From positions 1 through 64,000 of the forward strand of contig JAHHGT010000001.1 in NCBI GenBank assembly GCA_019359745.1: a stretch of DNA of 64,000 nt. Reading direction: 5' to 3'. The notes below the pieces were generated by a model. It worked only from the letters and a program-made list of their open reading frames with translations, had not been told where the DNA came from and did not search any database. The position numbers and the translations under genes are program-made. The stretch is from Aphanothece saxicola GSE-SYN-MK-01-06B (GTDB lineage: Bacteria; Cyanobacteriota; Cyanobacteriia; PCC-6307; Cyanobiaceae). This document shows positions 1 to 64,000 of the stretch, piece by piece. Position 1 is the first letter of the stretch. Each line of letters begins with the position of its first letter.

Positions 1-511
<511 letters not shown>

Positions 512-516
512 GCTGG

Positions 517-2583
517 ATGGTCATGGGCACGGCCCAACCCTCACCAGCGATGGTTAAGGCCCGGGGCAGGAGCCGTCCCGTCGCCCTGGCCACCGCGTCG
601 CCTTGGGAAGATGGCTTGGCTTGCCAGCGATCCATCCTCGACCCTGAAGCCCAGCCCGGGGTGGCCCGTGCACCGTTCTCTGCTCCCGGGGCGTCCTGCC
701 CACGGGAGGGCTCGGTGCTGATCTGTGGGCTCGGATCCCTTGGCCAGGCCTGCCTGCTGCGACTGCTGCCCTTTGACGTGCCGTTGCGCTGTCTGGATCG
801 GGAGCGGCCGGACTGGCGCGATCCCCGCCTGGAGCAACGCTTCGGTTCCACCCTGGTGCTCGGCGACATGCGCCTGCCCCATGTGCTCTCCCAGGCCGGA
901 GTCGAGTCGGCCCGCGCCGTGCTGCTGCTCAGTACCGAGAGCACGGTGAACGTGGAGGCGGCCCTGCAGGTGAGGTTGCTCAACCCCACGGCCGACCTGG
1001 TGGTGCGCTCCTCCGGCCAGCTCGCCAGCCTCGGGGCCCTGCTCGAGGAGCGCCTGCCCGGCGTGGCCGTCGTGGATCCCCTGCTGCTCACGGCCGGGGC
1101 GATCACCGAGGCGCTCCGGCCCGGTGACCAGGAGGCCTGCTTCCGGGTCGATGGCCAGTCCTACCTGGTGGTGGAGGGGAACGACCCGGGCCGCCGGCAA
1201 CAGCGCAGCCTGCGCCAGGACACCACGGGCCCGGCCCGGCCCCTCCAGGTGCTGCCGATGGGCACGCACCACCACCGCTCGGCGGACGCTGTCCCCGCCA
1301 CGACGGCCAGGGGCCGGTGGATGGCACTGCGCCGCGGACTGGGGGCTCCGCTGCGCCTGTGGCGGCATTGCAGCCGGCTGCAGCAGGCCGGACTGCTGGT
1401 GATCCTGGCGCTGATGGTCCTTGGCCTGACGCTGTTCTCCGCCGGCGGTGGCTGGAGGCAGGGGGTGTTCGTCACCCTGGCGCTGTTGCTGGGGGAGTTC
1501 GTCGATCCGGTGAATGTGCTGTTGCCCCCGGGTGAGGGCATCGCGGCTGCGTCCCCCTGGCTGATCGGCGTCACCCTGCTGTATTCCCTTGTCGGAACGC
1601 TGCTCACCTCCGCCCTGGTGGCGGTGATCCTGGAACGCTTGTTGCGGGAGCGTTTCGGACTGGGCCATCCCGGCCGCTTCCGGCGCGGCAGCCGTTGGAT
1701 CCTTTTGGCCGAAGGCGACGAACTCGCCGTGCGGGTGGCCGACAATCTGGTCAGGGATGGTCTGCAGGTGCTGCGGATCGACCCCCGACCCGTGACGCCA
1801 CTGCAACGGTCGGGGATGGTGGTGTTCCATCGCTGGGAAGCGGCCCTCGCCGCTCTGCAGCACTGCCGGCTGGAGGGGATCGGTCTTCTCTCCGTCGATC
1901 TGCTGGCCAACCTGCAGGAGACCTTCCAGCTGCAGAAGTCCTGGCCTGGGGCCCGTTATGTGATCCTTTCCCATGCCGTTGAGGCGGCCGAACAACTGGG
2001 CGACCTGCTCGGCGGCATGGCGGTGATCTCCAGCATGGATCTGGTGGCCGATGCGGTCGTGGCAACGGCTTTCGGCGAACGGGTGGAGGAGATCTGCCGC
2101 ATCGATGGGGCCAACCACCTACTGGTGCGCTATCGGATCCAGCAGGGCGATGGTCTGTGGGGTCTGAACCTCTCCCGCGTCGAGCAGGGCTACGGGGTCA
2201 CCACCATTCATCTGCTGCGTCCCGGCCGCAGCTCCCCCCTGGTGTTGCCCTCGCTGGATCTGGTGCTGGCGGCAGGGGATCAACTGGTGGTGCTGGCCAC
2301 CCTGCGCCAGCTGCGCCGGATCGAGCTGGGCTGCCCCGTTCCGCCAGCCTGGCGCCTGCGCCTGCAGGGCTCCCCCAGGGAAGAGGGGCGCTTTGAGGCG
2401 CTGCAGTCCCTGGCCCGGCATCTGGGCGGCGCACCGGGGGCGATGGCGCCCCTGCTCGATGGAGAGGAGCACCTCACTCCGGCCCTTGACCGCGAGCTGG
2501 CCGAGCAGCTGGCGGAGGAGCTGCGACGCCAGGGCCTCCACTGCGCAGTGGAAGCCCTGGCCAGTGAGGGCCTGCGGCCATGA
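517..2583 (+). CDS. Dual-RCK (TrkA-N) ion-channel-like membrane protein
   Basis: Likely a regulated K+ or cation channel/transport protein of the inner membrane. A first Rossmann domain begins with LICGLGSLGQ near residue 69. It is followed by a charged linker, two predicted membrane segments (about residues 290-312 and 348-373), and a second TrkA-N-like domain opening with WILLAEGDELAVRVADNL near residue 393, which lacks the classic GxGxxG. A TrkA-C-like tail (LDLVLAAGDQLVVLA) follows. The ATG at 517 lies only 5 bp from the divergent glgP start. An in-frame GTG at 661, just before the Rossmann domain, would leave room for promoters and may be the true start. The stop overlaps the next start (ATGA at 2580), so the two genes are probably coupled. 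Confidence 0.75.
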   Translation: MVMGTAQPSPAMVKARGRSRPVALATASPWEDGLACQRSILDPEAQPGVARAPFSAPGASCPREGSVLICGLGSLGQACLLRLLPFDVPLRCLDRERPDWRDPRLEQRFGSTLVLGDMRLPHVLSQAGVESARAVLLLSTESTVNVEAALQVRLLNPTADLVVRSSGQLASLGALLEERLPGVAVVDPLLLTAGAITEALRPGDQEACFRVDGQSYLVVEGNDPGRRQQRSLRQDTTGPARPLQVLPMGTHHHRSADAVPATTARGRWMALRRGLGAPLRLWRHCSRLQQAGLLVILALMVLGLTLFSAGGGWRQGVFVTLALLLGEFVDPVNVLLPPGEGIAAASPWLIGVTLLYSLVGTLLTSALVAVILERLLRERFGLGHPGRFRRGSRWILLAEGDELAVRVADNLVRDGLQVLRIDPRPVTPLQRSGMVVFHRWEAALAALQHCRLEGIGLLSVDLLANLQETFQLQKSWPGARYVILSHAVEAAEQLGDLLGGMAVISSMDLVADAVVATAFGERVEEICRIDGANHLLVRYRIQQGDGLWGLNLSRVEQGYGVTTIHLLRPGRSSPLVLPSLDLVLAAGDQLVVLATLRQLRRIELGCPVPPAWRLRLQGSPREEGRFEALQSLARHLGGAPGAMAPLLDGEEHLTPALDRELAEQLAEELRRQGLHCAVEALASEGLRP

Positions 2584-4265
2584 ACGACCCCGCGCCAGCA
2601 TCGGGCCACTGGCTGCTCGACACCTTGCGGGCCCTGAGGACCACCCTGGAGCGCATCGAGCTGGAGGAAGCTGCCTGCCTGGGGGCCATTCACCCCGACT
2701 ATCGGGCCAGTGCCCGCAACCTGCTGCAGGTCATCGCCTTCCATCGCCACGTGCATCCGGGCCTGCCGAAGGCGCTGCGGCAACGGGGTCTCTGTCCCCT
2801 CACCGCGAGCGACGCCCACCTGCTCTCCAGCCTGGAGTCGGTGATCACCGCCCTCGAAGCGCTCGACGGTCTGGGGCCCACGGCGACGCCAGCGCCGCAG
2901 GAACAGCCCGATCGGCTGGCGCAGCACGCTGATCGTTTGTTCGGGCCCCTGGCTGCCGCGGGGGTGGCCGGAACCATGGTCACCCTGCCGGTGGAGGCGG
3001 CCGATCAGCCCGCCCTGATCACCGAGCTGCTGGAGGGGGGGATGACCATCGCCCGCCTCAACGGCGCCGATGGCAACCCCGAGCTCTGGGGACGGTTGGT
3101 GGAGGTGCTCCTCCGGGCCCGGGACGTCACCGGCCGCCCCTGCGCGATCGCCTTGGACCTGGCGCGCCCGACGCTGCGCATCGGACAGCTGGCCCCCCAG
3201 CCCGCCGTGATCCGTGCCCGCCCCCCCCGCGACCGGCTGGGTCGCCGCACCCGGCCGGTGCGGATCCTGGTCGTGCCGCCGGGAGCCAGACCTGCACCCC
3301 AGGATCCCCAGGTGGTGCTGCTGCCGGCGCGGCTGTCGAAGGCGAAGCGGCTGAAGCCGGGCGATCGCTTGCGGGGGCATGACGCCTCCGGCCGCCGGCG
3401 CAGCCTCACCGTGGTGCGGCGCGGCCCCGCTGGGGTGCTGCTGCGGGCGGGAAAGACCTGCCGCTTCGTGGCCGGTCTGGCGTTCCGCCAGCGGCGCGGC
3501 AAGGCCCGGCTGGTCGTGGGTCCGCTGACGCCGGTGAGCGGCGAACGGGTGCTGCGCCGAGGCGACGCCATCCGCCTGACGCCGGAACCGGACCGGGGCA
3601 CCGGCACGCTCCCCTGCACCCTGCCGGAGATGGTCTTCGATCTGCGCCTTGGTGAGCGGGTGCTCTTTGACGCTGGCCGCATCGGCGGCGTGATCAGGAG
3701 CGTGGCAGCCCAGGAGGTGCTGGTTGAGGTCACCAAGGCGAAGGCCAGGGGCAGCCGGCTCCGCTCCGGCAAGGGGATCCATGTCCCGGACAGCGACCTG
3801 CGCACGCCGGCCCTCGCCACCAAGGACATCGAGGACCTGGCCATGGTGACGCGGCACGCCGACATGATCAGCACGTCGTTCGTGCACAGAGAGTCCGACA
3901 TCCAGACCCTGCGCCAGTGCCTGGAGGACCGGGGCCGGGCCGATCTGGCGTTGCTCCTCAGGATTGAAACCCGCCAGGCCTTTCTCAACCTGCCCCGGCT
4001 GCTGCTCGCGGCCATGGGTCACGGGGCCCCGTTGGGGGTGATGGTCGCCCGCCGCCAACTGGCGATCGAGTGCGGCTGGGAGGCCCTGGCTCCGATTCAG
4101 GAGGAGATCCTGCGCCTCTGCGCCGCGGCTCACGTGCCCTGCCTCTGGACCAGCGGCAAGGCACTGGAGGCCATCGAGGCCCGCCCCGCCAGCGACCCCC
4201 GTCAGCCTCGGCTCACCTGCCTGGCGTTCGGAAGCAACTGTGAAGCCGACGACCCGGTGCTGTGA
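2580..4265 (+). CDS. Pyruvate kinase-like protein with degenerate catalytic site
   Basis: The C-terminal third aligns by eye with the pyruvate kinase barrel. TKDIEDLAMVTRHADMIS near residue 413 corresponds to the KDxxD...FIA(A)SF block and is followed by STSFVHRESDI. Where active kinases have KIEN the protein reads LRIETRQA (Lys replaced by Arg), and the MVARGDLG motif reads MVARRQLAIE, losing the acidic metal ligand. The N-terminal 130 residues are unlike pyruvate kinase and a basic insert sits in the middle (residues ~220-300). It is therefore probably not a working kinase; a regulatory or scaffold role is possible. It is translationally coupled to the RCK protein upstream. Confidence 0.7.
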   Translation: MNDPAPASGHWLLDTLRALRTTLERIELEEAACLGAIHPDYRASARNLLQVIAFHRHVHPGLPKALRQRGLCPLTASDAHLLSSLESVITALEALDGLGPTATPAPQEQPDRLAQHADRLFGPLAAAGVAGTMVTLPVEAADQPALITELLEGGMTIARLNGADGNPELWGRLVEVLLRARDVTGRPCAIALDLARPTLRIGQLAPQPAVIRARPPRDRLGRRTRPVRILVVPPGARPAPQDPQVVLLPARLSKAKRLKPGDRLRGHDASGRRRSLTVVRRGPAGVLLRAGKTCRFVAGLAFRQRRGKARLVVGPLTPVSGERVLRRGDAIRLTPEPDRGTGTLPCTLPEMVFDLRLGERVLFDAGRIGGVIRSVAAQEVLVEVTKAKARGSRLRSGKGIHVPDSDLRTPALATKDIEDLAMVTRHADMISTSFVHRESDIQTLRQCLEDRGRADLALLLRIETRQAFLNLPRLLLAAMGHGAPLGVMVARRQLAIECGWEALAPIQEEILRLCAAAHVPCLWTSGKALEAIEARPASDPRQPRLTCLAFGSNCEADDPVL

Positions 4266-4295
4266 TCGTCGTCACAGAGCGGGTGTCAGAGCGTC

Positions 4296-4610
4296 TCAGC
4301 CCTTGGAGGTGTCGAACAGGGAATCGCGGGTGAACTTGAGGCTTTTCCAGATCTTCTTGATTTTCGCGTAGGCCTCGTCCTGGCTCATCTTGCCGTTGGC
4401 CTGCAGACCAACGATCAACCCCACCTGGTCGGCGAAGGTCTCGAGGTTCTGGTGAAACACGAGCCGCTCAGGACTCCAGTCGCTGCCGCGGTAGCTGCCA
4501 TGGGCCTCCATGGGAGACTTCACATCGCCCTCCTGCTGGCCGAGCTCGGGATGGATGGGTCCCGTGGAGGGCTGGTTCGTCAACGATTCTGTTGAAGCGG
4601 TTCCAAACAT
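4296..4610 (-). CDS. Small conserved cyanobacterial protein (DUF7219-like)
   Basis: A 104-residue protein beginning MFGTASTESLTNQPST at ATG 4610. A longer in-frame extension to 4718 is unlikely because its composition is low-quality and it overlaps the corA start. The N-terminal half is polar and probably flexible. The C-terminal half (residues ~55-100) is helical with LVFHQNLETFADQVGLIVGL and a basic stretch YAKIKKIWKSLK, resembling a small family annotated only by number in cyanobacteria. I do not know a function. It is convergent with the pyruvate kinase-like gene and divergent from corA. Confidence 0.65.
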   Translation of the reverse strand: MFGTASTESLTNQPSTGPIHPELGQQEGDVKSPMEAHGSYRGSDWSPERLVFHQNLETFADQVGLIVGLQANGKMSQDEAYAKIKKIWKSLKFTRDSLFDTSKG

Positions 4611-4708
4611 TAGCCAGGCTGCTTTAAGGCCCCGTAAAGGGAGGCCTGAGCCCCCCTCAGGCCTCCCGACACCGGCCATACCCAGCGTCCGGCAGCTGCG
4701 GTTGAATC

Positions 4709-5830
4709 GTGGCAACAACCGGAACCCCCGTGGTGCGACTCACCCCAGGGGCGCTGAACTCCCAGCGCCTGGAGCAGCGTCCAGCGGGTCTTCCCACCCA
4801 TCTCTATGTCCATGGCGGCCTCGGGCCCACCCGGGCCGATGCGGTGCTGTTCCTCGATTCCGGACCGGTGCGGACCCCCACCCCCGCCATCGAGCAACTG
4901 GCCAGCCTGCGCCAGGCGGGAACGCCGCTCTGGCTGCGTCTGCAGGGGCTTGGCGATCGCCGCTACATCCAGCAGCTTCTGGATCGCCTCGCGGTGCCGG
5001 CGGTGTTGCTGCCCCCCCTGTTGGAGGTGCCCCAGCGCCCCCAGGTGAATGGATTGGAGGATGTGCTGCTGGTGGTGCTGCACCGGCTCAGCTTCGCCAA
5101 GGACCCGGCCCATCTGGTCAGCGAGCAGGTGGGCCTGGTGCTGCTGCCGGGCCTGCTGATCACCATGGAGGAAGGGTGCGGCGGGGACCCCTTCCCGGAA
5201 CTCACCGAGTGGCTGCTGTCCAAGTCGGGATCCCTGGCCGACAGGGACCTGGACGACATCCTGCATTTTGTCATCGATGACCTGCTCGATGATCTGTTTC
5301 CGATGCTGGAAGCGATGTCCCAGCGGCTGGATGCGCTGGAGGAATCCTCCCTGCGCAACCCCCGCCCCCTGATCCTGCGCCGTTCCTATGAATTCAGGAG
5401 CAATCTGCGCATCATTCGCACCTTGATCTGGCCCCTGCGCCACCAGATCCGCCTGCTGTTGCGCCAACGGCAACGGTTGCTGGGCACCGAGGCCCTGGAA
5501 GGCTTCCGGGACATGGCCGAGCTGGTCGACCAGCTGTTCGAGGCCTGCGGGTCGTTGCGGGGCCAGTGCGATGCCATCACCCAGTCCTATGCGGCCAGCG
5601 TCGGCAACAGGATGAACCAGGTGATGAAGACCCTCACGATTCTCACCAGCATCTTCGCGCCGCTCACGTTCATCGTTGGCATCTACGGCATGAACTTCGA
5701 GTTCATGCCCGAACTGACATGGCGCCATGGTTACGCTTTTGTCATGTTGCTGATGCTGCTGATCGCCACACTGCAGGCCTGGTGGCTGTGGCGGCGGGGC
5801 TGGTTCCAGGACTGGACCGGGCAGGGCTGA
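4709..5830 (+). CDS. corA: CorA-family Mg2+/divalent cation transporter
   Basis: Homopentameric inner-membrane channel for Mg2+ (or Co2+/Ni2+). The cytoplasmic N-terminal domain runs to about residue 300. The long stalk helix contains MLEAMSQRLDALEESSL and RSYEFRSNLRIIRTLIW. The first membrane helix ends in the selectivity motif YGMNFEFMPEL (about residue 328) and a second helix (YAFVMLLMLLIATLQAWWLW) closes the protein. Length, 373 residues, is normal for the family. The start codon is GTG. No Mg2+ leader or operon partner is evident; the next gene starts 93 bp away. Confidence 0.93.
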   Translation: MATTGTPVVRLTPGALNSQRLEQRPAGLPTHLYVHGGLGPTRADAVLFLDSGPVRTPTPAIEQLASLRQAGTPLWLRLQGLGDRRYIQQLLDRLAVPAVLLPPLLEVPQRPQVNGLEDVLLVVLHRLSFAKDPAHLVSEQVGLVLLPGLLITMEEGCGGDPFPELTEWLLSKSGSLADRDLDDILHFVIDDLLDDLFPMLEAMSQRLDALEESSLRNPRPLILRRSYEFRSNLRIIRTLIWPLRHQIRLLLRQRQRLLGTEALEGFRDMAELVDQLFEACGSLRGQCDAITQSYAASVGNRMNQVMKTLTILTSIFAPLTFIVGIYGMNFEFMPELTWRHGYAFVMLLMLLIATLQAWWLWRRGWFQDWTGQG

Positions 5831-5923
5831 GCTGAGCTGGCGCCCACAATCTGTCCTTAACCCAACCCCTCGGCTTGCTGGTGCAGGATCGCCGCAGCGT
5901 CCTTCCCTCGCTGGTCTTGAACC

Positions 5924-7000
5924 ATGGTCCTGAAGCTGCCTGCGACAGTCCAGTCGAGGGGCGTGATGGCCTGCAGCGGTCTGGGTGTCCTCCTCGGCGC
6001 CTGGCTGGCGCCATCGCTGGCACCGGTGCCGGCCCAGGCCCAGACGGGGACGGCTCCGGTGGTGCGCATCGAGGGATCCAGCACCGTCTTCCCGATCATC
6101 GAAGTGGCGGCCAAGGCCTTCCAGACCCGGCAGGGTGGTCAGCCGGTGTCCATCGCCCTGAAGGAAACGGGCAGCACGGGCGGCCTGCGCAGCTTCTGCC
6201 GGGGCGAGATTCCGATCAGCAACTCCTCCCGTCCGATCAACTCCCGGGAACTCAAGGCCTGCGCTGCCAAGGGGGTTCGGTTCATCGAGCTGCCCCTGGC
6301 CTTTGATGCCATCTCCGTGGTGGTCCACCCCCGCAACAGCTGGGCCAGTCGCATCAGCACGGCGGAGCTGTCGACCCTGTGGAACCGCAAGGCCCAGGGG
6401 CGGATCAAGCGGTGGAAGCAGGTCAATGCGGCCTGGCCGGATCGGCCGATCCATCTGTGCGGCCCGGGAGCCGACTCAGGCACCTTTGACTACTTCAACA
6501 AGGCCATCAATGGCGATTCAGGCAATTCCCGTACCGATTACACATCCAGTGAAGACGACAACGTTCTTGTACGTTGTGTTGAGAAAAATCCCCAGGCCCT
6601 CGGCTATTTCGGTTTTTCCTACTACCGCAGCCAGGCGGGCAAGCTGAAGGCCCTTGAAGTCGCCGGACCCCGAGGCGCCTGGCCGCCATCCGTGAGCAAT
6701 GTGCAGCGTGAGCGCTACCAGCCCCTGTCGCGCCCACTGTTCGTCTACGTGAACGACAAGGACATGCGGGATCGGCCGGAGGTGCGCCGCTTTGTCACCT
6801 TCACGGTGCAGCGAGGGTTGCGATTTACGGAGCAGGCCGGCGCCATTCCCTTGCCTGCAGATACGTACCGTATCGTTGAATCCAAACTCTATCGACACCT
6901 GCTCGGCACCTCCTTCGGCGGTGATCTGCCCATTGGGCTCACGATCAGTCAGGCGATCCGACGCAGCTTTGAGGACATCCGCTCGAAATCACCCCGCTGA
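5924..7000 (+). CDS. sphX: Phosphate ABC transporter substrate-binding protein (PstS/SphX type)
   Basis: Periplasmic phosphate-binding protein feeding an ABC importer. An N-terminal hydrophobic segment (ACSGLGVLLGAWLAPSLAP) followed by AQAQTG is a signal peptide. The mature protein has the phosphate-binding loops IEGSSTVFPIIE, ETGSTGGLRSFCRGE and GADSGTFDYF. The larger spacing and sequence are closer to cyanobacterial SphX than to E. coli PstS. No pstCAB genes follow. A single CTTAACCC at 5856-5863 could be one unit of a Pho box, but I cannot extend it convincingly. The CHAD gene, PtrA-like regulator and PhoBR lie directly downstream on the same strand, placing it in the phosphate regulon. 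Confidence 0.88.
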   Translation: MVLKLPATVQSRGVMACSGLGVLLGAWLAPSLAPVPAQAQTGTAPVVRIEGSSTVFPIIEVAAKAFQTRQGGQPVSIALKETGSTGGLRSFCRGEIPISNSSRPINSRELKACAAKGVRFIELPLAFDAISVVVHPRNSWASRISTAELSTLWNRKAQGRIKRWKQVNAAWPDRPIHLCGPGADSGTFDYFNKAINGDSGNSRTDYTSSEDDNVLVRCVEKNPQALGYFGFSYYRSQAGKLKALEVAGPRGAWPPSVSNVQRERYQPLSRPLFVYVNDKDMRDRPEVRRFVTFTVQRGLRFTEQAGAIPLPADTYRIVESKLYRHLLGTSFGGDLPIGLTISQAIRRSFEDIRSKSPR

Positions 7001-7017
7001 GGCCTTCGGCCCCTCCC

Positions 7018-7977
7018 ATGGCCAGCCCGCACGATGACCACCCGTTCAGCAACGGAGCGTTCGCTGTCGCTCTGATCGCACGCTTCACCGACAAACTGGT
7101 GTCCCTTCAGGGCCCGGTGCTGGCCGACAGCGATCCCGAACCCCTGCATCAGATGCGCGTGGCGTTGCGTCGTCTGCGCACCTGCCTGCACCAGTTCGGC
7201 CCCGCCCTGCAGCTTCCCAGGGCCGTCGCCGACCCCCGTCTGGCCAAGACGGTGCGGCGGCTCGGCATGGCGCGGGACCTTGACGTGCTCAGGGAACGGC
7301 TGGAGATGGATCTGATGCCCGAGCTGCCCGAGGCGGAGCGCAAAGCCCTCAAGCCGGTGTTGAAACAGCTGCGGCGCGAGCGGTCCCTGGCCTACGAGCA
7401 GGTGGTCACCACCCTGCAGAGCGGCGGCTATCTGAAGCTGCTCTCCCAGTTGCAGGGCTGGCTGCGGCAGCCCGACCTCACGCCGCTGGGGGAGTTGCCG
7501 CTGCTGGGTTGGACCCTGGAGTGGCAGGCCCCGATGATCGCCGGTCTGTTCCAGCATCCCGGCTGGTTCATCCTTGAGCAGCAGGGGGACATGGAACGGG
7601 TCCACGACCTGCGCAAGCGACTCAAGACGGCCCGGTACGGATTGGAGAACCTCGGCGCCGTCACCGGCCCGCGCTGCCGGCAGTGGGTGGTGGAACTGAG
7701 GGATCTGCAGGAACTGCTCGGGGAACTCAACGATCTCCATGTCCTGGAGCGGGCGATCGATGACCAGTTGCCGTCCGGACTGGCCAGGAGCCTGCCGGCA
7801 CTGGAGGCTCTGCTGCGCTCCAGGGCCCAGGGCTGCTGGGAGCAGTGGCGGCAGCGGGCCGAGGGATTGATGCTCCCCGAACGGCGCCGCAGTCTGTCGA
7901 TGGCCCTCTGGCTGGAGCGGCGCTCCGAACACCACCTGGATGAGGCTCTGCCGGCCCTGGCCTTACCAAGCCCTTAA
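7018..7977 (+). CDS. CHAD-domain protein
   Basis: CHAD domains are all-helical, conserved-histidine proteins that bind inorganic polyphosphate. Here the domain fills nearly the whole 319 residues, with the diagnostic EPLHQMRVALRRLRTCLHQF near residue 42 and the second repeat VHDLRKRLKTARYGLENL near residue 196, both carrying the conserved His and basic helix. No attached CYTH domain is present, so it is a stand-alone CHAD protein. It lies 17 bp after the phosphate-binding protein and its 3' end contains the Pho box of the next gene, which fits a polyphosphate or phosphate-stress role. Confidence 0.88.
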   Translation: MASPHDDHPFSNGAFAVALIARFTDKLVSLQGPVLADSDPEPLHQMRVALRRLRTCLHQFGPALQLPRAVADPRLAKTVRRLGMARDLDVLRERLEMDLMPELPEAERKALKPVLKQLRRERSLAYEQVVTTLQSGGYLKLLSQLQGWLRQPDLTPLGELPLLGWTLEWQAPMIAGLFQHPGWFILEQQGDMERVHDLRKRLKTARYGLENLGAVTGPRCRQWVVELRDLQELLGELNDLHVLERAIDDQLPSGLARSLPALEALLRSRAQGCWEQWRQRAEGLMLPERRRSLSMALWLERRSEHHLDEALPALALPSP

Positions 7978-7991
7978 CCAAATCACTACCA
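7962..7991 (+). promoter_or_regulatory. Candidate three-unit Pho box (PhoB site)
   Basis: Three 8-bp direct repeats, CTTACCAA (7962), CTTAACCA (7973) and CACTACCA (7984), are separated by 3 bp each, giving the 11-bp period of PhoB sites. The middle unit matches the cyanobacterial CTTAACCT consensus best. The box ends 63 bp before the start of the CRP-family gene and overlaps the end of the CHAD gene. Autoregulation of a phosphate regulatory cluster is the natural reading. Confidence 0.6.
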
Positions 7992-8054
7992 GCTCTTTGC
8001 TCGTTTGCTGGGTGTCGCTGCATACAGTTGCGTGCATCCGACGCGCTTTTCTCG

Positions 8055-8687
8055 ATGGTATTCACGCCCTCCCGTGAATCCGGTAGCAAGGATGGATTCC
8101 GCGACCTTCTCGAGGCGAACTACCAGAAACGAAGTCTGGTTCATGTCAGCGCCGGCAGCAATGTGCCGCTGCTGAAGAACAACGTCTGGCTGGTGGTTCG
8201 CGGCATGGTGAAACTCAGTGCCATCACGATTCACGGCGACGACATGCTGCTCGGGCTGGCCGGCCCCAACGAACCCTTCGGTGATCCCCTCAACGGTGTC
8301 GAGGCCTACGCCGCCACCACCCTGGTGGACACCGACCTGCTCTGCCTGAGCTGCAGCGAGATCCGCCAGGATGGCGCCCTGGCGGTGGCCATGCTCGAGG
8401 CCCTCGGTCTGCGCATCCATCAGAGCCAGGCCCTGCTGGCCCTGATGGGTCTCAAGCGCGTTGATGAACGGGTGCGTGGCTTTCTTGAACTCCTGGCCAG
8501 CGATTACGGCCAACCCTGCGAATCGGGCCTGCGCCTCAACCTGCGCCTGACCCACCAGGAGGTGGCCAGCGCCCTGGCCACCACCCGGGTCACCGTCACC
8601 CGCGTGATCGGCGCCCTGCGCGATGAAGGCTGGTTGCAGCTGGACGGCCAACGCCGCCTTGTGGTCAGCTATCTCCCACGCCGTTGA
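8055..8687 (+). CDS. ptrA: CRP/FNR-family regulator, PtrA-like
   Basis: DNA-binding regulator with an N-terminal cupin-like sensor domain (residues ~20-120) and a C-terminal winged helix (LTHQEVASALATTRVTVTRV, about residue 163). ATG 8055 is chosen over the upstream TTG at 8028. No [4Fe-4S] cysteine set of FNR is present. In marine Synechococcus, a CRP-type protein called PtrA acts downstream of PhoBR. The position next to phoBR and behind a Pho box makes this the likely equivalent here, but the name is inference from context. Targets would include phosphatases and transporters outside the window. Confidence 0.65.
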   Translation: MVFTPSRESGSKDGFRDLLEANYQKRSLVHVSAGSNVPLLKNNVWLVVRGMVKLSAITIHGDDMLLGLAGPNEPFGDPLNGVEAYAATTLVDTDLLCLSCSEIRQDGALAVAMLEALGLRIHQSQALLALMGLKRVDERVRGFLELLASDYGQPCESGLRLNLRLTHQEVASALATTRVTVTRVIGALRDEGWLQLDGQRRLVVSYLPRR

Positions 8688-8731
8688 GACAGTTCTGGGG
8701 TCTGCCCCCCGCAGACGCCGATAATGCCGGC

Positions 8732-9424
8732 ATGCATTCACCCCTCCTGGTCGTCGAGGACGACGACACGATCCGCGAGACGATCCGTGACGTCCTTGTC
8801 CTTGAGGGGTTTTCGGTCACGGCCTGTGGCAACGGCAGGGAGGCGCTGCGCACCCTTCAGGACTGCCCGCCGGGTGAGGAGTTTTCCCTGGTGGTCCTGG
8901 ATCTGATGCTTCCGGGCCTGGGGGGCCTGGATCTCTGCCGCCAGCTCCGCCAGGCGGGCAACCAGACCCCCATCCTGGTGGTCAGCGCCCGCGACAGCGA
9001 GACCGACCGGGTGCTGGGTCTGGAGGTGGGCGCCGACGACTACCTGGTCAAGCCCTTCGGCCTGCGGGAACTGGTGGCCCGCTGCAGGGCCCTGCTGCGC
9101 CGCAGCCGCTCCGTGGAGGTCACCGCCAAGGTGGTTCAGCACGCCAACCTCAGCCTCTTCCCCGAGGAGTGCCGGGTCACCCGCGATGGCCTGGAGGTCA
9201 ATCTTTCACCCAAGGAATACCGGCTGCTGGAGCTGTTCATGCAGAACCCGCGCCGCGTCTGGAGCCGCGACAAGCTGCTGGAGCGGGTCTGGGGCTACGA
9301 CTACTTCGGCGACAGCAAAACCGTCGACGTGCACATCCGCTGGCTGCGCGAAAAGCTGGAGGCCAATCCTTCGGCACCCGAGCATCTGATCACCGTCCGG
9401 GGCTTCGGCTACCGCTTCGGCTGA
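8732..9424 (+). CDS. phoB: Response regulator PhoB
   Basis: OmpR-family two-component regulator, 230 residues. The receiver domain begins LLVVEDDDTIRE, with the phosphoacceptor Asp in VVLDLMLPGLGG, the conserved Thr/Ser region VVSARD, and the Lys in DDYLVKPF. The DNA-binding winged helix includes LSPKEYRLLELFM, RVWSRDKLLERVWGYDYFGD and VDVHIRWLREKLE. ATG 8732 (MHSPLLVVEDD) is preferred to a TTG at 8684 that would overlap the previous gene. It is followed without a gap by phoR, and linkage to the phosphate-binding protein supports the PhoB call. Confidence 0.88.
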   Translation: MHSPLLVVEDDDTIRETIRDVLVLEGFSVTACGNGREALRTLQDCPPGEEFSLVVLDLMLPGLGGLDLCRQLRQAGNQTPILVVSARDSETDRVLGLEVGADDYLVKPFGLRELVARCRALLRRSRSVEVTAKVVQHANLSLFPEECRVTRDGLEVNLSPKEYRLLELFMQNPRRVWSRDKLLERVWGYDYFGDSKTVDVHIRWLREKLEANPSAPEHLITVRGFGYRFG

Positions 9425-10525
9425 ATGGGGGTGCTGCTGGCCGGGCTGCTCGGGCTGGCCCTGGGTTGGCTGCTGGGGCGCCGCCGCCGCCGCCCCGGAC
9501 AGGGCCTCTCCGGGCTTTCGCTGCGCCAGCTGCTGCGCTGGATCGGCGAGGCCCCCGACGGCTGGTTGATCCTCGACAAGGCCGATCGCATCCAGCTGAT
9601 CAACCTGCGGGCCGAACGGCTGCTGGATGTCCCCGGGGCCGGTCTACGCCGCCAGGAACCGCTTGAACGCCTGTGTCAGTCCGCCGAGCTGCTCGAGGGG
9701 ATCCGCAACGCCCGCCGGCGGGAGCGCCCCCAGCGGCTGGACTGGGAGCCGGGCGACCAGCAGCTGGCCGTCGTCATCCTGCCCGGTGATGGCGGCTGGG
9801 TGGCCGTGATGCTCCAGAGCCGTCGTTCGCTCGAAGCCCAGCTGGAGCAGCAGGAGCGCTGGGTGAGCGATGTGGCCCACGAACTCAAGACGCCGCTCAC
9901 GGCCCTGCTGCTGGTGGGGGACAGCCTGTCTGCCCATGTCAATGACGCCAATGCGGTGCTGGTGGAACGGCTGCAGCGGGAATTGCTGCGGCTGCAGCGG
10001 CTCGTCGGTGATCTGTTGGAACTGTCCCGGCTGGAGAACACCCTCCCGGAGGGGGTGCGCCTGCACAGCCGTGTCGATCTGCCCCAGCTGGTGCAACAGG
10101 TGTGGATGGGTCTGCGCCCCCTGGCCGAGCGCCGCTGCATCCGCCTGGAGCTGGCGGCGGAGTCCCCCCTGGGCGTGATGGGCGATGGCTCGCGGCTGCA
10201 CCGGGCCGTGCTCAACCTGCTGGATAATGCCCTGCGCTACAGCCCGGACGGGGGCACGGTGCGGGTGGAGATCGAAGCGACGGCGGGGTGGTGCCTGCTG
10301 ACCTTCCGCGACGAGGGACCCGGCCTGAGCGAGGACGACCTGGAGCACATGTTCGAGCGCTTCTACCGCGGTGATCCCTCCCGGGTGCGCAGCGACCGGG
10401 GCGGCAGCGGCCTGGGCCTGGCGATCGTTCAGCAGATCGCCGTCACCCACGGCGGCCGCATCCAGGCCGCCAACCATCCAGACGGCGGCGCCGTGATGGA
10501 ACTGCTGCTGCCGGCGGGGGCCTGA
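9425..10525 (+). CDS. phoR: Sensor histidine kinase PhoR
   Basis: Membrane-anchored kinase, 366 residues, starting directly after the phoB stop. One N-terminal hydrophobic segment (LLAGLLGLALGWLLG) is followed by a basic stop-transfer stretch, then a PAS-like region (DGWLILDKADRIQLIN). The phosphoacceptor His lies in WVSDVAHELKTPLTALLLV near residue 156. The ATPase core shows the N box (NLLDNALRYS), G1 (FRDEGPGLSEDD) and G2 (GGSGLGLAIVQQI). This is the usual picocyanobacterial PhoR layout with a minimal sensor. Confidence 0.88.
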   Translation: MGVLLAGLLGLALGWLLGRRRRRPGQGLSGLSLRQLLRWIGEAPDGWLILDKADRIQLINLRAERLLDVPGAGLRRQEPLERLCQSAELLEGIRNARRRERPQRLDWEPGDQQLAVVILPGDGGWVAVMLQSRRSLEAQLEQQERWVSDVAHELKTPLTALLLVGDSLSAHVNDANAVLVERLQRELLRLQRLVGDLLELSRLENTLPEGVRLHSRVDLPQLVQQVWMGLRPLAERRCIRLELAAESPLGVMGDGSRLHRAVLNLLDNALRYSPDGGTVRVEIEATAGWCLLTFRDEGPGLSEDDLEHMFERFYRGDPSRVRSDRGGSGLGLAIVQQIAVTHGGRIQAANHPDGGAVMELLLPAGA

Positions 10526-10526
10526 G

Positions 10527-11732
10527 ATGGGCGACGCCTTCCCCCGGGCGGCAGCACGGATGGCGGCGGTGGCCGATCCGGTGATCGCCCAGGTGGGCGC
10601 CCTGATGCGCCAGCGCCCGCAGGCCCTCTCCCTGGCCCAGGGCATGGTGGCCTGGGCGCCACCGCCGGGGGTGGGCCGGGCCGTGGCCCTGGCCCTGGCG
10701 GAAACGGATCGGCGGCTCGATCGCTACGGGCCGGTGCAGGGCGAGGCGGCCGTGCTGGAGGCCGTGCGGAGGGAGCTCACTGAGGCGCGTGGCCTGGATC
10801 TGGAGGGCAGCGACCTGCTGATCACCGCCGGCAGCAACATGGCCTTCAACGCCATCGCCCAGGTGCTCTGCGACCCCGGCGATGAGGTGCTGCTGCCGTT
10901 GCCGTTCTATTTCAACCACGCCATGGCCATCCGCCTGGCCGGTGGCGTGCCCGTGCCGGTGGCGGCGGGGCTGGTGCCCGACCCCGACCGGCTGGCGGCG
11001 GCGATCACCCCCCGCAGCCGCGCCATCGTGACGATCTCCCCCAACAACCCCAGCGGCCTGGTGACGCCGCCGGAGGTGCTGGCGGCCATCAACGGCCTCT
11101 GCCACCGCCATGGGCTCGTGCACGTGAGCGACGAGGCCTATGCCGATTTCGTCCATGGGTCGGTGCCCCATGTCAGTCCTGGCCGGTTGCCCGGCAGCGG
11201 CGGTCACACGGTGTCCCTGTTCTCCCTGTCCAAGGCCTACGGCATGGCGGGCTGGCGGGTGGGCTACGCGGCCGTTCCCCGCCAGCTGATGGCGGCCCTG
11301 GCCAAGGTTCAGGACACGGTGCTGATCTGCCCGCCCCAGGTGAGCCAGCGGGCGGCGCTGGCGGCCCTGGAGGCCGGACCCTCCTGGTGCCGCCCCCATG
11401 TCGCGGCCCTTGGCCAGCGGCGCCGGCAGTTGCTCGCCGCGGTGGCGTCGGCCCGCGCCGGCGGCCTGGACGTGACGCTGCTGGGTCCCCCGGATGGGGC
11501 TTTCTATGGCCTGCTGCGGTTTCCCTGTGCCCTCGATGGGGAGTCCCTGATGCGGCACCTGGTGCTGGGGCACGGGGTGGCGGCCCTGCCGGGCGACAGC
11601 TTCGGCCTGCCGCCGGCGGGTGGCCGGGGCCTGCTGCGGCTCAGCTACGGCATGCTCGAAGCCCCGGATCTGGAGGAGGCCCTGCGGCGCCTGTTCCAGG
11701 CGCTCGCGGCTCTGGACGCCCAGGTCGGTTGA
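10527..11732 (+). CDS. PLP-dependent aminotransferase, class I/II
   Basis: Fold-type I aminotransferase of 401 residues, cytoplasmic. Family landmarks are ITAGSNMAFNAIAQVL, the ISPNNPSGLVTPPE block with the substrate Asn, HVSDEAYADFVHG with the cofactor-binding Asp/Tyr, and the Schiff-base Lys in SLFSLSKAYGMAGWRVGY. The substrate cannot be fixed from sequence; aspartate, aromatic and kynurenine-type donors are all in the family. It begins 1 bp after phoR and may be cotranscribed, but no phosphate role is known. Confidence 0.85.
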   Translation: MGDAFPRAAARMAAVADPVIAQVGALMRQRPQALSLAQGMVAWAPPPGVGRAVALALAETDRRLDRYGPVQGEAAVLEAVRRELTEARGLDLEGSDLLITAGSNMAFNAIAQVLCDPGDEVLLPLPFYFNHAMAIRLAGGVPVPVAAGLVPDPDRLAAAITPRSRAIVTISPNNPSGLVTPPEVLAAINGLCHRHGLVHVSDEAYADFVHGSVPHVSPGRLPGSGGHTVSLFSLSKAYGMAGWRVGYAAVPRQLMAALAKVQDTVLICPPQVSQRAALAALEAGPSWCRPHVAALGQRRRQLLAAVASARAGGLDVTLLGPPDGAFYGLLRFPCALDGESLMRHLVLGHGVAALPGDSFGLPPAGGRGLLRLSYGMLEAPDLEEALRRLFQALAALDAQVG

Positions 11733-11745
11733 GGCCTGCCCCGGT

Positions 11746-12459
11746 TCAGGGGGTCACACTGACCGTTTTGCTCTCGCCGGCGGCGGTCAGCATCCAGAGC
11801 GCTGTCCCCTCCGGCCACAGCAGCAGCAGCTTGCCTCCGGAGAGAACGGCGAGGGGATCACGGAAGGGCAGCCCGGCGGCGCGCGCCTTGGCCAGGGGCA
11901 ACTGCCGCCATTGCAGGCCGTCTGCCGGCACGACCATCCCGTCCGGAGACTCCCGCGTGGCCGTTGCCTGTTCCCACAGACCCGCCAGGGTCGCGGCCTC
12001 GGCCGCCTCGACGGGGCGGGCCTGCAGGGCCAGGGCGAGCAACGTGGTGGTCGTGGTTGCTTCCGCGCCGGCCCTGGAGAGGGGACGGTCCTGGGCGGCC
12101 CCCCGGTCCGCCGCCGTGGCGGTCGCCACCCGGTCCTTCGAGCGGCCCCTGGGGGCGTCGTTGCCCTGCCGGCGGCTGGACGCTCCGGCGCGGGGCTCGG
12201 CTGGCAGATCGGTCGGCGGTGGCGGCGGCAGGGAGCTGAGCGAAGGCAGGGCCAGCAGCGGCAAGGACGGCTCCCGGGCCTGCTGGCGGCTGAAGCGCAG
12301 CAGCTCGGGGGTGTCGTCGGCCGGGACGGCGACTCGGCTGGCCAGCGGACGCTGGGAGGGGCGCAGGGCCGGCAGCAGCAGCAGACCGTTCAGGGCCAGG
12401 GCCACCAGCAAAGGGAACTGGAGACGGCGCCAACGGGGGAAGGACAGGCTGGCTTTCAT
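11746..12459 (-). CDS. TonB-position protein: one TM segment plus proline/serine-rich region
   Basis: A 237-residue protein starting MKASLSFPRWRRLQFP at ATG 12459, overlapping the ExbD-like stop by 4 bp. A single hydrophobic helix (LLVALALNGLLLLPAL) near the N-terminus is followed by a long low-complexity periplasmic-type stretch with SLPPPPPTDLPAEP, then a 70-residue compact C-terminal end (LPFRDPLAVLSGGKLLLLWP). This is the architecture and gene order expected for TonB, but I cannot see a TonB C-terminal domain. It may be a divergent energy transducer or a dedicated partner of this ExbBD motor. Confidence 0.6.
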   Translation of the reverse strand: MKASLSFPRWRRLQFPLLVALALNGLLLLPALRPSQRPLASRVAVPADDTPELLRFSRQQAREPSLPLLALPSLSSLPPPPPTDLPAEPRAGASSRRQGNDAPRGRSKDRVATATAADRGAAQDRPLSRAGAEATTTTTLLALALQARPVEAAEAATLAGLWEQATATRESPDGMVVPADGLQWRQLPLAKARAAGLPFRDPLAVLSGGKLLLLWPEGTALWMLTAAGESKTVSVTP

Positions 12460-12821
12460 GGCAGTTGCAGTTCCAGGGGCAGGTCCGAGCGGCCCAGCTG
12501 CCCCATCAGCCGCTGCACCACCCCCCACGGCACGTCACGGTTGGGAACCAGGCGCAGGGTGGGGCGCCCCGGGCCGGCTTCAAGCCGTTGCAGCACGCCG
12601 ACCAGCTGCCCGCTGGGGACCGGCTGGTTCCACAGCCGCACCTGCCCGTCGGCGGCCAGGTGCAGGCTGACGACCCCCTGGCTCGCCGGCCGCTGGGCCA
12701 GCCGCTGGGGAACCAGGACCAGCGCCAGGGTCAGCAGGGCCAGTCCCGTCGCCATCGCCCCGAGGGCCAGGGCGTCCAGCGGGGCCCCCCACGGCTGGTT
12801 GGGATCGGCATCGGCGTTCAT
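12456..12821 (-). CDS. ExbD/TolR-like biopolymer transport protein (second copy)
   Basis: A 121-residue protein from ATG 12821. A single N-terminal membrane helix (ALGAMATGLALLTLALVLV) is followed by a small periplasmic domain with the ExbD-type pattern VSLHLAADGQVRLWNQPV and PTLRLVPNRDVPWGVVQRLM. The Asp that usually sits in the ExbD membrane helix is not evident within the hydrophobic core; an Asp lies just before it (PLDALALG). It overlaps both neighbours by 4 bp, so the cluster is a coupled operon exbB-exbD-exbD-TonB-like. Confidence 0.68.
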   Translation of the reverse strand: MNADADPNQPWGAPLDALALGAMATGLALLTLALVLVPQRLAQRPASQGVVSLHLAADGQVRLWNQPVPSGQLVGVLQRLEAGPGRPTLRLVPNRDVPWGVVQRLMGQLGRSDLPLELQLP

Positions 12822-13171
12822 GGTCCCTGGCCCGGCAAGGCCAGCACCACCGGCCGGGGACTGATCGCGCGCAGCTGGGCCAGGGAGCGGCTCACCTGGC
12901 CCAGCGGCAGCGTGGCGGCCGGCAGGAAGTGGATCTCGGTGCTGGCCGGCTGGGAAGCCAGCAGGCCCGGCAGACGGCCACGGGAGACGGGCTCGCCGTT
13001 GACGAACCAGCGATCCTCCGGCGCTTGCACGATCCACAGCGCCCCGGTGAGGGCCTGCCCGCCCTGGGGGCGCAGCCGCGGCTGGCGGTCCCGGGCCAGG
13101 TCCGCCAGGGCCGCGACCGATCCGCACAGCAGAAGCGTCAGCCCCACCAGAGAGGCCAGGGCGTAGGTCAT
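12818..13171 (-). CDS. ExbD/TolR-like biopolymer transport protein (first copy)
   Basis: A 117-residue protein with one N-terminal membrane helix (YALASLVGLTLLLCGSVAAL) and a periplasmic domain ending RAISPRPVVLALPGQGP. Small size, topology and position next to an ExbB homologue support an ExbD/TolR role in a proton-driven motor. Similarity to the neighbouring copy is in layout rather than sequence, so two non-identical ExbD-type subunits are made here. ATGA overlaps at both ends imply translational coupling. Confidence 0.62.
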   Translation of the reverse strand: MTYALASLVGLTLLLCGSVAALADLARDRQPRLRPQGGQALTGALWIVQAPEDRWFVNGEPVSRGRLPGLLASQPASTEIHFLPAATLPLGQVSRSLAQLRAISPRPVVLALPGQGP

Positions 13172-13776
13172 GGCTGGGCGGCCCAGCTACGGCCGAGGCG
13201 CTGCAGCCGCAGGCACTGGCTGCGGCGCAGCCATTGGTTGGCCACCAGGCTGGTGCCGGCGATCAGGCTGACGATCAGCCCGATGGCCGTGCTCAGCAGC
13301 ACCTGGCCGAACCCCGCCAGGTTGGCGCCCGCCGGCAGCAGCAACTGGGGGCCGAGGCTGGCGAGCACCTGCATCAGACCGAGCACGGTGCCCACCAGCC
13401 CCAGCAAAGGGGCCAGCACGACGGCGGCCTGCAGCAGCGGTTCACCGAAGCGCATCTCCAGGTCCCAGTCCTCCAGCTTCCGCCCGGCGGCAGGCGGCCC
13501 CTGCTCCGCCAGCAGCCGCTCCCACTGCTGCCGGCGGGAGGCCCGGGTGCGCCACCACTGCCACCAGTAGCGGCCCCGGTCGAGGGCCACGGTGACGACG
13601 GCGATGGAGAGCAGCAGCAGCAGCAGGGCAACGGGCCCATTGATCCCGGGGATCGGTGTCTTCACCCCTGGCGACGTTCCATGGCTGGAGCCGATCGTAT
13701 GGGCCGACGTCGCCGGCGCGACGTGCCGCAGCTGCTTGACAGTCTTCTGCGAGCGAACGCTGTCTAAGGTGCCCAT
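13168..13776 (-). CDS. exbB: ExbB/TolQ/MotA-family proton channel
   Basis: Inner-membrane proton channel subunit. It has a first membrane helix ([20 protein letters not shown]), a cytoplasmic loop, and the paired helices carrying the family signature [22 protein letters not shown] followed by [20 protein letters not shown]. This is shorter than typical ExbB but complete. The longest reading starts at ATG 13776, only 23 bp from the divergent cysK. An in-frame GTG at 13665 would give a more typical 165-residue protein and leave a promoter region, so the exact start is uncertain. Confidence 0.82.
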
Positions 13777-13799
13777 GGACCGGATCCAGAGGGAGCGCC

Positions 13800-14780
<981 letters not shown>

Positions 14781-14801
14781 CCCCTTTCGAGGCCACCGCC
14801 G

Positions 14802-15236
14802 ATGAGTTATCTGCGCCAGATCATGCAGCGGCTCCACGACCGCTCCACACCGTTGCCTGCGGCTGAGCGGGGTGAGGCCCAGGGCCGGCTTGAAGAGCAT
14901 CTGGCCCTCTACGGCGCACGGCTCGAGGCCTGCAGCGACGCCATGCTCCAGTACGAGGCCGCCTGGCTCGATCAGCACATCGAAACGCTTGAACTCTGTG
15001 GGAGCCAGCCCACCATGCTGGCCAGTGCCGGTGGGCCTGAGCGGGTCGATGCACTGCTGCAGGAAAGCCTGTGTTTTCGCCAGCGGCTCGAGCTCTGCCG
15101 GCGGCAGCGGGGCGTGGAGGGAGGTGGTGTGCGGGCCGCCGTCGTGGCCAGTGAACATGCCTGGGAGCTCACCGATCCCGCTCTGCGGCGGGCCTGGGGC
15201 TTCCCAACGGAACCGCCGACAGGCCCTGGCGCCTGA
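14802..15236 (+). CDS. Conserved-looking hypothetical protein, helical
   Basis: A 144-residue mostly alpha-helical protein ([15 protein letters not shown] at the start, then [25 protein letters not shown]). It has no signal peptide, no membrane segment and no catalytic motif I recognise. It starts 21 bp after cysK on the same strand and could be cotranscribed. Coding character is supported by its position filling the cysK-ferredoxin gap on the same strand. Function unknown. Confidence 0.6.
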
Positions 15237-15331
15237 GCCCGGCGTGTCCTCGCTCGCGCACCCTGTACGCCTCGATACACCCCCCAGGCCCAGGTTCCCC
15301 AAGGATTCCCTGCGATTCCTGCTGCGGCGCC

Positions 15332-15613
15332 ATGGCGAGCTTCACGATCAGCCTGGAAGGGGGCAAGTCCTTCACCTGCCCTGACGACACCTACATCCTC
15401 GACGCGGCCGAGGAGCAGGGCATCGATCTGCCGTACTCCTGCCGGGCTGGAGCCTGCAGCACCTGTGCCGGCAAGATCCTCTCCGGCAGTGTCGATCAGT
15501 CCGACCAGAGCTTCCTGGACGATGACCAGATCGGCCAGGGCTTCGCCCTGCTCTGCGTCAGCTATCCCCTCTCCGACTGCACCATCCAGCCAGGCGTCGA
15601 AGAGGATCTCTGA
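15332..15613 (+). CDS. petF: Plant-type [2Fe-2S] ferredoxin
   Basis: Soluble one-electron carrier of 93 residues. The cluster ligands are in the plant-type pattern [13 protein letters not shown] (C-x4-C-x2-C, residues ~36-45) with the fourth Cys in [10 protein letters not shown] near residue 75. It is acidic throughout and ends IQPGVEEDL, typical of ferredoxins that accept electrons from photosystem I. It sits convergent with glutathione reductase; which paralogue in the genome it represents cannot be told here. Confidence 0.93.
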
Positions 15614-15628
15614 TCAGCGTGGGGCCGA

Positions 15629-16987
15629 TCAGCCGGGCATGGTGACGAACTCCTCAGCCACGGAGGGGTGCAGGGCCATGGTGCGGTCGAAGTCGGCCTT
15701 GGTGGCCCCCATGCCGATGGCGATCGCCGCCATCTGAATGATCTCAGCGCTGTGCTCCCCCACCATGTGGCACCCCACCACCTTGTTGGTGGCGTTGTCC
15801 ACGATCAGTTTCAACAGCACCCGGGGGCCCCGGGCCGGCAGGGCCTGGGCCATGGGCCGGAAGCGGGCCCGGTGAACACGGATGCCGTCGGCTCCGAAGC
15901 GCTCGATCGCCGCTTCCTCGCTCAGCCCCACCCCGGCCAGTTCCGGCTGGCTGAACACGGCACTGGCCACCAGGTCATGGTTCACCTGGCGGGGCTTGTT
16001 CCCGTACACCGTGTCGGCGAAGGCACGGCCTTCATCCACCGCCACCGGCGTCAGGTTGATCCGGTCGGTCACGTCACCGACGGCATGGATGTGGGGCACG
16101 TTGGTGGTCTGGTCGGCATCCACCGGAATGCGATGGCCTTCCACCGCCACGCCGGCCGACTCCAGCTGCAGCCCGTCGAGGAAGGGCCGACGGCCGGTGG
16201 CCAGCAGCACGCCGCCGCAGGGGAGCACCTCGCCGCTCTGGGTGACGAGCTCCAGGGCTCCGGGCACGCCGGTGATGGCGGCGGGACTGTGGGCGAAGCG
16301 GATCTCGATGCCTTCGGCCTCCATGGCCTCCTGCACGGCCGTGGAAGCCTCCCGATCGAAGCCCCGGAGCAGGTGATCCCCCCGCACCAGCAGGGTCACC
16401 GCCACCCCCAGGCCATGCAGGATGCAGGCGAACTCACAGGCGATGAAGCCGGCGCCCACCACCACGACCTGGTCGGGGAAGCGCTCCTGCAGGAACATGT
16501 CGTCGCTCACCCAGCCCAGTTCGGCCCCGGGGAACACGGGCCGATGCGGGCGGCCGCCGGCGGCGATCAGGATCCGATCCCCCTTGAGCCGTCGGCTGGT
16601 GTTGGAACCATGAACCACCTCGATGTGGTGGGGATCGGCGAACCGGCCCCAGCCCCGCACCAGCTCGACACCCGCCTTCTCCAGCAGGCCGATATGGAGC
16701 TCATTGAGCCGGTCCACTTCCCGGCGCACGTTGGCGAGCAGCACCGAGGCGTCGGGCCGGAAGCCGTCCAGCTGCCAGCCGTAGCTGGCCGCATCGGCCA
16801 GCAGGTGCCGGTAGGCGGAGCCGTAGACCAGCAGCTTCTTGGGCACACACCCGCGGATGACGCAGGTGCCCCCCACCCGGTCGCCCTCCACGATCGCCAC
16901 CGAGGCCCCGTAGGAGGCCGCCCGTTTGGCGGCGGCCAGGCCACCGGAGCCCGCCCCCAGGACGATCAGGTCGAAGCAGTCGGTCAT
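15629..16987 (-). CDS. gor: Glutathione-disulfide reductase
   Basis: FAD enzyme that reduces oxidised glutathione with NADPH. The FAD-binding start LIVLGAGSGGLAAAKRAA is followed by the redox-active disulfide motif GGTCVIRGCVPKK (residues ~39-51), a second nucleotide-binding fold (VVVGAGFIACEFACIL), and the C-terminal dimer interface with the active-site His in MALHPSVAEEFVT. Length 452 is standard. Its start overlaps the pentapeptide gene stop by 4 bp, making arsR-pentapeptide-gor one probable operon running away from acsF. Confidence 0.93.
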   Translation of the reverse strand: MTDCFDLIVLGAGSGGLAAAKRAASYGASVAIVEGDRVGGTCVIRGCVPKKLLVYGSAYRHLLADAASYGWQLDGFRPDASVLLANVRREVDRLNELHIGLLEKAGVELVRGWGRFADPHHIEVVHGSNTSRRLKGDRILIAAGGRPHRPVFPGAELGWVSDDMFLQERFPDQVVVVGAGFIACEFACILHGLGVAVTLLVRGDHLLRGFDREASTAVQEAMEAEGIEIRFAHSPAAITGVPGALELVTQSGEVLPCGGVLLATGRRPFLDGLQLESAGVAVEGHRIPVDADQTTNVPHIHAVGDVTDRINLTPVAVDEGRAFADTVYGNKPRQVNHDLVASAVFSQPELAGVGLSEEAAIERFGADGIRVHRARFRPMAQALPARGPRVLLKLIVDNATNKVVGCHMVGEHSAEIIQMAAIAIGMGATKADFDRTMALHPSVAEEFVTMPG

Positions 16988-17640
16988 GGCAGCAGGGCAT
17001 CGTGGAGCAGGGTGCCATCCAGCATGGCGTCCCGCAGATCGGTGTCCCGCAGGTCGCAGCCGCTCAGGTCGGCGTCGCGCAGATCGGCCCCCTCCATGTT
17101 GGCGCCGTAGAGGCAGGCGCCGCGAAGATCACTGCCCTGCAACAGGACCCCCTGCAGCAGGGCGAAGCTGAGATCGGCCCCCTGGAAATCGGCCCCGCCC
17201 AGGTCGGTGCGTTGGTCGAGCCCCCCCCGGAAGTCGGCCTCCACCAGCCGGGCGGCCCGCCAGCGGCTGTGGGCCCCCAGCACGCCCCGCAGGCAACAGC
17301 GGTGCATCAGGGCGCCGTCGAAATCGGCCCCCTGCAGCCGCGCCGCCGAGAGGTCGGCGTCGTGCCAGAAGGAACCGCTGGCCGCCACGGCCGAGAGGTC
17401 GGCCCCCCAGAGCAGGGCCTGCTGGAAGCAGGCACCCTCCACGTTGGCTCCCGCCAGGCGGGCATGGCCGAAGCGCCCTTCCTTGAAGCAGCCACCGTGC
17501 AGGTCGCAATCGCCCAGATCGAGCGCCACCCCATCGAGATCCCCCAGCCGCAGGCCGGCGAAGTCGCGTCGGCCCTCCGCCAGGGCGCGTTTGAGGGCGT
17601 CGAGGTCGGTCGGGAGGTCAGAGGATGGCCGCAAGGGCAT
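16984..17640 (-). CDS. Pentapeptide-repeat protein
   Basis: A 218-residue protein built almost wholly of A(D/N)LxX-type repeats, for example AGANVEGACFQQA, GADFQGADLSFAL and GADLRDADLSGCDL. Such repeats fold as a right-handed quadrilateral beta-helix. The first 25 residues (DLDALKRALAEG) are helical. It has no signal peptide, so it is probably cytoplasmic. It overlaps the ArsR-type gene by 23 bp and gor by 4 bp. Cyanobacteria have many such proteins and their roles are mostly unknown; linkage suggests stress or redox response. Confidence 0.88.
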   Translation of the reverse strand: MPLRPSSDLPTDLDALKRALAEGRRDFAGLRLGDLDGVALDLGDCDLHGGCFKEGRFGHARLAGANVEGACFQQALLWGADLSAVAASGSFWHDADLSAARLQGADFDGALMHRCCLRGVLGAHSRWRAARLVEADFRGGLDQRTDLGGADFQGADLSFALLQGVLLQGSDLRGACLYGANMEGADLRDADLSGCDLRDTDLRDAMLDGTLLHDALLP

Positions 17641-17923
17641 CGAGTTGCTGGCGGCGGGAGGCGAGCATCAGCTTTCTGGCCTGAACCAGGAGCTGGAAGA
17701 CGCCTTTGTCGATCACTTCATAGAACACCAGGCTGCCTTCGGGACGGCGGCGCACCACGCCGGCGATCGTGAGCAGCTTGAGATGCTTGGACACCAGGGC
17801 CTGGCTGAGGCCGGTCTTCTCGACGACGGCCGTGACATTCAGCGGTCCCGGACGCAGGGTTTCAAGCACGGTGAGGCGGTTGGGTTCGGAGAACACCTTG
17901 AAATAGTCGGCGAGGGATTCCAT
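17618..17923 (-). CDS. ArsR/SmtB-type winged-helix regulator lacking cysteines
   Basis: A 101-residue repressor-type protein from ATG 17923 (MESLADYFKVFSEPNRLTVL). The recognition helix region is VVEKTGLSQALVSKHLKLL and the wing is RRRPEGSLVFYEV. There is not a single Cys, and the alpha3 metal motif (ELCVC-type) is replaced by NVTAVV, so classical As/Zn/Cd sensing is not supported. It is divergent from acsF, with two inverted repeats in between, and is the obvious candidate to control the tetrapyrrole island. In Synechocystis, the comparable acsF-ho-hemN genes are controlled by the unrelated MarR-type ChlR. The inducing signal here is unknown. Confidence 0.82.
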   Translation of the reverse strand: MESLADYFKVFSEPNRLTVLETLRPGPLNVTAVVEKTGLSQALVSKHLKLLTIAGVVRRRPEGSLVFYEVIDKGVFQLLVQARKLMLASRRQQLDALAAIL

Positions 17924-17982
17924 CGACCGCTCCAGAACCTCGGATTGTCGAGATGGTACCACGCTGTCGTCTCAAGCCAGTC

Positions 17983-18012
17983 ATGCAGAATCATGAAAAC
18001 AGCCTTCTGCAT
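17983..18012. promoter_or_regulatory. Inverted repeat between arsR-type gene and acsF (site 1)
   Basis: ATGCAGAA (17983-17990) and TTCTGCAT (18005-18012) form a perfect 8-bp inverted repeat with a 14-bp spacer. It lies in the 146-bp divergent intergenic region and is a candidate operator for the adjacent winged-helix regulator. Confidence 0.45.
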
Positions 18013-18020
18013 CACACGGA

Positions 18021-18059
18021 TCACGTAGTATCACGTTGTCGTTATGACGTGAAGCACGT
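18021..18059. promoter_or_regulatory. TCACGT/ACGTGA dyad upstream of acsF (site 2)
   Basis: TCACGT occurs at 18021 and 18031, and ACGTGA at 18047-18052, followed by ACGT at 18056. The inner pair is a perfect 6-bp dyad with a 10-bp spacer, and the outer elements make the whole 39-bp stretch roughly symmetrical. It ends about 10 bp before the acsF start codon. The core CGTTATGACGT inside it is repeated, with two changes, upstream of the heme oxygenase gene. Confidence 0.45.
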
Positions 18060-18069
18060 CGCCCGCCAG

Positions 18070-19122
18070 ATGACAGCCACCCTCTCCCCCGGTGCTGCGG
18101 CCCCGTCCACGGCCGCGCCGGCCGCCCCGCACCTGCGCGAGGACCTGCTGACGCCACGCTTCTACACGACCCAGATCGCCAAGGCGGCCCGCACCGACCT
18201 GGAGCAGCAACGGCCGGCCTTCGACGCGATGCTCGCCGAAATGGAGGCCGACTACAACCGGGAGCATTTCGATCGCAAGGCACCGCTCGACAGGCTCCGG
18301 GATCTCAGCCCCGAGGAGAAGCAGGCCTACGAGAGCTACCTGGTGCGCTCCTGCGTGTCGGAGTTCTCCGGATTCCTGCTGTTCAAGGAGCTCTCCCGCC
18401 GGCTGTTCCAGGCGCAGCGTCCTGAGATGGGGCGGCTGTTCCAGCTGATGGCCCGCGATGAGGCCCGCCATGCCGGCTTCCTCAACCGGGCGCTGGTGGC
18501 CGAAGGCATCGAAATCGACCTGCCCAGCCTGAGCACCAAGCGACCGATCACCTGGTTCCCCCTGAGCTGGGTGCTCTACAGCGTCTTCCTGTCGGAAAAG
18601 ATCGGCTACTGGCGCTACATCCTGATTGACCGCCATCTCAAGGACCACCCCGACAGCAACTTCGCGCCCCTGTTCGATTTCTTCGAACCCTGGTGCCAGG
18701 ACGAGAACCGCCATGGGGACATCTTCAACATGCTGATCCGCTGCTGGCCCGGCCTGCGCCAGGGCTTTCGCGGCAAGTTGCTGAGTCGCTTCTTTCTCTG
18801 GTCGGTGTTTCTCACCCACAGCCTCACGGTGTGTGAGCGCGGCGACTTCTACCGGATCCTGGGCATGGATCCGGAGGCCTTTGACGCGGAGGTGATGCGC
18901 CAGACCAATCGGACGGCCCGCCGTGCCTTCCCCTGGGTGTTCGACCTGGAGAACGGCCAGTTCATCGCCCTGCGCGATCGCCTCGTCGCCTGCTTCCAGG
19001 AGATGGGCGCCGCCCGCCGCGAAGGGGCCTCCCCGATGCAGAAGCTCGGCCTGAAGCTGCGCTTCGGTGGGCTGCTGTGGCGCCAGTTCTTCCAGCCGAT
19101 GGTGCGGGTGGAGACGGTATGA
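18070..19122 (+). CDS. acsF: Mg-protoporphyrin IX monomethyl ester (oxidative) cyclase AcsF
   Basis: Diiron oxygenase that forms the fifth ring of chlorophyll (3,8-divinyl protochlorophyllide), membrane-associated. ATG 18070 (MTATLSPGAA) gives 350 residues, normal length; an upstream in-frame reading from 17953 runs through the operator region and is rejected. Diiron motifs are visible as MARDEARHAGF and CQDENRHGDI. Cyanobacteria often carry a constitutive and a low-oxygen copy. Clustering with heme oxygenase and HemN matches the low-oxygen copy (ChlA-II of Synechocystis). Its stop overlaps the next start by 4 bp. Confidence 0.92.
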   Translation: MTATLSPGAAAPSTAAPAAPHLREDLLTPRFYTTQIAKAARTDLEQQRPAFDAMLAEMEADYNREHFDRKAPLDRLRDLSPEEKQAYESYLVRSCVSEFSGFLLFKELSRRLFQAQRPEMGRLFQLMARDEARHAGFLNRALVAEGIEIDLPSLSTKRPITWFPLSWVLYSVFLSEKIGYWRYILIDRHLKDHPDSNFAPLFDFFEPWCQDENRHGDIFNMLIRCWPGLRQGFRGKLLSRFFLWSVFLTHSLTVCERGDFYRILGMDPEAFDAEVMRQTNRTARRAFPWVFDLENGQFIALRDRLVACFQEMGAARREGASPMQKLGLKLRFGGLLWRQFFQPMVRVETV

Positions 19123-19793
19123 ACGCCACTTACTGCGAGGCCTACAGCCGCATCAATGCCCTGGTGATCGTTGGAGAGGGCCTGGCGGACAGCCATTTCC
19201 GCCTGCTGGCCGGCCTGCTGCCGGAGGACAGGGACGACCTGATGCGGCTGGCGGCGATGGAGGGGCGCCATGCCCGTGACTTCGCCGGCTGCGGCAGGGA
19301 GCTGGGCATCCGTCCGGACCTGCCGCTGGCGCAGCGGCTGTTCGCGCCCCTGCATCGCCTGTTCCGCGAGGCGGTGCGCACGGGGGATCGGGTCAGTGCC
19401 CTGGTGATCCAGTGCCTGATCGTGGAGAGCTTCGCGGTGGCGGCCTACCGCTGCTACCAGCCGGTGGCCGATGCCTACGCCGCCCCGATCCTCCAGACGG
19501 TGCTGGACGATGAGGCCGAACACCTCGACTACGGCGAGCGTTGGCTGGCCGTCCGGTTCCCCGAGGTGGCGGCTCCGATCGCGGCCTGCTGTGAGCGCGC
19601 CGTACCGATCGTGCTGACGATGCTCAACGCCGTACGCGCCGATCTGACGGCGCTCGGCATCGACCCGGCCGAGCTGGTGGGCGAGTTCGTGGGCTGCTTC
19701 CAGGAGGCGATCGAGGCGGTCGGCTTCGAGCCGCGCCAGGCCCGGGCCCTGGTGGCGCGATTGGCGGGCCAGGCGGTGGAGCTGGCGACCTAG
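19119..19793 (+). CDS. Aldehyde-deformylating-oxygenase-like diiron protein
   Basis: A 224-residue ferritin-like protein clearly related to cyanobacterial ADO, which converts fatty aldehydes to alkanes. All six iron ligands are present with exactly the family spacing: E20, E48, H51, E103, E132 and H135. Conserved surroundings include YSRINALVIVGE, MEGRHARDF, IVESFAVAAY and PVADAY. No acyl-ACP reductase gene is next to it, which is where ADO usually sits. Instead it is translationally coupled (ATGA) to acsF. It may be an alternative alkane synthase or a diiron protein repurposed for the low-oxygen chlorophyll pathway. Confidence 0.8.
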   Translation: MNATYCEAYSRINALVIVGEGLADSHFRLLAGLLPEDRDDLMRLAAMEGRHARDFAGCGRELGIRPDLPLAQRLFAPLHRLFREAVRTGDRVSALVIQCLIVESFAVAAYRCYQPVADAYAAPILQTVLDDEAEHLDYGERWLAVRFPEVAAPIAACCERAVPIVLTMLNAVRADLTALGIDPAELVGEFVGCFQEAIEAVGFEPRQARALVARLAGQAVELAT

Positions 19794-19794
19794 G

Positions 19795-20835
19795 TCAGAA
19801 CCCCGCCTCGTCGAGCATCCCCCGCAGCACCTCGGCGCTGTGGCGCAACTGCCCCATCTCCTTCTCGGTCAGGGCCATCTGCACCAGGGCGGCGGCGCCG
19901 CTGTCGTTGACGATCGTGGGCAGGCTGAGGCAGACATCGGGCAGGCCGTAGTGGCCGTGGCTGCGGCTGCTCACGGTGAGCATCTGGTCCTTGCTGCGCA
20001 GCACCGCCTCGACGATCTCGGCGGTGGCCAGCCCGATCGCCCAGGAGGTGCTGCCCTTGAGCCGGATGATCTCGTAGGCGGCCTGGCGCACTTCGGCGTG
20101 GAACAGCTCCTGAAGCTCAGGGTCCGCCAGGGTGCGACTGCCTTCCCAGCCGCCATCGACCAGCCCGGAGCCAGCCACCGTCACCCGGCTCCAGAGCGGC
20201 ACCTCGGAATCGCCGTGTTCACCGATCACGCAGGCCTGGACGTCGTGGGGATCAATCCCCAGCCGGCGACTGATGGCCATACGGAAGCGGGCCGAATCGA
20301 GCACGGTGCCCGAGCCGATCACCCGATGGGCGGGAAAGCCGCTCAGCTGGCCGGCGATGTGGGTGAGCACATCCACCGGGTTGCTCACCACCAGCAGCAC
20401 CGCCCGGGGGCAGTGGAGCGCGATCGGCGGCACGAGCTTGCGGAACAGGGACGCATTGCGCTCGATCAGCTCCCGCCGTGACTGGCCCGGCTGCTGGGCC
20501 ACACCGGCGGTGATCACCACCAGGTCGGCATCGCGTCCCTCCGCCTCCACGCTCCCGGCGCGCAGGTCGGTGCGGGGCAGGAACGGCAAGCCATGGCAGA
20601 GGTCCATCACCTCCCCCTCCAGCCGATCCTGGGCCACATCCACCAGCACCAGTTCCTCCTGGCAGCCCCGATGCAGGATCGCCACGGCGCAGGCCATGCC
20701 CACGGCGCCGCAGCCCACGATCACGACCTTGCGGCCGGGGAGGGTGCGGCCCCGCGCCTGGGCGCCGGTGGGCAGCAGCAGGTTGCAGAAGGGGGTGGCG
20801 GAGCCCCCGCCGACCGCCGGGGTGAGATCAGGCAC
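19795..20835 (-). CDS. ldh: L-lactate dehydrogenase
   Basis: NADH-dependent reduction of pyruvate to L-lactate. NAD-binding motif VIVGCGAVGMACAVAI; the specificity loop reads ITAGVAQQPGQSR with Gln at the position that is Arg in malate dehydrogenases, so lactate dehydrogenase is favoured. The catalytic His is in CVIGEHGDSEVPLWS. Length 346 includes an extra ~35-residue N-terminal tail; a start closer to the GxGxxG is possible. It ends 1 bp from the ADO-like stop (convergent). A fermentation enzyme inside a low-oxygen tetrapyrrole cluster fits micro-oxic growth. Confidence 0.85.
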   Translation of the reverse strand: MPDLTPAVGGGSATPFCNLLLPTGAQARGRTLPGRKVVIVGCGAVGMACAVAILHRGCQEELVLVDVAQDRLEGEVMDLCHGLPFLPRTDLRAGSVEAEGRDADLVVITAGVAQQPGQSRRELIERNASLFRKLVPPIALHCPRAVLLVVSNPVDVLTHIAGQLSGFPAHRVIGSGTVLDSARFRMAISRRLGIDPHDVQACVIGEHGDSEVPLWSRVTVAGSGLVDGGWEGSRTLADPELQELFHAEVRQAAYEIIRLKGSTSWAIGLATAEIVEAVLRSKDQMLTVSSRSHGHYGLPDVCLSLPTIVNDSGAAALVQMALTEKEMGQLRHSAEVLRGMLDEAGF

Positions 20836-20946
20836 CGGCGGCAGGGGCCTGGGGGTGGCTCGAACGGGTCGATGCGGGTGGGTTCATGGCGCCTCCGCCC
20901 TGGGAATCAGGCCGTCAGCCAACAGAAACACCCTTGAGCGCCGCTG

Positions 20947-21381
20947 TCACGGCCCCGGGACCACACCAGGGGGTGTTCCCCGAAGCGAACAACCGACGGC
21001 CACCGGCGCCCGGGGCGGCAGCCCCCCGGCCCGCTCCTGGAGCCAGCCTGACGGGATGGCGAGGCTGCCGGCGCAGCCGCCGAAGCGCAGCTGCAGCCAC
21101 GTGATCACGGACGCGTCACCAGCCACGATGGCTTCAATGCGCTCCCCGTGGGGGTCGGCGTGTCGGGCCCCTGCAGGGTGGCTGAAGGCCTGGCCCAGCC
21201 GCAGCTCCTCCACCAGATCCGGCCCCAGGTACCAGAGCTCCACGTCCGCTCCCTTGCGCTGGCGGCGTTCCTCGATCAGTTCACGCAGCTGCCCGTCCTC
21301 GCTGAGCTCCCCCAGCGGAGCCACCAGAAAGGAGAAGGAGCGCAGGGGCGCGGTGGTCGAGGTCTGGGTGCTGGCGGACAT
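20947..21381 (-). CDS. Ycf54-like cyclase partner protein
   Basis: A 144-residue protein from ATG 21381. Its core aligns by eye with Ycf54, the AcsF partner needed for oxidative cyclase activity: SFSFLVAPLGEL against the N-terminal strand, LIEERRQRKGADVELWYLG against LKERQRNYHE...IDFWLV, and AIVAGDASVITWLQLRF against AIISTNPTFITWLKLRL. It is more divergent and longer than standard Ycf54, so it is probably a second copy that pairs with the AcsF encoded 3 kb away. It is divergent from the heme oxygenase gene and shares its intergenic region. Confidence 0.72.
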   Translation of the reverse strand: MSASTQTSTTAPLRSFSFLVAPLGELSEDGQLRELIEERRQRKGADVELWYLGPDLVEELRLGQAFSHPAGARHADPHGERIEAIVAGDASVITWLQLRFGGCAGSLAIPSGWLQERAGGLPPRAPVAVGCSLRGTPPGVVPGP

Positions 21382-21451
21382 GGCGTCGTGGGGGTGCGGT
21401 GTCGGGGGGTTGCAACGAAATTGTTGCCACAGAAGCATGGAACAACAGTAC

Positions 21452-21462
21452 CGTTATAGCGT
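21452..21462 (+). promoter_or_regulatory. CGTTATNNCGT motif shared with the acsF promoter region
   Basis: CGTTATAGCGT lies 46 bp upstream of the heme oxygenase start. The same pattern (CGTTATGACGT, 18040-18050) lies 19 bp upstream of acsF on the same strand. Both are just upstream of the two halves of the tetrapyrrole island. A nearby GCAAC/GTTGC repeat (21412-21427) and TTGTT/AACAA pair (21421-21445) make the region symmetrical. Interpretation as a shared regulator site is inference. Confidence 0.35.
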
Positions 21463-21508
21463 ATGAATCAGCGCCCTTTCGGGCCCGTTCCCCCAGGCAC
21501 CGTTCCCC

Positions 21509-22210
21509 ATGACCACCGCCATCCCTGATGCCATCTCCGGCGCCATCTCCGACCATGCCGGACCCGCCGATGTGCTCGCGCGCAAGGGCTTCGGACCCCG
21601 GGTGCGACGGCTCCATGGCCGCATCGGTGCCGCCCATCACCAGGCCGAGGGCATGTCCTTCTCCCGGTCCCTGCTGGCAGGTCAGGCCAACCCCCGCCAG
21701 CTGGCGGCCCTGGTCCGTGCCCTCGCCCCCGCCTACGACCTGATCGAGACCCAGGGCCCCCTGCTCTCCGCCGCCCTGGGAGCCGAAGGTTTCCCCTGGG
21801 CCGACCTGGCCCGCAGCCAGGCCCTGCGCGAGGACATCGCCAGGCTGGCCGTTGTCCCGGCCACGCCCGCCTCTGCGGCGGCCGACATCTGGCTGGAGCA
21901 CCTGCAGCGCCTCGCGAAGCAGGCCCCCCATCGGTTCATGGCCCACGTCTACGTGCGCTACGGCGGCGATCTCTCCGGTGGCCAGCAACTGGCCGAACAG
22001 GCCAACGCCATCCTCAGGGGACTGGGCCTGCCGCCCCTGCAGTTCTGGGAGTTCCAGCGCCCCATCCCCAGGCTGAAGCAGGTGCTCCATGACGCCATCG
22101 AGCGGATGGACCTCAGCGAAGACGAGGAGCAGGAGCTGCTGGAGGAAGCGGTGGTCGCCTTCCACGACACCCAGCGGTTGCTGGCGGAGCTGGGGGACCT
22201 CGCCGCCTAG
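21509..22210 (+). CDS. ho: Heme oxygenase
   Basis: Ferredoxin-dependent opening of heme to biliverdin IX-alpha, the first step of phycobilin synthesis; soluble. Family features are the proximal-His region GAAHHQAEGMSFSRSLL, VYVRYGGDLSGGQQLAEQA with the conserved glycine helix, and ILRGLGLPPLQFWEF. Length 233 is normal. It is followed 47 bp later by hemN on the same strand, reproducing the ho2-hemN pair of the Synechocystis low-oxygen operon, so it is more likely a micro-oxic isoform than the housekeeping HO1. Confidence 0.92.
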   Translation: MTTAIPDAISGAISDHAGPADVLARKGFGPRVRRLHGRIGAAHHQAEGMSFSRSLLAGQANPRQLAALVRALAPAYDLIETQGPLLSAALGAEGFPWADLARSQALREDIARLAVVPATPASAAADIWLEHLQRLAKQAPHRFMAHVYVRYGGDLSGGQQLAEQANAILRGLGLPPLQFWEFQRPIPRLKQVLHDAIERMDLSEDEEQELLEEAVVAFHDTQRLLAELGDLAA

Positions 22211-22257
22211 CCGCCCCGCCCGTCCCCCTCTCTCCCGCCACACTCCCTCCCAACACC

Positions 22258-23628
22258 ATGACCCCAGCGGCCACCGTTTCAGCGCCCGGCGCCAGCACGA
22301 TCGATCTGCTGCTCAAGCACGACCGGCCCGTGCCCCGCTACACGAGCTACCCCACGGCTGCGGCCTTTCACGGGGGCGTCACCGCAGCCGATCTCGAGAG
22401 CCAGCTGGCCCGCCGGACGGACGAGCCGCTGTCGCTCTACGTGCATGTGCCCTTCTGCCGCAACGCCTGCTGGTTCTGCGGCTGCAACCGCGTCACCACC
22501 GGCGCCGGTTCCAAGGTGGTGGGCCCCTACCTGGAGGCCCTGGCCACTGAACTGGAGCTGATCACGCGCCACTCCGCCCAGCGGCGGCGCCTCGCCCAGC
22601 TGCACTGGGGCGGGGGCACCCCCAACTACCTGACGATCCCCGAGCGCGAGAGCCTCTGGCGGTTGATCGAGCGTCACTTCGATCTGGCGGACGACCTGGA
22701 GGCCTCCATCGAGGTCAATCCGGAGGCCCTCAGCCGGGAGGATGTGATGGAGCTGCGCCGCCTGGGCTTCACCCGGATCAGCTTCGGTATCCAGGATGCC
22801 GATCCCCTGGTGCAGCAGGCGGTGAACCGTGTGGTGCCGGTCGACCAGCTGCGCCGGGCCATGGCCTGGATGCGGGAGGCGGACTTCGACAGCGTCAACG
22901 TGGATCTGATCTGCGGGCTGCCGCTGCAGACCCCGGAGCGTTTCGACGCCACCCTGGCCCTGGTGCAGGACCTGCGCCCCGATCGGGTCTCCCTGTTCTC
23001 CTTCGCCTACCTGCCTGAGCAGCTGCCCCTGCAGCGCAAGATCGCGCCGGAGGATCTGCCCTCCCAGCGCCAGCGGCTGCAGATGCTGGAGAGTGCCGCC
23101 TCCCGGCTGGGCGGGTGCGGTTACGACGCCATCGGCATGGATCACTACGCCCTCTCCGGCGACAGCCTGGCCGTGGCGGCGCAGGAGGGGCGCCTGCACC
23201 GCAACTTCCAGGGCTACACCACCGGTGGGGAGCTGGAGTTGCTGGGGGTGGGCCCCACGGCCATCAGCCAGTTCCCCGGGCTGTTCAGTCAGAACCAGCG
23301 GGATCTGAAGGCCTACGCGGCCAGCCTCGCCGCCGGCCAGCTGCCGGTGGAGCGGGGGCTGGTGGTCAGTGATCCGGAGGTGCTGGAGCGGCGTGAGCTG
23401 ATCCGGGAGGTGATGTGCCATTTCAAGGTGGCGATCGATCCGCAGCGCTTCAGCCGCGAATGGGCCGATCTGACCCTGCTCGCCGACGACGGCTTGGTGC
23501 GGCTGAGCCAGACCGACGGCCTGGGCCTGGTGGAGGTCACGGCCTCGGGCCGCTGGCTGATCCGCACCGTGGCAGCCGTGTTCGACCCCACCCAGCGCCG
23601 GGCGGCCTCCGGATCGCGGCTGATCTGA
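22258..23628 (+). CDS. hemN: Oxygen-independent coproporphyrinogen III oxidase
   Basis: Radical SAM enzyme that replaces oxygen-dependent HemF in heme and chlorophyll synthesis at low oxygen. The cluster motif is HVPFCRNACWFCGCNR (CxxxCxxC, plus the extra Cys of true HemN) at about residue 62. LHWGGGTPNYL is the SAM-binding GGGTP motif. LGFTRISFGIQDADPLVQQAVNR is typical of the family and is longer than shown here. Full length at 456 residues. Convergent with the short-chain dehydrogenase 7 bp away. Confidence 0.94.
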   Translation: MTPAATVSAPGASTIDLLLKHDRPVPRYTSYPTAAAFHGGVTAADLESQLARRTDEPLSLYVHVPFCRNACWFCGCNRVTTGAGSKVVGPYLEALATELELITRHSAQRRRLAQLHWGGGTPNYLTIPERESLWRLIERHFDLADDLEASIEVNPEALSREDVMELRRLGFTRISFGIQDADPLVQQAVNRVVPVDQLRRAMAWMREADFDSVNVDLICGLPLQTPERFDATLALVQDLRPDRVSLFSFAYLPEQLPLQRKIAPEDLPSQRQRLQMLESAASRLGGCGYDAIGMDHYALSGDSLAVAAQEGRLHRNFQGYTTGGELELLGVGPTAISQFPGLFSQNQRDLKAYAASLAAGQLPVERGLVVSDPEVLERRELIREVMCHFKVAIDPQRFSREWADLTLLADDGLVRLSQTDGLGLVEVTASGRWLIRTVAAVFDPTQRRAASGSRLI

Positions 23629-23635
23629 GCCGCCT

Positions 23636-24355
23636 TCAGCCCTCCAGCACGCAGTTGATCTTCAGCTCGAAGGGAACGGCGCTGGCGGGAAGCCGCAGCA
23701 ACTGGGCCGTGAGGGCGGCCAGATCCTCGGGCTGGGTCATGGCGTCGGCGGAAACTGCCGTCACCTCGGAGGCCATGCGCGTGTTCACCCAGCCCGGGCA
23801 GATCGCCGTCACGCGGATCCCAGCGTCCCAGCCCTCGTTGCGCATCGACTGGCAGAGGGCCATCAGGGCGAACTTGCTGCAGGGATAGGCCGCCAGGGAG
23901 CCCTTCACCCGCTGGCCGCTCATCGACACCAGGGTGATCACCCGGCCGTCACCGCTGGCCACCAGCGCCGGCCAGGCGGCCCGGCTGAGCCACCAGGGTC
24001 CCATCAGATTGACGCGCCACAGCGCCTCGATCTCCGCTTCCTGGCCGGCCTCGAACAGCAGGCCCACCCGGGAGAACACCCCGGCGCAGTGGATCAGCCC
24101 ATCGATGCCGCCGAACTGGGACAGGGTCGCCGCCACCCAGCGGCTGGCCTGGGCGGGGTCGCGGGCGTCGTAGGCCTGCAGCAGCACCCGCTCGGGGCTG
24201 AGGCGGGCGGCCTCCAGCAGCGGGCCTGCCGGCAGCCCGTCGGGATTGCGCACACCGAGGCTGAGCCGATGGCCGTCGGCCAGAGCCCTCTCGGCGATGG
24301 CGCGGCCGATGCCCCGGCTGGCGCCGCTGATCAGCAGGGTGCGGGGCTGGGTCAT
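23636..24355 (-). CDS. Short-chain dehydrogenase/reductase
   Basis: NAD(P)-dependent Rossmann enzyme of 239 residues. The cofactor motif is LISGASRGIGRAIAERAL, the NNAG-equivalent reads IHCAGVFSR, the active Ser is in ITLVSMSGQRV, and the catalytic pair is in AAYPCSKFALMAL (Tyr-x3-Lys). The substrate cannot be predicted. It ends next to hemN in the convergent direction and is not obviously part of the tetrapyrrole set. Confidence 0.85.
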   Translation of the reverse strand: MTQPRTLLISGASRGIGRAIAERALADGHRLSLGVRNPDGLPAGPLLEAARLSPERVLLQAYDARDPAQASRWVAATLSQFGGIDGLIHCAGVFSRVGLLFEAGQEAEIEALWRVNLMGPWWLSRAAWPALVASGDGRVITLVSMSGQRVKGSLAAYPCSKFALMALCQSMRNEGWDAGIRVTAICPGWVNTRMASEVTAVSADAMTQPEDLAALTAQLLRLPASAVPFELKINCVLEG

Positions 24356-24383
24356 GGCCGGCAGGTGCGGAGGAAGGGAGGGA

Positions 24384-24417
24384 CAAAAAAAGGAGCTGAC
24401 CGCCGTGGTCAGCTCCT
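24384..24417 (-). terminator. Rho-independent terminator of amt-glnK
   Basis: An 11-bp perfect stem (AGGAGCTGACC 24391-24401 with GGTCAGCTCCT 24407-24417), 5-nt loop, and an A-run on its left, which is a U-run in the minus-strand transcript. It sits 34 bp downstream of the glnK stop. Confidence 0.85.
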
Positions 24418-24451
24418 GGTGATGGTCTCCTGAACCGCAGGGATCGTGGGA

Positions 24452-26253
<1,802 letters not shown>

Positions 26254-26317
26254 TGGAGAAGAGGGAACCCTTGCTCAGTGGCCGCCTTTCACCCTCTGCT
26301 TATGGAGACCAACCATG

Positions 26318-26333
26318 TGTAGCAACAACCACA
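26318..26333 (-). promoter_or_regulatory. Candidate NtcA site upstream of amt
   Basis: TGTAGCAACAACCACA on the plus strand reads as TGTG-N8-TACA on the coding strand, one base from the GTAN8TAC consensus of NtcA. It is centred about 72 bp upstream of the amt start codon. I could not place a convincing -10 box at the expected distance. Confidence 0.4.
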
Positions 26334-26362
26334 AACACCCGCTCCGACGAGCAAACGGTCAC

Positions 26363-26387
26363 AAAAAAGCCGGGAGAGACTCCCGGC
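26363..26387 (-). terminator. Rho-independent terminator of cpcB
   Basis: GCCGGGAG (26369-26376) pairs with CTCCCGGC (26380-26387), with an A-run at 26363-26368 that becomes a U-run in the minus transcript. It ends the cpcB transcript about 32 bp after the stop, so no further phycobilisome gene is cotranscribed. Confidence 0.85.
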
Positions 26388-26418
26388 CAAGAGTTGTGCT
26401 GAACGCGAGCGGCCGGAC

Positions 26419-26937
26419 TCAGGAGACCGCAGCGGCGGCGCGATCGAAGTAGGTGCCCACTTCCGACATCAGGGCGGCGCAGTCGCCCTGGGTGATGCCG
26501 TTGCGATCGCTGGCGATGCCGATGGCGGCGTCCTTCATCTTGCGGATGCCTTCGGCCACGGAAGCGCCGGGGACGCCGAGGGCCAGGTAGGTCTCACGCA
26601 GACCATTGAGGCAACGGTCCTCGAGGACCGAGGCATCACCGGTGAAAATCGCGTAGGTGATGTAGCGAAGAACGATCTCCATGTCGCGCAGGCAGGCGGC
26701 CATGCGGCGATGGGTGTAGGCATTGCCGCCGGGGGCGATCAGGGCGGGCTGCTGGTCGAACAGATCGCGGGCCGCGTTGGTGACGATCTTGGAGGCGTTG
26801 GAGGTGATGCGGTTGACGGTGTCCATCCGCTTGTTGCTCTCGACCACCATGGCTCCCAGGGCATCGATCTGGCCGGGGCTGAGGAATTCGCCGCGGGCGT
26901 CGGCCTGGGCGACGAGCTTGGTGAAGGCGTCGAACAT
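26419..26937 (-). CDS. cpcB: C-phycocyanin beta subunit (orphan copy)
   Basis: Light-harvesting phycobiliprotein of the phycobilisome rod. From ATG 26937 ([18 protein letters not shown]) the protein has the exact family length of 172 residues. Both bilin cysteines are present (Cys82 in [11 protein letters not shown], Cys153 in ITQGDCAAL), as is the methylated Asn72 in [11 protein letters not shown]. There is no cpcA next to it: a terminator follows immediately and amt lies beyond, while a GST gene is divergent upstream. It therefore appears to be a stand-alone cpcB, separate from any main cpcBA operon. Confidence 0.95.
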
Positions 26938-27059
26938 GGGGTGTTGCTGGGGAGCGTGGGTCCCCAAACTTTAGGTTCGTCGTCCTTGGTGGTGCGAGGG
27001 CCGCCTGCGGGTTCTGACCAGGGGGGATGCCTAGGCTGCAGTCCCCGTATGTCCCCGCC

Positions 27060-28355
27060 ATGGCCGGCTCCGCCTCCGTGCCGATTGAGCCACTGGACTG
27101 GGCGCAACTGGCCGTGGAGGCGGCGCCCACCCTCGCCACCCCAGTCTTTCGTGATCCGGCCACAGGGCCCACCAACCCCCAGTCCCTGTGGCGTCCGTTC
27201 GGTCGTCCGGAAGAGGAGGTCCGGGTGACGCTCTACAGGGACCATCACGCCTGGTGTCCGTACTGCCAGAAGGTCTGGCTGTGGCTGGAGGAGCGGCGGG
27301 TTCCGTATCGGACCCGCAAGGTGACGATGTTCTGCTACGGCGAGAAGGAACCCTGGTACACCGATCTGGTGCGGGGGGGCATGCTGCCGGCCCTCGAGCT
27401 GGACGGCCGGCTGATCACCGAAAGCGACCGCATCCTTGAGGCCCTGGAGACGACCTTCGGCCCCTTGGGGCAGGGGATGAACGCTCGGGAGGTGCTTCCC
27501 TTGCGTCAGTTGGAGCGTCAGTTGTTCCGGGCCTGGTGCCAGTGGCTCTGTGTCCCGAGCCGGGGCGCCCAGGAGGAGGCGCGGGGCCAGCAGGGCTTCG
27601 ATCGTTTTGCGGAACGCTTCGCCAGTGCCCTCAGCGCCAACCCCGGACCGTTTCTGCTGGGGGACCTGGGCACGGTGGATCTGATCTTCGTGCCCTACCT
27701 GGAGCGCATGAACGCCAGCCTGGCGTTTTACAAGGGTTACCTGCTGAGGGAGCAGTACCCCGCCATTGATCGCTGGTTCCACGCCCTCGAGCAGCGCTCC
27801 ACCTATCTGGGCACCCAGAGCGACTTCCACACCCACGCCCACGACCTGCCCCCCCAGATGGGGGGCTGTTACGCCAGTGGCACGCCGCAGCAGACGGTGC
27901 TGGCGCAGCGCATCGATGCCGGCCCCTGGCCGCTGGTGGCCCCGCCCGGCTCCGATCCCGAAACCAGCCAGATCGAACCGGCCGATGCGGCCGGGGTGGC
28001 CCTGGCCAGGGTGCTGCGGCACCGGGACACCCTGCTGGCGCGCAATCCCCTCGGCCGGGAAGGGCTGGACCGGCCGTTGCGCTGCGCGCTCACCCTCCTG
28101 ATCACGGGCCGGGAGTGCCCGCCACCGGCCGGATCAGCCAGGGGGCTGCGCTACTTGCGCGATCGCATCAGCGTGCCGCGGGACATGCCGTTGCATGCCG
28201 CCCGCCTGCTGCGCCGCTCCCTGGAGGCCACGGCCGGCCTGGATCCTGCCGACGCCACCGCCCAGGGGGAGCCGATTCCGGTGCGGCATCGCCGCGACCA
28301 GGATCCCTCTCCTTTCCTGGCCGGTGCACACCCCTCTGCAGGAGCGTCCCTCTAG
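27060..28355 (+). CDS. Glutathione S-transferase-family protein with CPYC motif
   Basis: A 431-residue protein. The thioredoxin-fold N-terminal part carries a glutaredoxin-type CPYC in HHAWCPYCQKVWLWLE (about residue 71) and the GST G-site pattern LPALELDGRLITESDRIL. A GST helical domain follows (LGDLGTVDLIFVPYLERM). The last ~150 residues are an extra C-terminal region not seen in standard GSTs. ATG 27060 is used; an in-frame ATG at 27027 is also possible. Similar large GST-like proteins occur widely in cyanobacteria and algae, but the substrate is unknown. Confidence 0.78.
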   Translation: MAGSASVPIEPLDWAQLAVEAAPTLATPVFRDPATGPTNPQSLWRPFGRPEEEVRVTLYRDHHAWCPYCQKVWLWLEERRVPYRTRKVTMFCYGEKEPWYTDLVRGGMLPALELDGRLITESDRILEALETTFGPLGQGMNAREVLPLRQLERQLFRAWCQWLCVPSRGAQEEARGQQGFDRFAERFASALSANPGPFLLGDLGTVDLIFVPYLERMNASLAFYKGYLLREQYPAIDRWFHALEQRSTYLGTQSDFHTHAHDLPPQMGGCYASGTPQQTVLAQRIDAGPWPLVAPPGSDPETSQIEPADAAGVALARVLRHRDTLLARNPLGREGLDRPLRCALTLLITGRECPPPAGSARGLRYLRDRISVPRDMPLHAARLLRRSLEATAGLDPADATAQGEPIPVRHRRDQDPSPFLAGAHPSAGASL

Positions 28356-28381
28356 CGTTGGAGTCGTTGCTGGAGGTGGCC

Positions 28382-28957
28382 ATGGCCCGTCCTTCACGGC
28401 CCAGGTCCCCGGGGGGAAGGGCTGCCATCCTGCCGCTGGCGGCGCTCCCCCTGCTGATGGCCGGCTCGGTGCCCGGCGCCTTGGCCCTGGAGGTCGGAGG
28501 CCGCACCCAGTTCGTGCGGGCCCCCTGGAAGGTGACCCTCACCAGCTACACCACCAACGTCGGCCAATCCCCGGCGGAGTACTTCTTCACCCTCAGCCTC
28601 GATGCGCTGGCGGGTGCCTCCCTCGGCGGCCTGACCATCCAGCAGACCCGGGGTGCCGACTGGCAGTTTCCCTTCGCCGTCGAGCGGACCCGGGCCTTCC
28701 TGGGGGTCCCCCGGCGTGAGGGGCGTCAGATCCCTGTGCAGACCAGCTTCGAACCTGCCGCCAGGCGCTTCACCCTCCGCTTCCCCGAGCCCGTTCCCCC
28801 CGGGGCGACCGTCACCGTGTCGCTGCGGCCCTGGTTCAACCCCATCCAGGCCGACACCTACCTCTTCCAGGTGACAGCCAGCCCGGCCGGCCCGGGCCCT
28901 GTGGCCAGCCCGGTGGGTGTGGGCACCCTGCGGATCTACCAGCCCAACGACTGGTAA
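28382..28957 (+). CDS. DUF2808-family exported protein
   Basis: A 191-residue protein with an N-terminal signal peptide (ILPLAALPLLMAGSVPGALAL) and a beta-rich mature part. The sequence FVRAPWKVTLTSYTTNV near the mature N-terminus, AEYFFTLSLDALAGASL and the Pro-rich FPEPVPPGATVTVSLRPW are typical of the cyanobacterial DUF2808 family. Function is unknown; location is periplasm or surface. ATG 28382 is chosen because the longer in-frame extension is out of family and overlaps the GST gene. Confidence 0.78.
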   Translation: MARPSRPRSPGGRAAILPLAALPLLMAGSVPGALALEVGGRTQFVRAPWKVTLTSYTTNVGQSPAEYFFTLSLDALAGASLGGLTIQQTRGADWQFPFAVERTRAFLGVPRREGRQIPVQTSFEPAARRFTLRFPEPVPPGATVTVSLRPWFNPIQADTYLFQVTASPAGPGPVASPVGVGTLRIYQPNDW

Positions 28958-28991
28958 CCCGGGCGGAGGGCGCCAGAATGCAACCACTTCG

Positions 28992-29282
28992 ATGGCGTCA
29001 GCGATGCAGGCCAGCTGGAATGGAACGGTGATCGCCAGCAGCGACGACATAGTGAAGGTGGACGGCAACGCCTATTTCCCTGCGGAGTCGCTGGATGCTG
29101 GCTGCATCCGACCTTCCAGCCACAGATCCATCTGTGGCTGGAAGGGGGAAGCCCACTACTACGACCTGGTGGTGGATGGCAAGGAGAACCCCAATGCCGT
29201 CTGGTACTACCCGGAACCGAAGGAGGCCGCCAGCAACATCCGGGGTCGCGTGGCGTTCTGGAAAGGTGTGACGGTGGGGTGA
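28992..29282 (+). CDS. DUF427-domain protein
   Basis: A 96-residue protein, almost entirely one DUF427 domain: QASWNGTVIASSDDIVKVDG, then the family hallmarks HRSICGWKGEAHYYDLVVDG and NAVWYYPEPKEAASNIRGRV. It forms a small beta-barrel. The biochemical role of the family is unsettled. ATG 28992 or 29004 could be the start. It is convergent with the small gene that ends 5 bp away. Confidence 0.85.
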   Translation: MASAMQASWNGTVIASSDDIVKVDGNAYFPAESLDAGCIRPSSHRSICGWKGEAHYYDLVVDGKENPNAVWYYPEPKEAASNIRGRVAFWKGVTVG

Positions 29283-29287
29283 GACCC

Positions 29288-29566
29288 TCAGGTGCCCGGG
29301 TAGCGCAGGGTGCGCCATTCGCCGCTCACAGTGCTCACTTCCACGCCAATGCCCACTGGTCCCTGGACGGGGCCGAATTCCTCCTGCCACCAGTGGAGTG
29401 CCTCGCTCCAGGCCGCATCCAGCGATTCGTAGAGGTCGTCGAGGATGGGATGGGGTTCACCCTGCTGATCCACCAGGCGGTAGGTGCGGCAGGAGTGGGA
29501 ACTGCTGCGCTGACGGGTCTGAGGTAAGGAGATCGCCACGTCTTGCCTCGTATACAGGAATGGCAT
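29288..29566 (-). CDS. Small hypothetical protein
   Basis: A 92-residue protein with no signal peptide or membrane segment. The central and C-terminal part (YRLVDQQGEPHPILDDLYES, then AWSEALHWWQEEFG) reads like a compact alpha/beta domain of the kind kept as unnamed conserved proteins in picocyanobacteria. I recognise no function. The first 20 residues are less convincing, so the start may be further in. Confidence 0.55.
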   Translation of the reverse strand: MPFLYTRQDVAISLPQTRQRSSSHSCRTYRLVDQQGEPHPILDDLYESLDAAWSEALHWWQEEFGPVQGPVGIGVEVSTVSGEWRTLRYPGT

Positions 29567-29599
29567 TCTGCCCCCTGTGCCAGATCGGAACTGTCACCT

Positions 29600-30760
29600 T
29601 CACAACATCTTTCGGTGTTGCTCAGGCGGATGGGCACCTGTGCTGTCGCGGCTGGGGGGACGTCGGCGGCCCGTGCGGTGGCTGACCTGGCGACTGCGCT
29701 CCTGGTACCGGTGCACCACCGGCAGCCTCTCCTGCTGGTAACCCTGCAGGGCCTGCTCGGGGGTGGCGGAGGAGCCAGGCATCAGCCAGGCGGCCAGGGC
29801 CACCGCATCCTCCAGTCCCGCCGTCATTCCCCGCGCCTGGGAGGAGCTCATGGCATGGGCGGCGTCGCCGATCAGGGCCACTCGCCCGGCAACGAACGCC
29901 GGCAGGGGGTCAATGTCGAACGACCAGTTGGCGACCACCCCTTCCGGGGCCGTGGCGCTGATGATGGCGGCGGCATCGGCGGGCAGTTTGGCCAGGGCCG
30001 CAGCGGGTACCCCCTCCTCCAGCAGCCTTTGCCGGGTGCCGCGGTCGTCGGGGAGCTCCTCCTCCTGGAAGAAGCCCCAATGGGTGCGCCCTTGGCCTTC
30101 CCCATCGGGGCCCAGGTCGAAGAAGTTGGCGTAGATGCCCCGGCCGCGGGCATAGACGAAGAAGTCCCCGCCGGCGCAGAAGGTCTCGTCCCTCACCACC
30201 CCTCGCCAGACCCGATCGCCGAGGTACTGCAGGCGCCGGTCCGGGCGCAGCAGGGCGGCCACTTTGGAGAAGATCCCGTCGGCCCCGATCAGCAGATCGC
30301 CTGTCCACGGAGGGCCGTCGGTGAACCTCGCTTCCACGCCCTCGGTGGTCTGGCTCCAGCTGACGAGGGAGCGACCGCCCTGGAAGCCAGCGGGATCGAA
30401 ATGGCGCCAGAGGGCGTCCAGGATGGCGCGGCGGTGAATCAGCAGCGACGGCAGCTCGCCGGCCTCCCGTTCGGCCGGGCTGGCTTCGATCAGATCGCCC
30501 CTCAGGTTGCGGAAGACGAACCGCTGCACCGGATGGCCGCCGGCCAGCAGATCGTCGAGCAGACCTGGGATGGCGGCCGCCGCCACCGCCTCGACGCCGC
30601 TCTTCACCAGGAGGATCCCGCAGCCCTCGGTGCGCAGCCGTGGGGAGCGCTCGAACAGGCTGACCTGGTGGCCCTGCCGCTGCAGCATCAAGGAGAGCAG
30701 CAGGCCGGAGCTGCCCGCCCCCACCACGGCGATGCGAAGGCCGGCGGGGGCGGAACTCAT
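29600..30760 (-). CDS. FAD-dependent monooxygenase (PHBH fold)
   Basis: A 386-residue flavoprotein hydroxylase. The FAD dinucleotide motif is IAVVGAGSSGLLLSLMLQRQ with FERS at the end of strand 2. The DG motif is LLIGADGIFSKV. The GD motif is VALIGDAAHAMSSSQARGM. All three class-A flavin monooxygenase fingerprints are thus intact. Substrate unknown; relatives include salicylate-type and zeaxanthin epoxidase-type enzymes. It overlaps the TerB gene by 4 bp and is cotranscribed with it. Confidence 0.85.
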   Translation of the reverse strand: MSSAPAGLRIAVVGAGSSGLLLSLMLQRQGHQVSLFERSPRLRTEGCGILLVKSGVEAVAAAAIPGLLDDLLAGGHPVQRFVFRNLRGDLIEASPAEREAGELPSLLIHRRAILDALWRHFDPAGFQGGRSLVSWSQTTEGVEARFTDGPPWTGDLLIGADGIFSKVAALLRPDRRLQYLGDRVWRGVVRDETFCAGGDFFVYARGRGIYANFFDLGPDGEGQGRTHWGFFQEEELPDDRGTRQRLLEEGVPAAALAKLPADAAAIISATAPEGVVANWSFDIDPLPAFVAGRVALIGDAAHAMSSSQARGMTAGLEDAVALAAWLMPGSSATPEQALQGYQQERLPVVHRYQERSRQVSHRTGRRRPPSRDSTGAHPPEQHRKML

Positions 30761-31176
30761 GCGCTCACGGCAGGCTCCAGGATGCTGGCATGGAGGACGT
30801 CCATCACCTCCAGAACCTTGCAGGTTTCCTCCGGATCCAGGCGCAGGGTGGTGGCCAGGTCGGCGAGGATCTTCTGCTCCTGATCCTGCAGCGGGCCGTC
30901 GGAGCGCATGATCTCCGCTGCCACGGCATAGGCCGTGTGGCGCTGGCGGTCATCGAGCACCGAGGCCGCTTCCTCCATCAGCCCGATTGCCCCCTTGGCC
31001 CGCAGGCCCTGAAGCAGGGTGTCCATCAGGGTGATCATGTCCTTGTCACTGCGACCCTTGAAGGGGGCGCGGTAATCAAGGGCGTGGCGAAGGGCCCGTG
31101 TGCCCGCCATGGTCAGAGCGCCATCCCAGGAGACGGCGGCAAGTGCGACCGCGGCGAAGGCCGTAGGTGCGTCCAT
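30757..31176 (-). CDS. TerB-like helical protein
   Basis: A 139-residue helical protein (ATG 31176, MDAPTAFAAVALAAVSWDG) with the TerB pattern: A-x-A-x2-D-G near the start, KDMITLMDTLLQGLRAKG in the middle, and EIMRSDGPLQDQEQKILADLA in the second repeat, with acidic residues that in TerB bind divalent metal. The tellurite name is historical; in cyanobacteria these proteins are of unknown function. It is translationally coupled to the monooxygenase. Confidence 0.75.
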   Translation of the reverse strand: MDAPTAFAAVALAAVSWDGALTMAGTRALRHALDYRAPFKGRSDKDMITLMDTLLQGLRAKGAIGLMEEAASVLDDRQRHTAYAVAAEIMRSDGPLQDQEQKILADLATTLRLDPEETCKVLEVMDVLHASILEPAVSA

Positions 31177-31285
31177 GGATCGCGTCAAAAGCAAGGAACA
31201 CCCGTCATCGTTCTCTCCAGGGGTGCCTGTCAGTGGCCGATGTGACCGAATCCACGAAAGAGTCCCCGGCGGCGCCCTTTGGGCC

Positions 31286-31552
31286 TCAACGCCTGGCCGC
31301 CGCAGCCCCGCCGTAGCCGCCCTCCCGGCACAGTTTCAGGTAAAGCGCATCAGGCTCCTGGTAGCGGGCCGGACGACTGTCGTGCAGGCGGGCCAGCTGC
31401 TGCCAGCACACGGTTCGCTGCACGGTCTTGAGGCTCTTGCCTTCCCGCACCAGCATCCCCATGGCCCGGCAGTAGGAGCCGTAGTGATCTTCCAGATCCC
31501 GGAGCTCGGGGGATCCGTCGGCGGCGGGGAGCTGGTCGGCAGGAAGGCTCAT
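31286..31552 (-). CDS. Small conserved protein of the 'LVREG...QRTVCW' family (copy A)
   Basis: An 88-residue protein starting MSLPADQLPAADGS at ATG 31552. The core is DLEDHYGSYCRAMGMLVREG followed by LKTVQRTVCWQQLARLH and a Pro-Tyr-rich end. A clear paralogue is encoded at 52406-52684 in the same window. The pattern is helical with a conserved Cys in YC and in TVCW. I know no function. The pair suggests a small family in this strain. Confidence 0.72.
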   Translation of the reverse strand: MSLPADQLPAADGSPELRDLEDHYGSYCRAMGMLVREGKSLKTVQRTVCWQQLARLHDSRPARYQEPDALYLKLCREGGYGGAAAARR

Positions 31553-31640
31553 CCATCGACTCCAGCACCACCGGCCACGGCTCGACTGTGCCGAAGGGAA
31601 CCAAGCGTGCAGAACGTGAGGTCCCTGGCGTCGGGAGCCC

Positions 31641-31667
31641 AAAAAAAGAGGGCCCCGAAAGGCCCTC
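31641..31667 (-). terminator. Rho-independent terminator of glnN
   Basis: GAGGGCC (31648-31654) pairs with GGCCCTC (31661-31667) around the loop ccgaaa, with a 7-base A-run on the left that is a U-run in the minus transcript. It lies 22 bp after the glnN stop. Confidence 0.85.
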
Positions 31668-31689
31668 CCGCTGTCGAGGCCTGGGGGGC

Positions 31690-33858
31690 TCAGCGGATGA
31701 ACAGCATCTCCTGGTAGGAGGGCAGGGGCCAGAGGTTGTCGTCGACCAGGGCCTCAAGGCCATCGACCGCTTCCCGCAGCTGGTGCATCAGGGGCATCAG
31801 GGTGTCGGCGGAATAGCGCATGTGCGCGATGGTGCCGTGGGGAGCCTGGGTGATGGCACTTTCCAGCGCACTGCTGAGTTCCATCAGCTTGGCGCTCAGG
31901 GACGCGACCTTGTGCTGGGTTTCCGGGGACACCTGGAGGCCCATCGCCGTCTGCAGCTGCAGGGAACTGGCCAGCTCACCCAGATAGCGCATGGCGGCCG
32001 GATAGATCTGGGTCTGGGCGATCTGCACGGCCAGCTTGGCCTCCACGTCGATGGCCAGCACGTACTGCTCGGCATAGACCTCAAAGCGGCTTTCCAGTTC
32101 CAGGGGGCTGAGGACGCCCTGGCTGGCGAAGAGGTCGCGGATTTCAGGACGTTGCAGAACCGGCAGGGAATCGGCGGTGGTGGGCAGGTTCTCGAGGCCC
32201 CGCTCCTCCACGGCCATCCGGTGCCACTCGCTGGAGTAGCCGTCGCCGCCGAACACCACGTTGCCGTGGTCGGTCATGATCTGCTTGAGCACGGAGAAGG
32301 CTGCACCCGGCAGGCTTTCGCCTGCGGCCATCTTCTGCTCAAGCTGGTCGCTCACGTAGGCGAGTGAGTCGGCCAGGATCGTGTTCATGGTCACCAGGGG
32401 CCCCGCCACCGACTGGTTTGAGCCAACGGCCCGGAACTCGAAGCGGTTGCCGGTGAAGGCGAACGGGGAGGTGCGGTTGCGGTCGCCGGGGTCCTTGGGG
32501 AATTCCGGCAGGGTGTCGACGCCCAGCTGCATGACGCCGGCATTGGTGGAGCCTGTCACGTCGCCTTCCTTGATCTGGCGGAAGACATCTTCGAGCTGGC
32601 TGCCCAGGTAGACGGAGATGATCGCCGGTGGTGCTTCGTTGGCACCGAGGCGGTGATCGTTGCCGGCGGTGGCCACCACCGCGCGCATCAGGGGTCCGAA
32701 CTTGTGAACGCCGCGGATGACGGCACCGCAGAACAGCAGGAACTGCATGTTCTCGTGGGGGGTGCTGCCCGGATCCAGCAGGTTGCCCTGGGTGGGGTTG
32801 CCCACCGACCAGTTGACGTGCTTGCCGGAGCCGTTGATGCCCTCGAAGGGTTTCTCATGCAGCAGGCAGTTCATCCCGTGGCGCCGCGCCGTGCTCTTGA
32901 GGATGGTCATCGTGAGCTGCTGGTGGTCGGTGGCCACGTTCGCCGCCTCGAAGAACGGGGCGATCTCGAACTGGCCAGGGGCGACTTCGTTGTGGCGCGT
33001 CTTGGCGGGGATCCCCAGCTTGTACATCTGGCGTTCCACGTCCTGCATGAACACCTGCACCCGCTGGGGGATGGCGCCGAAGTAGTGGTCGTCAAACTGC
33101 TGGCCCTTGGCGGAGGGCTTGCCGAACAGGGTGCGTCCGGCCAGCAGCAGGTCGGGACGCAGGGGGACGTAGGCGCTGTCGATCAGGAAGTACTCCTGCT
33201 CGGCGCCGCAGCTGGAGTTGACCGGGGCCACATCGGTTTCCCCGAGCAACCGAAGCAGGCGCTGGGCCTGCTTGTTCATCGCGGCGTTGGAGCGCAGCAG
33301 GGGGGTCTTCTTGTCGAGGGCCTCGCCGGTCCAGGAGATGAAGACGGTGGGAATGCAGAGGGTGAGACCGTTGGGGGTCTCCATCAGGAAGGCCGGGCTG
33401 GTGATGTCCCAGGCGGTGTAGCCGCGCGCCTCGAAGGTGGTGCGGATGCCGCCGCTCGGGAAGGAGGAGCCGTCGGGCTCGCCCTGCACCAGCACCTTGC
33501 CGGTGAATTCGGTGATCACCGAGCCATCGCCCTGAACCGAGATGAAACCGTCGTGCTTCTCGGCGGTGGCGTTCGTGAGCGGGTAGAAGACGTGGGCGTA
33601 GTACAGGGCCCCGCGGCCGGTGGCCCATTCCTTCATCGCCTGGGCCACCACGTTGGCCACCGAGACGTCGAGCTTGCCGCTTTCCCGGATCGTGCGCTGC
33701 ACCGACTTGAAGATGTCCTTGGGCAGCGCCGCCTTCATCTTGGCCAGGCTGAACACGTCGCTGGCCCAGAGATCATCGAGGGACTCGATGGGGGGCGTCA
33801 CCACCGGAAGGCGACTGTGAATCTCCTGCAGGGCGGCGAAGCGTTGGGGACTGGGCAT
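31690..33858 (-). CDS. glnN: Type III glutamine synthetase (GlnN)
   Basis: ATP-dependent synthesis of glutamine from glutamate and ammonia, large-subunit GSIII. ATG 33858 ([18 protein letters not shown]) gives 722 residues, normal for GlnN. The longer in-frame extension is out of family. GS active-site blocks are [37 protein letters not shown] and [17 protein letters not shown]. In several cyanobacteria, GlnN is the nitrogen-starvation form under NtcA. I looked upstream and found no good GTAN8TAC. It is monocistronic with its own terminator. Confidence 0.94.
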
Positions 33859-33965
33859 CGGAGAAGCTTGGATTTGGCTGAGGGGTATCCAATCCTTGTG
33901 CCGGGGGCCATCGGTGGTGCCGTTGATACAGAACGGCAGGTTGCCCAGCGGCCCGTGCCGAACCC

Positions 33966-34403
33966 TCAGCTCAGGTACGAGCGGATCGCCGGCCGGCACC
34001 AGAACACCAGCGCCGCCAGGGTGAGGCCCCAGGCCAGGGGACCTGCCACGGCCAGCAGGAGGCGCTCCTCGCCCACCAGGGTCATCCGCACGATGCCGTA
34101 GGCCATCTCGATCGCCAGATCCAGCGACAGCGCCACGATCGCCAGCACCTGGCCCCACAGCCGCCATTTCAGCAACGCGACGCAGGCCACCACCCCAAGG
34201 GCCACCGCGGGCAGCACGGCGCTGGTGTAGACGACGATGTTGGCCGTTCTCCAGAGGCTGGTGAGCAGGATGGCCGACAGGCCCAGTGGCAGGACCAGCA
34301 GGTTGGCCATCAGTCCGAGCCAGGCCAGGACGCGATAGCCGCGCGGTGGCTGGAGTTCCGCCAGGGCGGCCGGGGTCGTCAGGAGGGTCTGCATCGCGGC
34401 CAT
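33966..34403 (-). CDS. Small integral membrane protein, about four TM helices
   Basis: A 145-residue hydrophobic protein ([14 protein letters not shown]). Predicted helices are [60 protein letters not shown] and [20 protein letters not shown]. No family recognised. It starts 4 bp after the upstream hypothetical and ends the OYE-pirin operon on the minus strand. A start at ATG 34394 is equally possible. Confidence 0.6.
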
Positions 34404-34407
34404 TCTC

Positions 34408-34821
34408 TCAGTTGCGGTCGGGCAGGGCGCCGTCCCGGTCGGATCGAAACACCAGATCAAGGTCCGGCATGACCTGGGCCGCGATCGCCACCAGTGTCTC
34501 GAACAATTGCTTGGTGTGGGGCGCACCGGCCCCCATGGCCTCCCGACTCATCAGCACCAGCTCCAGCACGGGACCATCCGCCTTGGCCTGCACATCGGCG
34601 ATCAGCTGCAGCCGCAGCGTCTCGTGCTCCCCCCGCACCATGGCGCTGAGGTGGGCGGGGGAGCGATGCTCCACATCGGCGTGGAACCGCTGGATCAGGG
34701 GATCGAGTCGACCGATCAGATCGGGTGGCGGCATGGGCAGCCGGGGCCGAAAGAGGAGCAGAAATCGGGCCATGACGTCCGGCTGTTGCCCCCATCCTGG
34801 ATCCGGAGCGAGGTTGTGCAT
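34408..34821 (-). CDS. Hypothetical soluble protein
   Basis: A 137-residue protein from ATG 34821 (MHNLAPDPGWGQQPDVMARF). A start at the internal ATG 34773 (MARFLLLFRPRLPMPPP) is also plausible. The middle contains AHLSAMVRGEHETLRLQLIA, and the end is helical (TKQLFETLVAIAAQVMPDLD). No motif recognised. It lies 22 bp after pirin and 4 bp before the membrane protein, so it is in the same transcript. Confidence 0.5.
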   Translation of the reverse strand: MHNLAPDPGWGQQPDVMARFLLLFRPRLPMPPPDLIGRLDPLIQRFHADVEHRSPAHLSAMVRGEHETLRLQLIADVQAKADGPVLELVLMSREAMGAGAPHTKQLFETLVAIAAQVMPDLDLVFRSDRDGALPDRN

Positions 34822-34843
34822 CACGGCTGCCAGCCAGCTCCGC

Positions 34844-35536
34844 TCAGCGCAGCTCAAACAGCAGCAGATCAGCCCCTCCGGTGCCGGCCTCAAAGCTGTC
34901 GGCTGGGGCCGCCGGGAAGCCCAGGCCGTCGCCCCGTTGCAGGGGCCGGCCGAAGGCCGACCCCTGGCCATCGATCAGCTGAAGCCAGCCGCTGGCGCCA
35001 GGGGCGATGGCCAGCTCCAGGCGATCCCCCGCAGCCGGCTGCGCCCGCCAGAGGCGCACCGGCCGATGGATGGCCAGGGCGCCCTGCCGTTGGTCCGGAT
35101 CCAGCAACGGCGTCCAGCCCTGGCCAACCTGGAACGGCTCCTGCCGATAGGCGGGGGCATGGCCCTCATGGCTGGGTTCGATCCAGATCTGCAGCAGCCG
35201 GCAGGGATGGTCACCCTGGTTCATTTCGCTGTGGACCACGCCGGTGCCGGCGCTCATCGCCTGCACCTCACCGGCCCGGAGCACCTCGCTGTGGCCCATG
35301 GAGTCGCGATGGTTGAGCTGGCCCTCCACCATCACCGTGACGATCTCCATGTCCCGGTGCGGATGCAGGCCGAAGCCCCGGCCGGCGGCAATGGTGTCGT
35401 CGTTGATCACCCGCAGCGGCCCGAACCCCATCCAGGCCGGATGGTGGTGGTGGGAGAAGGAGAAGCTGTGCCAGCTGTCGAGCCAGTCGAGCTGGCTGTG
35501 GAACCGCTCACCGGCAGGTCGGAAGACGAGGGTCAT
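34844..35536 (-). CDS. Pirin-family bicupin protein
   Basis: A 230-residue bicupin. The metal-binding N-terminal cupin shows GFGPLRVINDDTIAAGRGFG and LHPHRDMEIVTVMVEGQL with the His set, then AMSAGTGVVHSEMNQGD. The C-terminal cupin is degenerate. Bacterial homologues such as YhhW have quercetinase activity. Here it sits 13 bp after an FMN reductase and downstream of an old yellow enzyme, suggesting handling of quinones or flavonoid-like electrophiles. Confidence 0.88.
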   Translation of the reverse strand: MTLVFRPAGERFHSQLDWLDSWHSFSFSHHHHPAWMGFGPLRVINDDTIAAGRGFGLHPHRDMEIVTVMVEGQLNHRDSMGHSEVLRAGEVQAMSAGTGVVHSEMNQGDHPCRLLQIWIEPSHEGHAPAYRQEPFQVGQGWTPLLDPDQRQGALAIHRPVRLWRAQPAAGDRLELAIAPGASGWLQLIDGQGSAFGRPLQRGDGLGFPAAPADSFEAGTGGADLLLFELR

Positions 35537-35549
35537 GGGGTGGGGGTCG

Positions 35550-36068
35550 TCAGGGTTGGATCAGGTCCATCCGCTGGAGGCGGTGCACGATGTCGTCGAT
35601 GCTGCTGTCCTTGGCGGGGTTCTGGCGGCTGCAGGAGAGCTGGCGACCGACCACGTGGGCCCCGAGGTGGGCCAGCTGGATGCGCAGCACGGCCAGCACC
35701 TCGATGCCTGGACCGCCGGAATGGGTGGCGATCGCGATCGGCCGGCCGTTGAACAGGGTGCGGAACCCGTCCCCCTGGACCGAGAGCCAGGCGATGGCGC
35801 TGGTAAGCACCGGGGGCAGCGAGCCGTTGTATTCGGGGGCGCAGATCACCCAGCGGGGGGAGCCCCCGAGGCTCTCGCTGAGCTGGCCCACCGCGGCGGG
35901 AAGGCCGGATTCGGCGTGGGTGCGGGGGTTGTAGAGCGGCAGGGAGAGGGTGGTGAGGTCGAGCACCTCGGCCCCCATGCCGCGGGCACGGGCCGCGGCG
36001 GCAAAGCGTTCAGAGAGCGCCAGGTTTTCACCGTTGCTGGCGCTCAGCACAAGAAGATCGGGGGCCAT
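35550..36068 (-). CDS. NAD(P)H-dependent FMN reductase
   Basis: A 172-residue flavodoxin-fold protein. The FMN phosphate loop is LLVLSASNGENLALSERFA and the isoalloxazine loop is WVICAPEYNGSLPPVLTSAI, both standard for the FMN_red family. It starts 1 bp after the OYE stop, so it is coupled to it. A likely role is quinone or azo-compound reduction or supply of reduced flavin. Confidence 0.86.
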   Translation of the reverse strand: MAPDLLVLSASNGENLALSERFAAAARARGMGAEVLDLTTLSLPLYNPRTHAESGLPAAVGQLSESLGGSPRWVICAPEYNGSLPPVLTSAIAWLSVQGDGFRTLFNGRPIAIATHSGGPGIEVLAVLRIQLAHLGAHVVGRQLSCSRQNPAKDSSIDDIVHRLQRMDLIQP

Positions 36069-36069
36069 C

Positions 36070-37137
36070 TCAGGCGGGCTCCAGGAAGGGGTAGTCGGTG
36101 TAGCCGGCTGGACCGGCCGTGTAGAAGGTGGCCGGATCGGGATCCTGCAGGGGGGCGCCGCGGCGGAACCGTTCGGGCAGGTCGGGGTTGGCCAGGAAGG
36201 CGTTGCCGAAGGCCACCGCGTCGAGCTGGCCGGCGGATATGGCGGCGTTCGCCTCCTCCGCCGTGTAGCCCATGTTCCCCACCAGGACCCCGCTGAAGCC
36301 TGCCCGGATCGGGGTGAGCACGTCGCCGTGCTGTTGGCCGAGGAAGTCTCCCCGCATCATGTGCAGGTAGTCCAGCCCGGTTCCATTCAGCCGCTCCGCC
36401 AGCCAGCTGGACAGTCCGATCGGGTCGCTGTCCACCATGGCGTTGTACCCGTTCAGCGGAGAGATCCGCAGGCCCACCAGGGGAGACTCGGTCTGCACGG
36501 CCTCCAGCACCTCCAGCAGCAGCCGGGCCCGGTTGGCGATCGGCCCGCCGTAGGGACCGCTGCGTCGGTTGCTGCCATCCCGCAGAAACGCATCGAGCAG
36601 ATAGCCATTGGCGCCATGCACTTCCACCCCGTCGAAGCCGGCGGCGGTGGCGTTGCGGGCGGCCAGCCGGAAGCCGGCCACGATCGTCGGCAGTTCCTCA
36701 TCGGCCAGCTCCCGAGGCACGACGTAGGGCTGTTTCCCCTCGGGGGTGTGCACCTCGTCGCCGGTGATGGCGATCGGGCTCGGTGCCACCGGCTGACGGC
36801 CGTCGTTGAGCAGGGGGTGGCAGGCCCGACCGCCGTGCCAGATCTGCAGCACGATCCGCCCACCGGCGGCGTGCACCGCTTCGGTGGTGAGCCGCCAACC
36901 CTCCACCTGGGCCGGGGAATGGATGCCGGGTTCATGCCAGAAGGCGGAGTTTCCCTCCATCACCATCGTGGCCTCGGCAATCAGCAGGCCGGCGCTGGCC
37001 CGTTGTTGGTAATAGGTGGCCATCAGTGGGCCCGGGACGTGGCCAGGTTCGGCACGGGAGCGGGTGAGGGGAGCCATCAGCACCCGGTTGGGCAGCTCCA
37101 GGGGCCCCAGCGTCAGGGGGGTGAACAGATCGCTCAT
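36070..37137 (-). CDS. Old yellow enzyme family alkene reductase
   Basis: FMN TIM-barrel ene-reductase of 355 residues from ATG 37137 (MSDLFTPLTLGPLELPNRV). Landmarks are VLMAPLTRSRAEPG, LQIWHGGRACHP, the catalytic-site block GVEVHGANGYLLDAFLRDG followed by NRRSGPYGG, and GNMGYTAEEANAAI. It reduces activated C=C bonds of enones, nitro compounds and similar electrophiles with NADPH. It is divergent from an HxlR regulator over a 144-bp region containing a palindrome; such pairs are commonly electrophile-inducible. Confidence 0.92.
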   Translation of the reverse strand: MSDLFTPLTLGPLELPNRVLMAPLTRSRAEPGHVPGPLMATYYQQRASAGLLIAEATMVMEGNSAFWHEPGIHSPAQVEGWRLTTEAVHAAGGRIVLQIWHGGRACHPLLNDGRQPVAPSPIAITGDEVHTPEGKQPYVVPRELADEELPTIVAGFRLAARNATAAGFDGVEVHGANGYLLDAFLRDGSNRRSGPYGGPIANRARLLLEVLEAVQTESPLVGLRISPLNGYNAMVDSDPIGLSSWLAERLNGTGLDYLHMMRGDFLGQQHGDVLTPIRAGFSGVLVGNMGYTAEEANAAISAGQLDAVAFGNAFLANPDLPERFRRGAPLQDPDPATFYTAGPAGYTDYPFLEPA

Positions 37138-37239
37138 CGTGTGGAGACCGGCAGGGAGGAGTGGGAAGGCCCTGGGACGGGCAGGATTGATAAGTTCATG
37201 AAGCGACTCTGGCCGACGCCCACCGTGCCTGACAAGAAC

Positions 37240-37253
37240 GCACCGATTGGTGC
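37240..37253. promoter_or_regulatory. Palindrome between HxlR gene and OYE operon
   Basis: GCACC (37240-37244) and GGTGC (37249-37253) form a perfect dyad around GATT. It lies 28 bp upstream of the HxlR start in the divergent intergenic region. A direct repeat of GTGCCTG (37225 and 37251) overlaps it. It is a candidate operator for the HxlR-type regulator. Confidence 0.4.
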
Positions 37254-37281
37254 CTGGGTCACCCGCTGGTAACTCCCACCC

Positions 37282-37638
37282 GTGACGACCTTTCTCGACG
37301 ATCTCGACAGCAGCGGTGATCCGCAGGTCTGTCCGGCGGAACTGGCCCTGCGGGTGATGCGCGGACGCTGGAAGCCGATGATCTTGCGTGAGCTCAGCGG
37401 CGGTGTGCGCCGCTTCTCTGCCCTGCAGCGGTCGCTCGTGGGGGTGAGCCACAAGGTGCTGACGGCCCAGCTGCGGGAGCTGGAGGCGGATGCCGTGGTG
37501 TGCCGTCGCGTTTTCAGCGAGGTGCCCCCCCGGGTGGAGTACGGACTCACCGAGCGTGGTCAGGCACTGCTGCCCGTGCTGGAGGGGCTGCATGCCTGGG
37601 GAGCGGCAGCACCTCAAGCGGTGGACGCTGGGCAATGA
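37282..37638 (+). CDS. HxlR-family transcriptional regulator
   Basis: A 118-residue winged-helix regulator with GTG start. The HxlR signature is intact: CPAELALRVMRGRWKPMILREL, then RRFSALQRSLVGVSHKVLTAQLREL and a wing (VEYGLTERGQALLPVLEGL). It has the N-terminal Cys (about residue 17) used as a redox switch in YodB/HypR-type sensors, plus a second Cys near residue 74. It is divergent from the OYE operon and probably represses it until electrophile stress. Its 3' end overlaps the glycosyltransferase gene on the other strand by 92 bp. Confidence 0.88.
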   Translation: MTTFLDDLDSSGDPQVCPAELALRVMRGRWKPMILRELSGGVRRFSALQRSLVGVSHKVLTAQLRELEADAVVCRRVFSEVPPRVEYGLTERGQALLPVLEGLHAWGAAAPQAVDAGQ

Positions 37639-39574
37639 GGCTGCGGCGGAACCAGCTTTCCGGCCCGATCGGCTGCAGGGCTCGCAGAAGCACCAACGGC
37701 AGCGTGCGCAGCTCGAAGGGGGCCCGCAGGGTGGGCCAGAGCTCCTCGCGGCGGTAGAGCAGCGCCTCAAGCTGATCCCGCTGCAGGGGCGTGAGCGGTC
37801 CCCAGCTTCCGCCGACGGCAGCCCCGCGCTGGGCCATCGGCACCAACGGCAGTGTCTGGCCCGGCAGCAGGCCCTCCACGCTGAGGGCGGCGCTGGCCTC
37901 CAGGGCGCGGGCAGCGTCTTTGCTCTCCAGGCTGAGTTCGGCGCCCGTGGCGCTGATGGCTTGCAGCCGTCCCGCCACGATCCCCCCCTGGTGGTGCAGC
38001 CGGACCGGCAGGGTCAGGGCAAACCAGGGCACCCCATCACTCCGGGGACGATCCCAGCAGCTCCGGATCGCCAGCAGCAGCAGCAGACCGTTGAGCAGGC
38101 TCCAGCCCAGCAGCACCCCGAGCGTGGCGGCCGAGACCGGCAGCGCCGCCCCCTGGCCGGCCAGCAGTGGCTGCCGACCCGACGCCAGGTTCCCCAGGGC
38201 CAGCAGTTGCAGGCCGAGCAACACCAGCAACGGCAGGAGCAGGCCCGCGTCGGGGCCGGCGGGCCCCTGGCCGTTCACCGCCTTGGGGGTGACCCGGAAC
38301 CGGCGCGGCCGCCCCAGGGCCGTGGACACCACCGCGGCGCAGATCGGCAGCAGGAAGATCCAGCGGTAGAGCTCCGGCAGGATCGCCGCGCGGGCGTGGC
38401 CGCTCAGCCAGCGGGTGAGCAGCAACTGGCAGAGGAAGAACGGCAGGGCAACGGTGACGAGCGCTTCCCCGGCGATGAGGATCGGGGCGATCCCCAACAG
38501 GCCCAGGCTGAGCGGCGTGCAGAGCAGCACCAGCTGGGCCGGAAAACTGAACCAGTGCAGGATGCCCTCGCTGTAGGCCAGCCGTTGCAGCGGGCTGAGC
38601 CCGGGGATCCGCAACGGGTCGGCGCCCGTGCGCAGGGTCTGCAGCGAGCCACTGCCCCAGCGGCAGCGCTGCCGGGCCATGGCCGCGGCGGTGAACGGGG
38701 CCAGGCCGGCACTGAGCTTCTCAGAGAGGTAGTGGTTGCGATAACCCCCGGCGGTGATCCGGATGCCGGTGGCGAGATCCTCCGAAGGGGTGGCCGTTTC
38801 GAAGCCCCCCACCCGATCAAGAGCCTCGCGCCGCATCACAAAGGAGGTGCCGGCGCAGACCACCGCATTGAGGTTCTGGCGGGTGGGCTGGATCCAGCGG
38901 TAGAAGCTCTCCTCATCCGGCAGCAGCCAGCGCTCCAGACGCAGGTTGCGCATCACCGGATCGGCGTTCATGTAGCTCTGGGGGGTCTGCACGAACCCCA
39001 CCGACGGATCGCTGAACAGGCCGACCGTGCGGCTCAGGAAGGGTCGCAGCGGCACGACATCGGCATCGAACACCGCCACCAGATCGCCCTGGCAGTGGCG
39101 CAGGCCGTGGTTGAGGTTGCCGGCCTTGGCATGGGGGTGGTCCTCCCGGGCGAGATAGCGGCAGCCGAGGCGCTCACAGAGCGCCGCCAGCTCCGGCCGC
39201 CCAGCGTCGTCCAGCAGCCAGACCGTCAGGGCCGGGTAATCCATCGCCAGGCAGCCGCGCAGGCAGCGTTCCACCAGATCGGCCGGTTCCCCACAGCTGG
39301 GCACCAGCACATCGACCGCCGGGGCTGGGATCGGGATCGGGCCTGCCGGAGGCGCGGGCCGTTCGGGCAACAGGGTGAACCAGAGCTGCAGAAAGAAGCC
39401 GGCCAGCAGCACCATTTCCGCTGACAGCGTCAGCAGGCTCAGCGCGGTGGACAGGGGGGTGGCCAGGTTGAGGCTTGCGCTGAGGCGCCAGTTCAGGTAG
39501 CGGGCCCCCAGCACCGTCAGCAGCAACACGGCCCAGGGCAAGCGCGTCATCGACCCTGACCAATTGTTAAGCAA
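37547..39574 (-). CDS. Cellulose-synthase-like membrane glycosyltransferase (GT2)
   Basis: A processive family-2 glycosyltransferase of 675 residues. Two N-terminal helices are followed by the catalytic domain with VLVPSCGEPADLVERCL, the acidic pair WLLDDAGRPEL and VAVFDADVVPLRP, the base TPSEDLATGIRI and QRCRWGSGSLQ. These correspond to the D, DxD, TED and QxxRW motifs of cellulose synthases. Several C-terminal helices (AILPELYRWIFLLPICAAV onward) and a PilZ-like end follow. No bcsB or other polymer-export gene is adjacent. The 3' end overlaps the HxlR gene. Confidence 0.85.
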   Translation of the reverse strand: MLNNWSGSMTRLPWAVLLLTVLGARYLNWRLSASLNLATPLSTALSLLTLSAEMVLLAGFFLQLWFTLLPERPAPPAGPIPIPAPAVDVLVPSCGEPADLVERCLRGCLAMDYPALTVWLLDDAGRPELAALCERLGCRYLAREDHPHAKAGNLNHGLRHCQGDLVAVFDADVVPLRPFLSRTVGLFSDPSVGFVQTPQSYMNADPVMRNLRLERWLLPDEESFYRWIQPTRQNLNAVVCAGTSFVMRREALDRVGGFETATPSEDLATGIRITAGGYRNHYLSEKLSAGLAPFTAAAMARQRCRWGSGSLQTLRTGADPLRIPGLSPLQRLAYSEGILHWFSFPAQLVLLCTPLSLGLLGIAPILIAGEALVTVALPFFLCQLLLTRWLSGHARAAILPELYRWIFLLPICAAVVSTALGRPRRFRVTPKAVNGQGPAGPDAGLLLPLLVLLGLQLLALGNLASGRQPLLAGQGAALPVSAATLGVLLGWSLLNGLLLLLAIRSCWDRPRSDGVPWFALTLPVRLHHQGGIVAGRLQAISATGAELSLESKDAARALEASAALSVEGLLPGQTLPLVPMAQRGAAVGGSWGPLTPLQRDQLEALLYRREELWPTLRAPFELRTLPLVLLRALQPIGPESWFRRSLIAQRPPLEVLPLPRHAAPPARAAVPDHAR

Positions 39575-39633
39575 ACCTAGGTGGTTTCCCCTGGCCCCGG
39601 CCGCGGCGTCCCCTTGAGGTCTGCAGAGCCCAT

Positions 39634-39665
39634 AAAAAAGCCCGGCTTCCAGGAGAGCCGGGCTT
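39634..39665 (-). terminator. Rho-independent terminator on the minus strand
   Basis: AAGCCCGGCT (39638-39647) pairs with AGCCGGGCTT (39656-39665), with an A-run at 39634-39639 that is a U-run on the minus strand. A second perfect hairpin, GGAACGG/CCGTTCC (39671-39687), lies just upstream. It could end the GS-like transcript from 40179 or a small RNA arising in the 500-bp gap. Confidence 0.8.
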
Positions 39666-39687
39666 GGGATGGAACGGAGACCGTTCC

Positions 39688-40178
39688 TGTCGTGTGTTGA
39701 TGGGTCTGATGTCGATGGGTGTCTGGACGATCAGAGGGGCTGACGATCAGGTCCTTGGGGACCGCGGATGGGTGATAACGAATGGGGCCGAGGATGCCCG
39801 TTTCGTTATGAACGCGCCATCGAAAAGAGGTCAGCTGTGCTGGGGATCCGTGGGGTCCCCGGGGGGGTGGTTTTCGGAGTCGGAGCAGCCGAGGGTGGCA
39901 CCTGGGGCCGGGGCATCCAGGAACCGGTTTCCATGAACCCGTGGGCACCTGAACGATGCGTCGGGTGAACTGCAAGAGAACGGGAAACCGTTGTAGGAAC
40001 AAGACTGTTGGAGCAGGTGCCTGCCGTCAACGAACTCCTGACATCTGACCGGGTGGTGTCTCTTCCATCGCTGGAGCCTCCTGGTTGATGCCGTCACTCT
40101 CTCCCTTCTGGAGCGTCCTGGCTATAGGCAGTTCTGCTGATCTTCCACGGCCCCGGAGAGGTCGGACCCCTGGCCGGC
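39688..40178. other. About 490 bp without a supportable gene
   Basis: The region lies between the minus-strand terminator and the stop of the GS-like gene and is less GC-rich than its surroundings. The open frames through it have low-complexity, basic, proline-rich translations without initiation context, so I call no protein. Because a good terminator sits at its minus-strand end, it is either a long 3' untranslated region of the ligase operon or holds a small RNA gene. Confidence 0.4.
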
Positions 40179-41426
40179 TCAGCCCTCGCTGCGCTGGGCC
40201 ACCAGGGCTTCGTAGGCCGTGCAGAACGCCTCCCCCAGGGAGTCCCGCAGCGGTGCGTCGTGCCGGAAGGCCTCCAGGGCATCGGCGTGGCAGGTGGGCA
40301 GGGAGGCCGCACCCTCCGGCGCCTGCACATAGGTGTTCCGATCACTGCGGGGGCCGGGGTCGAGCTGCCGTTCGATGCCGTCGAGCCCCGCCGCCAGCAC
40401 GGCGGCCTGGAGCAGGTAGGGGTTGGCGGCGCCGTCGCCGAGGCGCAGTTCGATCCGCTGGTCGTCGGGGATGCGCACCATGTGGGTGCGGTTGTTGCCG
40501 CCGTAGCTGATCCACGAGGGGGACCAGGTGGCCCCGGAGCTGGTGACGGAGCGGGCCAGGCGTCGGTAGCTGCCGGCCACCGGATTGGTGAGGGCGCACA
40601 GGGCAGGGGCGTGCGCCAGCAGGCCGGCGAGAAACCGGTAGGCGAGGTCCGACAGGCCCTTCTCCCCCGCCGGGTCGTGGAACACGTTGTGCCCCGCTTC
40701 GTCCCAGAGGGAGGCATGCAGGTGGGCGCCGTTGCCGGTGAGGGCCGCAATTGGCTTGGGTTGGAAGCTCACCCGCACCCCATGGCGTTCCGCCAGGGCG
40801 GCCGCCATCACGCGGAAGAAGGCATGGCGGTCGGCGGTCAGCAGCGATTCGGCATAGGTCCAGTTGAGCTCGAACTGGCCGTTGGCGTCCTCGTGGTCGG
40901 CCTGGTAAGGCCCCCAGCCGAGGCTCTCCATCCCCTCGAGCAGCTCACTGATCAGCGGGTAGTGCCGCATCAGGGCCAGCTGGTCGTAGCAGGGCTTCGA
41001 CTGCCGATCGAGGCCATCGGCGATCGCGTCCCGCTCCGGGTCCATCAGGAAGAACTCCGCCTCCACGCCACTGCGGAACTGCAGGCCCAGGGCAGCGGCC
41101 CGGGCAATCTGCCGCTGCAGCACCCGCCGAGGGGACTGCTCCAGCGCCACGCCTTCCACCAGCAGATCGGTGGCCACCCAGGCCACCTCCTTCTGCCAGG
41201 GCAGCACCATCAGGCTGGTGGGATCGGGGATCGCCAGCACGTCCGGGTCGGCCGGGGTCATGTCGAGCCAGGCGGCGAAACCGGCGAAACCGGCTCCGGA
41301 GCGGGCCAGTTCGGCCGCCGCGGCCGCCGGCACCAGCTTGGCCCGCTGCACCCCGAACAGATCGCAGAACGAAAAGAGAAAGTGCCGGATGCCATGGGTG
41401 GCGGCGAAGCGGGCCAGATCGGTCAT
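40179..41426 (-). CDS. GlnT-like glutamine synthetase-family ligase (second copy)
   Basis: A 415-residue ATP-dependent glutamate-amine ligase of the GlnT/type III branch, not a housekeeping GlnA. Blocks are FSFCDLFGVQRAKLVP, VLPWQKEVAWVATDLL, VEAEFFLMDP, ADHEDANGQFELNW, LTGNGAHLHASLWDEAG, GNNRTHMVRIPDDQRIELR. Active-site Glu and Arg residues look intact. Homologues make gamma-glutamylmethylamide or other gamma-glutamyl amines. It ends a minus-strand run with the alpha/beta hydrolase (60 bp upstream) and desaturase. The substrate amine is unknown. Confidence 0.82.
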   Translation of the reverse strand: MTDLARFAATHGIRHFLFSFCDLFGVQRAKLVPAAAAAELARSGAGFAGFAAWLDMTPADPDVLAIPDPTSLMVLPWQKEVAWVATDLLVEGVALEQSPRRVLQRQIARAAALGLQFRSGVEAEFFLMDPERDAIADGLDRQSKPCYDQLALMRHYPLISELLEGMESLGWGPYQADHEDANGQFELNWTYAESLLTADRHAFFRVMAAALAERHGVRVSFQPKPIAALTGNGAHLHASLWDEAGHNVFHDPAGEKGLSDLAYRFLAGLLAHAPALCALTNPVAGSYRRLARSVTSSGATWSPSWISYGGNNRTHMVRIPDDQRIELRLGDGAANPYLLQAAVLAAGLDGIERQLDPGPRSDRNTYVQAPEGAASLPTCHADALEAFRHDAPLRDSLGEAFCTAYEALVAQRSEG

Positions 41427-41485
41427 CGGGGGTGGAGAGAGGGAAGGGTGCGTGGGGGCGGAAGCTGTCAGTCGGTGCAGAGCCG

Positions 41486-42517
41486 TCAGTCGGCGCAGAG
41501 GCGGTCGATGGCGGCCCGCAGCTGGCGCTGCTCGGCCAAGGCGTCGCGGGGATTGCCAGCCCGATGGCCCAGATCGGACTCCAGGACCTCAAAGTGGGCA
41601 CCGCCGATCAGGGCGGCCTCGGCGCCGCAGTCGTCGGGGGTGAAGTAGAGGTCGTGGCGGCCGGCGATCACGGTGGTGCGGGCCCGGATCCGGCCCAGGG
41701 CTGCGGCCAGATCGGCGTCGGCGTCCCCTGAGGCGAAGCCCGCTGCGGTGGCCACGTCGTTCGCCAGCCAGACGTCCAGCATCGCCAGCAGGTCGTGGGG
41801 GTCGTGGCGGCGGTAGGCCGGCAGCCAGGCCTGCTCCACGTAGGCCTCCACGCTGGCGTAGCCCAGCTGGCGATGGGCGCCGCGGCGATAGAAGGGCTGG
41901 CTGGCGGCCCAGCTGGCGTAGATCAGGGCGAAGGTGCGCAACCCCTGTTCGGGAACGCCCCGGAAGCGGCGCCCATCCCAGCTGGGATCGGCGGTGAGGG
42001 CCTGGCGGAGGCTGAGCAGGAACACCCGGTTGTGGGGGGTGGTGCGGGCCGTGCCGCAGACACAGCAGATCCGCTGGGTCCGCTCCGGCTCCAGCACCGC
42101 CCAGTGGTAGGCCTGCTGGGCGCCCATGGACCAGCCATAGATCAGGGCGGGCGTGGTCACCGCGAACACCTCCTCCAGCAGCCGTCGCTGGGCGGCCACG
42201 TTGTCGCGGTGATCGACGGGCCAGCGGCCGCCTGCCAGCCCTGGATCACCGCTGCTGGGGCTGCTGGAGCGGCCGTTGCCGAACTGGCTCACCAGCACCA
42301 CGCACCAGCGCTCCGGATCGAGGATCGGACCCACCACCCAGTCGATGTCCTCGGGCCAGGCGCCATAGGAGCTGGGGTAAAGCACCAGGTTGGAGCGGTC
42401 TTCGGCCAGGGTTCCGTAGACCCGGTAGTCGAGCCAGGCGGCTGGAATCTCTCCCCCGCCGGCGAGGGGGAAGTCCCCGAGCGCGAAGCGGCGCGGGGCA
42501 GCGGGGGTGGGTGGCAA
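41486..42517 (-). CDS. Alpha/beta-fold hydrolase, homoserine acetyltransferase-like
   Basis: A 343-residue alpha/beta hydrolase resembling the MetX branch. YRVYGTLAEDRSNLVLYPSS at the start, the nucleophile elbow LIYGWSMGAQQAYHWAV (GxSxG, about residue 129), the Asp in VIAGRHDLYFTPDD and the His in ESDLGHRAGNP complete a catalytic triad. It could hydrolyse an ester or amide or transfer an acyl group. It lies 11 bp after the desaturase and upstream of the GlnT-like ligase, so the three are probably one operon. Confidence 0.8.
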   Translation of the reverse strand: MPPTPAAPRRFALGDFPLAGGGEIPAAWLDYRVYGTLAEDRSNLVLYPSSYGAWPEDIDWVVGPILDPERWCVVLVSQFGNGRSSSPSSGDPGLAGGRWPVDHRDNVAAQRRLLEEVFAVTTPALIYGWSMGAQQAYHWAVLEPERTQRICCVCGTARTTPHNRVFLLSLRQALTADPSWDGRRFRGVPEQGLRTFALIYASWAASQPFYRRGAHRQLGYASVEAYVEQAWLPAYRRHDPHDLLAMLDVWLANDVATAAGFASGDADADLAAALGRIRARTTVIAGRHDLYFTPDDCGAEAALIGGAHFEVLESDLGHRAGNPRDALAEQRQLRAAIDRLCAD

Positions 42518-42528
42518 GGGATCGGGAC

Positions 42529-43569
42529 TCAGGGGAGGGCGAGCCGGGCGGGGTCGCTTACGAAGGTGCGATGCACGGCCAGATAACCCGGATCGAGGTG
42601 CACTTCATGGGGGGCCAGATGGCCGTGGGCCTCGGCCAGGGCGTGAAAGGGAAGCGAAGGGTAGAGGTGGTGCTCGACGTGGAAGGGCATCTCCCACATC
42701 AGCCAGCGCAGGGGCCCCAGGGTGAGGGTGGTGCGGGTGTTGCTGAGGCCGTCGGTGCCGGTGCTGCAGCCGCCGTGCTCGGCCATCAGCACGAACCGCA
42801 GCAGGGGCTGTCCGACGGCGAGGGGCAGCAGCCAGAACCAGAACAGGGCGCCGTTCGCCTGCCAGAGGGAGGCGGCCAGCAGCACGGCGTAGACGGCGAA
42901 CTGAAGCCGGATCGAGCGGGTGACGGCCGCTGCAGCTTCGGCGGGGATGTAGGGCCTGCCGCCGAAGTCACCCCGCAGGCCGGCGGCGTGGCCCTGGATC
43001 TTGCCGATCCACCAGGGCAGTCCGCTGAGCTCCAGCAGGTAACCACCCAGGCTGCCGGGGGGGGCTTGCTCCAGCTCGGGATCGAGGCCCGGCTGGTGGG
43101 TGAAGCGATGGTGCCACTGGTGGTAGCGGCGGTAGAAATCAGCGTTGTAGAAACTCAGTACACCGGCCCACCAGGCCACGGTGTCGTTGGCGCCCTTGCT
43201 GGCGAAGGCGGTGCGGTGACCGCACTCGTGCATGGCGCAGAAGCCGAAGGTCAGACCCCAGCCCAGCAGCAGCAGACCCACCAGCCGCAGGGCCCAGAGG
43301 GCGGCGGTGGGAAGGGCCGGCGGCATGGGCCATCCCCACAGCAGAGCCCCCAGCCCCAGCACCGAGAGGTGGAAGGCCAGCCGCCGCCAGCCGGGCCCAT
43401 CGCGGCGTTCGTTGAGACGCTGCAGCAGGGGGCCTGACAGCAACGGCAAAGCGGCGCCCGGGCCGGTCGCCGCAGGCGCGGAGGAGGGTGAAACGGTCAC
43501 AAAGTGGGCCACTGGCCTGCGGACAGAGAAGGCCAGAGTCCATTTTCCTGCTCGCGGTCGACCCGTCAC
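42529..43569 (-). CDS. Membrane fatty acid desaturase-like diiron protein
   Basis: Integral-membrane diiron enzyme with the three histidine boxes of the desaturase/hydroxylase family: HECGHRTAF (HxxxH), HQWHHRFTH (HxxHH) and HVEHHLYPSLPFHAL (HxxHH). Helices lie before and between them. Up to 346 residues; the first 30-40 are uncertain because they read like upstream noncoding sequence, so the start may be a downstream GTG. Related proteins include fatty acyl desaturases, carotenoid ketolases and alkane or amine hydroxylases. It opens the operon with the hydrolase and ligase. Confidence 0.82.
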   Translation of the reverse strand: MTGRPRAGKWTLAFSVRRPVAHFVTVSPSSAPAATGPGAALPLLSGPLLQRLNERRDGPGWRRLAFHLSVLGLGALLWGWPMPPALPTAALWALRLVGLLLLGWGLTFGFCAMHECGHRTAFASKGANDTVAWWAGVLSFYNADFYRRYHQWHHRFTHQPGLDPELEQAPPGSLGGYLLELSGLPWWIGKIQGHAAGLRGDFGGRPYIPAEAAAAVTRSIRLQFAVYAVLLAASLWQANGALFWFWLLPLAVGQPLLRFVLMAEHGGCSTGTDGLSNTRTTLTLGPLRWLMWEMPFHVEHHLYPSLPFHALAEAHGHLAPHEVHLDPGYLAVHRTFVSDPARLALP

Positions 43570-43671
43570 CGTTCGCTCTGAACATTTGCTCCGGGTGTGG
43601 CGTCCGGTTCATCCGGTTACCCGTCCTCGCCCTGCGGCAGGGAAGAGTGGAAGGCGCCCCAGGCAGGTCCG

Positions 43672-44532
43672 GTGACGCCCCTTCTGTTCTTCTCGCTTTG
43701 GGGATTCCAAGGCTCCCTGACCCTGGCCCTGGAGACGGCCGAGCGTGGGGGCTTCGATGGCCTGGAGCTGAGCATCCGCCATCCCTGCCTGGTGGCCGAT
43801 GCAGACAGCCCCGCCCGTCTGCTGGCCTGCGGCAGGCCCCTGGTGCTGGAGGTGGTCACCGGTGGCGGCTACGTGCCGGAGCTGGGGTGTACGCCGGAGC
43901 ACCACCTGGCGGAGCTGGGTGAGCTGCTCCACGGCTGCGTCGGGCTCAACCCGCACCGGGTGACCGTGCTCACCGGCAGTGACGCCTGGCCCCTGGAGCG
44001 GCAGCGGACCTTCCTGGCCGAGGCGCAGGCGCTGGCGGAGGCCACGGGCCTGCCGGTGAGCTTCGAAACCCACCGGTCCCGCTGCCTGGGGATGCCCTGG
44101 ACGATCGCGCCGCTGCTGCAGGCCGTGCCGGGGCTGCGGCTCACGGCCGACCTGAGCCACTGGTGCGTCGTGGCCGAGCGACTCATGACCCCGGATCTGG
44201 AGCCGGTGCGGTTGATGGCCGACCGGGTCGACCACATCCATGCCCGGGTGGGCCACGCCCAGGGTCCCCAGGTGTCCCATCCCTTCGCCCCCGAGCATGC
44301 GGAGGCGCTGGCGGCCCATCGGGCCTGCTGGCAGCTGTTCACCGAGAGGGCGCTCCAGCGCGGTGCGCCGCCGCCCAGCTTCACGCCCGAGTTCGGACCG
44401 GATGGCTACATGCCCACCCTGCCCTTCACCGACCAGCCGGTGGCCGATCTGCTGACAATCAACACGGCGATGGCCCAGTGGTTGCGTAGGCAGCCATTAG
44501 CCGGAAACAGCGATAAGATGTGTTCAACGTGA
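43672..44532 (+). CDS. TIM-barrel sugar-phosphate isomerase/epimerase-like protein
   Basis: A 286-residue xylose-isomerase-like TIM barrel, probably starting at GTG 43672 (TPLLFFSLWGFQGS). Metal-site candidates are FDGLELSIRHPC, VSFETHRSRC, LTADLSHWCVV and DHIHARVGHAQ, matching the Glu/Asp/His ligand strands of the family. The substrate is not predictable. It is divergent from the desaturase and convergent with the guanidine-linked operon. Its last codons overlap a palindrome at 44521-44535. Confidence 0.78.
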   Translation: MTPLLFFSLWGFQGSLTLALETAERGGFDGLELSIRHPCLVADADSPARLLACGRPLVLEVVTGGGYVPELGCTPEHHLAELGELLHGCVGLNPHRVTVLTGSDAWPLERQRTFLAEAQALAEATGLPVSFETHRSRCLGMPWTIAPLLQAVPGLRLTADLSHWCVVAERLMTPDLEPVRLMADRVDHIHARVGHAQGPQVSHPFAPEHAEALAAHRACWQLFTERALQRGAPPPSFTPEFGPDGYMPTLPFTDQPVADLLTINTAMAQWLRRQPLAGNSDKMCST

Positions 44533-44535
44533 ACA
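44521..44535. promoter_or_regulatory. TGTTCA-N3-TGAACA palindrome
   Basis: A perfect 6-bp inverted repeat, TGTTCAACGTGAACA, covers the end of the TIM-barrel gene and lies 13 bp upstream of the next start. It looks like a small-repressor operator for the 71-residue gene; the cognate protein is unknown. Confidence 0.35.
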
Positions 44536-44548
44536 GAGTTACGTCGTG

Positions 44549-44764
44549 ATGAACGTGATCGACGCCCCGGCCGCCACAGCGTCGGCCAGCCATTCCAACG
44601 AAGGGTCCGATCCCCGCCAGGCCACCCTGGTCGCTTCCCTGCGCGCCCGCTACGCCATCGCCGAGCAACGTCAGGACGCGGAGGCCAAGCGGGCCCTGTT
44701 CAAGGAAGCCGCCTATCTGGGCATCCGCCCCGACGCGTACCAGGGCTCCAGCAACGCCGCATAG
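44549..44764 (+). CDS. Small hypothetical protein
   Basis: A 71-residue soluble protein (ATG 44549, MNVIDAPAATASASH). The N-terminal 20 residues are low complexity; the rest is helical (LVASLRARYAIAEQRQDAEA, then LFKEAAYLGIRPDAY). No family named. Its 3' end overlaps the end of the Rieske gene on the other strand by 52 bp. The palindrome just upstream supports it being a regulated gene. Confidence 0.55.
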   Translation: MNVIDAPAATASASHSNEGSDPRQATLVASLRARYAIAEQRQDAEAKRALFKEAAYLGIRPDAYQGSSNAA

Positions 44765-45762
44765 ATCGCCTGCTGGTGCAGGATCCGGGCCTCCAACCGA
44801 TGCGGAGGCCCGGTGCGAAACCCCTCCCCGTAGCCGCGCTGGGCGGACTCCACCAGCGCGCGGTCCTCGGCGAGAAACTGCACCATCTCCGCCATCAGGG
44901 CCTCGCCTTCGCCTTGGCGCTCCTGCGGGCCCAGCAGCCACACCTGCATGGTGCAGCTGTCGAGACGGTTGGGCAGAAACTGGATCAGGGCCAGCCGTCC
45001 GTCGGGCCACAGCAGCAGGTGGTTCCAGGGCGGCAGGCCGAAGGTGAGAAATTCTGTGTCCCCTTCCAGCCAGGGGGTGGCCAGCACGTTGGCCCAGGTG
45101 CCGAAGCGATGGCTGTAGTGGCGCACTGGCCCCTGCATCCGGTGCAGGGTGGTGGGATGGGCAATGGCGACGTGATAGTCGTCGAGGGTGTTGTCGTGGG
45201 CGATCTTCCAGTTGCAGGCCAGGATCTGCCTATGGAACGCCAGGGAAACCAGGGGCCGTGCGAGGTCCGGCGCCGCTTCCCGTAGCGGCAGATCGAGCTG
45301 GTCGTCGAGGGGGATCGGATCGGCCCCGAAGGCCACCCAGATCAGGGAGGCCCGCAGCCGGCAGCCGAGGGTCTCCAGCGGCCAGGCTTCGCGATCGAAC
45401 GGTTCGATGAACTCCGCCTCCCGGGCGGCCGCCAGCAGCGCACCGCCCAGGTCGTAGGTCCAGCCGTGGTACGGACACACCAGCCTGCGGCAGGCCACGG
45501 TCCCGTCGGCAGGCTCCCGGAAGGCCACGGCCCGGTGGGGGCAACGGTTATGGAACGCCCGAACGACGCCGTCACGGCCATGGCTCAGCAGCACCGGCAG
45601 GCCCAGCAGCTCCACCGCCCGGACATGGCCCTGGGGAAGATCGGAGACGGTGGCGACGGGATGCCAGAAGCGCGACGCGTAGCGCTCCCGCTCGAGGGCG
45701 GCGACGGCTTCGGAGCGGTAGAGCTCCGGTGGCAGGAAACTGGTTGTGGCAGCAGACGACAT
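44713..45762 (-). CDS. Rieske non-heme iron oxygenase, alpha-subunit type
   Basis: A 349-residue Rieske oxygenase (ATG 45762, MSSAATTSFLPPELYRS). The [2Fe-2S] motifs are CPHRAVAF and CPYHGWTYDL (CxH and CxxH). The mononuclear iron site follows in NTLDDYHVAIAHPTTLH, with the bridging Asp and two His. It resembles choline/carnitine-type and other small-molecule monooxygenases more than ring-hydroxylating dioxygenases. It starts 10 bp after the ABC ATPase stop in the transporter operon. Given the guanidine genes upstream, an oxidative step on an imported guanidino or amine compound is an attractive but unproven role. Confidence 0.85.
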   Translation of the reverse strand: MSSAATTSFLPPELYRSEAVAALERERYASRFWHPVATVSDLPQGHVRAVELLGLPVLLSHGRDGVVRAFHNRCPHRAVAFREPADGTVACRRLVCPYHGWTYDLGGALLAAAREAEFIEPFDREAWPLETLGCRLRASLIWVAFGADPIPLDDQLDLPLREAAPDLARPLVSLAFHRQILACNWKIAHDNTLDDYHVAIAHPTTLHRMQGPVRHYSHRFGTWANVLATPWLEGDTEFLTFGLPPWNHLLLWPDGRLALIQFLPNRLDSCTMQVWLLGPQERQGEGEALMAEMVQFLAEDRALVESAQRGYGEGFRTGPPHRLEARILHQQAIYAALLEPWYASGRMPR

Positions 45763-45772
45763 CAAGGGGCGC

Positions 45773-46540
45773 TCAGAGCAGGGAGCCGTCCAGGCTGCGC
45801 AGGCGTCCCGCCAGCTCCTCACGCAGTTCCAGGAAGGGTTGGGACACGCGCAGGTGGCGCAGATCGGAGCGGTCCAGCTGCACGGACACGGTGTGCACGA
45901 TCCGGCCGGGCCGCGGCGCCATGATGTGGACGGTGCCGGCGAGCAGCAGCGCCTCCTCGATGTCGTGGGTGATCAGCAGGGCCGTGAGTCCCGTGGTCTT
46001 CCAGAGGTCGTGGAGGAATTCCTGCATCGACTCCCTGATCTGCAGATCCAGCGCCCCGAAGGGCTCATCCAGCAGCAGCACCTTCGGCTCGGTGGCCAGG
46101 GCCCGGGCGATCGCCACCCGCTGCTGCATGCCCCCGGAGAGTTCCCGCGGCAGCAGCCGGGCCGCATCCGCCAGGCCGACCACGTCGAGGAAGTAGGCGG
46201 TCCGCTCCCGGATCTCCGCCTTGCCCCTGCCCTGCAGGGACAGGCCGAAGGCGACGTTCTGGGCCGCCGTGAGCCAGGGGTAGAGGCTGTACTTCTGGAA
46301 CACCATGCCCCGGTCGGAGCCGGGGCGCCGCACCTGCTCACCATCCAGGTGGATGGTGCCCGCACTGGGCCGCTCCAGGCCGGCGATCAGCCGCATCACG
46401 GTGGATTTGCCTGACCCCGAGCTTCCCACCAAGGCCATGAACTGGCCGGACACCAGCTCGAAGCTGATGTCCTCGAGTACAAGCTTGCGATCACGCCCCT
46501 CACCGAAGCTCTTGGAAACGTTGGAAACCTGGAGATGCAT
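45773..46540 (-). CDS. ABC transporter ATP-binding protein (NitT/TauT type)
   Basis: A 255-residue ATPase of the nitrate/sulfonate/taurine importer class. Walker A VGSSGSGKSTVMRLIAG, signature LSGGMQQRVAIARAL, Walker B VLLLDEPFGALD and the switch His in LLITHDIEEALLLA are all present. It lies 5 bp after the permease. Transporters of this class are linked to guanidine hydrolase in cyanobacteria, so guanidine or a related cation is the likely cargo. Confidence 0.92.
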   Translation of the reverse strand: MHLQVSNVSKSFGEGRDRKLVLEDISFELVSGQFMALVGSSGSGKSTVMRLIAGLERPSAGTIHLDGEQVRRPGSDRGMVFQKYSLYPWLTAAQNVAFGLSLQGRGKAEIRERTAYFLDVVGLADAARLLPRELSGGMQQRVAIARALATEPKVLLLDEPFGALDLQIRESMQEFLHDLWKTTGLTALLITHDIEEALLLAGTVHIMAPRPGRIVHTVSVQLDRSDLRHLRVSQPFLELREELAGRLRSLDGSLL

Positions 46541-46545
46541 GGGGT

Positions 46546-47331
46546 TCAGTTGGCCCAGGAACAGGCCCGACGCATCAGGAACCGGAAGCCGAGATCGATG
46601 ATCAGGCCGATCAGGCCGATCACGATCAGGCCGACGAAGATTTCATCGGTGCGCAGGAATCTCTGGGCCAGGCTGATGCGTTTGCCCAGGCCCTCGTTGG
46701 CCGCCACCAGTTCAGCAACGATCACGAGATTCCAGGCCGACGCCATGTTGATCCGGTAGGTGTCGAGCACCTGGGGGGCAATGAACGGGGCCACCACCCT
46801 GGTGAGGATCGGCAGACCACGGCCTCCGAGGGTGAGTGCCGTTTCCACCAATTCGGAGGGAACGAACTTCACAGCATCCATGATCATCAGCGTGTTGAAG
46901 AAAAAGGTGCCGATGAAGATGAGCATCACCTTGGGCAGCTCTTCCAGGCCGAAGTAGATGATCAACAGGGGAATGAAGGCCGGGGCCGGCATGTACCGGA
47001 TCAACCCCATCAGCGGCTCAAGGAGATAGCAGATGGTTAGGTTCGTGCCCATGGCAATGCCGATCGGCAAGGCCAGCCCGGCGGAGATCACGAATCCCAG
47101 GAAGACCCTCTGGATGCTGGCGATGGCGTCTTTGACCAGAATCCCCTGCTGAAACTGGTCGGTCCCCGCCTGCCACACCGCCCCGGGCCCGGGCAGGAAG
47201 AGCTTGTCGACCATGCCGCTGGAGGTGGTCAGAAACCACACCACAAAGACCATGAGGATGCCGAGAACCCCGAGGACCCAGGGGTGATGGAGGAAGCGGC
47301 GCAGGGCAGGAGACCGGACCATGGCGGTCAA
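46546..47331 (-). CDS. ABC transporter permease (NitT/TauT type)
   Basis: A 261-residue membrane protein with about six helices, for example WVLGVLGILMVFVVWFLTT and VIGLIGLIIDLGFRFL. The EAA-type cytoplasmic loop reads ALTLGGRGLPILTRVVAPFI. It overlaps the binding-protein stop by 4 bp and precedes the ATPase, making a complete one-permease importer (homodimer expected). Confidence 0.92.
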   Translation of the reverse strand: MTAMVRSPALRRFLHHPWVLGVLGILMVFVVWFLTTSSGMVDKLFLPGPGAVWQAGTDQFQQGILVKDAIASIQRVFLGFVISAGLALPIGIAMGTNLTICYLLEPLMGLIRYMPAPAFIPLLIIYFGLEELPKVMLIFIGTFFFNTLMIMDAVKFVPSELVETALTLGGRGLPILTRVVAPFIAPQVLDTYRINMASAWNLVIVAELVAANEGLGKRISLAQRFLRTDEIFVGLIVIGLIGLIIDLGFRFLMRRACSWAN

Positions 47332-48338
47332 GGTGCGTTGTCGACGAACTGGGAATTCAGCAGGTTGGTCAGATCAGGCTTGGTCTTGGCCAGGCCCGTT
47401 TCCACCAGGAAGGCGCTGATCTGCTCGGCGGCATAGGGCAACGACAGCATCGTGGTGCCCTGTTTGAAGTTGCTGCGGTTTTCCGCGAGCGTCTGGATGG
47501 TGGTGCCGGCGTTGTACTCCTTGAACTCCGCCTCACTGACACCGGAGCGCTCCACCAGGATCGGCAGGGTGCCGGCGGGATCGTCCTTGATGGTCTTGAG
47601 GGTGGCGAACCAGGCGTTGACGATCTTCTGGACCTTCTCCGGATTCTTGGCGACGAAGTCGGTGCGGCAGACGAGCAGATCGCTGATCGCTCCCGGATGG
47701 TCCTTGGAGGTGGCCAGGGCCCGGCTGCCTGGACGCTTCAGGGCCTGGGTGGTGAAGGGGGCATAGACACCCGCCGCATCAACCTTGCCGGCGGCAAAGG
47801 CCGCCGCAGCGGCGCCGGTTTCCAGGGGGACGAAGGTGATGTCCTTGGCGGAGAGCCCCGCCTCCTTGAGCACCTTCAGCAGCAGGAAGTGGTCGACGGT
47901 GCCTTCCTCGGCGGCCACCTTCTTACCTTTCAGACCAGGGATGGAGGTGATTTCCGCTGCAGCGATGATCTGGTCATTGCCCGTGGAGAAATCGTTCTGC
48001 AGCACAACCTGCAGATCCGCACCGCCAGCCACGGAACTGATGGTGTCGTTCAACGTCTGGCTGTTGCAGTCAAGCTGGCCGGCGTTGAGGGCATTGATGG
48101 AGTCGAGGTAGCCGTCGAACCACTGCATCGAGGCCGCCACACCTTGCGCCTTGAACAGGTCCTTGACCTCAGTGACTTTCCATGGGAACCAGCCTGGCCA
48201 GGCGCTGTAGCCGATCTTGACGGGTGCCTCCTGGCTCGCGGGTTGCTGGCAACCGGCCAGCAACCCTCCCCCGAGGGTGGCCATCAGGACGAGGGAAATC
48301 GCCCGGCGTTGACGACGAAAGAAGGAGGGTTTCAACAT
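47328..48338 (-). CDS. ABC transporter substrate-binding lipoprotein (TauA/NrtA-like)
   Basis: A 336-residue binding protein with a lipoprotein signal (LVLMATLGGGLLAGCQQP; Cys is the lipid attachment point). The mature part begins VKIGYSAWPGWFPWKV, typical of the NitT/TauT class, with WFDGYLDSINALNAGQLDC and VDAAGVYAPFTTQAL. It heads the importer genes 127 bp downstream of the GlnT gene. That gap contains a CCGCG/CGCGG hairpin, so transport genes may have their own promoter or be processed. Likely ligand guanidine or a substituted guanidine, by context only. Confidence 0.88.
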   Translation of the reverse strand: MLKPSFFRRQRRAISLVLMATLGGGLLAGCQQPASQEAPVKIGYSAWPGWFPWKVTEVKDLFKAQGVAASMQWFDGYLDSINALNAGQLDCNSQTLNDTISSVAGGADLQVVLQNDFSTGNDQIIAAAEITSIPGLKGKKVAAEEGTVDHFLLLKVLKEAGLSAKDITFVPLETGAAAAAFAAGKVDAAGVYAPFTTQALKRPGSRALATSKDHPGAISDLLVCRTDFVAKNPEKVQKIVNAWFATLKTIKDDPAGTLPILVERSGVSEAEFKEYNAGTTIQTLAENRSNFKQGTTMLSLPYAAEQISAFLVETGLAKTKPDLTNLLNSQFVDNAP

Positions 48339-48465
48339 CAGGAGATTCGGGGAAAGGGTGGCGTCTGAAGATGGGGCTCAGAGCTGAGTTCGGTGCTTTG
48401 GGCAATCACCGCGAACGATGGTGTCCGCGGGGTTGGTGATGGTTGAAGCGCCTTTGCAGAGGGGG

Positions 48466-49830
48466 TCAGAAGAACTCCAGATAACGCTGCTGCTCCCATT
48501 CGGAAACCGCAGAGTGGTAGGACTCCCATTCTTCTCTTTTGTAGGTGATAAAGGCCTTGAACATGGCATCACCGAATACGCTTTTGGCAAGTGGATCCTG
48601 GGAGAAAGCATCGACGGCTTCGCCGAGGGTTCGCGGCAGCATCGTCAGGCCCCGTTCGGCCCGCTCTGCTGCGCTCAGTGTGTAGGCATTGACCAGATTG
48701 GGCGCGCCGGGATCGAGTTCTTCGCGGATCCCTTCCAGACCGGCCGCGAGCATCAAGGCGGCGCCAAGATAGGGGTTGCAGGAGATGTCAGCGGCCCGGC
48801 ACTCCACCCGTCCGCCCGGTGAGGGAATGCGCAGCATGTTGGTGCGATTGTTGTTGCCGTAGCACACGAAGACCGGAGCCCAGGTGAATCCCGACATGCT
48901 TCCCTGCGCCACCAAGCGCTTGTAACTGTTCACCGTCGGAGCGATCACCGCGCAGATGGCGGGTGCGTGGCGGAGAACGCCGGCGATGAAGTGCTCGGCC
49001 AGCCGGGTGACCTTTCCCGGGGTGGCGTCGGGGGTGGCGAACAGGTTGGCACCCGTCTGCGCATCCGCCATGGACATGTTGAAGTGGGCGCCGCTGCCGG
49101 TGCGATCGCCGAAGGGCTTGGGCATGAAGGTGGCCAGCAACCCGTGGCGATGGGCGATCTCCTTCGCCATCAGCTTGAAGAAGGTCAGCCGGTCGGCCAT
49201 GGTGAGGACTTCGGCGTAATCGAAGTCGGTTTCGAACTGGCCAGGACCATCTTCGTGATCGAAGGAATAGACCCCCCAGCCCAGATCGTTCATGGCCTGC
49301 ACCAGCTCGTCCAGCCAGGGCAGGTTGTCGAGCAGGCCGCGTACGTCGTAGGCGGGTTTGTCGAGGGTGTCGCGATCGCTGTAGGGCACCCAGCCGCCCG
49401 CCGCGCCTTTCTTGAGCACGAAAAACTCGGTCTCGATGCCGAGGTTGAAGCGGAAGCCCATGGCGGCGGCCTCCTGGCGCACCCGGCTGAGAATGTGGCG
49501 GCTGCAGGCGTCAAAGGGCTGGCCGTGCAGGTGCAGGTCACTGGCGAACCAGGCCACCTCCCGCTGCCAGGGCAGCACCGTGACACTGGCCGGATCGGGG
49601 ACGGCGGCCACCTCGTCGTCGCTCACCTCCTGGGGCACCCCGTCGAGGGCCGCCCCGGTGAACAGTTCGGAACCGGCCATCATCTGGGCCAGGTGCTCCA
49701 GGGGCACGGCCTTGGCCTTGCTCACCCCGTGCAGATCGACGAAGCTCGCCAGGGCGTAACGGACGCCTTTGGCCCGCAGGTCGGCCTGCAGAGCTGCGGT
49801 CGGGTCGGAGGCTGGATGCTGGTGGCTCAT
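48466..49830 (-). CDS. glnT: GlnT-type glutamine synthetase in the guanidine operon
   Basis: A 454-residue glutamate-amine ligase of the GlnT branch. Motifs are ASFVDLHGVSKAKAVP, VLPWQREVAWFASDLHLHG, GIETEFFVL, SFDHEDGPGQFETDFDY, RTGSGAHFNMSMADA and NNRTNMLRIPSPGGRVECR. The start codon shares its A with the ghaB stop (TGATG), so it is translationally coupled to the nickel chaperone gene. It may capture the ammonia released from guanidine, or glutamylate another amine as the methylamide-forming homologues do. It shares the block order with the paralogue at 40179 but differs in the H-x-H site (HFN against HLH). Confidence 0.87.
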   Translation of the reverse strand: MSHQHPASDPTAALQADLRAKGVRYALASFVDLHGVSKAKAVPLEHLAQMMAGSELFTGAALDGVPQEVSDDEVAAVPDPASVTVLPWQREVAWFASDLHLHGQPFDACSRHILSRVRQEAAAMGFRFNLGIETEFFVLKKGAAGGWVPYSDRDTLDKPAYDVRGLLDNLPWLDELVQAMNDLGWGVYSFDHEDGPGQFETDFDYAEVLTMADRLTFFKLMAKEIAHRHGLLATFMPKPFGDRTGSGAHFNMSMADAQTGANLFATPDATPGKVTRLAEHFIAGVLRHAPAICAVIAPTVNSYKRLVAQGSMSGFTWAPVFVCYGNNNRTNMLRIPSPGGRVECRAADISCNPYLGAALMLAAGLEGIREELDPGAPNLVNAYTLSAAERAERGLTMLPRTLGEAVDAFSQDPLAKSVFGDAMFKAFITYKREEWESYHSAVSEWEQQRYLEFF

Positions 49831-50531
49831 CAGGCGGGGATCAGGGCGGGGGTGGTTGGCAGGCTGTTGAGCTGGGTGGCGAGCCAGTCGTGCCAGGCGT
49901 CGAAGCCTTCGCCGCTGGTGGCGGAGAGGCGGAACACGGCGCAGCGGGGATTGACCTGGCGGATGTGGGCTTCGATCCGCTCCACATCCACCGGCAGGTG
50001 GGGCAGCAGATCCACCTTGGTGATCAGCACGCAGTCGGCTTCCCGGAACATGACCGGGTACTTGAGCGGCTTGTCGTCCCCCTCGGTGACGCTCAGGAGC
50101 GCCACCTTGCGGTGCTCACCGATGGCGAACTCGGCGGGGCAGACCAGGTTGCCCACGTTCTCCACCCAGAGCAGATCCAGATCCGAAGGGTCCAGCCGCT
50201 GCTGCAAAAGCTTCAGCCCACCGCTCACCATGGCGGCATCGAGGTGGCAGGCCCGACCGGTGGTGATCGGCACCACCGGGATCCCGACGGCCTCCAGCCG
50301 CTCGGCGTCGAGCAGGGTGGTCATGTCGCCTTCGAGCACGGCCATGGCCCAGCGTCCGGCGAGGGCGGCCAGGCTGCGCTCCAGCAGGGAGGTCTTGCCG
50401 GCGCCGGGGCTGCTCATCACGTTGAGGCACAGCAGGTTCCAGGCGTCGAAGTGCTCGCGGTTGTGGTCGGCCCGGTGCTGGTTGGCTGCCAGCAGGTTGA
50501 GGCCGAGGGTGTCTTCGAGGGGCATGTGCAT
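49830..50531 (-). CDS. ghaB: HypB-like GTPase, nickel chaperone of guanidine hydrolase (GhaB)
   Basis: A 233-residue SIMIBI GTPase that loads nickel. P-loop [17 protein letters not shown], switch region [14 protein letters not shown], the metal-site [12 protein letters not shown] and the guanine-specificity motif [10 protein letters not shown] are intact. The N-terminal poly-His/Cys extension of some HypB proteins is absent. No hydrogenase gene is nearby. Gene order gdmH-ghaA-ghaB identifies it as the guanidine hydrolase accessory protein described for Synechocystis. It starts 6 bp after ghaA. Confidence 0.9.
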
Positions 50532-50537
50532 GGCGGA

Positions 50538-50939
50538 TCAGCAGGCGGGGGTGGGGCAGGGTGCGGTGGGCGGTGTGGTGGCGGTCTCGAAGCCGTAGGC
50601 GACGGAGCGGATCCGCAGCTCGCGGCCGCTGACGATCTCCTCCATCGGGTGCTGACAGCAGGGGGAGCGGAAGCCGTCAGCCGGATCGGGGCTGTAGGTG
50701 GCCTGACAACGGACGCAGCGCCCCACCAGGGGCACCGACTCGATCACCAGTTCGGAGCCGTCGAGCCAGGAGCCCTTCACCGCATCCGACCAGGTGACCA
50801 CCAGCTGGTCGGGTTCGACGCAGGTGAAGCTGCCCACCTCAAGGTGGACCCGATCCACCCGGGGCTCCCGGGGGGCGTGCTGCTGCTTCCATTCGTGCAT
50901 GGAGAGGAGCAGGCAGCGGGTCATGTCGACTTCGTGCAC
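50538..50939 (-). CDS. ghaA: HypA-like metallochaperone of guanidine hydrolase (GhaA)
   Basis: A 133-residue HypA-type protein. The nickel-binding N-terminus MHEVDMTRCLLLSMHEW is preserved and the zinc-site loop has GRCVRCQATY and FRSPCCQHP. It lies 4 bp after gdmH and 6 bp before ghaB. With GhaB it delivers Ni2+ to the hydrolase; this pairing replaces the usual hydrogenase context. Confidence 0.9.
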   Translation of the reverse strand: MHEVDMTRCLLLSMHEWKQQHAPREPRVDRVHLEVGSFTCVEPDQLVVTWSDAVKGSWLDGSELVIESVPLVGRCVRCQATYSPDPADGFRSPCCQHPMEEIVSGRELRIRSVAYGFETATTPPTAPCPTPAC

Positions 50940-50943
50940 CCCC

Positions 50944-52158
50944 CTATCTCCAGGCGCGGTCGACCTGCATGTTGCAGTCGCTGTGAAGCCAGGCAGGGGC
51001 TGACTTGCGGGGCAGCTGGCCGCTCACCACGAGGTGGGCCATGGTGTCGCAGATGACCCGGGTGGCCATCAGGGAGGTCATGTCGCTGACGTCGTAGGGG
51101 GGGGAGACCTCCACCACCTCGAGGCCGCAGACCGGAACGTTGCGCACGATCAGCTCCAGGAGCTTGAGGGCTTCACGCGGCAGCAGCCCCCCCGGCTCTG
51201 GCCAGCCGGTGCCCGGCACGAAACCGGCATCGATGCAGTCGATGTCGAAGGAGATGTAGACGCAGTCGGTGCCGTCGGTGGCCCGTTCGATGGCGAACTT
51301 GGCCGCCGCCTCCAGGCCCATGTCGCAGATGTCGGTGACGGTGAGCACGTTGGTGCCCCGCTCGCGGCAGACCTTCACCCCTTCGCGCGGCACCTGCCAG
51401 CCGCCGATGCCCAGTTGCACCAGGTTCTCGGCCGGGGCGTTGGCCATGTTGGTCGCATGGAACCACGGGGTGGTGTGCATGCGTTCGTCGAGGTCGGTCT
51501 CCTGGGTATCGACGTGGCGATCGAAGTGGATGATGCCGACTTTCTTGTCGCCGAGGTGGCGGCAGACGCCCCGAACGGTGGGGAAGCCGATCGAGTGGTC
51601 GCCGCCCAAAATGATCGGGAAGGCGCCGCTGGCGAACACGTGGGCGATGCCCTTGGAGATCTGGTCGAAGCTCTTTTCGTTGTTGGCGGGGATGGTGAAG
51701 ATGTCACCCACGTCGCAGAGGGTGATCTGCTCGCGCAGGTCGACCCCCATTTCGTAGTTGTAGGGGGTGTAAAGGGCGGAAATGCGCCGGATGCCCTGGG
51801 GGCCGAATCGGGTGCCGGGGCGGTAGGTGGTGCCGCTGTCGTGGGGCACGCCCACCACCGCCACGTCAAACTCCCCGACCCGGTTCACATCCTCCAGGTA
51901 CGGGGCCTTCATGAAGGTGTTGATGCCCGCGTAGTGGGGCAGTTCGCCGCGGGAGAAGGTGGAGATGCGCCGATCGACGATGCTGCTCGCCGCCTCCAGG
52001 CCATAGCGAAGTCCCTGGTCGACTTCCTGTTGCCAGCCCGTCAGGGGCAGGGCAGCTTCTTTCTCCAGGGCCCGGGCCCCTTCGCTGCCGGCGGGGTGAC
52101 CACCCCGCGCAAAGGCGTCGGCCGCATCAGCAGTGCTGCCGCTGGACGGTTCGTTCAT
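50944..52158 (-). CDS. gdmH: Ni-dependent guanidine hydrolase (GdmH), ureohydrolase fold
   Basis: Hydrolyses guanidine to urea and ammonia. The 404-residue protein has an N-terminal extension of about 100 residues before the ureohydrolase core, longer than agmatinase. Metal ligands are in ILGGDHSIGFP (about residue 185), IIHFDRHVDTQETD (about 210) and SFDIDCIDAGFVPG (about 300). The FDRHVDTQ block, HTTPWFHATN and the linked HypA/HypB-like genes match the Synechocystis Sll1077 group, not arginine-pathway agmatinases. A guanidine-I riboswitch lies 30 bp upstream, which makes the functional call strong. Confidence 0.94.
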   Translation of the reverse strand: MNEPSSGSTADAADAFARGGHPAGSEGARALEKEAALPLTGWQQEVDQGLRYGLEAASSIVDRRISTFSRGELPHYAGINTFMKAPYLEDVNRVGEFDVAVVGVPHDSGTTYRPGTRFGPQGIRRISALYTPYNYEMGVDLREQITLCDVGDIFTIPANNEKSFDQISKGIAHVFASGAFPIILGGDHSIGFPTVRGVCRHLGDKKVGIIHFDRHVDTQETDLDERMHTTPWFHATNMANAPAENLVQLGIGGWQVPREGVKVCRERGTNVLTVTDICDMGLEAAAKFAIERATDGTDCVYISFDIDCIDAGFVPGTGWPEPGGLLPREALKLLELIVRNVPVCGLEVVEVSPPYDVSDMTSLMATRVICDTMAHLVVSGQLPRKSAPAWLHSDCNMQVDRAWR

Positions 52159-52187
52159 TCAGTCCTCTGGGCACGGTGGGAATAGGG

Positions 52188-52330
52188 CGGTCTCCCGGGC
52201 TTTTGTCCCTCCGTGCCATTCACTGCTTTGGGGGCATGGGCCCGACAAAACCATGAATGTGCTTCTCTCGGACCAGGCATCCATCCCATGGCCGGCAGAG
52301 CCAGCCGTGGTGGATCGGAACCCTAGAAGC
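52188..52330 (-). ncRNA. Guanidine-I (ykkC) riboswitch
   Basis: On the minus strand the three conserved blocks occur in order: GCTTCTAGGGTTCCG (from 52330), CTGGTCCGAGAGAAGC (to 52261) and ACGGAGGGACAAAAGCCCGG (52214 downward). GCTTCT pairs with AGAAGC to form P1a; ATCCA...TGGAT forms P2; CATTCA...TGAATG supports the third stem. These are the signature sequences of the class. The gdmH start is 30 nt downstream. GGCACGG in the core can alternatively pair with CCGTGCC (52171-52177) next to the AGAGGA ribosome-binding site, a possible expression platform. Confidence 0.95.
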
Positions 52331-52405
52331 AATGTCCGCCCAGGCATGGTGAAGGCCCATGGGGCTGACTGTTGTGACGGTTGCTACCGGAACCCCCTGG
52401 TCGGT

Positions 52406-52684
52406 TCAGGTGGGGCAGGGGAGACCCGCCGCTTTTCGGTTGGTTTCGCGGCGCAACAGCAGAAACAGGTAGTCAGGATCCTTGTACTGGCTCGGAAGGC
52501 ACTGATGCAGCTGCTCAAGGCGGTGCCAACAGACCGTTCGCTGAATCTTCTTGAGTGTTCGTCCTTCACGGACGAGCAGGCGCAGGGCCTTGCAGTACAT
52601 CGAATAGTTGGCCTCCAGTTCACCGATGGTGACCTTCGGGATCGTGGCCTTCGGCAGGGACGCTGGAAGCGATCGGGCGATCAT
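52406..52684 (-). CDS. Small conserved protein of the 'LVREG...QRTVCW' family (copy B)
   Basis: A 92-residue paralogue of the protein at 31286-31552. The shared core is ANYSMYCKALRLLVREG, LKKIQRTVCWHRLEQLH and a P-x2-YKDPDYLFLLLRRE end. ATG 52684 (MIARSLPASLPKATIPKV) is chosen; a longer reading lacks family support. It lies on the minus strand upstream of the guanidine riboswitch, with no evidence of joint regulation. Function unknown. Confidence 0.72.
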   Translation of the reverse strand: MIARSLPASLPKATIPKVTIGELEANYSMYCKALRLLVREGRTLKKIQRTVCWHRLEQLHQCLPSQYKDPDYLFLLLRRETNRKAAGLPCPT

Positions 52685-52872
52685 CGGCCATCCTTCGGGG
52701 CAGGCCCCGCAGAGATCCTTCCACTGTCGTTCATGGCCGGCCGTGGCGCGCCCCCCAAACGGGGACATTCCTGCCGGCGGCATCGGCATGGGGGTTCGCT
52801 GACCCGAACGCCGCGCAGGTGCTGCACCCCTTCCGATTCAGTTAAGGTTTTGGCAACAGATCGACACCAGCC

Positions 52873-53031
52873 ATGAACGCTGACCATCCCGTTCTGAACG
52901 CGCTGCTGCAGCAGCTCCGCTCCCTCAACGAGCAGTACTGCCAGCTTCCCAACGAAATCAACCGCTACCGCGTTGTCCGTCAGGAGCAGTTGATCGCCCA
53001 GTGGGCGCCTGGATTCCGTTTCGCCGCCTGA
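52873..53031 (+). CDS. 52-residue small protein, first of a tandem pair
   Basis: ORF of 53 codons (ATG 52873, TGA 53029). It reads MNADHPVLNALLQQLRSL, then QYCQLPNEINRYRVVRQEQL and IAQWAPGFRFAA. It is helical, with an RQEQLIAQW block repeated exactly in the next ORF. Same length, motif conservation and the tandem arrangement support real coding. Function unknown. Confidence 0.68.
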   Translation: MNADHPVLNALLQQLRSLNEQYCQLPNEINRYRVVRQEQLIAQWAPGFRFAA

Positions 53032-53082
53032 GCGCCCAAAGGTTAATTTCTGTTAAGACATTGATGCATCACGGTCGAGGTC

Positions 53083-53241
53083 ATGCATAAAAATCATCCC
53101 GTTTACCACTCCCTGATCTCCAGGCTGGAAAGCCTCAAGGACCAATACCGGCGTCATCCCTGCGAGACAAGCCGCTATCGGCTGGTGCGCCAGGAGCAGT
53201 TGATCGCCCAGTGGGTCCAGACCTCCGATGGTCCCAACTGA
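53083..53241 (+). CDS. 52-residue small protein, second of a tandem pair
   Basis: ORF of 53 codons (ATG 53083, TGA 53239) starting MHKNHPVYHSLISRLESL and containing RYRLVRQEQLIAQW. It is the same length as the preceding ORF and shares HPV, SL-x2-QY, and the C-terminal block. 25 consecutive bases are identical (52981-53005 and 53191-53215). The 51-bp spacer carries GTTAA repeats. Function unknown. Confidence 0.68.
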   Translation: MHKNHPVYHSLISRLESLKDQYRRHPCETSRYRLVRQEQLIAQWVQTSDGPN

Positions 53242-53395
53242 AGCTGCGGCAGCGACGCCGGCCGGCTTCGGTGATGCCGGCCGCCGTTCCTGAGCAAGCT
53301 GCCTTTGCGTGGCGTGTTTGTCCCAGGGTGACCATTGTTGCCGTCAACTGGCCCTGGATGGGCTATTCCGTCAACAGCTCACCTTCCGCCGTGGC

Positions 53396-54370
53396 ATGGG
53401 TAAGAAAGACAAAAGTGGTTCCAAGGTCAAATCCGACAAGTCGGCAGCCAAATCCAAGGAGCTGAGCAGCAAGGACAAGTCAGGCAAGAAGGCGGCGAAC
53501 GGCCACCGATCCGGCGGTATCAGTGAGTCGGATCTGTACCACCCCTCTCCCCTCTTCGACGACCTCGCCTGCCATCCAGAAGGTCGCCCCACCAAGCTGG
53601 ATCGGAAGTTCTACGAGAAGGAACTGGCCCGGCTGCAGGTGGAGCTGGTCAAGATGCAGTACTGGGTGAAACATGTGGGCTACCGCATGATCCTGCTGTT
53701 TGAAGGCCGTGACGCCGCCGGCAAAGGCGGCACCATCAAACGGATCACCGAGCCCCTGAACCCCCGCGGCTGCAACGTGGTGGCCCTGGGCACCCCCTCC
53801 GACCAGCAGAAGTCCCAGTGGTACTTCCAGCGCTATGTCGAGAACTTCCCTTCGGCCGGGGAGATCGTGCTGTTCGACCGCAGCTGGTACAACCGGGCCG
53901 GTGTTGAGAAGGTGATGGGCTTCTGCGCGCCGGAGCAGGTGGATGAGTTCATGCTGTCCTGCCCGGAATTCGAGCGCATGCTCGTGCGCAGCGGCATCAC
54001 TCTGATCAAGTACTGGTTTTCCGTCAGCGACGATGAGCAGGAGATCCGTTTCCGCTCCCGTCTCGAGGATCCCGCCCGACGCTGGAAGCTCAGCCCGATG
54101 GATCTGGAATCCCGCGACCGCTGGGTGGAGTTCTCCCGGGCCAAGGATGAAATGTTCGCCCACACCAACATCCCGGAGGCCCCCTGGTTCACGGTGGAGG
54201 CCAATGACAAGCGCCGGGCCAGGCTCAACTGCATCCGCCACCTGCTCAGCAAGGTCCCTTACGAGGACATGACGCCGGCCGCCATCGAACTGCCCCCCCG
54301 CAAGAGCGGCGGTGACTATCAGCGGCCCCCGATGAACGAGCAGTTCTTCGTCCCCAACGCCTATCCCTGA
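53396..54370 (+). CDS. ppk2: Polyphosphate kinase 2
   Basis: PPK2-family enzyme that transfers phosphate between polyphosphate and nucleotides. ATG 53396 (MGKKDKSGSKVKSDKSAAKS) opens a ~50-residue Lys/Ser-rich disordered tail, followed by the kinase core: Walker A LFEGRDAAGKGGTIKR, TPSDQQKSQWYFQRYV, Walker B VLFDRSWYNRAGVE, and the lid RFRSRLEDPARRWKLSPMD. The acidic residues of class I PPK2 are present. The longer in-frame reading from 53309 lacks family support. It overlaps the CPBP gene end by 10 bp (convergent). Confidence 0.93.
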   Translation: MGKKDKSGSKVKSDKSAAKSKELSSKDKSGKKAANGHRSGGISESDLYHPSPLFDDLACHPEGRPTKLDRKFYEKELARLQVELVKMQYWVKHVGYRMILLFEGRDAAGKGGTIKRITEPLNPRGCNVVALGTPSDQQKSQWYFQRYVENFPSAGEIVLFDRSWYNRAGVEKVMGFCAPEQVDEFMLSCPEFERMLVRSGITLIKYWFSVSDDEQEIRFRSRLEDPARRWKLSPMDLESRDRWVEFSRAKDEMFAHTNIPEAPWFTVEANDKRRARLNCIRHLLSKVPYEDMTPAAIELPPRKSGGDYQRPPMNEQFFVPNAYP

Positions 54371-56745
54371 CCCGCCTGGCCAAGCCGCGAGCGGCCGCCC
54401 AGCAGCTCCAGCCAGATCAGCACCACGAGCCAGTGGATCAGCACCGGCGGCCAGATCGAACCGGTGGCGAGGTAAGCGATCACGCAGACCACCCCCAGCA
54501 GACTGGCCAGCAGCAGGAAGCGGCCGTCGTCGAACAGGCGCCTCCCCTGGCGGTACCAGAGCCGGCCGGCCAGCGGATGCCAGGCCACGAACAGCCCCAC
54601 GCTCAGGGCTCCCCAGGCAACGCTGTCCCATCCGCTCAGCCCTTCGAGCGGGTGGGGCAGCAGGGCCGCCCGGAACAGGGTCTCTTCGACCAGGGCCGGG
54701 GTCAGCAGCAGGACCAACGCCTGGCGCACCATCAGCAGCGGTCGCACCCGTTGACGCTGCGCCGGCAGGAACCCCGTGCCTCGCCCCATGGCCAGAGCCA
54801 CGGCGGCGTAGGTCCCCAGAAGCAGGGCGGCAAGGGCCAGCCCGCGGCCGGTGAGGGGGGCGAAGACGGCGTCCATCAGCCGGGGCAACACGACCCCCAC
54901 CACAGGCAGTTGGCCCAGCAGCTGGGTCGGTGCCAGGGGGGCCAGGTGCTGATCAGCTCCGGGTAGTTGGTTGGTGCGCAACAGACGCAGGCGGTCGCCG
55001 TGGCGCAGAAACACCCCGGCCATCTCATCGTGGGCCCGGCGGGGCAGCATCGAGCGCCAGCTGAGCACCCCATCCCACAGGCTCCGGTTGGCCTTGAACC
55101 GGTCCGGGCCATCGCCCGGGTTGTCCATGAGGGAGGCGTTGTGGCGCCAGTCGTCGCGCACCATGCCGAAGGGGGTCAGCAGGGCATCGAGGGCCTGGGC
55201 CAGCGATGCCAGCCGGGGCAGTTCGCCGCCGTTCAGCTGCCGGCGGCGGCGACGCAGCTGGTCGATGGCGATCCAGAGGACCTGGCTGGAATCCTGCACG
55301 CAGGAGATGGCCGGACTGACCAGGGACACGCCGCTGCCGTCGCCGCTGCGGTAGCGGGCCATCAGCACTTCCGCCTGGATCGCCAGTTCCTCCAGCAGCA
55401 GGGGCTCGGTGCGCACCAGCACGTCGGAGATCGGACGGGTGCCCAGCCAGCCCCGCTGCAGATTGCCGGTGTAGGCGCTCCAGTCCTGGCTGCCGGAGAC
55501 GATGCCATTGGGGTTGTTGGCATAGATCTGGTGGTAGCGCAGGTCGAAACGGGGCTGTCCCGTGAACGGATCGACCACCACCCGGGCGGCGCCGAAGGCG
55601 AAATGGCCCGTGACCGTGAAGCCGCTGATCGGCTCGCCGTCCGGACCACCGATGCCGCCGAAGCTGTGGATCACCAGGGAGCGATCGCCGGGCTGCCACG
55701 GGGTGTGGGCACCGCCTGGGAGCAGATCCACCCGGTTGATCCGGCCGCGGCGGGTCTGGTCGTCACTCCAGTTGACCCGGCTGAGGTGGTTCAGCCCGGC
55801 GGTGGTGCCCCGCAGGAGCCGGTCGTTCGCCAGGGAGGTGAGCAGGCGGGGCTCCAGGGCCTGGGCGGTGAACATCCCGGCGCCATCCGGGGCGCCGTAG
55901 AGGTACCAGCCTTCAGCGCCCGCTGGCGTCTCCAGCAGCCCCTCCGGGTCGAAGAAGCGCCGGCCGTGCCGATCGGGTGGCTGGCGAGGCAGTCGTACGG
56001 TCTCGATGGCGCCGCTGAAGCTGCCGCGGCTCTGGTCGTAATGCTGCACCCTGAAACGTTCAGGGTCGGCAGGATCGCGGGAGAGCAGTCGCACCAGGCC
56101 CACCCAGCGGCCGGTGCTCTGCAGGGGCGGACGGCCGATGCGCAGCATGGGCTCCCCGTCTCGCTGCTCGAGCTGAACCGCTTCGAGCGCCACGGTGATG
56201 TCGTCGTGGGGGTGGGCCCCGGCCAGGGACTGGAGCGGCCCCACAGCAGCGCGACCGTTGAGCCGGGTAGGAACCACGTTGCCCTGCTGGGCCGCCAGGC
56301 GGGCCTCGGCCCCGAGCCGCACCGTCGTTCGCACGTTGCTCACCTGGGCGCGCAGCTTCGGGTCGTCCTGCCAGCCCAGGCGCAGACGCCGGCCGATCAA
56401 CGCTTCATGGCCGGCCGGAGCCTGCTCCACCTCCAGCCACACCCAGTCTTCGTCGCCCTGGGCCATGGCGGCGGCAGGGGGAAGCATCAGCCGTCCAAAC
56501 CAGTCGCCATGGGGGCGGTAAAGGGCTGTGTCCGGTCGACGCCCCAGGGGGAAGTGCGACGGACGGTTGAAGGGGGCCCTCCAGGCCAGGTCATAGCTGG
56601 TGGGGGGCGGCGGCTCCGGCTGGGCCAGGGCCGCCCTGGCCAGGGGCAGGAACAGCAGTGCCAGGACGCCGATGGCCAGCAGCAGGGCAGGCCAGCGGGG
56701 GCGGCGCTGGGGTGGCCGCCTCAGCCCTGGCTGGGGCAGGAGCAC
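54361..56745 (-). CDS. CPBP-family intramembrane protease with a ~600-residue N-terminal region
   Basis: A 794-residue protein, probably from GTG 56745 (or TTG 56748) just after the rhomboid stop; a reading to 56817 would overlap rhomboid by 65 bp. An N-terminal helix (LLLAIGVLALLFLPLARAAL) is followed by a long beta-rich region that would face outward, with HFAFGAARVVVDPFTGQPRF and NNPNGIVSGSQDWSAY. The last ~170 residues hold membrane helices and the Abi/CPBP motifs VEETLFRAALLPHP (EE-x3-R) and GLFVAWHPL. The large region is not one I can name and could be substrate-binding. Confidence 0.75.
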   Translation of the reverse strand: MLLPQPGLRRPPQRRPRWPALLLAIGVLALLFLPLARAALAQPEPPPPTSYDLAWRAPFNRPSHFPLGRRPDTALYRPHGDWFGRLMLPPAAAMAQGDEDWVWLEVEQAPAGHEALIGRRLRLGWQDDPKLRAQVSNVRTTVRLGAEARLAAQQGNVVPTRLNGRAAVGPLQSLAGAHPHDDITVALEAVQLEQRDGEPMLRIGRPPLQSTGRWVGLVRLLSRDPADPERFRVQHYDQSRGSFSGAIETVRLPRQPPDRHGRRFFDPEGLLETPAGAEGWYLYGAPDGAGMFTAQALEPRLLTSLANDRLLRGTTAGLNHLSRVNWSDDQTRRGRINRVDLLPGGAHTPWQPGDRSLVIHSFGGIGGPDGEPISGFTVTGHFAFGAARVVVDPFTGQPRFDLRYHQIYANNPNGIVSGSQDWSAYTGNLQRGWLGTRPISDVLVRTEPLLLEELAIQAEVLMARYRSGDGSGVSLVSPAISCVQDSSQVLWIAIDQLRRRRRQLNGGELPRLASLAQALDALLTPFGMVRDDWRHNASLMDNPGDGPDRFKANRSLWDGVLSWRSMLPRRAHDEMAGVFLRHGDRLRLLRTNQLPGADQHLAPLAPTQLLGQLPVVGVVLPRLMDAVFAPLTGRGLALAALLLGTYAAVALAMGRGTGFLPAQRQRVRPLLMVRQALVLLLTPALVEETLFRAALLPHPLEGLSGWDSVAWGALSVGLFVAWHPLAGRLWYRQGRRLFDDGRFLLLASLLGVVCVIAYLATGSIWPPVLIHWLVVLIWLELLGGRSRLGQAGQG

Positions 56746-56752
56746 CAAGTCG

Positions 56753-57343
56753 CTAGCTCCCCCCTTCGCGGTGGATGGCCAGGGCGGCCAGCACCCCCCC
56801 GGCGAATCCGGAGGCATGGCCGATCCAGCTCACCCCGGGGGGACTCAGGAACGGCAGCAGGCTGGGCAGCGCCCCCCCGTAGGCGAACAGCGCGGTGAGC
56901 GACAGCAGGATCGAGAGGGGGCGGCGCTCCAACCAGCCGATCAGCAGCAGATAGCCCAGCAGTCCGTAGATGACCCCGGACAGGCCGTGGCTGGCCTGGT
57001 GCCAGAACAGCCAGACCGGGATGGCCGTGGCGTAGACCCCCAGCCACACGGCCAGGTAGTCGCCCCGGCTCTTGGCCAGCACCAGCCAGGACAGGGGCAG
57101 GAACCAGAGGCTGTTGCTGATCAGGTGCCCGAAGCCACCGTGGCTGAAGGGGGCCGTGAGCACGCCAAGAAAGGGCCCTCCCGGCACCATCGGCAGGTTC
57201 CAACGCCCCCCGAAGACCAGCTGGTCGATGATCTCCTGAACCCAGGGCACCGCCAGGATCAGCAGGGGCAGCACGGCCACACCCTTGAGATGGGACAGGC
57301 TGCGGTCAAGCCGCTGGGCGAGAGATCCGGCCATGGCCGCCAA
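56753..57343 (-). CDS. Rhomboid-family intramembrane protein
   Basis: A 196-residue membrane protein with the rhomboid core. The nucleophile Ser is in HGLSGVIYGLLGYLLL and the paired His in WIGHASGFAGGVLAAL. The loop sequence FLGVLTAPFSHGGFGHLISN gives the typical HxxxHxxxN-like set. Six helices are expected. It precedes the CPBP protease by a few bases on the same strand, so two membrane proteases are probably cotranscribed. Confidence 0.85.
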   Translation of the reverse strand: MAAMAGSLAQRLDRSLSHLKGVAVLPLLILAVPWVQEIIDQLVFGGRWNLPMVPGGPFLGVLTAPFSHGGFGHLISNSLWFLPLSWLVLAKSRGDYLAVWLGVYATAIPVWLFWHQASHGLSGVIYGLLGYLLLIGWLERRPLSILLSLTALFAYGGALPSLLPFLSPPGVSWIGHASGFAGGVLAALAIHREGGS

Positions 57344-57371
57344 CGGATGGGCAGAACGTTCCGGGCCAGTC

Positions 57372-58313
57372 CTAGCTCCCCAGTGGACCGCTCAGCAGCC
57401 ACCACCACAGCGGAACCGAGACCAGGGCCAGGGCCGTGCTCCACAACACCAGAGCCGCCACCGCGTCGGCCGCCTCCTGCCGCCCCACGCCGGCTGCTTC
57501 CGTGAGCAGCAGCACCGAGACACCGGTGGGTGCCGCCGCCTGAAGCACCACCGCATCCCGCAGCAGGGATGGCAACCCCAGCAGGCTGGCCAGCAGCAGC
57601 ATGGCCAGGGGCAATGCCAGCAGCTTGCCCGCCAGCGCCATCCCCAGCCAGGGGGGTCTGTCAGGGCTGGGATGGCGACGCCGCAGCACCAGGCCCAGCC
57701 GCATTCCCACCATTGTCAGGGCCACCAGGACCACCAGGCGTGCCGGCCACCACAGCCACTGGGCCAGGGTGACGCTCCAGGGGGTCTGGTGCACGAGCAA
57801 GGCGAGCAGCAGCCCCCGGATGGCCGGGCTGGTGGCCAGGACGCGCAGCTGCTGGCGGATGTTGCCGGCGTGCCGGTCGACCAGCAGCGGGCCAAGGCTC
57901 CAGGTGATCAGGGTGGCCATCAGATCGAAGGCGATCGTGTAGCCGATGGCTTCGGCGGGGAGCAGGGCCAGCCCCACCGGAAGTCCCCAGTAGGCGGTGT
58001 TGCCCACGATGCAGCCCAGCTGCAGGCTGCCATCGGGAATCCGGCGGTGCAGGGCCGGCAGACGCAGCAGCAGCAGGCCCAGGCCCGAGGCGGCGGCGGC
58101 CATCAGCGCCGCTGTGAGCAGGGTGGCCTGGAAGCCCGAACGCAGCAGCAGGGCCACCAGGCCGATCGGGATGCCCCAGGAGATCAGCGGTGGAGCCAGC
58201 CTCCCGGGCAGCCCGGGGAACCGCAGCCCCAGCAACACGCCGATCCCCAGAGCCGGCACCAGTTCAAGCAGGAAGCGCAGCACCAGCCCTCCCCCATCTG
58301 CCGGTCGTCCCAC
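57372..58313 (-). CDS. AEC-family (auxin efflux carrier-like) permease
   Basis: A 313-residue membrane protein with about ten helices. The two halves each contain a broken-helix pattern typical of AEC proteins: LGCIVGNTAYWGLPVGLALL and VVLQAAAPTGVSVLLLTEAA. Substrates of bacterial members are organic anions such as malate, but this is not readable here. A start further in (LRFLLELVPALGIG) is possible. It lies 28 bp before rhomboid on the same strand. Confidence 0.82.
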   Translation of the reverse strand: MGRPADGGGLVLRFLLELVPALGIGVLLGLRFPGLPGRLAPPLISWGIPIGLVALLLRSGFQATLLTAALMAAAASGLGLLLLRLPALHRRIPDGSLQLGCIVGNTAYWGLPVGLALLPAEAIGYTIAFDLMATLITWSLGPLLVDRHAGNIRQQLRVLATSPAIRGLLLALLVHQTPWSVTLAQWLWWPARLVVLVALTMVGMRLGLVLRRRHPSPDRPPWLGMALAGKLLALPLAMLLLASLLGLPSLLRDAVVLQAAAPTGVSVLLLTEAAGVGRQEAADAVAALVLWSTALALVSVPLWWWLLSGPLGS

Positions 58314-58360
58314 GATGGCGGCCCCGGGCCGCCGACGCTGCCTAGGGTCGTGGCACCCCC

Positions 58361-59182
58361 ATGGTTCCCAGGCTCCCGATGCAATCCCCCATGCGCTCCG
58401 GCGCAGACAACGGCTTCGGCGGCCTCTGGCAGCTGATCTTCGCCGCCGTGCTGGGAGGACTGGTGTTGCTCACCCAGACGGTCTTCATCGTGCCAGCGGG
58501 CAGCGTTGCCGTGGTCACCACCCTGGGCAAGGTCACGGGCGCACCGCGGCAGCCGGGGGCCAACTTCAAGGTCCCCCTGGCCCAGAACACCTCCCTCTTT
58601 GATGTCCGCACCCAGGTGCGGCCGGAGCAGTTCTCCACCCTCACCAAGGACCTGCAGGTGATCCAGGCCACCGCGACGGTGAAGTACGCCATGAAGCCCG
58701 CCGAGGCGGGCCGCATCTACGAAACGATCGCCACCGACGACCAGCAGATCTATCCGCGGGTGATCCAGCCGTCCCTGCTGAAGGCCCTCAAGTCGGTGTT
58801 CTCCCAGTACGAACTGGTGACCATCGCGACGGAGTGGAACTCCATCTCGGAACTGGTGCAGGAGAAGGTGGCCGAGGAGTTGCGCAAGTTCGACTATGTG
58901 ACCGTGCAGGGCCTCGATCTCACCGGCCTGCAGATCGCCGAGGAATACCGCGCCGCGATCGAGCAGAAGCAGATCGCCGAACAGCAGCTGTTGCGGGCCC
59001 AGACGGAGGTGCTGATCGCCGAGCAGGAGGCCAAGCGGTACCAGACCCTCAACTCCAGCCTCGACGACCAGGTGCTCTACAAGCTGTTCCTGGACAAGTG
59101 GGATGGTCAGACGTCGGTGGTGCCCGCCCTGCCTGGGGCCGCCGGGGGCGGCAACCCGGTGATCGTCAACGGTCGACGCTGA
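58361..59182 (+). CDS. phb: Prohibitin-like SPFH/Band 7 protein
   Basis: Membrane-anchored SPFH protein, 267-273 residues. The N-terminal anchor is WQLIFAAVLGGLVLLTQTVF, the Band 7 domain runs from VPAGSVAVVTTLGKVTGAPR to about residue 190, and a coiled-coil follows (EEYRAAIEQKQIAEQQLLRA). ATG 58379 (MQSPMRSGADN) or 58361 could be used. Cyanobacterial prohibitin forms large oligomers and is linked to membrane protein quality control. Divergent from the AEC permease. Confidence 0.87.
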   Translation: MVPRLPMQSPMRSGADNGFGGLWQLIFAAVLGGLVLLTQTVFIVPAGSVAVVTTLGKVTGAPRQPGANFKVPLAQNTSLFDVRTQVRPEQFSTLTKDLQVIQATATVKYAMKPAEAGRIYETIATDDQQIYPRVIQPSLLKALKSVFSQYELVTIATEWNSISELVQEKVAEELRKFDYVTVQGLDLTGLQIAEEYRAAIEQKQIAEQQLLRAQTEVLIAEQEAKRYQTLNSSLDDQVLYKLFLDKWDGQTSVVPALPGAAGGGNPVIVNGRR

Positions 59183-59193
59183 TCCCGTACTCC

Positions 59194-60177
59194 ATGGCTG
59201 AAGCCATTCTCGACGTGGATCTGCTGGCCTTCGAGCGGGGCAGCCAACGGGCCAGGGAGGCCGTGGTCGATGGCGTCAAACGCAGTCTGGCCACCGGTTT
59301 CGTCTACACCAACAGCGATCTCCCCGTCGATCTGCTGGATTCCGCCTACGGCCTGCTGCAGCGGTTCTTCGCCCTGGAGGCCGGGGCCAAGCGGCGCTTC
59401 CACGTCCCGGGCGCCAACGGCCAGACGGGCTACACGGACCTGCTGGTGGAGACCGCCGCCGGCAGCGCGCATCCCGACTGGAAGGAGATGCTGAACTGGT
59501 CGGCCCCGTTGCCGCTGGGCCATCCGCTGCGACGCCAGTTCCCGCAGTTCTATCCCGAGCAGGTCCTGCCGGAAGCGGCCGTTCCCGGCATCACGGCCCT
59601 GCTGGGAGACTTCCACCGGGCGATCGCCGATCTGCAGCGGCGTTTCCTGCGGGTGATTGCCCTGGGCATGGGCTGCGCCGAAGACTTCTTCGAGGAGATG
59701 GTGTCCGAGGCCCCCACCCTCACCCGGGCCCTGCGTTACCCGCCCATGGCCGAGGTCCCGGCGCAGGGCCACCTCTGGGCGGCGGCCCATGGGGACATCA
59801 ACCTGATCACCGCCCTGCCGCGGGCCACGGGACCCGGCCTGCAGGTGCGGGTGGCCGGGGAATGGCTGGAGGCTGCCCCACCGGAGGGGCGGGTGATCAT
59901 CAACACGGGACTGATGCTGGAGCGCCTCTCCAACGGCCGCATCCCCACCGGCTGGCACCGGGTGGTGGCGCCGCCCGGGGCCAACGCTGCACGCCACAGC
60001 GTGGTGCAGTTCTGCCATGCCAGGCCCTGGACGGTTCTGGCGCCGGTGGCCTCCTGTTGCGGGCCCGACCACCCGCAGCGCTACGGCGCCATCCGTGCAG
60101 CCGATGCCCTCGAAGAGGTGCTCTACCGCATCAATCTGCTGGAGAACGGGGTGGTTACCGGCGCAGAGACCGGCTGA
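59194..60177 (+). CDS. 2-oxoglutarate/Fe(II)-dependent oxygenase (isopenicillin N synthase family)
   Basis: A 327-residue oxygenase from ATG 59194 (MAEAILDVDLLAFERGSQ). The facial triad is in WAAAHGDINLITALPR (HxD) and TGWHRVVAPPG (His), and the 2-oxoglutarate Arg-Ser pair in ARHSVVQFCH. N-terminal DIOX_N-like segment shows GFVYTNSDLPVDLLDSAYG. Many cyanobacteria have similar single copies without known substrate. It starts 12 bp after prohibitin. Some relatives elsewhere hydroxylate arginine or homoarginine and release guanidine; nothing in the sequence proves this here. Confidence 0.82.
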   Translation: MAEAILDVDLLAFERGSQRAREAVVDGVKRSLATGFVYTNSDLPVDLLDSAYGLLQRFFALEAGAKRRFHVPGANGQTGYTDLLVETAAGSAHPDWKEMLNWSAPLPLGHPLRRQFPQFYPEQVLPEAAVPGITALLGDFHRAIADLQRRFLRVIALGMGCAEDFFEEMVSEAPTLTRALRYPPMAEVPAQGHLWAAAHGDINLITALPRATGPGLQVRVAGEWLEAAPPEGRVIINTGLMLERLSNGRIPTGWHRVVAPPGANAARHSVVQFCHARPWTVLAPVASCCGPDHPQRYGAIRAADALEEVLYRINLLENGVVTGAETG

Positions 60178-60430
60178 TTCCGAGTCCTCCGTCGCCCATC
60201 AGTTCAACGATCCAGGGGGCCGGAATCCGCTCGATGTCGCCGGTGTCGATGTTCAGCACCCGGGCGAAGTCCGTCGGGGCCGGGCCACTGAGGTCGCAGA
60301 TCCGGCCGATGAACCAGGGCCGGCCGGCCATCGCCACCACGGCCAGGTGGCCCGGGCGGGCCTCACGGAAACGCTGGGGGTTGGCCCGCCTGAGGGGAGC
60401 CACCGCGGGATCGATCTGACCGGGTGCCAT
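60155..60430 (-). CDS. Small DUF3104-like protein with a LexA-box promoter
   Basis: A 91-residue protein from ATG 60430 (MAPGQIDPAVAPLRRANP). The core RPGHLAVVAMAGRPWFIGRI and FARVLNIDTGDIERIPAPWI fits the pattern of the small picocyanobacterial DUF3104 family (G-x-V-V, W-x-I/V-G, D-x-D-T-G). I recall no assigned function. A perfect LexA consensus sits 12 bp upstream of the start, suggesting SOS control. It overlaps the end of the oxygenase gene by 23 bp (convergent). Confidence 0.6.
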   Translation of the reverse strand: MAPGQIDPAVAPLRRANPQRFREARPGHLAVVAMAGRPWFIGRICDLSGPAPTDFARVLNIDTGDIERIPAPWIVELMGDGGLGISRSLRR

Positions 60431-60441
60431 GGCCGTGCTCT

Positions 60442-60455
60442 GGTACACCTGTACT
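60442..60455. promoter_or_regulatory. LexA (SOS) box
   Basis: GGTACACCTGTACT fits the cyanobacterial LexA consensus RGTACNNNDGTWCB at every position, with GTACA/TGTAC as a perfect dyad. It lies 12 bp upstream of the small minus-strand gene and 73 bp upstream of hli, so it could act on either. Confidence 0.6.
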
Positions 60456-60527
60456 GTAGCCCGAAAGCGCGGCGGCGCCATGGGCCTTGGGAAGCGCATA
60501 GGCTGGACGCAGTGCGCGACGACAACC

Positions 60528-60764
60528 ATGGCCGACATCGGCAGGGAAGACGGCGACCAGACCTTTCACTACGAGCCCCTGGAGCGCTTTGGGGAAGGGC
60601 TCACCACATCGCGCCCCTGGAACCTGACCGCCCTGGCTGGGGTGGAGCGGCTCAACGGGCGTGCGGCGATGCTGGGCTTTGTGGCGGCCCTGATCGGCGA
60701 AGAACTCACCGGCAAGGGAGTCCTCGGTCAGCTGGCCCTGATGCTGCGCTGGCTGCTGGGCTGA
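60528..60764 (+). CDS. hli: High-light-inducible protein (Hli)
   Basis: A 78-residue single-helix chlorophyll-binding protein (ATG 60528, MADIGREDGDQTFHYEP). The LHC motif is AGVERLNGRAAMLGFVAALI (ExxNGRxAMxGF). It dimerises to bind chlorophyll and carotenoid and protects photosystem II assembly and chlorophyll synthesis in stress. The upstream 100 bp are shared with the divergent LexA-box gene. Confidence 0.92.
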   Translation: MADIGREDGDQTFHYEPLERFGEGLTTSRPWNLTALAGVERLNGRAAMLGFVAALIGEELTGKGVLGQLALMLRWLLG

Positions 60765-60919
60765 GGGCTCATCCGGTGGGCGTCCGAGCGCCAGCCCACG
60801 GCTTGGCAAGGCACCCCCATTGAAATCGGCCACCACAAACGACGCGAGAGTCTCCCTGCCAAGGCGCCATGGGGCGTTATGTGGTCACACTGGAAGGGAG
60901 AAGGAAGACAACGTGAGAC

Positions 60920-63061
60920 ATGACGATGGGAGTCAAGGACCATTCTCTCTACATCTTGATGATCAGCATTCATGGCCTGATCCGAGGAGTTGATCTGGAA
61001 CTAGGGCGTGATGCTGATACCGGTGGCCAGACGAAATACGTGGTCGAGTTAACCAGGGCCCTGGCCCGACAAGACTCTGTTGATCAAATCGATCTTGTCA
61101 CGCGGTGCGTGAAGGATCCCGGCATTTCGGCGGATTATGGATTGCCGACGGAGCTACTGGACCCGAAGGCACGCATCATTCGCATCAGTGCCGGACCGGA
61201 CGTCTACATTCCCAAGGAAGAACTCTGGTGCCATCTCGATACATTCACCGATGAGCTGTTTACATGGCTCCATCGTCAGCCCCGTCTGCCTGATGTGCTC
61301 CACAGTCACTACGCCGATGCCGGCTATGTCGGCGTCCGACTTTCCCATCTCATGGGCTTGCCACTCATCCATACCGGACACTCTCTCGGGCGAGACAAGG
61401 TTCGCCGGCTGCTTGCCCTTGGTATGTCCGTTGAGGAGATCCAGCAACGTTACAAGATGTCCGAGCGGATCAGTGCGGAAGAGGACGTGTTGAACAGTGC
61501 CAACCTCGTGATCACGAGCACGTACAATGAGATCGAAGATCAATACGAGCTCTATGACTGCTACACCCCTGACAAGATGCAGGTGATCCCACCGGGAACC
61601 GATCTGAATCATTTCCATCCTCCCACCTCAAGCGACAGACCTGTCGCCTTCGCAAGCACCCTGCGCAAGCATCTCAGGGAGCCTGAAAAGCCGATGATCC
61701 TGGCACTTTCGAGGCCGGATCAACGTAAGAACATCGTCTCACTTCTGGAGGCCTACGGACATTCAAAACGCCTCCAGCGGATGGCCAATCTTGTGATTGT
61801 GGCGGGTAATCGCAATGACATTCGTGAACTCAATGAGGGCGCCCAGGCAGTTCTGACGGAGCTGCTTCTTGTCATTGACTGCCACGAGTTGAATGGACTT
61901 GTAGCTTTGCCAAAGCACCATTCATCCAACGATGTGGCGGACATTTACCGGTTGGCAGCTTTCTCGAAGGGTGTGTTTGTGAATCCTGCCCTCACCGAGC
62001 CTTTCGGCCTGACCCTGCTTGAAGCGGCGGCCAGTGGACTGCCGCTCGTGGCGACAGAAGTCGGCGGACCGGTGGACATCATCGGAAACTGCAAAAATGG
62101 TCTGCTGATTGATCCCCTGGATGAGGCTTCGATCGCCGGTGCCTTGATCCAGATTCTGGAGGATCCAGATCTTTGGTCAACATTTTCAGCCAATGGCCTG
62201 AAGAATGTCGCCAGATTCTATTCCTGGGAAGCGCATGCACAGAAATATCTTGAGAGTTTGAAGACTCTGGACCTTCCGAGCCAGGACGTTTCCCGACCCG
62301 CCCCCCTGTCCAAGCTTCCGGCCGTCCAGGCACGGACCTGCGCCCTGTTCACGGCCATCGATAACACCCTCCTTGGCGATCCCCAGGCCCTTGCCCAGCT
62401 TGTGTCACTGATGCGGCAGCAGCATCGCAGAGTTCTGTTCGGCATTGCCACTGGCCGACGTCTGAACTCGGTACTGAAGATCCTGAAGGTCCATTCCATC
62501 CCGATGCCCGATGTGCTGATCACAAGCCTGGGGACAGAAATCTATACTCCACCACAGCTGACGACAGACATTTCCTGGACGTATCACATTGATCATCTAT
62601 GGACCCCTCAGGTGATCAAGCGGCTCATGGATCCATTGCCGGGACTGATCCTGCAGCCCAAGGAGCATCAGAGCCGTTTCAAGCTGTCCTACTTCTACGA
62701 TGAACAGCAAGCTCCTCCCATGGAAGAGATTCAGACGCTGTTGCGTCAGCATGAACTTTCCACCCATACCAGCCTCTCCTTCGGGCACTTTCTTGACTTT
62801 GTCCCTGCCCGTGCCTCCAAAGGGCAGGCGCTGCGCTATGTCGTCAACAAATGGAAGATCCCCCTGGAGCGTGTTCTGGTGAACGGCGGATCCCGCGGTG
62901 ACGAGGACATGTTGCGGGGCCAAACCCTCGGCGTGGTGGTGGACAGCCGATTCCGCGAGGAACTGGCCCAGCTGAGCGATTCTGAACGGGTGTATTTCTC
63001 TTCGGGATCCCATGCCTCGGGCATTTTGGAGGCGATTGAGCACTATGACTTCTTTCGCTGA
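60920..63061 (+). CDS. sps: Sucrose-phosphate synthase with inactive phosphatase-like C-terminal domain
   Basis: Makes sucrose-6-phosphate from a nucleotide sugar and fructose-6-phosphate, 713 residues. The GT-B glycosyltransferase part starts LYILMISIHGLIRGVDLELG, with GRDADTGGQTKYVVELTRAL, HTGHSLGRDKVRRLLALG and the C-lobe FVNPALTEPFGLTLLEAAASG. A HAD phosphatase-like domain follows from about residue 473, but its first motif reads FTAIDNTLLGD with the nucleophilic Asp replaced by Ala, so it should be inactive. Sequence is visibly less GC-rich than neighbouring genes. It overlaps the phosphatase gene by 17 bp. Confidence 0.93.
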   Translation: MTMGVKDHSLYILMISIHGLIRGVDLELGRDADTGGQTKYVVELTRALARQDSVDQIDLVTRCVKDPGISADYGLPTELLDPKARIIRISAGPDVYIPKEELWCHLDTFTDELFTWLHRQPRLPDVLHSHYADAGYVGVRLSHLMGLPLIHTGHSLGRDKVRRLLALGMSVEEIQQRYKMSERISAEEDVLNSANLVITSTYNEIEDQYELYDCYTPDKMQVIPPGTDLNHFHPPTSSDRPVAFASTLRKHLREPEKPMILALSRPDQRKNIVSLLEAYGHSKRLQRMANLVIVAGNRNDIRELNEGAQAVLTELLLVIDCHELNGLVALPKHHSSNDVADIYRLAAFSKGVFVNPALTEPFGLTLLEAAASGLPLVATEVGGPVDIIGNCKNGLLIDPLDEASIAGALIQILEDPDLWSTFSANGLKNVARFYSWEAHAQKYLESLKTLDLPSQDVSRPAPLSKLPAVQARTCALFTAIDNTLLGDPQALAQLVSLMRQQHRRVLFGIATGRRLNSVLKILKVHSIPMPDVLITSLGTEIYTPPQLTTDISWTYHIDHLWTPQVIKRLMDPLPGLILQPKEHQSRFKLSYFYDEQQAPPMEEIQTLLRQHELSTHTSLSFGHFLDFVPARASKGQALRYVVNKWKIPLERVLVNGGSRGDEDMLRGQTLGVVVDSRFREELAQLSDSERVYFSSGSHASGILEAIEHYDFFR

Positions 63062-63923
63062 TCACCTGGGCTCCCGGGCCGCACGGGAGCAGCGGCTGCT
63101 TCTCTGTACGGATCTGGACCGCACCCTTCTCCCCAACGGCGAGGCTCCGGAATCCCCTGGGGCCCGGGCGATGTTCGCCCGTGTGGTTGCCCAGCCGTAC
63201 ATGTCCCTGGCCTATGTCAGTGGCCGCCATCTGGCATTGGTGGAAGAGTCGATTCAGGTGTATGGGCTGCCCCAGCCTGACTGGATTCTGGCTGATGTCG
63301 GCAGCTCCGTCTATCAGCGAGCAGGCGATGGCTGGTCCCTGCTGGCCCCATGGACCCGGCACATTGCCGCCGATTGGAAGGGGCTTGCGGCCAAGGATCT
63401 GGCCGTTCTTCTCTCGGGACTACCGGGTTTGAAGTTGCAGCCGGATGACAAGCAGAACATCCATAAGCTGAGTTATTTCGTGTCTCTGGATGTTGATCTG
63501 CCCTCCTTGGTGCAGGCCATCGAGAGACGACTCGAGGAACGGGCTCTGGCGGCCAATCTGATCCACAGCGTGGATGAGCAGGGCGCGATCGGTCTGCTGG
63601 ACATCCTGCCGCAGCGGGCCAGCAAGCTCCAGGCCATCCAATTCCTGTTGCGGAAGCAAGGATTGGGCCCTGAGCAGACGCTGTTTGCCGGCGACAGCGG
63701 CAATGATCTTTCGGTGCTCACCAGTTCGCTGCCTGCGGTGCTGGTGGCCAATGCCCACCCTGCTGTCATCAAGCTGGCTTCCGAGGAGGTCCGGCGCAAT
63801 GGCATGGAGGATCGTTTGTATCTCGCCAGGGGTGGGTTTCTGGGCATGAATGGCAACTACAGTGCGGGCATCCTGGAAGGGATGGGCCACTTTCACGCCG
63901 ATGCCCTCCGGGTACTGGGTTGA
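63045..63923 (+). CDS. spp: Sucrose-phosphate phosphatase-like HAD hydrolase
   Basis: A 292-residue HAD-IIB phosphatase (ATG 63045, MTSFADHLGSRAAREQ). The nucleophile motif LLLCTDLDRTLLPNGEA (DxDxT) is intact, followed by AYVSGRHLALVEESI, a Lys region (RASKLQAIQFLL) and LFAGDSGNDLSVL. This provides the active phosphatase missing from the SPS C-terminus. Overlap with sps and a sugar kinase downstream make a sucrose metabolism operon. A related sugar phosphate (mannosylfructose-type) cannot be excluded. Confidence 0.88.
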   Translation: MTSFADHLGSRAAREQRLLLCTDLDRTLLPNGEAPESPGARAMFARVVAQPYMSLAYVSGRHLALVEESIQVYGLPQPDWILADVGSSVYQRAGDGWSLLAPWTRHIAADWKGLAAKDLAVLLSGLPGLKLQPDDKQNIHKLSYFVSLDVDLPSLVQAIERRLEERALAANLIHSVDEQGAIGLLDILPQRASKLQAIQFLLRKQGLGPEQTLFAGDSGNDLSVLTSSLPAVLVANAHPAVIKLASEEVRRNGMEDRLYLARGGFLGMNGNYSAGILEGMGHFHADALRVLG

Positions 63924-63927
63924 TCTG

Positions 63928-64000
63928 ATGCTGACGCACTGTCCGATCACCGTTTTTGGAGAAGTCCTTTTCGATTGCTTCCCGGACGGCACGGAGGTCC
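63928..64000 (+). CDS. PfkB-family carbohydrate kinase, N-terminal end (cut by window edge)
   Basis: The first 24 codons from ATG 63928 read MLTHCPITVFGEVLFDCFPDG, the typical start of fructokinase-type PfkB kinases (FGExLxD). Located 4 bp after the sucrose phosphatase gene, it would phosphorylate the fructose released from sucrose. The rest lies outside the window. Confidence 0.8.
   Translation, partial: MLTHCPITVFGEVLFDCFPDGTEV

Follow-up and report, generated by a model that had tools for sequence, protein, structure and literature searches.

A probable low-oxygen isozyme of aldehyde-deformylating oxygenase encoded next to a second AcsF in Cyanobiaceae

The closest described counterparts of the locus analysed here are an enzyme and a regulon. 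The enzyme is the canonical cyanobacterial aldehyde-deformylating oxygenase (ADO; Synpcc7942_1593, PMT1231; PF11266/TIGR04059), which consumes O2, and the regulon is the chlAII-ho2-hemN-desF set of Synechococcus PCC 7002, controlled by ChlR, a MarR-type activator. Within this set, desF is reported to encode the low-oxygen isoform of DesC, the loss of which is lethal under microoxia (PMC4500134), and a rise of the acsF-HO-hemN genes under microoxia is reported for Acaryochloris (PMC5295598). PCC 7002 itself is stated to be devoid of acyl-ACP reductase (AAR) and ADO (PMC4094844), and the role of cyanobacterial alkanes is described as poorly understood (PMC8661006). Two ADO homologs have been noted in each of Cyanobium gracile PCC 6307, Synechococcus CB0101 and RS9917, Cyanothece PCC 7425 and Leptolyngbya PCC 7375 (Coates 2014, PMC3903477), the second homologs being mentioned in the relevant passages of that paper only in passing, with no locus, subfamily or role attached. 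The earlier note on this DNA knew of no description of an ADO paired with acsF; among the top-ranked results from the open-access literature, no description of an ADO paired with acsF, hemN, heme oxygenase (HO) or low oxygen was found, although second ADO homologs as such had been noted by Coates and a member of the clade described below has been crystallised (PDB 5UX2).

The window, i.e. the whole analysed stretch of 64 000 nucleotides of Aphanothece saxicola GSE-SYN-MK-01-06B (contig JAHHGT010000001.1), contains a second AcsF together with HO and HemN, as in the low-oxygen tetrapyrrole island of the ChlR type. It shares with the PCC 7002 regulon the AcsF and HO isozymes, HemN and a divergent regulator (desF can be likened to a desaturase found in relatives of the window) and differs from it in that the regulator is of the ArsR type and an ADO-like gene, ado2, is added. 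The product, ADO2, resembles the canonical ADO in its predicted fold, the six iron ligands and residues Q110, Y122 and C70 (numbering of the Synechococcus elongatus enzyme, SeADO), and differs from it in overall sequence (~40% identity), the loss of E196 and E200, the substitutions N38H, F86L and R195P, and an equivalog score below the cut-off. The context differs as well, ado2 lying in a low-oxygen island and not beside AAR. The reading to which we lean, from sequence comparisons, is that ado2 encodes a low-oxygen isozyme of ADO that would no longer dock to AAR.

The acsF2-ado2 pair and its island

The gene acsF2 (18070..19122, + strand) encodes a Mg-protoporphyrin IX monomethyl ester oxidative cyclase of 350 aa (NCBIfam TIGR02029 AcsF, 357.8 bits against a cut-off of 192.5), and ado2 (19119..19793, + strand) encodes an ADO-like diiron protein of 224 aa (PF11266, 206.4 bits, cut-off 28). 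The stop of the former and the start of the latter share a 4-bp ATGA (19119-19122), and a GGAG can be seen by eye 5 nt 5' of the ado2 ATG. As the gene 3' of ado2 lies on the opposite strand, acsF2-ado2 looks like a two-gene operon. The overlap, by which the earlier note tied ado2 to chlorophyll ring cyclisation, is present here, but it is not general: among 50 ADO2 loci, the two genes are immediate neighbours in the order AcsF2-ADO2 in 18, of which 6 show the 4-bp overlap, and it occurs also in G090 (L032). A desaturase and/or a GT8 gene separates AcsF2 from ADO2 in 25 of the 45 loci that have AcsF2, and ADO2 is inverted in two of the 45. Comparison of ado2 with seven relatives gives dN/dS of 0.15–0.32, i.e. 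the gene is under purifying selection; together with the recurrence of the same island at the loci found by the ADO2 sequence, this argues that the pairing is not due to chance, in agreement with the earlier note.

The order of genes in the island is ArsR, AcsF2, (desaturase, GT8), ADO2, HO2, HemN. All 50 loci found by the ADO2 sequence are low-oxygen tetrapyrrole islands (one of them degraded), with AcsF2 in 45, HO2 in 43, HemN in 42, ArsR in 39 and AAR in none within flanks of up to 10 kb, which bears out the initial placement of the pair in a low-oxygen chlorophyll island. Among the five loci without AcsF2, four reach a contig edge yet keep HO2 and HemN, and the fifth, which lacks an intact AcsF2 (L109), has ArsR, the desaturase and a degraded AcsF. 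In the window, the heme oxygenase HO2 (21509..22210, + strand; PF01126, 82.8 bits) is followed by HemN, the oxygen-independent coproporphyrinogen III oxidase (22258..23628, + strand; TIGR00538, 453.7 bits, cut-off 324.95). Upstream of HO2, on the - strand, is a conserved island protein of unknown family (20947..21438; a 163-aa ORF with an uncertain true start and no Pfam match), which has a homolog in 36 of the 50 ADO2 loci; a DesC-like desaturase and a GT8-like protein are found in 16 loci each.

The regulator gene (17618..17962, - strand), divergent from acsF2 and found in the same place in the 39 loci mentioned above, encodes 114 aa for which the best models are those of ArsR (HTH_5 and HTH_metalloreg, the latter with 73.0 bits against a cut-off of 55), the match to MarR_2 being weak (27.3 bits, cut-off 27). 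None of the 114 residues is a cysteine, which makes a classical thiol metal sensor an unlikely role for this ArsR-type regulator. A probable operator (18029..18046, + strand) is situated between arsR and acsF2: an imperfect dyad TATCAC-N6-GTGATA with two mismatches here, to which the regulator would be expected to bind. At no more than two mismatches, the dyad has 39 matches across the 50 loci and 14 kb of the window (~760 kb in all), compared with 5 in one simple shuffle, and 33 of the 39 are upstream of acsF2 by our own count; because the motif was derived from the same regions in which it was counted, these numbers are not an independent test. By analogy with the described islands, ado2 would be induced under micro-oxic conditions, the putative acsF2-ado2 operon being expressed at low oxygen from a region whose operator it would share with the divergent arsR.

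Two of the loci are unusual. In a marine MAG (L117), a single island contains two distinct AcsF genes (75% and 63%) and has ADO2 and a GT8-like gene in inverted orientation, and a record titled as a Bifidobacterium breve MAG (L118) contains a cyanobacterial low-oxygen island and is probably a mislabelled or contaminated bin.

Catalytic and docking residues of ADO2

In a tree of 80 ADOs, the 25 ADO2 sequences form one clade (support 100/100). The residue counts for this clade (n=25) leave out two broken fragments (L054 and L055) and a duplicate of L002 (L056), and a few of the retained rows are truncated or have a broken frame at one end (L041, L046, L047); the canonical figures come from a set of 41, L073 being placed in ADO3, a clade from other families that is discussed below. 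The six iron ligands (E20, E48, H51, E103, E132, H135) are encoded within 19176..19523 (+ strand) and, in the alignment to SeADO, correspond to E32, E60, H63, E115, E144 and H147, with identical spacings of 28-3-52-29-3. These ligands are invariant in 25/25 ADO2, 13/13 ADO3 and 41/41 canonical sequences, at a mean identity of only ~40% between ADO2 and the canonical enzymes, and the identification of an ADO-type diiron protein with all six ligands at the family spacing was therefore correct. The score above the PF11266 gathering cut-off and the predicted ADO fold place the window's ADO2 in the ADO superfamily, and its score of 207.9 bits lies below the cut-off of the NCBIfam ADO equivalog TIGR04059 (222.65 bits).

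Residues Q110, Y122, C70 and D143 (SeADO numbering) are kept in all 25 ADO2. R62 is retained by the window's ADO2 and by 22 of the 25, being D in L059, L060 and 5ux2; its replacement by alanine is reported to lower the kcat of SeADO by 91% (PMC5356278). Each of the substitutions N38H, F86L and R195P is found in 25/25 ADO2 and 0/41 canonical sequences; F86L occurs also in 1/13 ADO3, and N38H and R195P are confined to ADO2. On the basis of the alignment, N38H and F86L could mean another substrate for ADO2. Y39F (SeADO position) is present in every ADO2 and ADO3 and in L150, a lone row from another family, compared with 3/41 canonical sequences, and may relate to oxygen use.

The crystal structure of the AAR-ADO complex is reported to show contacts of the acids of ADO helix 7 with AAR (PMC7089970). 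According to isothermal titration calorimetry (ITC) in the same source, AAR binding by E196A and E200A is 'significantly reduced' with KD 'N.D.', and that by E200A/D201A and the triple mutant is absent; about half of the heptadecane is still made by the triple helix-7 mutant, so that the complex is not required for activity. The E201A mutant of TeADO (equivalent to SeADO E200) is likewise reported to show no AAR binding (PMC9743570). In the window's ADO2, the helix-7 patch P183-A184-E185-L186-V187-G188-E189 (19665..19685, + strand), which corresponds to the site of the AAR-docking acids E196, E200 and D201 in the canonical ADO, presents A184 and G188 at the positions of E196 and E200, and E189, still acidic, at that of D201. 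Position 196 is acidic in 2/25 ADO2 vs 39/41 canonical sequences, position 200 in 0/25 vs 40/41, both together in 0/25 vs 38/41, and position 201 in 16/25 vs 41/41. A larger alignment, A2, which comprises the window and 37 of the 50 loci (leaving out L108, with a stop in its match, L114, L121 and L122, as well as L101, L106, L107, L116, L128-L131 and L134), gives acidic residues in 3/38 at E196 and 0/38 at E200. With E196 and E200 lost, docking of ADO2 to AAR in the manner of the canonical enzyme is not expected, and the protein is predicted to lack AAR binding. Residue by residue, the loss of docking acids is partial: the D201 position is acidic in the 16 ADO2 just mentioned, and E200 is kept in 13/13 ADO3.

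The AlphaFold2 model of the window's ADO2 (pLDDT 95.8, pTM 0.92) lies 0.7 A from 5ux2 and 0.9–1.7 A from canonical ADO structures. PDB entry 5ux2, titled 'Protein 19 with aldehyde deformylating oxidase activity from Synechococcus', is identical over 218/218 residues to L059, which in turn is 55% identical to the window's ADO2 (120/218), so the ADO2 clade already has a solved structure. It has the same docking-site loss and comes from the same island (AcsF2-GT8-ADO2-HO2-HemN in L059/L179), and it differs in having been deposited as an aldehyde decarbonylase. The activity is that named in the title, and as the same title series credits it to distant ferritin-like proteins (6d9f, 5uxg), deformylation may be a promiscuous activity. 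Among the top-ranked open-access results, no paper linking 5ux2 with the low-oxygen island was found. The source paper of the structure is presumably Mak et al. 2020, and the two ADO genes of Synechococcus RS9917 were reportedly tested in a patent.

Distribution and possible roles of ADO2

A check for a second, canonical ADO with AAR, which the earlier note had proposed, finds both in the same genome. The canonical-type ADO (C7:165549-166208, L002; 40% identity to the window's ADO2) is directly upstream of AAR, which starts 83 bp past its stop and is the one copy of AAR found; the possibility raised in the note that the genome has no other ADO does not hold. The second AcsF of the genome is located on the window's own contig (G000:C11:308709-309677) and is 44% identical to acsF2. 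The ADO of the window is thus an extra copy beside an extra AcsF.

The ADO2 type (50–91% identity to the window, compared with 35–43% for canonical-type copies) occurs in 25 of the 151 family genomes analysed, and a canonical-type ADO (37–43% identity) is also present in all 25. AcsF2 at no less than 70% identity is found in 42 of the 151 (G103 and G023 being partial matches). The co-occurrence of acsF and ADO, proposed as a further check, is pronounced: ADO2 is present in 24 of the 42 genomes with AcsF2 vs 1 of the 109 without (Fisher p 1.7e-15, a value that ignores relatedness), and the AcsF of this single exception, G082, is degraded. ADO2 is missing from 18 of the 42 genomes, and the stretches fetched around their AcsF2 contain none; three of the 18 belong to the window's genus and have an AcsF2 95% identical to that of the window. 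Given that some ADO2 copies are also broken (L054/L129, L055/L131), ADO2 is not needed everywhere. Outside the family, the best matches listed for the 388 genomes of the class do not exceed 45% identity, and in the genomes covered here the clade is confined to the window's family (Cyanobiaceae, judging from named relatives). The 50 loci come from a scan of named genomes and belong to Cyanobium, freshwater Synechococcus, Vulcanococcus, Aphanothece and lake or marine MAGs; they overlap the 151 family genomes (e.g. L117 and L052) and cannot be counted as an independent set.

Taken as a whole, the island would combine isozymes of oxygen-consuming steps (AcsF2, HO2 and, in relatives, a DesC-like fatty-acid desaturase) with the oxygen-independent HemN, and, since ADO consumes O2, a low-oxygen ADO isozyme would fit this set. 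Because the diiron site and the ADO fold are kept, ADO2 most likely still converts aldehydes, presumably long-chain fatty ones, to alkanes and formate at low O2. The loss of two key helix-7 acids suggests that it is undocked from AAR and would take free aldehyde, either released by AAR or from another source. Among the roles offered by the earlier note, that of an alkane synthase for micro-oxic conditions appears to be the best supported. The company of low-oxygen chlorophyll genes in which ado2 is found, together with the loss of key AAR contacts, points to micro-oxia as a condition and to free aldehyde as a mechanism, and the conservation of this neighbourhood in related cyanobacteria suggests that alkane or aldehyde metabolism has a low-oxygen version. 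Enzyme screens should reckon with the possibility that proteins annotated as 'ADO' fall into two or more functional classes.

A possible, if rather doubtful, alternative is that ADO2 has been neofunctionalised as a diiron oxygenase within the low-oxygen regulon and acts on a different, non-AAR aldehyde or another hydrophobic substrate (lipid-, carotenoid- or phytyl-derived). The loss of the docking acids, the N38H, R195P and F86L switches throughout the clade, the divergence from the canonical enzymes around invariant ligands, and the desaturase and/or GT8 genes interposed between acsF2 and ado2 in 25/45 loci would all suit such a change, but the predicted fold is within 0.7–1.7 A of solved ADOs, Q110 and Y122 are kept, and the title of 5UX2 claims deformylating activity. 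It seems unlikely that ADO2 is simply an ordinary, AAR-fed ADO located elsewhere, given that E196 and E200 are never both acidic among the 25 ADO2, the single AAR of the genome adjoins the other ADO, and none of the 50 ADO2 neighbourhoods contains AAR; what favours this option is that the fold and the ligands are those of an ADO and that helix 7 retains one of its acids, E189, at the D201 position.

The AcsF-centred role in the earlier note, in which ADO2 would be an accessory subunit or a reductant- or oxygen-handling partner of AcsF, is very unlikely. ADO2 does adjoin AcsF2, with the 4-bp overlap in the window, L032 and 6/50 loci, and almost never occurs without it (1/25 genomes), but AcsF2 dispenses with ADO2 in 18/42 genomes, including those of the same genus with a 95% identical AcsF2, other genes intervene in 25/45 loci, with inversion in two, no AcsF accompanies the ADO paralogs of other families in the stretches fetched, and the ADO-type active site is kept. 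The frequent occurrence of AcsF2 without ADO2 argues against an obligatory partner, and an obligatory accessory role is rejected on this co-occurrence. Least probable of all is that ADO2 scavenges leaked toxic aldehydes or residual O2 under micro-oxia and is not an alkane maker for its own sake: an undocked ADO could take free aldehyde, and the neighbours are low-oxygen genes, but ADO turnover is reported to be slow (0.45 per min for 1593 on heptanal; PMC5356278), which makes the enzyme poorly suited to O2 removal.

Second ADOs in other cyanobacterial families

Outside the family, at least 16 genomes have two or more ADO matches, and the 14 with two full copies were examined (G156 and G427, with two weak partial ADO matches each, were left out). 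In the tree of 80, one copy from each of the 14 genomes falls among the canonical rows, and the other belongs to ADO3, a 13-row clade from 13 genomes (support 100/100), or, in G218, is L150. The second copy is defined as the ADO3 or L150 row; in G155, G297, G304 and G465, the score-based pick was changed after the AAR neighbour had been seen and agrees with the tree. Position E196 is non-acidic in 13/13 ADO3 and in L150.

In stretches fetched up to ~9 kb on either side, and less at contig ends (L186, L191 and L204 are short), AAR is near 0/14 second copies and 10/14 first copies, so that even first-copy ADOs are not always near AAR (missing in 4/14); no AcsF is found near the second copies in these stretches. 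BchE, HO, HemN or an atypical psbA is near 9/14 second copies and 0/14 first copies. These markers were picked with some of the loci already in view, and the first copies serve as the control from within each genome. Independent convergent recruitment of ADO2, ADO3 and L150 was considered and set aside: the AU tests are compatible with a single clade of ADO2 and ADO3 (p 0.319) or of ADO3 and L150 (p 0.451), and separate origins are therefore not claimed. Tentatively, and with less confidence than for ADO2 itself, these paralogs might be viewed as one unrecognised class of AAR-uncoupled ADOs in Cyanobacteria (ADO2 in Cyanobiaceae, ADO3 and the lone variant elsewhere), which would take part in low-oxygen programmes beside AcsF2, BchE, HO, HemN, a desaturase or a Mn-ligand-deficient D1, deformylate aldehydes that are not delivered by AAR docking, and form a dedicated micro-oxic arm of alkane or aldehyde metabolism.

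Several of these loci have features of their own. The G218 locus (L182:3448-9756) encodes HO, HemN, BchE, DesC and ADO on one strand and is a low-oxygen cluster with its own ADO; the C-terminus of its BchE looks, by eye, like a response regulator. The ADO3 genes of L183, L191, L193, L194 and L209 adjoin psbA copies. In the first four of these, the psbA product lacks E189, E333 and D342, residues of D1 that we take to be ligands of the Mn cluster, and the psbA of L209 is 94% identical to that of L193. Sentinel or rogue D1 proteins also lack Mn-cluster ligand residues. Finally, a protein of ~900 aa is encoded near the second ADO in 6 of the 14 genomes (L183:6478-9186, with homologs in L184, L186, L187, L189 and L190); it consists of a start that is Crp-like by eye, a NifA-like AAA part and a NapH-like ferredoxin part.
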